From: Chitinophaga pinensis
Lineage (GTDB): Bacteria > Bacteroidota > Bacteroidia > NS11-12g > UBA955
DNA: 35,856 nt
Direction: 5' to 3'
Assembly (NCBI GenBank): GCA_945865625.1
Contig: CAMBFD010000002.1
Coordinates: 1-35,856, forward strand
The position numbers and the translations under genes were made by a program. Each line of letters begins with the position of its first letter. Within the stretch, counting starts at the first letter, position 1. The notes below the pieces were generated by a model, which had not been told where the DNA came from, ran no database searches, and worked only from the letters and a program-made list of their open reading frames with translations. Of the stretch, positions 1 through 35,856 are shown piece by piece.

Positions 1-802
1 TTCCTTGCATCCTGTTTTTTTGAATTAAAGTATATGCTTTTTCCGCATACAAATAATTCAAACGTTGGTTTCCTTTGTTGTATTGTGTGTGGTTGCTAAT
101 GGCATCAGATAAATCGATGATTCCATTTTCAGAGACTGCATTGGTCAATAAAACTGGTGCTTCCCAATCAATTGTGGACCTAGAATGTGCTAATTTTTTG
201 AGATGGCTTGCAAAAGCAGCAGCCCCTTCTCGGTCGCTTTTGTTGACCACAAAAATATTGGCAATTTCCATGATCCCGCTTTTTAATGTTTGAATTTCAT
301 CGCCACTTTCTGGCACAGAAACCACAACGGTGGTATCGGCCAATCCTGCAACTTCAACTTCGCTTTGTCCTACACCCACAGTTTCAATGATAATTTTGTC
401 GAATTTAGCGTGTTTAAGCACATCAACCACTTCAATGATGCTTCCACTTAATCCACCCAGAGAACCTCTAGAGGAAAGGCTACGAATGAAAATATTGGGC
501 ATCAAAAAGAGTGCTTGCATGCGCAATCTATCGCCGAGCAATGAACCAAAATTAAACACCGAAGAAGGATCTACGGCAACAATGGCAATTCTCAAATTTT
601 GTGCACTCCAATATTTTGCCAAGGCATTCACTAAGCTGCTTTTCCCTGCACCTGGAGGACCGGTAATGCCAATAACTTCGGCATTTCCTGAAAGTTGCAT
701 TAATAAATTTTGAGCTTCTGGATGATTGTTTTCAACCCAAGTAATCGCTCTAGCGATGGCTTTTTCATTGCCCTCGGCAATCAATTCGGGAGTTGGTATC
801 AT
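1..802 (-). CDS. meaB: MeaB/ArgK-type GTPase, 3' end missing at window edge
   Basis: P-loop GTPase of the MeaB/ArgK family, which in known members acts as a chaperone that loads and protects the adenosylcobalamin-dependent methylmalonyl-CoA mutase. I translated the minus strand directly: 267 codons are open from ATG 802 to the left edge without a stop. Walker A GPPGAGKSS starts near residue 48; AVDPSS and GDRLRM follow, then the family-typical ETVGVGQSE segment, and a specificity motif NKSD. Full-length members have about 320 residues, so roughly 50 are missing beyond the edge. A GTG two codons upstream (808) is a possible alternative start. A TAnnTTTG box lies in the 22-base gap after tsaD, so the gene probably has its own promoter. 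No mutase gene is in the window, so the partner is inferred from the family. Confidence 0.9.
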   Translation of the reverse strand, partial: MIPTPELIAEGNEKAIARAITWVENNHPEAQNLLMQLSGNAEVIGITGPPGAGKSSLVNALAKYWSAQNLRIAIVAVDPSSVFNFGSLLGDRLRMQALFLMPNIFIRSLSSRGSLGGLSGSIIEVVDVLKHAKFDKIIIETVGVGQSEVEVAGLADTTVVVSVPESGDEIQTLKSGIMEIANIFVVNKSDREGAAAFASHLKKLAHSRSTIDWEAPVLLTNAVSENGIIDLSDAISNHTQYNKGNQRLNYLYAEKAYTLIQKNRMQG

Positions 803-812
803 GCTCACTTTA

Positions 813-820
813 CAAAGATA
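813..820 (-). promoter_or_regulatory. Probable -7 box TATCTTTG for meaB
   Basis: On the minus strand the sequence reads TATCTTTG, a match to the Bacteroidetes -7 consensus TAnnTTTG. It lies 10 bases before the meaB ATG (4 before the alternative GTG), inside the gap between tsaD and meaB. No convincing -33 TTTG element is visible upstream. Confidence 0.45.
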
Positions 821-824
821 ATAG

Positions 825-1832
825 TTAAGTCTTGTTTTTTGAAAAAGGTAATGTTGAAATATCGATGAATTGATTCTTTTCCAATAAATACGAACCCGCT
901 TTTGCTATCATTCCTGCATTGTCTGTACAGTATTGAAAATCAGGAATATAACATTCCTTTTCGTGTAGTTTTCCCAATTCAAACATGGCATTACGCAAGA
1001 CTGAATTCGCAGAAACTCCACCCACCAATCCAATTGATTTAGGATTTAAGTTTTTAATGGCTTTTTTAACTCTTTTTGTGAGCATATTGACTAATGCACT
1101 TTCGTATGATGCGCAAATATTTTCTAAATTATTGGTCGCAAAATCAAGTTTTTCCTTGCTATTGTCCCTCAAGAAATAAAGAAGTGATGTTTTAATTCCT
1201 GAAAAGCTAAACTGGTATTCGGGCAATGAACTATCGGGAAATTTATAGGTGTTCGGATCTCCAGATTGTGCCAATTTTGATATTTGTGGTCCCCCAGGGT
1301 AACCAAGTCCTAGTAGCTTTCCTGCCTTATCAAAAGCCTCACCTACAGCATCGTCAATGGTAGACCCAATAACTTCCATTTCCATGTAGTTGGTTACCCA
1401 AATAAGTTGGGTATGTCCGCCACTCACCAGCAGGCATAACATTGGAAATTGAACCTGGTGCTCAATATACAATGCTGCAACGTGAGCTTGCAAATGATTT
1501 ACACCAATCAGAGGAATTTTTAGCGACATAGACAAAGCTTTCGCGGTGTTGAGTCCAACCATGAGCGAGCCCATTAATCCAGGACCTTGGGTCACAGCCA
1601 CCGCCGTTAGATCAGTGAATGAAATATTTGCAGTTTTTAAGGCCACATCAATTACTGGAATGATGCTACTTTGATGGGCTCTTGAGGCTAATTCGGGCAC
1701 AACGCCACCATAAATTTCGTGAACTTTTTGGGTAGACGTAATATTTGATATAATTTGTCCGTTCTGTAATACTGCTGCTGCTGTATCATCGCAACTACTT
1801 TCTATGCCCAATATAGTGGAAGCCTGTTTCAT
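825..1832 (-). CDS. tsaD: tRNA N6-adenosine threonylcarbamoyltransferase TsaD
   Basis: Transfers the threonylcarbamoyl group from threonylcarbamoyl-AMP to A37 of ANN-decoding tRNAs, together with TsaB and TsaE in the cytoplasm. The protein is 335 residues from ATG 1832, the usual family length. It opens with the typical ILGIESSCDDT; an upstream in-frame extension of 20 codons looks non-conserved and was dropped. Metal ligands are visible: H113 and H117 in NHLQAH and D304 in CTDNAG. The conserved VSGGHTQL, FSFSGIKTS and GGVSANS segments are also present. The start lies against the divergent TamB-type gene, and the gene is followed 22 bases later by meaB. tsaB and tsaE are not in the window. 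Nothing in the protein looks abnormal. Confidence 0.95.
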   Translation of the reverse strand: MKQASTILGIESSCDDTAAAVLQNGQIISNITSTQKVHEIYGGVVPELASRAHQSSIIPVIDVALKTANISFTDLTAVAVTQGPGLMGSLMVGLNTAKALSMSLKIPLIGVNHLQAHVAALYIEHQVQFPMLCLLVSGGHTQLIWVTNYMEMEVIGSTIDDAVGEAFDKAGKLLGLGYPGGPQISKLAQSGDPNTYKFPDSSLPEYQFSFSGIKTSLLYFLRDNSKEKLDFATNNLENICASYESALVNMLTKRVKKAIKNLNPKSIGLVGGVSANSVLRNAMFELGKLHEKECYIPDFQYCTDNAGMIAKAGSYLLEKNQFIDISTLPFSKNKT

Positions 1833-1859
1833 TGTGGATTCAATCCGGAAGTTTAAAAC

Positions 1860-1867
1860 TAAATTTG
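1860..1867 (+). promoter_or_regulatory. Probable -7 box TAAATTTG before the TamB-type gene
   Basis: TAAATTTG matches TAnnTTTG and ends 6 bases before the TTG codon at 1874. This is one reason for choosing that TTG as the start of the TamB-type gene. It lies inside the region upstream of the divergent tsaD. No clear -33 element was found. Confidence 0.4.
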
Positions 1868-1873
1868 GTTTTC

Positions 1874-4800
1874 TTGAAAAAACGCGGTTCAAAATTACGG
1901 AAGATATTGCTCAGAACGCTACTTATACTCGTTTTCTTTTCGAGTGTGGTGGCTGTGCTTACCCGTAATAAATATGTCCAAACCCGAATCGCCCAATCTA
2001 TAACTAATTATCTATCAAATGAATTAAAGGCAAAAGTGTCGATAAAAGCCGTTGAAATTGATTTTTTAAGAAATTTTCATTTTGAGGATTTCCTGATTGA
2101 AGATAGGCACGGAGATACCGTATTTTTTGCCTCTACGTTCAATTTTAGAGTTGAGCATTTTTCATACACAAAACAAAAAATTGGAATTCATGCAATTGAA
2201 TTGAATAAATTGGTAATCCACATTGGTGATTATGCTGGTGAAAAGGGGATGAATTTCGACTTTATTTCCGATTATTTTGCATCGCCAAAGACGGCTAAAG
2301 AATCGAAACCATGGTTTTTCGAAGGGAGCGATATTAAAATTAGAAATGCAGAGTTTTTGCAGTTTTACTATAAAAATGGTCCAATTAAGAACATTCCAAA
2401 TGTATATAACAATGATTATTTATTCATTCGAGATATTGATATTGATATTCCAAGATGGACCATGGATGATATTCATGGTAATAGATTCAAAATTGAAAAA
2501 CTTAAAGCAAAAGAGCGTAGTGGGTTAGAAGTTGTTGAATTGGTTGCCGATTGTGAAATTAATGGCAAGCACATTCTGCTCGATCACATGAAATTGAGAA
2601 CCCCAAATTGTATCATTGGACCGAGGTTCGAAATGATTAATAAAAACGATAGTGCTTACGAAAAGCCTTTCGATGACGTGATTTATGCCTTGAAACTTAA
2701 GAATTCGAAATTGTGTATGCACGATTTTAGAATGTTTAGCGTTTGGCTCGCCAACAGAACTTTCTGTTTTGATGTGAATGCAGATATCCGTGGGCCTTTG
2801 TCGAACCTGAAAGCAAAATATTTTCATGCTGTTTCTGGCAATGGTACCAATTTGAAGTTGAAATATGGATTGATTGGGTTGCCAAATGTTTCTAAGCTCT
2901 TAAATACATTTGATTTTGAACACTCTGTGATTGCAATGAGTGATTTACAGGAGATTATGCCTGAACTCGATTTGCCGAAAACGGTGATAGGGATTGGCTT
3001 GGTGAATTTAAATGGTCAATTGGATTTGCCTATGGGGTCTTTGAGTTGGAATGGTGATGTAAAAACCGATATGGGTCACATGAATGGCCTCATGGAATTG
3101 AATTATGCCGACGATAAATTACCGCTTCAATACATGTTAAATGTGAATATTGATTCGGTGAATTGGTTGCATTTTTTACCTCAAGCTTCGTTTTTGGGAA
3201 AAGCAAACATGGGTGTTTATTTAAAGGGAAGTGGTTTTGATGAGCATGCATCTTTTGAGTACGATATCACCACATCGTCTTATACGCTAAACAAAAGAAA
3301 GTTCCAAAAAGCTTCAATTGACGGGGTTCTAGACAATGGCAAACTCACTGGGTTTTTCAATTCAGAAGATCCTTCAGCCTTGTTAACGGCAACCATTGAC
3401 GGGGAAAATATTTTCAGAAATCAAGTTTCAAATATTCAAATGAAGGTTCAAAACTTGGACTTTGAAAAATTGGGTTTTGATTCAGTGCATACTGCATTTA
3501 AAGGTATCATTGAAGTGGCTTCAAGTGGAAATGATTTGAATACGATTTTGGGGGACGTGACCTTAAAAAATTGTGTTTTTAACAGAGAAGACGAAGAATT
3601 TGTATTGCCGTTGCAAGTGATTCGGAGGGATATTCCTGAGTTGGTTTCTTTTTCGGGCAATTGGATTGATGGAAACATCAAAGGAAATTGGAAACTGGCA
3701 AAAACGGGGCTTTGGTTTGAGCATATTTTACACGAAATGTTACCATCGCGATTCTCAAAACCTACCGAAATATCTAATGATTCTGTGCATTTCGATTTAT
3801 TTCTGCTGCAAACTGTTTGGCTCGATGCCTTAATTGCTCCAGGATTAAGATTGGGTCCTGTTTCATTGAGAGGATATTATCACGGTGCTTCAAACAAGTA
3901 TTTGTTGGATATGGGACCTTTTTCAATTGAATACGGTTTGTTTTACGGTGAAAAATCCAAAATTAGCATTCGCAAAGACATGTCGGTTGGTTTGCCAACC
4001 CAAATTACATTCAATACCAACAATGCAAGATTTGACAAAACTTTGTACGATAAGGTAAATTTATATTGGGCTTGTGGAAGTGATATTTACATGTTGAACA
4101 CAGAAATTCATGAAATTGAGAATAAATATTCGTTAAAAATGAACGGATCTGGCCAGGTTTTTCATGATATAGCCGATTTTAATTTCAATACTACGGAACT
4201 ACAAATTTTCAAGAATAAATGGATGCTTGAGAAATCCGCTAAAATCGAGTTTATGAAAGATAAAACAAAGATTACAAATTTTTATTTATCTGACAATGAA
4301 CATTACTTAGAGGTGAATGGCGATATTTCTGGTTCTAAATTAGATACTGTTCGGATAGATTTTAGCAATATTACGCCAACTATTTTAGCTCCGTTTTTCC
4401 CAAAAGGAGTTTTAGATAGTGTTGATTTTAGAGGAAATGGGGATGTGAAGATTTGTGCTGTTTTGAAGAATCCAAAGCTCTTGGGTGATTTAAGCCTGAA
4501 TAAGCTTAAATACAACAGTTTTCTATACGGTGATATGGATGTTGCATTAAAGGAAACCGAAAAAATTGGGCATCTTCAAATGAATAGTTTGTTCAGGTCG
4601 GGGCCATTAAAAGGGCTTGCAATCAATGGCGGACTTCAGTTAACTCAAGCTGATAATTTAGAAATGGATCTTTACGGAGAATTGCCTAGGAAAACATCCC
4701 TCAAAATATTAGATCCTTTCTTGAAGGGTATTTTGGATTTTAGAGATGGTACAATAAGAGGTAACTTTCATGTATTTGGAACCACCGATGAGCCCAAAGC

Positions 4801-6316
4801 GGAAGGATTGCTTTCAGTTGAACAAGCCAGGGTTAAAGTTAACTATTTGGCCACAGAATATACCTTCGCCGGCAATATTAAAATTACTGAAAAAGGATTA
4901 TTCTCTGTTAGATCAATTAAAGTTTTCGACGATTCAAAGAAGAGTTTTGCTTGGATGAAACTAGCGTTTACATATAAAAACTTTAGTGATTTTTCTTTGG
5001 ATGTACAATTCGATAGCTTAAAGAATTTTAAGGTTTTACAAACCACAGAAAAAGAGAATAGCTTGTTTTATGGTACCGCTTGGGCCGATGGAAATTGTAG
5101 AATTTATGGTCCAATTAATAAAATTAATATGGACATTAACTTAAAGCCCAGAAAAAACTCTGTTTTAGCAATTCAATATCTATCAGCAAACGAAAACAAA
5201 ATATACGGTAGCATTACTTTCAGAAATCATTTAGGTAAAATTCAAAATAAAGAAATAGTTAAAAAAGAAGCTCCAAGCAGTTTGGGTAAAATTGTAATGA
5301 ACATTAATGCCACAACCGATGCCGAGGTCCAATTTATCATCGATAAAAAACTTGGTGACATAATTAAAGGTCGCGGGAATGGGCAATTGAGAATGGTTTA
5401 CGACGTTGATGGAAAGTTTTATTTATTTGGAGCCTATTCTGTGGATCAAGGGGAATATGCTTTTTCTCTTCCAGGGATCAATTTGCTGAAAAAAATATCT
5501 TTAGATAAAGGTGGTAGCATTGTTTGGGATGGCGATCCTTTTAATGCAGTTGTAGATTTAGTGGGTAGGGTTGAAAAGAAAATTTCACCTTCAACGTTAA
5601 TGATTACATCTTCAAGTGCCTCTAATTCATATCCTGCTACTAAAATTATTAGTATCTTGAATTTAAAAGGAAATTTATTTAGTCCTCAAATTGGTTTTGA
5701 TATTCAAGCACCTGAATTGGTGACTACATCTGGAACGGCTGCAACAGAAGTGAATGCAATTATTCAAAGAATAAGAACCGATAAGGATGAAACCATGCGA
5801 CAAGCGGTTGCGTTGTTACTTTTTGGTAATTTTATACCTCCGTCTTTCTCCAGTAGTGGGGCTTCAGCAGCAAGCAATTTTAGTGGGACAGGATTTGCAG
5901 GAAATAGCGTATCTACAATTGCGAGTTCGGTTGTAAATGATTTATTTTCGAAGTATGGAATTCCAACGAGAATACAGGTGAATATAGATGATGTGAGAAG
6001 TTCCACGGGTACAAGCAATACAAAACTCTTTGTGAATAGCGAGTGGTTTTTGTCGGATCGTTTGAGGCTTGATTTAAATTATGATCCAACTGTAGCTGTT
6101 TTGGTAAGTAGTATGGCTGTTCCCATAAATTTTAACTTAGAATATAAAACCACCGATGAAAATTGGCGCTTAAAAGCCTTCTCTAGGAGTAGTAATTTGT
6201 TATTGAGTAATGGCTTAACAAACGGTGTTTCAGGGAATACCTTGGGAGCGGGTATGTTGTATCGCAGAGAATTTGAGACATTCAAACGGAAGAAACCTAA
6301 TGTTAATCAAAAATAA
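1874..6316 (+). CDS. TamB-domain (DUF490) envelope protein
   Basis: Large AsmA/TamB-like protein, 1480 residues from TTG 1874. Family members are anchored in the inner membrane, span the periplasm as a long beta-groove and take part in lipid transfer or outer-membrane protein assembly. What is visible is a basic N-terminus (KKRGSKLRK), one hydrophobic anchor (LLRTLLILVFF), then about 1400 residues of beta-rich sequence without further membrane segments. The C-terminal third has the TamB signature style: GQYAF-like YSVDQGEYAF, repeated LNLKGNL and a final VNSEWFLSDRLRLDLNYD. There is no ATG near the anchor. The reading frame is open from TTG 1832, which would overlap the tsaD start codon; TTG 1874 is preferred because a TAnnTTTG box precedes it by 6 bases. 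In proteobacteria TamB partners with TamA; no TamA-like gene is seen here. Substrate is unknown. Confidence 0.85.
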   Translation: MKKRGSKLRKILLRTLLILVFFSSVVAVLTRNKYVQTRIAQSITNYLSNELKAKVSIKAVEIDFLRNFHFEDFLIEDRHGDTVFFASTFNFRVEHFSYTKQKIGIHAIELNKLVIHIGDYAGEKGMNFDFISDYFASPKTAKESKPWFFEGSDIKIRNAEFLQFYYKNGPIKNIPNVYNNDYLFIRDIDIDIPRWTMDDIHGNRFKIEKLKAKERSGLEVVELVADCEINGKHILLDHMKLRTPNCIIGPRFEMINKNDSAYEKPFDDVIYALKLKNSKLCMHDFRMFSVWLANRTFCFDVNADIRGPLSNLKAKYFHAVSGNGTNLKLKYGLIGLPNVSKLLNTFDFEHSVIAMSDLQEIMPELDLPKTVIGIGLVNLNGQLDLPMGSLSWNGDVKTDMGHMNGLMELNYADDKLPLQYMLNVNIDSVNWLHFLPQASFLGKANMGVYLKGSGFDEHASFEYDITTSSYTLNKRKFQKASIDGVLDNGKLTGFFNSEDPSALLTATIDGENIFRNQVSNIQMKVQNLDFEKLGFDSVHTAFKGIIEVASSGNDLNTILGDVTLKNCVFNREDEEFVLPLQVIRRDIPELVSFSGNWIDGNIKGNWKLAKTGLWFEHILHEMLPSRFSKPTEISNDSVHFDLFLLQTVWLDALIAPGLRLGPVSLRGYYHGASNKYLLDMGPFSIEYGLFYGEKSKISIRKDMSVGLPTQITFNTNNARFDKTLYDKVNLYWACGSDIYMLNTEIHEIENKYSLKMNGSGQVFHDIADFNFNTTELQIFKNKWMLEKSAKIEFMKDKTKITNFYLSDNEHYLEVNGDISGSKLDTVRIDFSNITPTILAPFFPKGVLDSVDFRGNGDVKICAVLKNPKLLGDLSLNKLKYNSFLYGDMDVALKETEKIGHLQMNSLFRSGPLKGLAINGGLQLTQADNLEMDLYGELPRKTSLKILDPFLKGILDFRDGTIRGNFHVFGTTDEPKAEGLLSVEQARVKVNYLATEYTFAGNIKITEKGLFSVRSIKVFDDSKKSFAWMKLAFTYKNFSDFSLDVQFDSLKNFKVLQTTEKENSLFYGTAWADGNCRIYGPINKINMDINLKPRKNSVLAIQYLSANENKIYGSITFRNHLGKIQNKEIVKKEAPSSLGKIVMNINATTDAEVQFIIDKKLGDIIKGRGNGQLRMVYDVDGKFYLFGAYSVDQGEYAFSLPGINLLKKISLDKGGSIVWDGDPFNAVVDLVGRVEKKISPSTLMITSSSASNSYPATKIISILNLKGNLFSPQIGFDIQAPELVTTSGTAATEVNAIIQRIRTDKDETMRQAVALLLFGNFIPPSFSSSGASAASNFSGTGFAGNSVSTIASSVVNDLFSKYGIPTRIQVNIDDVRSSTGTSNTKLFVNSEWFLSDRLRLDLNYDPTVAVLVSSMAVPINFNLEYKTTDENWRLKAFSRSSNLLLSNGLTNGVSGNTLGAGMLYRREFETFKRKKPNVNQK

Positions 6317-6339
6317 ACGATATTGTATTATGGCTATAC

Positions 6340-6347
6340 TAATTTTG
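6340..6347 (+). promoter_or_regulatory. Probable -7 box TAATTTTG before ABC permease gene
   Basis: TAATTTTG fits TAnnTTTG and ends 4 bases before ATG 6352, in a 35-base gap after the TamB-type gene. A TTG at 6323-6325 is too close (14-base spacing) to be a convincing -33 element. Confidence 0.4.
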
Positions 6348-6351
6348 GAAA

Positions 6352-7620
6352 ATGTCATTTAGAATTCCCCTTTATGAGTCGTTCAAAATGTCTGGTTCGG
6401 CGATCAGGCAAAATAAACTGAGGAGTTTATTGTCGGTATTGGGAATTACAATTGGCATTTTTTGTATTATTTCGGTATATGCTTTGGTGCATTCTCTTGA
6501 AAAAAGTTTAAATAACCAGTTTTCAAAGTTTGGATCTGATGTGTTATTTGTGCAAAAATGGCCGTGGGATGAATTTGGTAGCAATTATCCTTGGTGGAGA
6601 TATTTGAAAAGGCCGATTACAAAACCCGAAGAGGCCGACTTTATTACCAGTCGAATATCCCCCAATAAAGTTAAAGCTGTCGCCTATGCATACTATCATT
6701 CTACCGATGTAAAGTCGAATAAACAAGCACTTAAAAATATCAAAGTAAAGTGTATTACTTACGATTTTAATCAAATTCAGGAAGTAAATATTTCTGAAGG
6801 ACGATATTTTAGTATCGATGAAGCAAATTCAGCCCAACCTGTTGCAATTATTGGCAGTAACGTGGCTCAATCTCTTTTTGAGGGACGCTCGGCGGTTGGA
6901 CAACAAATTAGAGTAGGTACTGGAATATGTACCGTTATCGGAGTGTGCGCTGTTGAAGGTGAAAGTTTAATCAATAACAGTGCCGATAATGTTGTGCTTG
7001 TAAATGCAAAATGGGCTTTAGGATATTTTTCGTATCGAAAAAGTGAAGATGCTCAAATTATGCTTAGAGCGGCTGATGGGGTGATGCTGGATGATTTAAA
7101 GGTCGAAATTTCAGGCATTATGCGTGCTTACCGAAAAATAAAACCTGGCGCAGAAGATGATTTCGCTGTCAATAAAATGTCGATGATTACCGATGCCATT
7201 TCTGGCTTGTTCGGTCAAATAAAAAAAATCGGATTAATCATTGGAGCGTTTGCAATGTTAGTTGGATGCTTTGGTGTTGCCAATATTATGTTTGTTTCGG
7301 TTAAAGAAAGAACACAAGAAATTGGAATTCAAAAGGCTCTCGGTGCTAAAAAATGGTTTATACAAGTACAGTTTTTATTTGAGAGTATCTGGCTGTGTTT
7401 GGCGGGAGGCTTTATCGGGATGTTTTTGGTATGGGTTGTTTTATTAGGACTCAATGCTGCTGTTGCCTCATCATTGGGTGCAGGAGCTTCGCTAACCTTG
7501 GGTTCTGAGGATGCTCTCATTGGCATTGTTACATCCGTGTTTGTTGGCATCGTGTCAGGGTTGATACCTGCAATTTCGGCATCCAATCTAGATCCTGTAA
7601 TTGCAATAAGGGCTAAGTAA
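6352..7620 (+). CDS. ABC transporter permease, FtsX/MacB family
   Basis: Inner-membrane permease of a MacB-type mechanotransmission ABC transporter, 422 residues. The layout is typical: cytoplasmic N-terminus, first membrane helix near residues 21-45 (LLSVLGITIGIFCIISVYALV), a periplasmic core of about 240 residues, then three helices near 287-312, 340-365 and 385-410. The FtsX-domain coupling segment VKERTQEIGIQKALGAK starts at residue 317. No ATP-binding subunit lies next to it, so an ATPase encoded elsewhere must be supplied; separate ATPases are common for this type in Bacteroidetes. An outer-membrane receptor gene starts 29 bases downstream, consistent with a shared transcript and an envelope role, but the substrate cannot be read from the sequence. 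Confidence 0.88.
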   Translation: MSFRIPLYESFKMSGSAIRQNKLRSLLSVLGITIGIFCIISVYALVHSLEKSLNNQFSKFGSDVLFVQKWPWDEFGSNYPWWRYLKRPITKPEEADFITSRISPNKVKAVAYAYYHSTDVKSNKQALKNIKVKCITYDFNQIQEVNISEGRYFSIDEANSAQPVAIIGSNVAQSLFEGRSAVGQQIRVGTGICTVIGVCAVEGESLINNSADNVVLVNAKWALGYFSYRKSEDAQIMLRAADGVMLDDLKVEISGIMRAYRKIKPGAEDDFAVNKMSMITDAISGLFGQIKKIGLIIGAFAMLVGCFGVANIMFVSVKERTQEIGIQKALGAKKWFIQVQFLFESIWLCLAGGFIGMFLVWVVLLGLNAAVASSLGAGASLTLGSEDALIGIVTSVFVGIVSGLIPAISASNLDPVIAIRAK

Positions 7621-7649
7621 GAATAAAATTTATAAAGAGAAAAATTAGA

Positions 7650-9866
7650 ATGAAGAAAATTAGTGTAATAGGGATGTTTTTGGTTTTTGCGAGTTCAGTT
7701 TTTGCTCAAAAAGATGGTGTTAAAAAAACAGCAAAAGATAGTGTGCTCGAGAAAGTTGAAGCCGTAGAAATAAAAGTTCAAGGCAATGTAATTGAAAATC
7801 AAGGCGATAAATTGGTTTATAATGCGGCCATGGATGTGACGAGTAGGGGTATGTCGGCTAGCGACATGATGGCAAAAGTGCCAATGGTTGAAGTAGACAT
7901 GGATGGAAATGTTTCAATGCGTGGCAATAGAAATGTGAAGGTTTTAATTAACGGTAGACCCAGTGGGTTGCTCTCTGGAAATTTGGCAGATGCTCTGAAA
8001 TCTTTATCAGCTGATGATATTGAAAAGATAGAAGTGATGACAAATCCTTCCGCAAAGTACGATGCAGAAGGATCAGGGGGTGTCATTAATATTATCATGA
8101 AAAATGTAAAGCTGAAAGGCAATACTGGCAATATTCGTGCTGGTATTGGTACGCGGAGTGCGAACCTTGGAGGCACATTGTCGTTTCAAAGAGGAAAAAC
8201 AAATTACACTGTCATGCTTGGTGGTCATATGTGGCGCACTTGGGGCGAGAGTGTAGCGGATAGAGAAAATTTATCTGCCGGAATATGGAATCAAATGATT
8301 CAGAATTCAGACTTCAACAATTGGGGTGGTGGACCAAAATTGACATTCAGCGTTGATCATGTGTTTAATCCTAAAAATGCATTGAGTATATCAACCTCTA
8401 TAAATACAAATTGGAGAAGCACTTTAACAGATTGGGATACTAAAATCGGCAAAAAGGATAGTACATTGTCATTTTTATGGGCTCAAAATGCGGATAGATT
8501 TTCGACAACTTTAGGGTATGATTTTAACATAGATTATCGGAGAAAGTTCGATAAAAAAGACCGTGAATTTGGTTGGTCGGCTCAGGTATCAAAAAATATT
8601 GATAATTCTGATTATACAAGTATTCGAAAAAATCAAAATTTATTCGCTTACAGAACTGAAAAAAGTTTAAATGTTGGAGAGAATTTGGAAATTTCAACCC
8701 AATTAGACTTAACCGAGCCAATCACTAAGAAATTATCTTTAGAAGCAGGATTGAAGGGCATCATGCGTTTTGTTGTTTCTGATTACCATTTCGACACCTT
8801 AAATTATGTTTCGCAGGAATATTTTACATTAAACAACAGAAACAATACTTTCAATTATTATCAAAATGTAGGAGCAGGGTATTTGCAATTTAATTATGTA
8901 ATCAATGAAAATTACAGTTTGAAAATTGGCTCAAGATTGGAATTTACAAGTTTTGGCGGTAACATTAAAAAGCCATCTGATACGTCTTTTTCAGGAATGC
9001 CTTACAGTAATTTCATTCCATTTTTCAACTTATCGCGCAAGATGGGTAAAGCTGGATTTGTTAAATTTAATTTCACCCAAAGAATTCAAAGACCTAGTTT
9101 GTTTTTCTTAAATCCATATACAAACTTTAGTGACCCTTTAAATATTACCACAGGGAATCCATATTTAGCACCAGAAATTAGTACCAATTATGAATTATCC
9201 TTTGGTAATTATACCTCTTTTGGTGGCTTTGGAGTGAATATTTATCATAAAAGATTGAATGATGCAATTGAAACTTATAGAGTGGTGGATGTGAATAAAG
9301 TTTACAAAACCACCTATGGAAATATTGGACAAAATATTACCAGTGGATTCGATTTAAATGTAAACTTAAAAGGGAAGAATTGGATGTTGTCGGGCAATGG
9401 GGGTTTAGGATATGTGAATATAAGAAGTATCATTGATACCGGTTCTGTTGCTGGATTGGCATCTCAAGGTTTCATTTATTCTGGAGGGATAAGAGGATCT
9501 TTGAATTTTGGAAAAAGTTGGATGATTGAATTATTTTCAAGGTTCAATGCGCCTTCTTTTTCTTTACAGGGATATACAGCAAACTGGTTTTTTCACATGA
9601 TTGGGATTAAAAAAAGATTTAATAAAGACAAAGCTGGAATTGGATTTGGGTTCGATAATCCATTGGCCTGGCAAATAGATTATAAAACTGAAAATAAGGG
9701 AAAAGATTTTACTTTTAATGAGGTTCGAAGGACGAATATGTGGGGTTTTAGGGTGAATTTTGATTATTCATTTGGCTCTATTGAAAGCGAGAAAATTAAG
9801 CCGGTTGAGCGTAAATTAAAAAATGATGATTTGAAGGATGGTGAGAATCAAGGTGGCACGCAATAA
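7650..9866 (+). CDS. Outer-membrane beta-barrel receptor with TonB-type plug
   Basis: Outer-membrane protein of the TonB-dependent-receptor-like beta-barrel family (OMP_b-brl_3 type), 738 residues. A signal peptide ends near residue 20 (SVFAQ). A plug domain follows, about residues 45-155, with VSMRGNRNVKVLINGRPSG and the plug-ending IEKIEVMTNPSAKYDAEGS-GGVINI pattern. The rest is a barrel of alternating aromatic strands ending in MWGFRVNFDYSFGS. Most relatives in this phylum begin with a carboxypeptidase-regulatory-like domain; this one goes almost straight from signal peptide to plug. I see no clear TonB box. The 25-residue polar tail after the last strand (ending GGTQ) would lie in the periplasm. 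It sits 29 bases after the ABC permease, so the two may be co-transcribed. Ligand unknown. Confidence 0.85.
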   Translation: MKKISVIGMFLVFASSVFAQKDGVKKTAKDSVLEKVEAVEIKVQGNVIENQGDKLVYNAAMDVTSRGMSASDMMAKVPMVEVDMDGNVSMRGNRNVKVLINGRPSGLLSGNLADALKSLSADDIEKIEVMTNPSAKYDAEGSGGVINIIMKNVKLKGNTGNIRAGIGTRSANLGGTLSFQRGKTNYTVMLGGHMWRTWGESVADRENLSAGIWNQMIQNSDFNNWGGGPKLTFSVDHVFNPKNALSISTSINTNWRSTLTDWDTKIGKKDSTLSFLWAQNADRFSTTLGYDFNIDYRRKFDKKDREFGWSAQVSKNIDNSDYTSIRKNQNLFAYRTEKSLNVGENLEISTQLDLTEPITKKLSLEAGLKGIMRFVVSDYHFDTLNYVSQEYFTLNNRNNTFNYYQNVGAGYLQFNYVINENYSLKIGSRLEFTSFGGNIKKPSDTSFSGMPYSNFIPFFNLSRKMGKAGFVKFNFTQRIQRPSLFFLNPYTNFSDPLNITTGNPYLAPEISTNYELSFGNYTSFGGFGVNIYHKRLNDAIETYRVVDVNKVYKTTYGNIGQNITSGFDLNVNLKGKNWMLSGNGGLGYVNIRSIIDTGSVAGLASQGFIYSGGIRGSLNFGKSWMIELFSRFNAPSFSLQGYTANWFFHMIGIKKRFNKDKAGIGFGFDNPLAWQIDYKTENKGKDFTFNEVRRTNMWGFRVNFDYSFGSIESEKIKPVERKLKNDDLKDGENQGGTQ

Positions 9867-9893
9867 AAATTTTTAATTTAGACTCATTTTTAA

Positions 9894-9901
9894 TATCTTT
9901 G
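9894..9901 (+). promoter_or_regulatory. Probable -7 box TATCTTTG before DUF3127 gene
   Basis: TATCTTTG fits TAnnTTTG and ends 4 bases before ATG 9906. If the box is used, transcription would start at or next to the start codon. No clear -33 element is seen in the AT-rich 39-base gap. Confidence 0.45.
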
Positions 9902-9905
9902 TGTT

Positions 9906-10301
9906 ATGGATATTTCTGGAAAAGTGATACAAATTTTACCAAAGCAAACAGGTGAGGGTAAGAATGGACCATGGGAAAAGCAAGACTATGTGATTGAAAT
10001 TCAAGGAACTTACCCTAAAAAAGTTTGTTTTAATTTATGGGGAAGTAAAATTTCACAATTCGATATTAAAGAAGGTGAATTCATTAACATTGGCTTGGAT
10101 ATTGAAAGTCGCGAATACCAAGGTCGTTGGTACACCGATGTGCGTGCTTGGAAAGTAGAAAGACCAGGTGCTCCAGGTGCCGGTGCGCCTCAAGGTGGCA
10201 CTGGAAATTCTTCACCAGTGCAAGATCCATTTGGCTCTCCTGACGATGTACAGGATCCATTTGCTTCAGACAATGGCGGGGCAGACGATTTGCCTTTCTA
10301 A
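9906..10301 (+). CDS. DUF3127 protein with SSB-like acidic C-terminal tip
   Basis: Small soluble protein of 131 residues in the DUF3127 family, which is found mainly in Bacteroidetes and has no assigned role that I know of. The first about 85 residues form a compact beta-rich domain (MDISGKVIQILP, DYVIEIQG, KKVCFNLWG, YTDVRAWKV) that resembles a small OB-fold. The remainder is a low-complexity Gly/Pro/Gln/Asp linker with two copies of QDPF, ending in DNGGADDLPF. That ending looks like the acidic tip of bacterial single-stranded-DNA-binding protein (consensus DDDIPF), which docks repair and replication proteins. Domain assignment is by recognition; the nucleic-acid role is inference. No signal peptide. 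It appears to have its own promoter. Confidence 0.85.
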   Translation: MDISGKVIQILPKQTGEGKNGPWEKQDYVIEIQGTYPKKVCFNLWGSKISQFDIKEGEFINIGLDIESREYQGRWYTDVRAWKVERPGAPGAGAPQGGTGNSSPVQDPFGSPDDVQDPFASDNGGADDLPF

Positions 10302-10384
10302 ATGCAATTGTCATACAAACATCATCTTTCAAAGGTGAGGTGACGATTGAATGATTAAAAACGTCTATTAATGAATAAGAAAAA

Positions 10385-13300
10385 ATGATTGAAACTATAA
10401 AATTTCAAATTGCAAAAAAAAGACATTCGCTTTTGACGTTTGTCTTTTTTGTTGTTAGCCTTAACGTGTTCGGGGCTACATATTATGTGAGTACGTCAGG
10501 AAGTGATGCAAATTCTGGAACAACTTCAGGGGCTGCTTTTTTGACCATTCAATATGCAATGAACACTGCAAGTTCGGGGGATGTGATTGTCATTGCTTCG
10601 GGTACCTACAATTTGGCTGTTACAACTTCGAAAAGTGTGACTTTTGATATCGATGGTGCCAGTGTAACGATAAAATCGTTGCGAATGAAAACCACTTCTG
10701 CAAACATCACTTTGTCGGCAACTACTTTAGCTGGTGAGTTATTCATTAACGACTCATTAGACTTGTCAACGGGGCTAATTAAAATTGCAGGAAGCGCAAC
10801 AGCTGATTTAAAACTGAAAGCGGGTTGTAAAGTGGTTGGAGGCAATAAAAATAGCTACGTAGATGGTGGGTATCATATTGGTTCAACAACTGGCGCAACT
10901 TCGACGGTTCCGATGACTTGGCATTTAGGTTCAGGTTCAGACTATCGGGTTATTTCAACATCATTTTCAAAAAGTGGAGCATCTTTGGAGTATTATTTTG
11001 CTAAAGTGATTGCAAATGGACCATCGTTTACAGTTGCATTGCCAACTGCTACAAGAAATATTTCTAAAGTACATCATTATTATCTAACCACCACGGCAAC
11101 TACAAGTGTAGCAAGTAATTATGTGGTTAAATTTAGTTATGATTCAGTGACTAACGATGATCATGTTTACGATATTGCCAATCTACAATTGTTGACATCC
11201 AATGGTGTTGCTGCGTGGTCTTTGAATAATTCTGGAGGAACGGTAAATCGTTTGGGAACAATTACATCAACTTCAATTACAAATTTAACTGGTTTTTATG
11301 TTTTAGGAAATAAAATAGGTTCGGCTTCGCCTGCTTATTTTGGAGGATTGAATACATTGGGAAGTAGTGATGCATTTGCTGGTTATAAAGTTGTTGGTGG
11401 CTGCGAAGGGGATACCGTTTTCTTTTACAGTATTTCAAAATCAATTGGAAGTTTAATAAATACATATACTTGGGATTTTGGAGATGGCTCTCCAGTGAAG
11501 TATGGTGCAAGTACTTGGCATGTTTATAGTCGGGTTATTCCAGCACCATCGAGTTATAATTATATCGTTTCATTGCAAACAGAAAATGCAACTTATATCG
11601 ACAAAACATATAGTAATGTCATTATAGGCAATATGCCTAGGGTGCCTTTGACACCTAATATTTTTACTCAAAGTGCAGATTTGTTGCCTTCAACAGTATT
11701 TGTTGTTTGTCAGGGTCAAACCACCAGAATCACAGATACATATACTCCTCCTACTGGCGAAGTCATGGCAAAGAAAATTTGGACATTAACTCCAGTTACT
11801 CCCGTATTTAGCAGGGGGGGTAGTGCACCGTTTTTAGGTTACAGAGATTCAACACGAATTCATTATAAATTCCCGGTTGGTACTTATAAAATTTATGTTT
11901 CAAGAACAAACCAATTTGGCTGTACCGCAAAAGATAGTGTAGATTATATTTTGCATGCAAAACCAATGGTTTCAATTGACGCTACAGACCAATGTTGGGA
12001 TTTGAATAAATCAATACCGATTACAAATTCAACAGGTGACCCTTCGCCCGATAAAATTTTAAGTTGGAAATGGGATTTAGGAGATGGTACAAAGGCAAAC
12101 GGCCAATCGACTCCACTTTTAAATAAAACCATCAATCATAAATATGCAACACCTGGAGCTCGTTTAATTAAGCTGATTGTAACTACAGATGCCAATTGCC
12201 GAGATTCAACAACTAAAATTGTGAATTTATTTGCAAAACCCGATGCTCAATTTACAACAACGACTACTTGTTTTGGTGAGGTAACAAATACCTTAAATAC
12301 TTCGAGTGTAGCATCCCCTGAGGCTGTGCAATTTTATATTTGGAAATTTGGTGATGGTTCACCTTACGATTCATCATTCCCAAATACATTTCATACCTAT
12401 GCGAAAGTTGGACTATTTAAAATGATATTAGAAGTTCAGTCATTCAATTTGTGCATTGATACGCAAGCTGTATGGGTTCGGGTTCATCCAAAACCAACTC
12501 CGAAATATGCAGTAAAAGAAGCTTGTTTTGGTGATTTGACAAAGTTTAGAAGAATCATCGATAAATTTCCTCGTCAAGATAGTATGAATTGGAATTGGGC
12601 ATTTGATGATACAATTTTAAATACTGACACTGCGGTTTCGATTATATTTTCACAACCTGGTGTACACAAAGTATCTTTAATAGGTACTTCATTAGTGGGC
12701 TGTAAAGATTCTACTTCTGGAGTATTTCAAGTGTTTTATAAACCGCAACCAACTTTTGGACTAGATGTTTTAGCCGTTCCAAATGATTCAATTCAATGTC
12801 AGAAATGGAATAAGTTTACAATGAATATGAATTATGGGATTGATCCAAATGATACAGTTAAAGATACTCGATTCCATTGGGGCGATACATCGGTTCAGAT
12901 GCCAATTGTAACAAATTTCCATTCCTATGATACAACTGGAGTTTATACTCAAAAGTTATATGTTTCAAATGTTCATGGCTGTGCCGATAGTGTGACACAT
13001 TCTTATGTTGTTGTTGGTTCTCCTGTAGCTGGATTTAATTACTCAGGGCTATGTATGCCAGATTCTGTTGAATTTACTGATACTCTATCAAAATCTGCGA
13101 ATCCTATCACCAATAGATATTGGGATTTTGGCAACGGCAAATATGATACCGCAAAAACGACTACCAAGGTATATTATACCAATTCAGGTCCATTTAATGC
13201 TTCATTAATTATTGAAACTGGAAATGGATGTTCAGATACATTCTTTAGATCGGTGAATACATTAGTTGATAAACCAAAGGTAAACTGGTCTTTGTCGGGT

Positions 13301-13993
13301 AGTATGCCGCTTTGTAAAGGAGATTCTGCAACGTTTACAATTACCGGTGGTGATTCGATTTATTGGTTGGCCGATGGAGATAGCATTTTTGTAAAACCAT
13401 TTAGTAAAACGGGAAGTTATAAATTCTTAGTGTATAACAAAGGAAATTGTCCTGTTTTAGATAGTGTAGAAGTTAATGCATACCCTCCGGCCGTGATTAA
13501 AGCACATAGTGATACTGCTATTTTCAGAGGTAGAAGAGCTCAAGTTTATGTTTCAAATGCTTTGAAAAATTTCTATTGGTATCCAGGCAAATATGTTTTA
13601 GATTCAACAAAAGTTATGGCTAAGACCATACAACTTACAGATTCAATAACTCTTTTTGTAATGGCAACTGATTCAAACGGATGTACTGATATCGATTCAG
13701 TGCATATCAATGTAATTGATCCACCATTAGTGAAAATCCCTAACTTAATCACACCAAATGGAGATAAACAAAATGAATTTTGGGATTTAATTGAAATACC
13801 TGATGTATTCTTATTCGACATAATTGTTAGTGATAGACAAGGGAAACGTGTTTATTCCTCTACGAATTATCAAAATGATTGGAATGCCTTAGATACCGAT
13901 GGTAATCCTTTGCCAAACGGTGTGTATTTCTACTATATGAAAAATAGACAAACTTCAGAAGTGTATAGAGGATACATTCAAGTGATTAGATAA
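10385..13993 (+). CDS. Large PKD-domain secreted protein with T9SS type-B sorting domain
   Basis: Predicted cell-surface or secreted protein of 1202 residues exported by Sec and then the type IX secretion system. A signal peptide ends near residue 31 (SLNVFGA). Next comes a segment like the N-terminus of pectin-lyase/DUF1565 proteins (YYVSTSGSDANSG, AIQYAMN-like repeats, about 32-90). PKD-like modules follow, with WDFGDGS near 363, WDLGDGT near 562, WKFGDGS near 651, FHWGDTS near 840 and WDFGNGK near 911. The last about 85 residues form a gliding-motility-associated type-B C-terminal domain (IPNLITPNGDKQNEFW through GVYFYY). The PorP/SprF gene starts 5 bases after the stop, which fits the known pairing of type-B substrates with such proteins. 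The carried activity is unknown; no catalytic domain is recognisable. Confidence 0.9.
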   Translation: MIETIKFQIAKKRHSLLTFVFFVVSLNVFGATYYVSTSGSDANSGTTSGAAFLTIQYAMNTASSGDVIVIASGTYNLAVTTSKSVTFDIDGASVTIKSLRMKTTSANITLSATTLAGELFINDSLDLSTGLIKIAGSATADLKLKAGCKVVGGNKNSYVDGGYHIGSTTGATSTVPMTWHLGSGSDYRVISTSFSKSGASLEYYFAKVIANGPSFTVALPTATRNISKVHHYYLTTTATTSVASNYVVKFSYDSVTNDDHVYDIANLQLLTSNGVAAWSLNNSGGTVNRLGTITSTSITNLTGFYVLGNKIGSASPAYFGGLNTLGSSDAFAGYKVVGGCEGDTVFFYSISKSIGSLINTYTWDFGDGSPVKYGASTWHVYSRVIPAPSSYNYIVSLQTENATYIDKTYSNVIIGNMPRVPLTPNIFTQSADLLPSTVFVVCQGQTTRITDTYTPPTGEVMAKKIWTLTPVTPVFSRGGSAPFLGYRDSTRIHYKFPVGTYKIYVSRTNQFGCTAKDSVDYILHAKPMVSIDATDQCWDLNKSIPITNSTGDPSPDKILSWKWDLGDGTKANGQSTPLLNKTINHKYATPGARLIKLIVTTDANCRDSTTKIVNLFAKPDAQFTTTTTCFGEVTNTLNTSSVASPEAVQFYIWKFGDGSPYDSSFPNTFHTYAKVGLFKMILEVQSFNLCIDTQAVWVRVHPKPTPKYAVKEACFGDLTKFRRIIDKFPRQDSMNWNWAFDDTILNTDTAVSIIFSQPGVHKVSLIGTSLVGCKDSTSGVFQVFYKPQPTFGLDVLAVPNDSIQCQKWNKFTMNMNYGIDPNDTVKDTRFHWGDTSVQMPIVTNFHSYDTTGVYTQKLYVSNVHGCADSVTHSYVVVGSPVAGFNYSGLCMPDSVEFTDTLSKSANPITNRYWDFGNGKYDTAKTTTKVYYTNSGPFNASLIIETGNGCSDTFFRSVNTLVDKPKVNWSLSGSMPLCKGDSATFTITGGDSIYWLADGDSIFVKPFSKTGSYKFLVYNKGNCPVLDSVEVNAYPPAVIKAHSDTAIFRGRRAQVYVSNALKNFYWYPGKYVLDSTKVMAKTIQLTDSITLFVMATDSNGCTDIDSVHINVIDPPLVKIPNLITPNGDKQNEFWDLIEIPDVFLFDIIVSDRQGKRVYSSTNYQNDWNALDTDGNPLPNGVYFYYMKNRQTSEVYRGYIQVIR

Positions 13994-13998
13994 TCAAT

Positions 13999-15306
13999 AT
14001 GAAAAAGATAATTTTAGTTTTAACGATACTCAGTATAACGTTCAAATCAAATGCTCAAATGGGTGCAAGAATTGAACAGTTTTATATGGATCCATCGATC
14101 ATTGTTCCAGCCGCAATTGGAACAGATGAAAAAGGTAGTGTTTCGCTTTATTATAATAAAATATTTAATGAAACCCCAGGTTCTCCGCAACATACATTAT
14201 TGAATGTTTCAATGCCAATGAAAAATAAAAACACGGCATTCGGGTTGTTGTATATGAAAGAGAATATTGGGTTTTCAGAGGTACACAATGCTTATGCAAC
14301 TTATGCATATTCTATTGGACTTGGAAAAACAACGTTGAGCTTAGGAGTAAGCGGAGGTGTGTTGTCTCAAAATTTTGATGCAACGAAAGCTGTATATATC
14401 CATGATAATGATCCAATTATCAATGCAATTATGTACAGTGCTCCGGTTATTAGGGCCGATCTGCGCGCTTCTATTTTTGCAAAAGCAGAAAGATGGTTTG
14501 CAGGTTTCTCTGCTTCGCGACTACCGAAACCACATTTCGATTATACTTATTATAATTACAAGGCTGGATATGATTTACAAACTCAAGCGAGTTTATTGGC
14601 CGGCTATATTGGTGATTTAGGCAATGACATTACCTTACGCCCTTCAGTTAATTTCACAATGTACAATTGGGATTACACTTATTTTCAAGCAAATTTGAGT
14701 TTTTGGTATCAAGATAAGGTTTGGGTGGGTATGGGTGCAAATAACCTTTGGCAGTTTGGTGGAAACGTTGGATTTAAACCACAAGATGACATTTCAATTT
14801 CTTATTCATACACAATTCCAGATGGTGAACAAAGAGGCTTATTGAACCCAATTCACGAATTTAGAGCAACTATTGGATTTGGTGCACTAGGTGGCGGTGC
14901 TGTAAGCGGCGATGATGGTTCAACTAAGAAATCGGATGAAGAAGAAACGGATTCAGAAGCTTCAAACGTAAGAAAGAAAAAGGAAGTAACGGCTACATCT
15001 CTTAAAGATATGGAAGACTTTGGTACAGGCAATGATACATCGGGTATTCGTTTGCCGAACATTGAAAAAGTAAAACCTTCTGCCGGTTTCTATTTGGTTG
15101 CTGGTTTGCATAGCAATGAAGATAAGGCAAATCGCCAAATCAAAGAATTATACATGAAAGATGTCATTGCATATAAGTTCTTCGATCCAAAATCTAAGAG
15201 TTATTATGTGTACATGAAATATTACTTCACAGATAAAGACGCGAACAAAGGTTTATTCTATTATGAATCAACAGTTCCAAATATGTGGGTGAAGGAACTA
15301 AAATAA
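13999..15306 (+). CDS. PorP/SprF-family T9SS membrane protein with SPOR-like tail
   Basis: Outer-membrane beta-barrel of the PorP/SprF family, 435 residues. SprF-type proteins are needed for secretion or surface attachment of type-B C-terminal-domain substrates in gliding Bacteroidetes. A signal peptide ends near residue 20 (KSNAQ). The family opening QFYMDPSIIVPAAIG is seen, followed by barrel strands up to about residue 295. A charged linker (about 300-355, rich in D, E, K) then leads to a 75-residue module from 361 (GFYLVAGLHSNEDKANRQI) resembling a SPOR or SPOR-like repeat: an aromatic strand, a helix with an alternating charge pattern, then YYVYMKYY. SPOR domains in other proteins bind denuded peptidoglycan. 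The gene follows its probable substrate gene after 5 bases, so both are likely one transcript, ended by the hairpin at 15332. Confidence 0.88.
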   Translation: MKKIILVLTILSITFKSNAQMGARIEQFYMDPSIIVPAAIGTDEKGSVSLYYNKIFNETPGSPQHTLLNVSMPMKNKNTAFGLLYMKENIGFSEVHNAYATYAYSIGLGKTTLSLGVSGGVLSQNFDATKAVYIHDNDPIINAIMYSAPVIRADLRASIFAKAERWFAGFSASRLPKPHFDYTYYNYKAGYDLQTQASLLAGYIGDLGNDITLRPSVNFTMYNWDYTYFQANLSFWYQDKVWVGMGANNLWQFGGNVGFKPQDDISISYSYTIPDGEQRGLLNPIHEFRATIGFGALGGGAVSGDDGSTKKSDEEETDSEASNVRKKKEVTATSLKDMEDFGTGNDTSGIRLPNIEKVKPSAGFYLVAGLHSNEDKANRQIKELYMKDVIAYKFFDPKSKSYYVYMKYYFTDKDANKGLFYYESTVPNMWVKELK

Positions 15307-15310
15307 GCAA

Positions 15311-15569
15311 TTAAGCAAATTCAATTAACTTAAACATGCCGCAAATTGCGGCATGTTTTGCTTTAAGTCCTTGTGCCAAATAACCAACAATTAAACCAGT
15401 TAATTTATCGCCGCTGCCTCCTTTAGCCAAACGTTCATCTACAGTGCCATTCACATAAATTTCGCCATCAGCACAAAACAAAATATGTATCCTTCGCCAA
15501 AATGGTTGATTTATCTGTTAATTTCTTATTTTCAGAACTGAAAATAGGGTACCCAATTTGTGTATTCAT
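15311..15569 (-). pseudogene. Frameshifted C-terminal fragment of NAD(P)H-hydrate dehydratase (NnrD-like)
   Basis: The minus strand starts with ATG at 15569 and runs 33 codons (MNTQIGYPIFSS... ILAKDTYFVLC) to a TGA. Shifting one base continues as ADGEIYVNGTVDERLAKGGSGDKL and then TGLIVGYLAQGLKAKHAA, stopping at TAA 15311. The GGSGDxLTGxIxxxLAQG block is the ATP/ADP-binding signature of the YjeF C-terminal (NnrD) domain, which repairs hydrated NAD(P)H. The total of 259 bases is one more than a whole number of codons, as expected for a single inserted base near the T-rich stretch around 15475. Only about 85 of the roughly 280 residues of an NnrD domain are present and the N-terminal part is absent. 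The DUF4159 stop overlaps the start as TGATG, so the piece was once coupled to that gene. A sequencing error would restore the frame but not the missing domain. Confidence 0.55.
15332..15359 (+). terminator. Hairpin terminator after the PorP/SprF gene
   Basis: Perfect 13-base inverted repeat AAACATGCCGCAA / TTGCGGCATGTTT around one central A, followed by a short T run. It lies 25 bases after the PorP/SprF stop. It also falls inside the decayed NnrD-like fragment on the other strand, so it may serve both converging units, though the T tract on the minus strand is short. Confidence 0.6.
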
Positions 15570-16243
15570 CACTGTAAAGTAAGTGCGTATTGAATCAAAT
15601 TGGCCCCCATTTGGAGCGCTTTTTCTCTAATCTCAGGTGAATCGTTATAAAGTTCAGGATCTTCCCATCCATTGCCTAAGTCGCATTCATAGTCGTAAAA
15701 GCAAACCAATTTTCCTTCCCAAAATAAGCCAAAACCCAAAGGTGGTTTACCATCGTGTTCATGAACTTTAGGTAATCCATTGTTAAATTGAAATTGTTGA
15801 TGATAAACAGGATGGTTGAATGGTACCGGTTTGAATTCTAATTCGGGGAATACTTTTTTCATTTCTCTTCGTATGAAAATATCCATTCCATAATTGTCGC
15901 AGATGTGCAAGAATCCTCCAGCGATTAAATAATTTCTGAGGTTTTTTGCTTCGCCCTCATTGAAGATAATATTTCCATGTCCTGTTAAGAATAAAAAGGG
16001 GAAATTAAATAGTTGTTCAGAACCAACTTCAACAATAACTTCTTCTTCCTTTAGATTGGTTTTGATGCGAAAATTGCAAAACTTAGTTAAGTTTTTTAAG
16101 GCAGTTTTGCTACTATACCAATCGCCACCTCCACCATATTTTACTCTTCCAATTTGCACTTTTGGTGAACTTTGCGACACCAATTTATCAGAAGTTCCAA
16201 ATATAAATATGAATCCCAATATGAAGGATTTAATGCGTTTCAT
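15569..16243 (-). CDS. DUF4159 domain secreted protein
   Basis: Exported protein of 224 residues with a signal peptide ending near residue 23 (KLVSQ) and a single DUF4159 domain. The domain is related to the glutamine-amidotransferase-like fold, but its biochemical role is not known to me. Recognisable pieces are VQIGRVKYGGGGDWYS near residues 29-44, FLFLTGHGNI near 83, LIAGGFLHICDNYG near 106 and HPVYHQQF near 143. Length agrees with stand-alone Bacteroidetes members. It begins 3 bases after uppP and ends overlapping the NnrD-like fragment, so it belongs to the ftsX operon by spacing. An envelope role is inferred from the signal peptide and these neighbours. Confidence 0.85.
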   Translation of the reverse strand: MKRIKSFILGFIFIFGTSDKLVSQSSPKVQIGRVKYGGGGDWYSSKTALKNLTKFCNFRIKTNLKEEEVIVEVGSEQLFNFPFLFLTGHGNIIFNEGEAKNLRNYLIAGGFLHICDNYGMDIFIRREMKKVFPELEFKPVPFNHPVYHQQFQFNNGLPKVHEHDGKPPLGFGLFWEGKLVCFYDYECDLGNGWEDPELYNDSPEIREKALQMGANLIQYALTLQ

Positions 16244-16246
16244 GAT

Positions 16247-17011
16247 TTAAAGATACAAAGTAATCAGGAAAATTGTTCCAATGATAATTCTATAATATCC
16301 AAAGAAGGAAAATCCTCTTGATTTCACCATTCCAATAAAGAATTTTACGGCGAAAGCTGCAGTGATGAAACTGATAGCGTTGCCAATGGCAATATCAGAT
16401 AAATTAGAAGCGCTTAATTGATCCCAATTTTTGAGAAGTTTATATGCTGCTGCTGCTGATAAAGTAGGTATTGCTAAGAAAAATGAAAACTCAGTTGCTG
16501 CACTTTTAGATAATTTGCAACCCAATCCACCGGCAATGGTTGCCGCACTTCTGCTGGTTCCTGGAATCATTGCAATGGTTTGAACAAGTCCGATAATAAA
16601 TGAATCTTTGTAAGTCATATCGTCAACTTCTTTATTTCCAGGCAAAAGAATTTTATCCATGAAAATCAAGAAGGCACCAACTAAAATAAGCATAATAGCA
16701 ACAATGACTGGGGTTTGCAACAGTTGTTCAAGGATATCGTCAAATAGGAAACCCAATAAAGCGGCAGGGATAAATCCAACAATTAATTTGGAGTAAAAAG
16801 AAAACCAATTAGCGGTAAAAAATCGTTTCCAATAGAGCACGACCACAGCAAATATTGCTCCAAATTGAATGGAAATCATGTAGGTGTCTAATTGATTCCC
16901 TTCTAATTTCAACCATTCTTTGAACATCATTAAATGCCCGGTGCTGCTTACTGGTAGGTATTCAGTAAGACCTTCGACGATGGCTAACGTCGCATTTTCA
17001 AGCCAAGTCAT
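16247..17011 (-). CDS. uppP: Undecaprenyl-diphosphatase UppP (BacA family)
   Basis: Integral membrane phosphatase, 254 residues, that converts undecaprenyl diphosphate to the monophosphate so that the lipid carrier can be reused for peptidoglycan and other envelope polymers. The two catalytic motifs are present: EGLTEYLPVSSTGHL near residues 14-28 and PGTSRSAATIAGG near 150-162. About seven to eight hydrophobic helices are visible. The start codon directly abuts the DUF3098 stop, and DUF4159 follows after 3 bases. The order ftsX-DUF3098-uppP is widely conserved in Bacteroidetes, supporting coordinated expression of division and wall-recycling functions. The family also confers bacitracin tolerance when abundant. 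Confidence 0.95.
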   Translation of the reverse strand: MTWLENATLAIVEGLTEYLPVSSTGHLMMFKEWLKLEGNQLDTYMISIQFGAIFAVVVLYWKRFFTANWFSFYSKLIVGFIPAALLGFLFDDILEQLLQTPVIVAIMLILVGAFLIFMDKILLPGNKEVDDMTYKDSFIIGLVQTIAMIPGTSRSAATIAGGLGCKLSKSAATEFSFFLAIPTLSAAAAYKLLKNWDQLSASNLSDIAIGNAISFITAAFAVKFFIGMVKSRGFSFFGYYRIIIGTIFLITLYL

Positions 17012-17254
17012 TTATTTCTTTTTGTAAAAGATTGCATAAATACCTAGAACAAAGCCTGCAATCACAACAATAGGCGCTAGGGTTGTTCTGCGGAAGTCAT
17101 AAATATTGCCATCTTTTCCGGCCATAAGGAAGAATCCAATCACAATTATAATTACACTGATAATGGTTAATGTATAGTTTTCTTTACTAAAAATCATTCC
17201 TTCTTTACTTTCAGCAAGATTAGATTTGTTTTTGATATTTTTATTTGCGCTCAT
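17012..17254 (-). CDS. DUF3098 small membrane protein
   Basis: Small integral membrane protein of 80 residues. A polar N-terminus (about 1-28) precedes two hydrophobic segments, near residues 29-46 (LTIISVIIIVIGFFLMAG) and 57-76 (LAPIVVIAGFVLGIYAIFY), and a basic KKK end. This hairpin topology and the AGKDG loop are the DUF3098 pattern. It lies between ftsX (2-base gap) and uppP (no gap), the usual place for the family. Function is not established; its constant company suggests a role in division or wall synthesis. Confidence 0.85.
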   Translation of the reverse strand: MSANKNIKNKSNLAESKEGMIFSKENYTLTIISVIIIVIGFFLMAGKDGNIYDFRRTTLAPIVVIAGFVLGIYAIFYKKK

Positions 17255-17256
17255 AA

Positions 17257-18147
17257 TTAGTATAAATTCTCAATTTTTGTACGTAAAAATTTTCTAGTGC
17301 TCCACCAACTGCAAATTGTAGCAAGTAGCACTCCAAATATAGCAATAGAAACTGAAACTATAAATAATTTTTGTATTTGAATATGGTTTCTAAATTCGAA
17401 CATCATTGTAGACCATTCGCCATTTGGCATGAAATCGGGAAGTTGCCAGATGATAAACCAAATCAAACCAAAAGAGATGGGAATGGCAATGATTGCATAT
17501 TGAAAAAATGTTAAAATAATTGGCCTAATGATAAAAGAGTTCGTTGCTCCAACAAATTGCATGCTCTTAATTGTATGTCTGTTTGCAAATATTCCTAACC
17601 TTACAGCGCTTTGTATCAGCACAATAGAAATGATAATAAATAACAACGCAAGAATCATATAAACTATCTGCATTTTTTGGATGTTTTTAGAAATGGTTTC
17701 TAACCAATTTTTTTGAAAAAGGACATCTTCAATTTGTGGATTTTTTTTTAGTTCTTTAACAACTTGTTCTTGGAATTTAGGTTCTGCAAATTCGGCCTTG
17801 GAATAAACTTCAACACTCAATGGAAGCGTTATCGTTTCTACATAGTTCATGAAATCTGGGTCATATTTGTCTCCCATTTCTTTCATTCCTTGTTCTCTGG
17901 TAACAAAACGCGTGCTTTTTACCCAAGGCTTTCTGTTCATATTATTTTGAAATTCAATAGCTTGAGCCTCAGTAACGCTATCGCTAAAATATATATCGAT
18001 ACTCGAATTTTCTATTGCATATTCACCAAGTCCTTTGAAGCCAATTACTGTGATTCCGAGAAGTCCTAGAATAAACATAACAGCAGCCAAGCTCAAAATA
18101 CTCGGCAAAGCACTCGGTTTTCTTCGTTTGGTCGATTTTTCTACCAT
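17257..18147 (-). CDS. ftsX: Cell-division permease FtsX
   Basis: Permease half of the FtsEX complex, which couples ATP hydrolysis by FtsE to activation of peptidoglycan hydrolases at the septum. The 296-residue protein has the standard layout: short basic N-terminus (KSTKRRKPSAL), a first membrane helix near 15-37, a periplasmic domain of about 130 residues with NNMNRKPWVKSTRFVTREQ, then three helices near 165-190, 212-238 and 265-287 around SMQFVGATNSFI and RPIIL. The gene begins a four-gene operon with DUF3098, uppP and DUF4159. FtsE is not in the window, as is usual when ftsX is linked to uppP in this phylum. I see no clear TAnnTTTG box in the 94-base divergent gap before it. Confidence 0.92.
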   Translation of the reverse strand: MVEKSTKRRKPSALPSILSLAAVMFILGLLGITVIGFKGLGEYAIENSSIDIYFSDSVTEAQAIEFQNNMNRKPWVKSTRFVTREQGMKEMGDKYDPDFMNYVETITLPLSVEVYSKAEFAEPKFQEQVVKELKKNPQIEDVLFQKNWLETISKNIQKMQIVYMILALLFIIISIVLIQSAVRLGIFANRHTIKSMQFVGATNSFIIRPIILTFFQYAIIAIPISFGLIWFIIWQLPDFMPNGEWSTMMFEFRNHIQIQKLFIVSVSIAIFGVLLATICSWWSTRKFLRTKIENLY

Positions 18148-18208
18148 ATATTATTCGCGAAATTCACAAAAAAGGGCAGAAAAGAAAAAGAAAGTTATCC
18201 TCATTTTG

Positions 18209-18216
18209 TAAATTTG
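18209..18216 (+). promoter_or_regulatory. Possible -7 box TAAATTTG before exonuclease gene
   Basis: TAAATTTG fits TAnnTTTG and lies 25 bases before ATG 18242, leaving room for a short leader. It sits in the 94-base gap between divergent ftsX and the exonuclease gene. No clear -33 partner. Confidence 0.3.
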
Positions 18217-18241
18217 AATTTTAAATCATACAAACAAATAA

Positions 18242-18970
18242 ATGCAGTATTTATCGCAACTCGATTTAAGCAAAGTGCTTTTTTTAGATATCGAAACAGT
18301 TCCAATGGAATCGAGTTTCTCTAATTTATCGCCAGCTTGGCAAAAATTATGGGAGAAAAAGTCGAAATCGTTAATCAAAGAAGATATAACGCCATCAGAT
18401 ATTTACGACCGTTCGGCAATATATGCTGAATTTGGAAAGATTGTTTGTATTGGAGTTGGTTTAATTACGGGACATCCCTCGGAACCCAAACTTAGGTTAA
18501 AGTCGTTTTTTGGACACGATGAAAAAAAGATCCTAGAAGATTTTGCTCAGCTTTTAAATGGGCATTTTGGAACTGATCGCAACCGATTGTGTGCTCACAA
18601 TGGCAAGGAATTTGATTTTCCATACATTGCAAGAAGAATGCTAATTCACGGCATTAAAATTCCCCTTTTGCTCGACAATGCGGGCAAAAAACCTTGGGAA
18701 ATAAATAACTTAGATACAATGGAATTATGGAAATTTGGCGATTTTAAAAGTTTTGTTTCACTGAATTTATTAGCAAATTTGTTCGATATCCCAACCCCAA
18801 AAGACGATATCGATGGAAGCATGGTTGCTGACGTCTATTATAGAGAAAAAGACCTCAATAGAATTGCTGTTTATTGCAATAAAGATGTAATTACATTGGT
18901 TCAAGTATTGCTAAAACTCATGAATAAAGTCACCATTCCAGAAGAAGATATTTTATTTCCTGATACATAA
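18242..18970 (+). CDS. Predicted 3'-5' exonuclease, PolB-exonuclease-like (DEDDy)
   Basis: Soluble DnaQ-fold exonuclease of the PolB-exonuclease-like group (DNA_pol_B_exo2 type), 242 residues. Exo I is LFLDIETVPM near residue 15, with D and E as metal ligands. Exo II is CAHNGKEFDFPYI near residue 120. Exo III is AVYCNKDVITL near 215, where the YxxxD spacing places it in the DEDDy class. The region between motifs I and II (LSPAWQKLWEKK, YAEFGKIVCIGVG) is typical of the stand-alone Bacteroidetes proteins. No polymerase domain is attached, and the neighbours give no pathway. The substrate, DNA or RNA, is not known. Confidence 0.85.
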   Translation: MQYLSQLDLSKVLFLDIETVPMESSFSNLSPAWQKLWEKKSKSLIKEDITPSDIYDRSAIYAEFGKIVCIGVGLITGHPSEPKLRLKSFFGHDEKKILEDFAQLLNGHFGTDRNRLCAHNGKEFDFPYIARRMLIHGIKIPLLLDNAGKKPWEINNLDTMELWKFGDFKSFVSLNLLANLFDIPTPKDDIDGSMVADVYYREKDLNRIAVYCNKDVITLVQVLLKLMNKVTIPEEDILFPDT

Positions 18971-19007
18971 GGCTGCGTTTTGAAAACAATAATTGTCTTT
19001 TTATTGT

Positions 19008-19015
19008 TACCTTTG
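19008..19015 (+). promoter_or_regulatory. Probable -7 box TACCTTTG before second PKD protein
   Basis: TACCTTTG fits TAnnTTTG and ends 8 bases before ATG 19024. TTG triplets upstream at 18993 and 18980 are not at the usual distance for a -33 box. Confidence 0.45.
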
Positions 19016-19023
19016 TGTTTCCA

Positions 19024-21144
19024 ATGATAAGAATAATCCTTTTTGCATTCTTAAATATATTTGCTCTGAACAATGTTTTCGGTGCTGAACCTACGATTGC
19101 ACCAAGTAATTTAGCGGTTAGTACAATTCATTGTAACAAAGCTTCAATAAGTTGGACCAATGGTAATGGTGGCTGGAGATTGGTTGTGGTTAAAGAGGCA
19201 GCTGCAGTTTCGGTTAATCCTGCCGATGGCAATGCTTACACTGCATTTGCTAACTTTATGGCTGGAGATGATATTGGCTCTGCAAATTATGCATGTTGGA
19301 ATAATATTAACAATAACTTTACACTTACAGGGTTAAAAGCAAACACCACATATTATGTTGCAGTTTTTGAACATGATGGTGCTGTGAGTCCTAATTATTT
19401 GACATCTTCTTTTGTAACAACTTCATTTAAAACGCAAAATTTAATTCTAGATTTTGATTTTAATTATACCGACAGTTGCGATAAATCAAATCTTGTATCC
19501 TTTACGAACAAGTCGAGTGCTACATTTACAGGCATTACCTACACATGGTTATTTCAAGATGCAACAAGTGACAGTGGAACAAATGTAACCCATACATATA
19601 ATAAAGGGGGTAACTTCTTAGTTACTATAATTGCATCACCAGCTTTGGGTTGCACAGATTTTTCTACGTCGACTAAAGCGGTGTTTATCATCCCACGTCC
19701 TGTAAGTAAACCAATTGAGAAAAATGGTAACTTGAGTCAATGTTTCATTGGGAATGCTTTTAAATTTGCAGATAATACATCGCTTGCAAACATACCGCGT
19801 TGTGCATACACCAGAACTTGGTACTTCTCACCATCAGATTCTGTTACAATTCCTTCACCCACAAAAACTTTTGATAAACCAGGTACATATCAAATAAAAT
19901 ATAAGGCAGTAACTTATTACGATAATGTTAGAACTAGCTGCTCAGATACTGCTTCAATATGGGTAAGGGTTATTCCTGATCCTTCAAGTGGAATATACAT
20001 TAATGATTCAATTCAGTGTTTTGCAACTAATTCATTTGTTTTTGATAATAAATATCCAGGTTTACTCAGTTTTTATTGGGATCTTGGCGATGGAACAACA
20101 TCGGCTAATAAAACAATTACCCATAAATATGTAACTGCTGGAAATTATCCAATTATTCACGAAGCTCAAAGTCCCGAGGGATGTAAAAGTCGCGATACCA
20201 TATATATCTATGTCAAGGGAAATAACAATGCCACATTTTCGGGTTTACCTTCTACAATTTGTGAAAATGGATCTTCAATACTCTTAACACCAACAATTTC
20301 TGGTGGAGTGTTCTCGTCAACTTCAGGAAACTTTAATGGTAACTCATATTCTCCAGGCAAAGCTGGGCTGCATTTAATTAAATATTTAATAAAAGATAGT
20401 TTTTGTCCTGATTCCTTGGTTACGCCTATAAAAATTAATGCATTGCCTAAATTTAGTCTAGGCAAAGATACCGTAGTTTGTGATGGTTCAACAGCCGACT
20501 TAATTGTGGTTGCCCCAGGAACAATGGTTTGGGAAGATGGCTCGAATTCAAACCCAAGAACAATTTCTGTTGCGGGCACTTATTGGTCAGAAGTGAATAA
20601 TGGTGGTTGTAAATGGAGAGATACGATTTATATAAAGGAAGGGCTTACTCCTCAAGTTTCATTGCCCAATGATACATTAATTTGTAAAGGTTCTTTGCTA
20701 CAATTAACGGCATCTTGGCCGGGCGCTACAACGACTTGGAGCAATGGATCAACTGGAACTTCAATTTATGTTGCAAGTTCTGGAACTTACTCTGTAAATG
20801 TAACGAATGCTTGTGGAACAGCAACTGATCAAATTATTGTTACATTGGCTGATGGTTTTTGTGACGTCTTTATTCCGGATGCATTTACGCCAAACTTTGA
20901 TGGTAGAAATGATACTTTTGAAATCATAGGAAGAGGAATTACGCCTACCTTGTTTCAAATTTATAATCGTTGGGGGGAAAAGATTTTCGACAATGCCGAC
21001 GCTAAATCATTCAAGTGGGCCGGTTATTATCGAGGCGATTTATGCCAAGAAGGGTTCTATACCTTTATATATAGATATGAGCAAAAAGTGGGCGATAGGG
21101 TGAGAAGAAATACCGTCAATGGTTCAATCTTTTTATTGCGTTAA
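19024..21144 (+). CDS. PKD/FN3-like secreted protein with T9SS type-B sorting domain
   Basis: Second predicted T9SS cargo, 706 residues from ATG 19024; an in-frame GTG at 19015 overlaps the promoter box and was rejected. A signal peptide ends near residue 21 (NVFGAEP). A fibronectin-III-like domain follows (about 22-140: APSNLAVSTIHCNKASISWT ... TTYYVAVFEHDG). PKD-like modules come next, one near 150-225 (TYTWLFQDATSDSG), a diverged one, and one near 340-400 with FYWDLGDGTTS. Two short Ig-like repeats in the 480-610 region share PNDTLICKG and GKDTVVCDG openings. The type-B C-terminal domain starts near 617 with FIPDAFTPNFDGRNDTFEI and ends in GSIFLLR. Unlike the 10385 protein it has no PorP/SprF gene beside it, so it must use one encoded elsewhere. 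No enzymatic domain is seen. Confidence 0.88.
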   Translation: MIRIILFAFLNIFALNNVFGAEPTIAPSNLAVSTIHCNKASISWTNGNGGWRLVVVKEAAAVSVNPADGNAYTAFANFMAGDDIGSANYACWNNINNNFTLTGLKANTTYYVAVFEHDGAVSPNYLTSSFVTTSFKTQNLILDFDFNYTDSCDKSNLVSFTNKSSATFTGITYTWLFQDATSDSGTNVTHTYNKGGNFLVTIIASPALGCTDFSTSTKAVFIIPRPVSKPIEKNGNLSQCFIGNAFKFADNTSLANIPRCAYTRTWYFSPSDSVTIPSPTKTFDKPGTYQIKYKAVTYYDNVRTSCSDTASIWVRVIPDPSSGIYINDSIQCFATNSFVFDNKYPGLLSFYWDLGDGTTSANKTITHKYVTAGNYPIIHEAQSPEGCKSRDTIYIYVKGNNNATFSGLPSTICENGSSILLTPTISGGVFSSTSGNFNGNSYSPGKAGLHLIKYLIKDSFCPDSLVTPIKINALPKFSLGKDTVVCDGSTADLIVVAPGTMVWEDGSNSNPRTISVAGTYWSEVNNGGCKWRDTIYIKEGLTPQVSLPNDTLICKGSLLQLTASWPGATTTWSNGSTGTSIYVASSGTYSVNVTNACGTATDQIIVTLADGFCDVFIPDAFTPNFDGRNDTFEIIGRGITPTLFQIYNRWGEKIFDNADAKSFKWAGYYRGDLCQEGFYTFIYRYEQKVGDRVRRNTVNGSIFLLR

Positions 21145-21195
21145 ATTGGGTATAATCTGTCCATAATTTTTTTACAAAATCCTATTTTTCCTGAC

Positions 21196-21203
21196 TATTT
21201 TTG
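21196..21203 (+). promoter_or_regulatory. Probable -7 box TATTTTTG before purL
   Basis: TATTTTTG fits TAnnTTTG and ends 5 bases before ATG 21209. It would drive purL and probably the downstream overlapping genes. No clear -33 element. Confidence 0.4.
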
Positions 21204-21208
21204 CAGCA

Positions 21209-23437
21209 ATGCAACAGAATAGTGTATCACTTATTGATCAAGCCAAACAATTGGGCTTGTTGGAAGAAGAATTTCATAAAATCTGCGAAATTCTTGGCCG
21301 TGAACCTAACTTCACAGAATTGTCTATTTATTCAGTTATGTGGAGCGAACATTGTAGTTATAAAAACTCAATTACATGGTTGAAAACCTTGCCTAAAAGT
21401 GGCACTAAAATGTTGGCTGAAGCCGGTGAAGAAAACGCTGGTTTAGTAGATATAGGCGATGGACTTGCTTGTTGTTTCAAAATTGAAAGTCATAACCATC
21501 CCTCCGCTATAGAACCTTATCAAGGAGCTGCAACCGGAGTTGGTGGAATCAATAGAGATATCTTTTCAATGGGCGCTCGACCTATTGCACAATTAAATTC
21601 ATTGCGCTTTGGAAATATCAACTCAGATAGGACAAAATGGTTGGTTAAAGGTGTTGTAAAAGGGATTGGCGATTATGGAAATGCATTTGGCATTCCTACT
21701 GTTGGTGGTGAAGTGTATTTCGACGATTGCTACGAGCAAAATAACCTTGTGAACGCAATGAGTGTGGGTATCGTTGGAGTAGGGAAAAGTATATCTGCCG
21801 GTGCTGGACCTGCTGGAAATCCTGTTTATATTTTTGGGTCTGCCACAGGAAAAGATGGAATTCACGGTGCTGCTTTTGCCTCTAAAGATATGAGCGAAGA
21901 TAGCATCAACGATTTGCCTTCAGTGCAAGTGGGTGATCCTTTCTGGGAGAAGTTAATCCTAGAAGCTTCTATGGAAATTATTGAAACCAATGCCGTTGTT
22001 GGTATGCAAGATATGGGTGCTGCCGGTATTACCTGTAGTACGAGCGAAATGAGTGCAAAAACTGATGTGGGAATGGATATTCACTTAGATAAAGTTCCTA
22101 TGCGTCAACAAGACATGAAAGGATGGGAACTTTTGTTAAGCGAAAGCCAAGAACGTATGTTGGTGATTATTGAAAAAGGGAGAGAAAAAGAATTAGAAGT
22201 CATTTTTGAGAAATGGGATTTAACCTATGCTCAAATTGGATTGGTTACTGATACAAAACATGTTCGATATTTTATGAATGGTGTTTTAGAAGCCGATATC
22301 CCTGCTGAATCTTTGGTTTTAGGTGGCGGCGCTCCTGTATATAAAAGAACATGGACAACCCCTACATATTTTGCAGAAATAGAGAAATTTAATTTAGATT
22401 CTATTCAAGATCTTACTTTAGAGGAAGCAAAATCTGTTGCCCTAAAACTTGCTGCCGAACCAAACATTGCAAGTAAAAAGTGGATTTACGAGCAATACGA
22501 TAGCATGGTAGGAACAGTGAATCAATCAACAAACCTTCCTTCTGATGCATCTGTTGTAAAAGTAAAAGGAACAAATAAAAGTCTAGCATTGACTGTTGAT
22601 TGCAATAGCCGTTATGTGCATGCAAATCCAAATATAGGAACTCAAATTGCAGTTTCTGAAGCGGCAAGAAACATTCGTTGCACCGGTGGTGTGCCAACTG
22701 CTATTACAAATTGCTTAAACTTTGGTAACCCTTATAATGAAGAAGTATATTTTCAATTTAAATCTGCCATTGAAGGGATGAGTGAAGCTTGTAGGAAATT
22801 CGATACCCCTGTAACAGGTGGTAACGTAAGTTTTTACAATCAAAGCACATCAGGTCAGGCAGTTTATCCAACCCCAACAATTGGGATGGTTGGAATTATT
22901 GAAAAACCGGAACACAGAATGAGTTTAAACTTCAAAAACGAGGGTGATGCAATTTTATTAATTGGTGAAGCTCAAAACGATTTAGGTTGCTCTCAATATC
23001 TTGCTAAAATTAAAGGGGTGGCTCTTTCTAATTGTCCTCATTTTGATTTAGATGTTGAATTCAACTTGCATCAGTTATTAGAGAAACTTTCACACAATCA
23101 AATGGCGACAAGCGTTCACGATGTGAGTGAAGGTGGATTATTCATCACTTGCTTAGAAAGTGCGATGCATGACAACTTAGGATTCGAAATTTGCACCGAC
23201 CAACGTTATCGTAATGATGCTTGGTTGTTTGGAGAATCACAATCTAGAGTTGTGATTTCTGTGAATCCAAATCATATTGTTGACATTCAAACATTGGCCG
23301 CTCAATTTAATTTGCCTGTTACCCATATTGGTACTGTAACCGCTGGTGAAATTGGCATCAATGGCGAAAAATTTGCAACTGTGACTCAAATGGCAGATAT
23401 TTATAATTCTGCAATTGCCAATAAAATGACCGCTTAA
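21209..23437 (+). CDS. purL: Phosphoribosylformylglycinamidine synthase subunit PurL
   Basis: Catalyses the fourth step of de novo purine synthesis, ATP-dependent conversion of FGAR to FGAM, with ammonia supplied by PurQ and assembly helped by PurS. At 742 residues it is the short three-subunit form, not the approximately 1300-residue fused enzyme. Signatures include [11 protein letters not shown] near residue 43, the nucleotide-binding [20 protein letters not shown] near 91, the glycine-rich GVGGINRDI, and the second-half repeats TNCLNFGNP and [10 protein letters not shown]. Neither purQ nor purS is in the window. The stop overlaps the next start as TAATG, implying translational coupling with the FAD oxidoreductase. 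Confidence 0.96.
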
Positions 23438-24567
23438 TGGCTATTCCAGTTAGCTTTTGGGAACAAAAATGGGCTGAGAAAGCAGATATAGTTGTTGTTG
23501 GAGCTGGCTTGGTTGGATTACAATCGGCAATTAAACTAAAACTCAAGTTTCAACACCGCAAAGTTTGGGTGGTTGAAAGTGCTACTTTAGGCAGTCCTGC
23601 CAGCCTAAGAAATGCAGGATTTGCCTGTTTTGGAAGCTTAGGAGAAATTCTTGACGACGCCAATAATATTGGCTTAGAAAACGCTTTGTTACTTTATGAA
23701 AATAGGTATACCGGGTTCTTGAAATTGAAAGAAACCTACGGCGAAACCAAAATTGGGTATGAAAATACTGGTGGATATGAAATCTTCAAATCCAATGAGG
23801 CTTCGATATTTGAAAACATCGCCGCAAACATTGATTCGGTGAATGAAAAACTTTTAAATGTTCATCAACAAACTGCATTTCAACTGAAAAAGACCGCTGC
23901 ACTTGGGATGAATGTTTTTGAAACAGCCATCTATTCTCCACTCGAAGGAGCGATTCAATCTCATTTACTTTACGAATCCATCAGAAATCATGCTTTGTCG
24001 CTGGGTATTGAAATATTTTCTGGTTTTCAAGTTCAGAACATTGAACAGTTAGATTCTCAAAAATGGGAAATTTTGTTTTCTAATTCAAATGTAAAGTTCG
24101 TTGCTTCTGAATTAATCATTTGCACAAATGGATTTACAAAACAAATATTGCCCGATATTGAAGTTTATCCGGCGAGAGGACAAGTATTGGTTACAGAAGC
24201 AATTCCAACGCTGCCTTTTAGAGGGATTTTCCATTACGACAAAGGGTACATTTATTTTAGAAGTCTTGGAACCCGAATTTTAATTGGGGGCGCAAGAAAT
24301 ATTGATTTTGACGGAGAGCAAGTGATGGATCAAAATACTTCTGAAAATATTGTAAATCATCTGAAACAAGTCATTACAGAGGTGATCGTCCCTGGTATTG
24401 AGCCTAAGATCGATTATCAATGGGCCGGGACGATGGGAATGGCTGCAGATCGTCAGCCAATCATCCAAAAAATTCAACCACATCTTCATTGTTGTGTAAG
24501 AATGGGTGGAATGGGTGTTGCTTTAAGTGCAACTGCATCCGAAAAATTGGTAAATTTGATTGATTAA
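23437..24567 (+). CDS. FAD-dependent oxidoreductase, DAO family
   Basis: Soluble flavoprotein of 376 residues related to glycine/D-amino-acid oxidases and dehydrogenases (DAO fold). The N-terminal Rossmann motif is VVVGAGLVGLQSA near residues 20-32, followed by an acidic strand end VWVVES that would bind the FAD ribose. A conserved RNAGFACFG segment lies near residue 56. The C-terminal part has YPARGQVLVTE, FHYDKGYIYFR, LIGGARN and the closing flavin motif GMGGMGVALSATASEKL. The enzyme presumably oxidises an amine or amino acid, but the substrate cannot be read. Its start overlaps the purL stop (TAATG). No link between this family and purine synthesis is established; co-expression may be just operon packing. 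Confidence 0.85.
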   Translation: MAIPVSFWEQKWAEKADIVVVGAGLVGLQSAIKLKLKFQHRKVWVVESATLGSPASLRNAGFACFGSLGEILDDANNIGLENALLLYENRYTGFLKLKETYGETKIGYENTGGYEIFKSNEASIFENIAANIDSVNEKLLNVHQQTAFQLKKTAALGMNVFETAIYSPLEGAIQSHLLYESIRNHALSLGIEIFSGFQVQNIEQLDSQKWEILFSNSNVKFVASELIICTNGFTKQILPDIEVYPARGQVLVTEAIPTLPFRGIFHYDKGYIYFRSLGTRILIGGARNIDFDGEQVMDQNTSENIVNHLKQVITEVIVPGIEPKIDYQWAGTMGMAADRQPIIQKIQPHLHCCVRMGGMGVALSATASEKLVNLID

Positions 24568-24593
24568 GTGTATTTTTACCTTAATTATTTTTT

Positions 24594-25139
24594 ATGACTC
24601 TTAAAAACTGTTTTAAATTTATATTGATTTTCACTTTGTGCTTGAACATGAGTGACCTTTTTGCTCAAGCTAAACCCGTTTCATCATCCACGAATAAAAC
24701 TGTAACTACAAAGTCAAAATCCCTCAAAAAGAAAAAGAAAAAAATTACACCAGCTCCAGTGGTAGAGGAGGAAATTGATATTGGCCAAGGCGACACTGCA
24801 GTCATCGGAAAAACGTCTTTGGCGGAGTTTGTGAATTTAGATATTTACAAAAGAACACGCTGGGATCCGGATGCTCCGGCCTACGATACTGCTACTGGAA
24901 ATGGGTTTTATCAATCATTTTTCAAAGGCGATTACGATGCAGCTGAACTTCCGGCATTATATGTAGGTCGTAAGTTTGTCATTTTAGGCGTTGAAATTTT
25001 GAAAAATAAAAATACGGGCAAAGACATGAACATTATGTATTTGCACGGTGATGTGGCGAATTCTGTAATTTGGGTTGATTTTGATAGGGCAGTTGAAACC
25101 AAAGAAATATCATTCATTCCAGCTAAACGTAAAAAATAA
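24594..25139 (+). CDS. Unrecognised secreted protein with Lys-rich linker
   Basis: I do not recognise this 181-residue protein. It has a clear signal peptide (hydrophobic residues about 8-22, ending LFAQA) and then a Ser/Thr/Lys stretch with a run of six lysines near residues 45-52, followed by an acidic patch (VVEEEID). The C-terminal about 110 residues look like one small folded domain with many aromatic residues (RTRWDPDAPAYDTATG, NGFYQSFFKGDYDAAELP, MNIMYLHGDVANSVIWVDFD). No lipobox and no sorting domain are seen. Its stop overlaps the PolX start as TAATG, and it starts 26 bases after the FAD oxidoreductase. Exported, probably periplasmic. No function is offered. Confidence 0.75.
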   Translation: MTLKNCFKFILIFTLCLNMSDLFAQAKPVSSSTNKTVTTKSKSLKKKKKKITPAPVVEEEIDIGQGDTAVIGKTSLAEFVNLDIYKRTRWDPDAPAYDTATGNGFYQSFFKGDYDAAELPALYVGRKFVILGVEILKNKNTGKDMNIMYLHGDVANSVIWVDFDRAVETKEISFIPAKRKK

Positions 25140-26806
25140 TGTTAGATAACGCGGCTGTTTTATCGAAACTCAATTTATTTGCAAAATTGAGTGAGTTGCA
25201 CGACGAAAATCCCTTTAAATATAAGTCGTTCACAACCGCTGCCTTCAATTTGAAGAAAATTAAGGAATCGTTCTTGGAACTTGATGACCATACGTTATCA
25301 GCAGTTCCTGGAGTTGGTAAATCGGTTTTGGAAGCCATTCGCAGTATCCTATCTAGTGGGAGTTTTTCAGCCTTAGATTCGTGTGTTGAAAAAACACCCT
25401 CTGGTGTTGTTGACTTGTTAAATATTAAAGGATTAGGCCCTAAAAAGGTAAAAATTATTTGGGAAGAAATTGGCATTGATAATGTGAGTGATCTTTTGGA
25501 TGCTTGCCGGCAGAATCGATTGGTTGAAACGAAAGGTTTCGGATTGAAAACACAAGCAGAAATCATTAAATCCATTGAGTTCTCATTGAGTGCAAAAGGC
25601 AATTGGCATTATGCGCGATTGCTCGATTTATGTAATTCATTTAAAGCCGATTTGAAATCGATATTTACAGGTTTTCAAGTTGAATTTTCAGGTGATTTTC
25701 GACGTTGTGTGCCAACGGTGAATCATTTGCTTTGCATCACTACAATTGATTTGATTGAACTTGTAGAGTATTTAGAATCTCAAGAAATAGAAGTTGAAGT
25801 AAATGATGATGAAATCTCTTTTCTTTTTGAGGGACAAATACCTTTTTCAATGATTTGTACCGATTCACTTACATTCAATCGGGTGTTATTTGAGACCACC
25901 GGAAATTCGGAACATTTAAAATTGATTGGTTACGAACAAAAAGATTCCTGGAGTTTTACGAACGAAGAAGATTTTTATAAAACAAAGCAATTGCCGTTTA
26001 TCATCCCTGAACAACGCGAAGGACTCGATGAGTTGGAATACAATAAAGTTAATCAACATTTTATTGAATATGGTCAACTTAAAGGTGTATTGCACAATCA
26101 TACCAATTATAGTGATGGATTAAATACCTTGAAGGAAATGGCAGAATATGCGAAATCGCAGAATTATCAATATTTAGGCGTTTGCGACCATTCAAAATCT
26201 GCTGGCTATGCCAGAGGATTAGACGAGGATCGTGTTTTTCAACAAATGCATGAGATTGATGAATTAAATGCAAAGCTGTTTCCATTTAAAATTTTCAAAG
26301 GCATTGAAAGCGATATTCTTTCCGACGGAAGTTTAGATTACTCGGATAATGTTTTGGCAAAATTTGATTTTGTGGTTGCTTCTGTGCATTCTAATTTAAC
26401 AATGTCTGAAGATAAGGCCAACGAGCGTTTGTTGAAGGCCATTGAAAACCCATATACCACAATTTTAGGACATCCAACAGGGAGATTGTTGTTAATGAGA
26501 TCTGGATATCCAATCGATCACCGAAGAATCATTGATGCTTGTGCGGAAAATGGTGTTGTGATTGAATTAAATGCCCATCCATATCGGTTAGATATCGATT
26601 GGAAGTGGATTCAATATGCGCAAAGCAATGGTGTTAAAATAAGTATCAACCCCGATGCACATGAAAAAATGGGCTATCACGATATGTATTTTGGAACATT
26701 GGCTGCCAGAAAGGGCGGTTTGTTAACCAAGAACACTCTGAATTCATTGAATCTTCAGGAATTTGAAGATTTCCTTTCAAAAAGACGATCGTTAAAAAAT
26801 ATTTAA
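25139..26806 (+). CDS. polX: PolX-family protein with degenerate polymerase site and intact PHP domain
   Basis: Protein of 555 residues with the full PolX layout: helical lyase-like N-terminus with helix-hairpin-helix motifs (VPGVGKSV near 57, IKGLGPKKV near 95), a Pol-beta-like nucleotidyltransferase region (about 120-290) and a C-terminal PHP phosphoesterase (about 313-555). In PolX the palm signature is GSxRRGxxTxGDxD. Here positions 185-198 read GDFRRCVPTVNHLL, so both catalytic aspartates are replaced (H196, L198), and the third aspartate of the usual VDLR strand aligns with S237. The PHP metal ligands all appear intact: H319, H321, D350, H351, E390, H417, H445, D506, H508. It should therefore be a nuclease without polymerase activity. 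It is coupled by TAATG to the upstream secreted protein and followed directly by the GT9 gene. Confidence 0.85.
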   Translation: MLDNAAVLSKLNLFAKLSELHDENPFKYKSFTTAAFNLKKIKESFLELDDHTLSAVPGVGKSVLEAIRSILSSGSFSALDSCVEKTPSGVVDLLNIKGLGPKKVKIIWEEIGIDNVSDLLDACRQNRLVETKGFGLKTQAEIIKSIEFSLSAKGNWHYARLLDLCNSFKADLKSIFTGFQVEFSGDFRRCVPTVNHLLCITTIDLIELVEYLESQEIEVEVNDDEISFLFEGQIPFSMICTDSLTFNRVLFETTGNSEHLKLIGYEQKDSWSFTNEEDFYKTKQLPFIIPEQREGLDELEYNKVNQHFIEYGQLKGVLHNHTNYSDGLNTLKEMAEYAKSQNYQYLGVCDHSKSAGYARGLDEDRVFQQMHEIDELNAKLFPFKIFKGIESDILSDGSLDYSDNVLAKFDFVVASVHSNLTMSEDKANERLLKAIENPYTTILGHPTGRLLLMRSGYPIDHRRIIDACAENGVVIELNAHPYRLDIDWKWIQYAQSNGVKISINPDAHEKMGYHDMYFGTLAARKGGLLTKNTLNSLNLQEFEDFLSKRRSLKNI

Positions 26807-27772
26807 ATGCAGGAAATTTTAGTGATCCGATTTAGTTCAATTGGCGACATTTTATTATGTACGCCGGTTTTTCGTTTGTTGAAATTGAAATTCCCTGATG
26901 CCAAAATTACTTTCCTGACAAAACATAAATTTCGAGGTATTTTGGAGGGAAATAAGCATATCAATCGAATTTTAGCTTGGGACAATCTTGCTGACCGTAA
27001 GGAATTGTCAAATATTTCCTTCGATGCGATTGTAGATTTGCATTCCAATTTGAGGAGTTTTATTGCCAAATTGCGTTTTTGGAATGTGCCTCGAACATCC
27101 CTCAATAAAGAAAATTTAAATAAATTTTTATTTACGCTTACAAAATGGAAACGGTTTGAAGTTTCTTCAATTGTAGACAGATATGTTGAAACATTAAAGG
27201 TTTGGAACATTGTAAACGACAATGGTGGTTTAGATTATGAGGGACAAGCAAGTGAAGTTGGATTAGAAGAAGTAGGCAAGTATGTTGCAATTGTGCTTGG
27301 TGGAACGTACACCACGAAGCGAATTCCGCAAAATAAATTGGAAGAATTATTTGCAGAAATGCAAAAAACTAAGTTTGTTCTCATTGGAGGGAAAGAAGAG
27401 CTCGAACTAGGAAATTTGTTGGTTGAAAAATATAAGGGTAGGGTAATTTCGAAGTGTGGACAATTGAGCATCAATGAAAGTGCAGCTGTATTGAAATGTT
27501 CGGAAATAGTCATTGCCGGAGATACGGGTATGGCCCATATTGCTGCGGCTTTAGGAAAGCCATTGGCTCTAATTTGGGGAAATACAGATAGGGGTTATGG
27601 CATGTCGCCAGTACCCAAACCAGGTGTTGAATTGAAACATTTTGAGGTTGAGGGACTAGGGTGTAGGCCATGTTCAAAGTTGGGATTTGGTGAGTGTCCT
27701 AAGCAACATTTTAAGTGCATGGAAGCACAAAAAATGGAAGATGTTATGCAATTCGCCAAAAAATATTTGTAA
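26807..27772 (+). CDS. Glycosyltransferase family 9 (heptosyltransferase-like)
   Basis: Cytoplasmic-face GT-B glycosyltransferase of family GT9, 321 residues, the group that adds heptose or related sugars to the lipopolysaccharide core. The N-terminal domain opens with ILVIRFSSIGDILLCTPV, the family hallmark, and TKHKFRGILEGN. The C-terminal domain has VLGGTYTTKRIP and the donor-binding VIAGDTGMAHIAAALGKPL near 230-250. A cysteine-bearing end (GCRPCSKLGFGECPKQHFKC, about 284-303) is common in the family. The start codon comes immediately after the PolX stop. The exact sugar donor and acceptor are unknown, and no other LPS genes are adjacent. Confidence 0.9.
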   Translation: MQEILVIRFSSIGDILLCTPVFRLLKLKFPDAKITFLTKHKFRGILEGNKHINRILAWDNLADRKELSNISFDAIVDLHSNLRSFIAKLRFWNVPRTSLNKENLNKFLFTLTKWKRFEVSSIVDRYVETLKVWNIVNDNGGLDYEGQASEVGLEEVGKYVAIVLGGTYTTKRIPQNKLEELFAEMQKTKFVLIGGKEELELGNLLVEKYKGRVISKCGQLSINESAAVLKCSEIVIAGDTGMAHIAAALGKPLALIWGNTDRGYGMSPVPKPGVELKHFEVEGLGCRPCSKLGFGECPKQHFKCMEAQKMEDVMQFAKKYL

Positions 27773-27855
27773 TCGCCACTAAAAATAGCGAAAAAACATA
27801 CTTTTTTTGCTTATTTTCGCAACCCAAATAAATCTATAGTTAGAATAATTTCACA

Positions 27856-30795
27856 ATGAAAAGTAATAAATCAATCGTAATTTTTTCAGTTGTATTGGCC
27901 TTTGCGTGCTTATATCAATTGTCATTTACATTTAAGGCGAAGAGTTTTGAGAGTGAAGCACATGCGTTTGCTGCAAAGAAGACCAAAACTGGTGAAAATG
28001 AAAAAGATGCTTATCGTAGATACATCGATAGCTTAGGAAACAAAGAGTATTACAACTTATTGGGAATCGTAGGTTACACCTATTTCGAATGTAAGCAAAA
28101 AGAGATCAATTTAGGTCTTGACTTGCGTGGTGGTATGAACGTAACCTTGGAAGTAGAAAAAGATGCGATTGTAAAAGTATTGGCTAATGATTCAAAAGAT
28201 GCGGATCTTAACAAAGCATGTAAAATTGCAGATGATGCGGTTATAAAGCAGGGCGCTGATTATGTAGACGCTTTTGTTACTGCATTTAAAGAGATTGCTC
28301 CAAATAGGAACATGGCTGTATTGTTTGTGAAAGGAAACAATTCAGTGATTCAACAAAATAGCAGTCAAACTGAAGTCGTAAATTACTTACGGTCTTCTAT
28401 TAATACTGCCGTTGCCAACGTTAAGTCGGTTGTTGAAAAACGTATTAACCAAGCAAACGTAACTCAACCAGTTGTTCAAATTGTTGAAGGTGGTAGAATT
28501 AGCGTTGAACTTCCGGGCGTAGACAACCCACGCCGTATGGAAGATTTGGTAGAAAAGAGTGCAAAATTAGAATTCTTTGAAGTGTATGGTGGATTAGAAG
28601 GTGTTAAAATTTTAAACAATTTGGTGAAGGCCTCTACCTTGGCTTCTGCTGATGTTATAGATACAGCTTCAAATGATACCAATGCAAAAATTGATTCATC
28701 AGTTAAAACAACTGCAAAAACATCGGGTTCTCAAAAAAGCGTTTTAGCTTCTATTTTGAAACCATTTGGTAAAGGACAAGGATCTTCAATTTGCACAATC
28801 AAAGGAATTAACCGTGAGAAATTATTGAAAATATTGTCAGAGCAAAAATTCCAATCAATTCTTGAACCATCTGTGAAAGTTGCATTCAGTGCAAAACCAA
28901 TGGATTATGATGAAACTGGAAAAGTTTTAACAAACTCTGATGATTATTTCGTTTATTTCCTCAAACGAGATAGAGATGGCAATGCTGCTCTGTCTTCGGA
29001 AGAAGAAAATATCATTACCGATGCGCGCGAGAATACAAATCAAACAGGTCAGTTGGAAGTTTCTATGGAAATGACATCAACTGCAGCTTCTCGTTGGGCT
29101 CAAGTAACTGGTGCAAATATTGGTAAATTTATTGCAATTGCCCTTGATGACAGGGTTTATACTGCTCCAAGCGTGAATCAAAAAATTAGCGGTGGTAACA
29201 GTCAAATTACCGGTAATTTCGATATTCGTGAAGCTCAAGATTTAGCAAACGTATTGAAAGCTGGTAAATTACCTGCTCCTGCTAGAATCGTTGCGAGTGA
29301 AGTTGTTGGCCCTTCTTTAGGAGAGGCTTCAATTGCTCAAGGTTTTATGGCCTTAATTTTAGGTTTCCTCTCAGTTGTTGTATTCATGGTGGTATACTAT
29401 AATAGAGCTGGTTGGATTTCTATTGTTGCAGTATTAGGAAACGTATTTTTAATTATGGGTGTATTGTCGAGCTTAGGTGCTGCATTAACACTTCCTGGTA
29501 TGGCCGGTATCATCTTAACCATTGGTATGGCCGTTGACGCAAACGTGTTGATTTACGAACGTATCAAAGATGAGTTGGCACAAGGTAAAGCTATGAAATC
29601 TGCAATTAACGAAGGTTTCAAACACGCTTTAAGTGCAATTATTGACTCAAATATTACCCACTTATTGGCAGGTTTCATTTTAACATTCACAGGTGCTGGT
29701 CCAGTTTATGGTTTCGCTATCATCTTGGTGATTGGTATCTTTAGTTCTTTATTCACAGCGTTGTTTATCACTCGATTGTTGTTAGATAGAAGAGCTGATA
29801 AAGGACATGACATCAAGTTTGGATTTGCTTGGAACGATAATTTCCTAAAAGGTAAGAATATTGATTGGGTTAAAAATAGAAAGAAGTATTATTTGTTTTC
29901 AACTGTAATTATAGTTATTGGGGTGATTGCTTTTGTTGCTAAAGGTGGAATTTCAACAGGTATTGACTTTAAAGGAGGTAACTCATTTACAATTCAATTT
30001 AACCCAAGTGAAGAATATAAAACGGATCAAATTAAAGAAGCTTTAGACAAAGGTTTAAAAGAGTCGAGCAATGAAGTTAAAACTTTTGGTTCTGAAGGAC
30101 AATACAAAATATTAACAACATACTTGTTAAACGAGCAAGGTAAAGAAAGCAAAGCGAAAGTTGAAGCTGATTTATTAAAAGCTTTGTCTGGTTTTGAGTT
30201 AATTAAAAACAAAGATGGTGAAGGACCAGTTTTACAAGTTTCTAACGTTACCCCAACCATTGCAACTGAAATTAGAAATAAATCTGGTTTCTTAGTGATA
30301 TTAACCGTTGTAGGTATCTTCTTATTCTTGGTATTCCGATTCAGAAGTATTGCTTACGGTATTGGCGCTGCTATTTCATTGATACATGATTTGGCTTTGG
30401 TATTGTCGGTTTATGCAATTGTTGATGGTTATGTTCCATTCGCAACTGAATTTGACCAACATTTAATTGCGGCTTTGTTAACTTTATTGGGTTACTCAAT
30501 TAACGATACGGTAATTGTATTTGACCGTATTCGTGAATTCTTAACTTCTAAGCGTTCAGATAAAGACGATACCGTTATGATTAACATGGCGTTAAATGAT
30601 ACTTTAAGTAGAACAATCATTACATCATTAACCGTATTCGTGGTTTGTGTAATTCTCTTCTTATTTGGTGGTGATGCTTTGAAGAACTTCTCATTCGCAA
30701 TGCTTATTGGTGTTGTCATTGGTACTTACTCTTCTTTGTGTATTGCAACTCCAATTGTTGTAGATATCACTAACAAAAAGAAAAAAAATAAATAA
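27856..30795 (+). CDS. secDF: Fused protein translocase subunit SecDF
   Basis: Inner-membrane RND-type protein of 979 residues that uses the proton gradient to help pull secreted proteins out of SecYEG. SecD and SecF are fused in one chain, as is general in Bacteroidetes. The SecD part shows INLGLDLRGGMNVTLEVE near residue 86, a periplasmic P1 domain with VEKRINQANVTQPVV and VELPGV near 200-220, a low-complexity Ser/Thr/Lys insert near 265-300, and six helices starting at about 490 with IILTIGMAVDANVLIYERIK. The SecF part begins around 675, with GISTGIDFKGGNSFTIQF, and ends with the matching GYSINDTVIVFDRIRE and a lysine-rich tail. A TATTTTCG sequence at 27812, one mismatch from TAnnTTTG, could be its promoter. 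A strong terminator follows. Confidence 0.95.
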   Translation: MKSNKSIVIFSVVLAFACLYQLSFTFKAKSFESEAHAFAAKKTKTGENEKDAYRRYIDSLGNKEYYNLLGIVGYTYFECKQKEINLGLDLRGGMNVTLEVEKDAIVKVLANDSKDADLNKACKIADDAVIKQGADYVDAFVTAFKEIAPNRNMAVLFVKGNNSVIQQNSSQTEVVNYLRSSINTAVANVKSVVEKRINQANVTQPVVQIVEGGRISVELPGVDNPRRMEDLVEKSAKLEFFEVYGGLEGVKILNNLVKASTLASADVIDTASNDTNAKIDSSVKTTAKTSGSQKSVLASILKPFGKGQGSSICTIKGINREKLLKILSEQKFQSILEPSVKVAFSAKPMDYDETGKVLTNSDDYFVYFLKRDRDGNAALSSEEENIITDARENTNQTGQLEVSMEMTSTAASRWAQVTGANIGKFIAIALDDRVYTAPSVNQKISGGNSQITGNFDIREAQDLANVLKAGKLPAPARIVASEVVGPSLGEASIAQGFMALILGFLSVVVFMVVYYNRAGWISIVAVLGNVFLIMGVLSSLGAALTLPGMAGIILTIGMAVDANVLIYERIKDELAQGKAMKSAINEGFKHALSAIIDSNITHLLAGFILTFTGAGPVYGFAIILVIGIFSSLFTALFITRLLLDRRADKGHDIKFGFAWNDNFLKGKNIDWVKNRKKYYLFSTVIIVIGVIAFVAKGGISTGIDFKGGNSFTIQFNPSEEYKTDQIKEALDKGLKESSNEVKTFGSEGQYKILTTYLLNEQGKESKAKVEADLLKALSGFELIKNKDGEGPVLQVSNVTPTIATEIRNKSGFLVILTVVGIFLFLVFRFRSIAYGIGAAISLIHDLALVLSVYAIVDGYVPFATEFDQHLIAALLTLLGYSINDTVIVFDRIREFLTSKRSDKDDTVMINMALNDTLSRTIITSLTVFVVCVILFLFGGDALKNFSFAMLIGVVIGTYSSLCIATPIVVDITNKKKKNK

Positions 30796-30817
30796 CGAAA
30801 ACTTCGCATAAAATACG

Positions 30818-30848
30818 AAAGCGGGGTGATATGCCCCGCTTTTTTTTT
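30818..30848 (+). terminator. Rho-independent terminator after secDF
   Basis: Nine-base stem AAAGCGGGG / CCCCGCTTT with a seven-base loop TGATATG, followed by a run of eight to nine T. It lies 22 bases after the secDF stop and ends about 8 bases before the lysA start, so lysA must either be read through or start from a promoter not recognised here. Confidence 0.9.
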
Positions 30849-30856
30849 GAATCATA

Positions 30857-32068
30857 ATGAAAGATATAACTCACGTAAAACTGTTAGAAATTGCCGAGGA
30901 ATTCGGTACTCCTGTGTATGTGTATCACGGAGAAAAAATCGTAAATCAATACCAACGATTGAAAGGCGCTTTCCCTGGGGTCAATGTACATTTACATTAC
31001 GCCCTTAAAGCATTAAACAATATCAATATCCTTAAGTTATTAAAACAACAGGGAGCGGGTTTAGATGCTGTATCAATTCAAGAGGTGCAACTAGGATTGA
31101 GAGCAGGTTATTTACCCGCTGAAATTATGTACACCCCAAATTGTGTTGATTTTGAAGAAATCAAAGATGCAGTGAATTTAGGTGTAATTATCAATATTGA
31201 TAATATTTCAACTTTAGAACTGTTTGGCCACGAGTACGGTTCTTCTGTGCCTTGTTGCATTCGATTAAATCCGCATATTATGGCAGGTGGTCATAGCCAT
31301 ATTTCTGTAGGACATATTGATTCTAAGTTTGGAATTTCAATTTATCAATTACGTCATGTGCAAAGGGTAGTGGAATCCCACAAGATTAAAGTGAACGGTT
31401 TACACATGCATACAGGAAGTGATATCTTAGATGCCGATGTTTTTTTAAGAGGTGCAGATTTACTTTTCGATGCTGCTCAGACTTTTCCTGATTTAGAATT
31501 TATGGATTTTGGTTCAGGATTTAAAGTGGGATATAAAGAAGGCGATATTGTCACCGATATTGAAGAAATGGGTGTTAAAATTGCCGAGGCATTTAAGACT
31601 TTTTGCAAATCGTATGGAAGAGAACTCGAACTTTGGTTTGAACCAGGGAAATTCATAGTGAGCGAATCTGGATCATTGTTGGTTAAAGCCAACGTCATTA
31701 AGCAAACCACCTCAACAGTGTTTATTGGTGTGAATAGTGGTCAAAATCATCTGATTCGACCAATGTTTTACGATGCTTATCACCATATTGAAAATATTTC
31801 AAATCCTAAAGCCAACCCACGGTTATATAGTGTTGTGGGATATATCTGTGAAACAGATACGCTCGGTTACGACCGTAAAATAGCAGAAGTGAGGGAAGGG
31901 GATGTATTAAGAATTAAGAATGCAGGCGCCTATGGTTTTACCATGAGTAACAACTACAACGCAAGATTGAGACCTTGTGAAGTGCTTTATTACAAAAATA
32001 AAGCTCATTTAATCCGAAAACGCGAAACAATTGAGGATTTATATAGAAACGAAGTTGAAGTGCTTTAA
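30857..32068 (+). CDS. lysA: Diaminopimelate decarboxylase LysA
   Basis: PLP-dependent fold-III enzyme, 403 residues, that decarboxylates meso-diaminopimelate to L-lysine, the last step of lysine synthesis. The PLP lysine is in HYALKALNN near residue 50. The glycine-rich cofactor-binding part is FGSGFKVGY near 219, and HMHTGSDI (near 178) and WFEPGKFIV (near 262) are substrate or cofactor contacts. The catalytic cysteine lies in YICETDTLGYD near 335, and the dimer-completing tyrosine in GAYGFTMSNNYNARLRP. The start follows a strong terminator by only 8 bases. The gap is far too short for a lysine riboswitch and I see none. A perfect hairpin follows the gene. Confidence 0.95.
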   Translation: MKDITHVKLLEIAEEFGTPVYVYHGEKIVNQYQRLKGAFPGVNVHLHYALKALNNINILKLLKQQGAGLDAVSIQEVQLGLRAGYLPAEIMYTPNCVDFEEIKDAVNLGVIINIDNISTLELFGHEYGSSVPCCIRLNPHIMAGGHSHISVGHIDSKFGISIYQLRHVQRVVESHKIKVNGLHMHTGSDILDADVFLRGADLLFDAAQTFPDLEFMDFGSGFKVGYKEGDIVTDIEEMGVKIAEAFKTFCKSYGRELELWFEPGKFIVSESGSLLVKANVIKQTTSTVFIGVNSGQNHLIRPMFYDAYHHIENISNPKANPRLYSVVGYICETDTLGYDRKIAEVREGDVLRIKNAGAYGFTMSNNYNARLRPCEVLYYKNKAHLIRKRETIEDLYRNEVEVL

Positions 32069-32094
32069 AATGACTTTAATTGAGTTTTGACTAT

Positions 32095-32132
32095 AAAAAG
32101 AAAGGCGATCTGTTTAGATCGCCTTTCTTTTT
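32095..32132. terminator. Bidirectional terminator between lysA and the Sus operon
   Basis: Perfect 16-base inverted repeat AAAAAGAAAGGCGATC / GATCGCCTTTCTTTTT with a six-base loop TGTTTA. The arms end in A-rich and T-rich tracts, so either strand gives a stem plus U tail. It sits between converging genes, 26 bases after lysA and 16 bases after the last Sus-operon gene. Confidence 0.9.
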
Positions 32133-32148
32133 GGATTTTATTTGTAAG

Positions 32149-33027
32149 TTATTTTGCTGTATTGAACCAATACTCCGGGCTCTCAGCTACAATGTCGTAG
32201 GTTTTTCTAATGTAACCACGCATGATTCGGTACTTAATCGATAATAAAGATGCTTTATTGGGATTTTTAGAATCGAAGAATTTATCGGGGATAAAACTGA
32301 ATCTAAATTTACCGCCTCCAATGTCCTTCATAAGCATTTGTGGAACCAAATCACTGATGTTTTTGTCGGCAGCAGTTAATTTGTCGCCATCAACAAAATA
32401 AAGATACTCAGTAGAACCTATTCCATATCGTGCTTTAACAACACAATAGAAATCAGATTTATCTCTTAAAGTATCGTTAGTTTCTAAGTTTCTATCGTAG
32501 GTAATTGATAAAACATCATCAGGAGAAATGCTTAACGTATCTTTTAAAACAAGTCCAGGGAAAGGATAAAATTTTCTAGGTCCAGAAACGGGTAAATCAA
32601 TTTTAATGCTTAAATCTTCGGTTTTATCTTCACCACCACTTACAGTACCTGTACCATCTTTCTTTTTGAGCAGAAGTTTGATGCCTTTGCTATAGAGGTC
32701 AGATTTGGTGCATTCATAAAATTTAGTAGGTATCATTCGGTAAAACCAAATGTCGTTACCGGCAGATGTGAAAAGCAATGCATCGTTGCTAGCACCCCAA
32801 GTTCCATTGTTTAATGGATGTCCAGTAGGATGGCCTTTAGGCTCCCATGTCCACATATACAATGGATCGGTAGTCCCTGCAAGTTGTTGACGCTCACATT
32901 TTTTAATGTCAACCCAAATGGTAATACTATCATCTAGATTAACTGGATCAGGTGTAATCCAAGCTTTTTGGGCAAATACAGAAGTAAATGCTGTTAAAAT
33001 TATATTGAATGCAATAAACTTTTTCAT
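32149..33027 (-). CDS. Unrecognised secreted protein at end of SusC/SusD operon
   Basis: Exported protein of 292 residues with a signal peptide ending near residue 19 (TSVFAQ) and no lipobox. I do not recognise the family with confidence. Two beta-rich parts are visible. The first, about 22-150, is tryptophan-rich (WITPDPVNLDDSITIWVDI, LYMWTWEPKGHP, NGTWGASNDAL, NDIWFYRMIP, KGIKLLLKKKDGTG) and recalls carbohydrate-binding-like modules on Bacteroidetes outer-surface proteins. The second, about 155-292, ends in WFNTAK. It follows the small lipoprotein by 5 bases and is the last gene of the susC-susD unit, the position often held by SusE/SusF-type surface glycan-binding proteins. That role is inferred from position only. 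Confidence 0.8.
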   Translation of the reverse strand: MKKFIAFNIILTAFTSVFAQKAWITPDPVNLDDSITIWVDIKKCERQQLAGTTDPLYMWTWEPKGHPTGHPLNNGTWGASNDALLFTSAGNDIWFYRMIPTKFYECTKSDLYSKGIKLLLKKKDGTGTVSGGEDKTEDLSIKIDLPVSGPRKFYPFPGLVLKDTLSISPDDVLSITYDRNLETNDTLRDKSDFYCVVKARYGIGSTEYLYFVDGDKLTAADKNISDLVPQMLMKDIGGGKFRFSFIPDKFFDSKNPNKASLLSIKYRIMRGYIRKTYDIVAESPEYWFNTAK

Positions 33028-33032
33028 AAGGA

Positions 33033-33533
33033 TTAATTTTTACGTTCGAACCAAAGGTGATAACAAACGGTTCTTTTACCACCGCGGAACTTGTTGATTT
33101 TAAGGATAAGATATCTGTCTTGCAAACGAACAGGTCTGATTAACTTTACATTCATTTGTTGCGCAGTTCCATCGTTTAACACGACATATGAAGGATAGTC
33201 GTTATTGTCGAATTTCCAAGCTCCGGTATTTGCGGTAAACATTTCACTACCGTTTCCAGCTTTGATATCAAACAATGACATATCCTTATCGAATTTAATT
33301 TCCATCGGAGTTGAATTTAACAACACATCCGTCACATCTAATAAAGTATCACTTTCGGTGAACGCCAATTGAACATTCACATCAATCTGATCGGTTTTCA
33401 TTAAAACCCAATTTCCATGAATGCCATCTAGTTGACTAGATTTAGGTCCTAATTCCTTTTTTTCGGGTCTGCATCCTTGAAACCCAAACATCAATGCAAA
33501 AGCAAAAATGCCAATAATTAATTTATTTTTCAT
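33033..33533 (-). CDS. Small lipoprotein in SusC/SusD operon, lipocalin-like (possibly DUF5004)
   Basis: Lipoprotein of 166 residues. The signal peptide ends in a lipobox FQGC with C21 as the lipidated residue. The following segment ELGPKSSQLDGIHGNWVLMK and the series of beta strands (VQLAFTESDTLLDV, MEIKFDKDMSLFDIK, GAWKFDNNDYPSYVVL, RYLILKINKFRGG) resemble lipocalin-like DUF5004 proteins found beside SusD. The start overlaps the SusD stop as TAATG, so it is translated with it. It most likely sits at the outer membrane with the SusCD complex. Family membership is by recognition and not certain; ligand unknown. Confidence 0.78.
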   Translation of the reverse strand: MKNKLIIGIFAFALMFGFQGCRPEKKELGPKSSQLDGIHGNWVLMKTDQIDVNVQLAFTESDTLLDVTDVLLNSTPMEIKFDKDMSLFDIKAGNGSEMFTANTGAWKFDNNDYPSYVVLNDGTAQQMNVKLIRPVRLQDRYLILKINKFRGGKRTVCYHLWFERKN

Positions 33534-34933
33534 TAGTTACAACCTCCTGTTGGGTTAATGTCGAAAATACTTGTTTTTTCTGTAATTGGGAACTGCATGA
33601 TAATGCCTTTGCAATTCCAAGGGTGACCGTGTACAAAAAGATTTTGTCCCTCAATAGCACCCAATCTTTTCACTTCATGAATTCTATCGCCTTGGAAAAG
33701 TAATTCCATTCTTCTTTCTGCACGCACAGCTGCTAGCACATCAGTTGCTGTTGCGCTTGATAAAACGAGCTTGGAATTGTCGGTATATGCTCGGGTAATA
33801 ATTTTATTAATATCGTCAATAGCTGTTGTTAAATTGCTATTTCTCATGGCATAACTTTCTGCACGAATGAGCATCATTTGAGTTAAATGGAACACTGGAA
33901 CATTAAAGAATGGAGCATTGAATTGATTTGATTTTACAAATTCATTTGCCGCACCTGCATTCACCGCTTGCAACATTTGTAAACGTTTATCAGTCACATT
34001 TCCTTTTATTGATGCCCAATATGCTCTATCAAGTTGACAAGTTGGAACACCAGGGGCATAATTATCTGAATAACCTCCACTGCGTTTATCAGTTATACCA
34101 GTGCTTACAACGGAGAAAATATGCTCAGGGTAAGCAGCGGGATCAAATAAGTCGGTTGTATCACTAAATATGAATTTTTTTGATTCAATGACATCATTTG
34201 CCATGGTTCCAGCGTCAGTATAATTTCCCATTTGGAAATAAACATTTGCAAGTAAAGCTTTTGCTGCCCATTTGGTGGCATAACATGGTCCATTGGTGTT
34301 CAATATGTTGTCTTCGCCTAAATTTGAGACCGCGTTATTTAAATCAGCTAAAATTGAAGTATAAGCCGCAGCAACATTTTCTCTAGGCATTGGCTGTGTA
34401 GTTACTTTGCGTTGGATTGCAATTCCAGGATGTGAGTTGTCTGAAGTAAATCCATAAGGTTGTGCATACATTCTAACAGCAGTAAAATGACCTAAGGCAC
34501 GAATGAACGCTACTTCGCCCAAGATTCTATTTTTATCTACATCAGATAAACCAGAAACGTCATTGATTTTAGATTCGACAAAGTTCGCTCTAAAAATCAT
34601 TCTGTAGATCATAGAATAATAACCACCACTCGTGGTATTGAAGAACAATACGTTATGGTTGTATACTTCTCTTAAATCATTATTGTTTGGCATGTTCAAA
34701 TTGTCGCCAAGCATTTCGGCCAACATTTGGGAAAATCCACCATGGGTATTCGCCAACTCGTTGTAACTACCATTCAATAGACGCTGTAAATCTTCAGCAG
34801 TTTTCACTGCATCTGCAACAGGAATTTCGTTCGGTGGCGGTGTTTCTATCATTTTTTCACAACCAGTTGTAAACAACCCTAAAATTGCCACCAATGGTAA
34901 GAAAACCTTTTTGTAAGTTAAAATCTTTTTCAT
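33533..34933 (-). CDS. SusD/RagB-family nutrient-binding lipoprotein
   Basis: Outer-membrane lipoprotein of 466 residues, the lid subunit that captures ligand for the SusC-type transporter. The lipobox is FTTGC with C25. The family pattern follows: TAEDLQRLLNGSYNELANTH near residue 45, a long TPR-rich helical region with NRILGEVAFIRALGHFTAVRMY near 135-156 and CYATKWAAKALLANVYFQMGNYTDAG near 217-240, and the C-terminal MLIRAESYAM, AVRAERRMELLFQGDRIHEVKRLG. It begins 2 bases after the SusC stop. The length is at the short end for the family. No glycoside hydrolase, peptidase or sulfatase lies in the window, so the ligand (glycan, peptide or other) cannot be inferred. Confidence 0.93.
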   Translation of the reverse strand: MKKILTYKKVFLPLVAILGLFTTGCEKMIETPPPNEIPVADAVKTAEDLQRLLNGSYNELANTHGGFSQMLAEMLGDNLNMPNNNDLREVYNHNVLFFNTTSGGYYSMIYRMIFRANFVESKINDVSGLSDVDKNRILGEVAFIRALGHFTAVRMYAQPYGFTSDNSHPGIAIQRKVTTQPMPRENVAAAYTSILADLNNAVSNLGEDNILNTNGPCYATKWAAKALLANVYFQMGNYTDAGTMANDVIESKKFIFSDTTDLFDPAAYPEHIFSVVSTGITDKRSGGYSDNYAPGVPTCQLDRAYWASIKGNVTDKRLQMLQAVNAGAANEFVKSNQFNAPFFNVPVFHLTQMMLIRAESYAMRNSNLTTAIDDINKIITRAYTDNSKLVLSSATATDVLAAVRAERRMELLFQGDRIHEVKRLGAIEGQNLFVHGHPWNCKGIIMQFPITEKTSIFDINPTGGCN

Positions 34934-34935
34934 GT

Positions 34936-35856
34936 TTAGAAAGTTAAATTAATTGCCAAACTGTAACTCTTCTCTTGAGGAGTTGTTAAATAAGTGATAC
35001 TTCCACTCATATTTCTGTCTGTTGCGTTTTCAAAGTCACGTGCAATCTCTGGGTCAATACCAGTGTAGTTTGTCCATGTTAATAAATTGGTTGCAACAAA
35101 GGTGAATTTAATGTTTTCGAATTTAGATGATTTCAAAACCGATTTAGGTACTGAATACGACAAACTAATATTTCTCAAACGTGCAAAAGTTCCATCTTGT
35201 AACCACAAATCTGTATTGATCCATGGAGTCGTAGAACCATGATTGAATGTTGTTAATGTCATTTTCGGAATATTGCTTTCATCACCAGGTTTTTGCCATC
35301 TGTCTAAAACTCTGCGATCCATATTCCAATCTGTAATTAAACTCATTTGACGCTTTACAGAACTTTCGTAAATGCTGCCACCAATGTTAAAGTAAACATT
35401 TGCATTTAACTCCCAGCCTTTGTAAGAAATATTATTTGAAACATTACCAAAAGCAATTGGCAAAATGTTTCCAACAGCCACGCGGTCAGATGGATCCCAT
35501 TTAGCAGTGATGTTGCCATTTATATCATAATATTGAGGAGCGCCAGTTTCTTTGTTTACTCCAGCATATCTCACCAAGAAGTTTGTGCCTACAGGTTCGC
35601 CAACAACCACACGGGTATCGTTCGTTCCACCGCTAATTGCATCAGGAGAATATACACCAATACTGGTAATTTTATTCCAGTTTCTTGCAATGTTGAAGTT
35701 GGTTGACCACTGGAAGTTTTTGGTTCTTACATTAATTGTTTTCAATGTGAACTCAAGTCCCTCATTTTCAATTTTACCTACATTGTCGTAGAAACTTCCA
35801 AATCCAATTGATACTGGAATTGATACGTTCATAATCACATCGCTCGTTTGTTTGTT
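34936..35856 (-). CDS. SusC/RagA-type TonB-dependent transporter, C-terminal part
   Basis: The last 306 residues of a SusC/RagA-type outer-membrane barrel; the reading frame is open to the right edge of the window, so the 5' part, plug and any N-terminal extension are missing. Visible SusC traits are NVGKIENEGLEFTL, FNIARNWNKI, GAPQYYDINGNI, NISYKGWELNANVYFNIGG, the final NLLTWTNYTGIDPEI and a terminal SYSLAINLTF strand ending in Phe, which is typical for outer-membrane barrel insertion. The SusD gene follows 2 bases after the stop. Energy would come from TonB-ExbBD, encoded elsewhere. Confidence 0.92.
   Translation of the reverse strand, partial: NKQTSDVIMNVSIPVSIGFGSFYDNVGKIENEGLEFTLKTINVRTKNFQWSTNFNIARNWNKITSIGVYSPDAISGGTNDTRVVVGEPVGTNFLVRYAGVNKETGAPQYYDINGNITAKWDPSDRVAVGNILPIAFGNVSNNISYKGWELNANVYFNIGGSIYESSVKRQMSLITDWNMDRRVLDRWQKPGDESNIPKMTLTTFNHGSTTPWINTDLWLQDGTFARLRNISLSYSVPKSVLKSSKFENIKFTFVATNLLTWTNYTGIDPEIARDFENATDRNMSGSITYLTTPQEKSYSLAINLTF

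Follow-up and report, generated by a model that had tools for sequence, protein, structure and literature searches.

The PolX protein encoded in the window, by which we mean the whole analysed stretch of 35,856 nucleotides, is in all likelihood a noncanonical PolX of the kind found in Bacteroidetes and Deinococcus. Judging from its sequence, from predicted models and from analogy with characterized relatives, it would synthesize no DNA, its PHP nuclease would act as a Mn-dependent 3′-5′ exonuclease, and its polymerase part would hold the DNA. According to Prostova et al. (2022; PMC9226535), who defined the noncanonical PolXs, these proteins constitute 27.5% of prokaryotic PolXs and have lost one to three of the catalytic aspartates, in 302 variants. 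Most of them fall into one cluster composed mainly of Bacteroidetes and Deinococcus-Thermus; the dNTP site is degraded and often the fingers as well, deletions in the fingers and palm are frequent without being universal, and 98% of the altered proteins conserve the PHP motif (PMC9226535). The window protein shares with this group the altered triad, the degraded dNTP site, the shortened fingers and the conserved PHP and N-terminal parts, and it comes from the phylum of the main published cluster. It is an ordinary further member of the group described in 2022 and has the form that PolX usually takes in Bacteroidetes; the initial annotation had implied that a dead polymerase with an intact PHP domain was new, and that novelty does not hold (PMC9226535).

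The group is a clear case of a polymerase that has kept its nuclease and lost synthesis, a case already argued in 2022 and restated by a 2026 survey, which found the PHP site of PolX to be better conserved than the polymerase site (PMC12926913). The present lineage adds two observations. The triad varies from species to species even within a single genus whereas the PHP site stays constant, and PolX has been kept where the NHEJ genes to which it is often linked were not found.

Polymerase and nuclease sites

The open reading frame begins with ATG and encodes 555 amino acids with zero internal stops. The protein matched the NCBIfam PolX model NF006375 over its full length with 389.6 bits, below the cut-off of 426, and a Pfam scan of the protein returned HHH_8, HHH_5 and PHP and no match to the palm model. 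The closest solved relatives by sequence are the PolX proteins of Deinococcus radiodurans (PDB 2W9M; 3e-86) and Thermus thermophilus (about 8e-63). The genome encodes one copy of PolX, and a weak second match falls on a PHP stretch. The features of the gene and its neighbours are listed in Table 1.

Table 1. Coordinates in the window of the PolX gene, its domains and motifs, and the adjacent genes.
Feature	Position	Strand	Evidence
Noncanonical PolX gene, including stop codon	25139..26806	+	NCBIfam PolX NF006375, full length
N-terminal DNA-binding part (8-kDa and helix-hairpin-helix), residues 1-150	25139..25588	+	Pfam HHH_8 and HHH_5 above cut-off
Degenerate palm, residues 151-245	25589..25873	+	No Pfam palm match; model superposes on Pol beta palm
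Palm motif GDFRRCVPTVNHLL, residues 185-198, with H196 and L198 replacing two catalytic Asp	25691..25732	+	Alignment
S237, replacing the third catalytic Asp	25847..25849	+	Alignment
Linker and shortened fingers, residues 246-312; dNTP motif degraded to ETTGNSEHL at residues 252-260	25874..26074	+	Alignment
Intact PHP nuclease domain, residues 313-550	26075..26788	+	Pfam PHP; nine ligands, E476, R449/R454/N478/R483/K525
Small ORF directly upstream of PolX	24594..25139	+	Stop overlaps PolX start (TAATG); no Pfam match
Glycosyltransferase family 9 gene abutting the PolX stop	26807..27772	+	Pfam Glyco_transf_9; same order in relatives

The polymerase site was examined in an alignment of 107 PolX sequences of the phylum, including the window protein (four are duplicates, taken from another collection, of relatives already included), together with T. 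thermophilus PolX. In this alignment D198, D200 and D243 of T. thermophilus correspond to H196, L198 and S237, so that none of the three triad residues is acidic (HLS versus DDD); the palm motif reads GDFRRCVPTVNHLL, as the initial annotation gave it, and the loss of all three palm aspartates that it claimed is borne out. The site is equally altered and in frame in close relatives, namely L003/L026 (HIT, 92% identity) and L004-L006 (KME/KVE, 72%), and the altered palm is therefore no assembly error. The degradation of the dNTP pocket and fingers, absent from the initial annotation, can be added. The T. thermophilus motif YLTGSKAHS has become ETTGNSEHL, with Y258 changed to E, S262 to N, K263 to S and position 266 to L (T. 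thermophilus numbering); therefore, the steric gate, the Ser of the GS pair, the Lys and the base-contacting residue have all been lost. Between T. thermophilus positions 266 and 290 the window protein has 10 residues where the reference has 25, which makes the fingers about 15 residues shorter, and the span from the GS motif to YLTGS is 4 residues shorter (67 versus 71, counted between motifs and not by the domain limits of Prostova et al.). A palm in this condition would be unable to hold two catalytic metals or a dNTP, and we consequently expect no DNA synthesis by this protein.

At first glance, the polymerase site might have been rebuilt, with the metals held by acids elsewhere and a residual polymerase or transferase activity. 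The palm GS motif has become GD in the window protein (T. thermophilus S188 to D), and at this position (residues 185-186, 25691-25696) Glu or Asp takes the place of the Ser in 63% of the altered PolXs sampled in the phylum, which places an acid, D186 here, in the former triphosphate loop. Moreover, an early report attributed polymerase activity to D. radiodurans PolX (cited in PMC9226535). However, D186 has an acidic counterpart in only seven of 12 genus sequences, a conserved-acid check recovered no acid near the former triad that is both new and invariant in the altered PolXs, the dNTP pocket and fingers have been lost too, and purer preparations of the Deinococcus enzyme failed to reproduce the early activity (PMC9226535). 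We therefore consider a rebuilt polymerase site extremely unlikely, and a palm that has lost synthesis accounts better for the sequence.

The polymerase fold appears to have been kept, as the initial annotation proposed. The predicted model of the full-length protein, for which six sequences served as input, has a modest mean pLDDT of 64.4, and its best structural matches are the T. thermophilus PolX structures. A separate model of residues 1-310 reaches a mean pLDDT above 80 over residues 201-250, and its residues 157-261 superpose on the palm of human Pol beta with Z 12.6 and an rmsd of 2.1 over 101 residues; this predicted superposition indicates a palm fold kept despite the lost site. In a search for the Schiff-base lysine of a dRP-lyase, A66 was found to align with T. 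thermophilus K68, which we take to be the equivalent of Pol beta K72; this column is mostly non-lysine in DDD PolXs too and thus decides nothing about dRP-lyase activity.

The PHP site is intact, together with its DNA path. All nine ligands whose retention had been claimed (H319, H321, D350, H351, E390, H417, H445, D506 and H508) are confirmed by the alignment and are identical in all 107 sequences of the phylum, and E476, which by our own mapping is the Glu of the HHHEHHEDH consensus of Prostova et al., is present as well. In Bacillus subtilis PolX, mutations have shown that nuclease activity needs R469, R474, N498, R503 and K545 (PMC6616362). The counterparts in the window protein are R449, R454, N478, R483 and K525, with identical spacing; F440, a moderately conserved residue mapped by the same offset, is Leu.

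These features place the protein among the known systems. It shares with the canonical enzymes of T. thermophilus (PDB 3AU2) and B. subtilis the domain order 8 kDa, HHH, palm, fingers, PHP, and the PHP site, whereas in those enzymes the DDD triad and the dNTP motif are present, the fingers are of full length and DNA is synthesized. The D. radiodurans enzyme (PDB 2W9M), an exonuclease without polymerase activity, likewise has an altered triad (AEE), but it keeps two acidic triad residues and the window protein keeps none. The PolX-like proteins of Actinobacteria also combine a PolX-type PHP domain with the lack of a working polymerase; there, however, the polymerase region is entirely absent, and here it is kept as a fold (PMC12926913).

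Distribution and selection

PolX matches, a few of them only weak, were obtained in 133 of 296 genomes drawn from the phylum. Among the 108 aligned sequences, 25 (T. thermophilus included) have DDD, one has DDE, and the other 82 have lost between one and three of the acids, all three in 12 cases. The palm motifs of the phylum PolXs were mapped on a tree, a check that the initial annotation had proposed; the tree was computed without the palm and fingers columns and from a set that contained no Deinococcus sequences. The window protein falls into a clade of 50 rows (SH-aLRT 99) that holds the sampled members of its class, and all 50 are altered. The full-DDD proteins (L077, L079, L085, L087, L092-L107, L109-L111 and L113) belong to further families of this GTDB phylum that lie outside the class of the window. 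Prostova et al. found no DDD PolX among their non-redundant Bacteroidetes genomes (PMC9226535), and this discrepancy probably reflects how the phylum is drawn.

Within the genus the triad reads HLS, HIT, KME, KVE, RDV, KEV, SEV, KES, QEL or NEI, and such free variation is what a functionless site would show. The genus median dN is 0.64 in the palm and 0.18 in PHP, and the mean identities are 42% and 79%. Pairwise dN/dS is 0.02-0.07 in PHP, where estimable, and remains below 1 in the palm wherever it could be estimated; hence some constraint probably still acts on the palm fold. Between the window protein and L026 (92%), the codon changes in residues 181-270 comprise 10 nonsynonymous and 5 synonymous ones, and those in the remainder of the protein 34 and 91, respectively (Fisher p 0.006), a contrast that is suggestive only, as it concerns a single pair and a region chosen after looking. 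In the same pair synonymous changes are scarce in the palm core (25679-25948, residues 181-270) and high in residues 1-90 and 271-300, an unevenness that may be due to recombination.

These values also bear on whether the gene is simply decaying, with the eroded polymerase site a first step in the loss of the whole protein. In genome G007, of the same genus, PolX is split by an apparent frameshift with a stop into two overlapping frames (L022, L025), and no PolX match was obtained in the sampled sister family f2. However, the split in G007 may be an assembly error as well as a sign of a pseudogene, most of the family has an intact reading frame, and the low dN and dN/dS of PHP, its invariant ligands and the palm values below 1 all speak against decay. 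We regard gene decay as most improbable, and a nuclease maintained by selection beside a dead polymerase site is the reading that we retain.

Probable function, repair context and gene neighbourhood

A dead polymerase with an intact PHP nuclease and a retained fold fits every test that was run and has been shown biochemically for two Deinococcus members: the PolX proteins of D. radiodurans (AEE) and D. gobiensis perform no synthesis and have a strong Mn-dependent 3′-5′ exonuclease activity that is lost on mutation of PHP (PMC9226535). By analogy with these relatives, the window protein should likewise lack polymerase activity and be an active exonuclease, and its PHP domain is very probably a Mn-dependent 3′-5′ exonuclease acting on 3′ ends. 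In the mechanism that we propose, the palm, lacking metal ligands and a dNTP pocket, would contribute no synthesis; the 8-kDa/HHH and palm parts would bind gapped or frayed DNA and present it to the PHP site; and the PHP site would trim the 3′ end or clean it up so that another polymerase and a ligase could act. The retained palm fold and the 8-kDa/HHH part are thus most likely a DNA-holding scaffold for the PHP site. For the T. thermophilus enzyme, the polymerase core and PHP are reportedly both required for exonuclease activity, to judge from the title of a 2009 study by Nakane, and this requirement fits the scaffold idea.

The PHP domain may also cut at AP sites. The genome encodes proteins of the Exo_endo_phos (exonuclease III) superfamily, the best of 265 aa, and no match to the endonuclease IV family was obtained in it. 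PolX is therefore probably not the sole AP-site enzyme, and an AP-site role may be redundant with the exonuclease III-like proteins.

Noncanonical PolX has been linked statistically to NHEJ (PMC9226535). Here, searches of the genome and of 22 relatives recovered neither Ku nor a LigD polymerase domain, although the B. subtilis positive control was matched. The genus differs in this respect from the published group, and the NHEJ role proposed for noncanonical PolXs does not apply to it. It is not exceptional, however, because NHEJ is absent from about half of the PolX-bearing Bacteroidetes genomes (PMC9226535). That PolX serves in this genus in a repair or processing pathway so far not suggested for noncanonical PolXs, with a fast-evolving palm that has a lineage-specific binding role, is conceivable but rather unlikely.

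PHP domains are also found in phosphatases, and the domain might have moved to another substrate, such as a sugar phosphate or small phosphoester tied to the neighbouring glycosyltransferase, with no action on DNA. The order FAD-oxidoreductase, small ORF, PolX, glycosyltransferase family 9 (GT9), SecDF (23437-30795) is common to most genomes of the family, PolX and GT9 being separated by 4-32 nt, and this tight linkage favours such a move. However, conservation extends to the HHH DNA-binding parts and to the basic path by which DNA enters the PHP site, the metal ligands are those of PolX nucleases, and tested relatives cut DNA (PMC9226535). A change of substrate is therefore very unlikely, and the preferred reading remains a nuclease acting on DNA 3′ ends. 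The conserved neighbourhood may be mere operon history; the PolX-GT9 pair also occurs in the Sphingobacteriaceae sequence L030 and in L036, and the small ORF beside PolX is kept in most of the family. At 18242-18970, some 7 kb upstream of PolX, the window encodes a predicted 3′-5′ exonuclease related to the exonuclease domain of PolB (Pfam DNA_pol_B_exo2).
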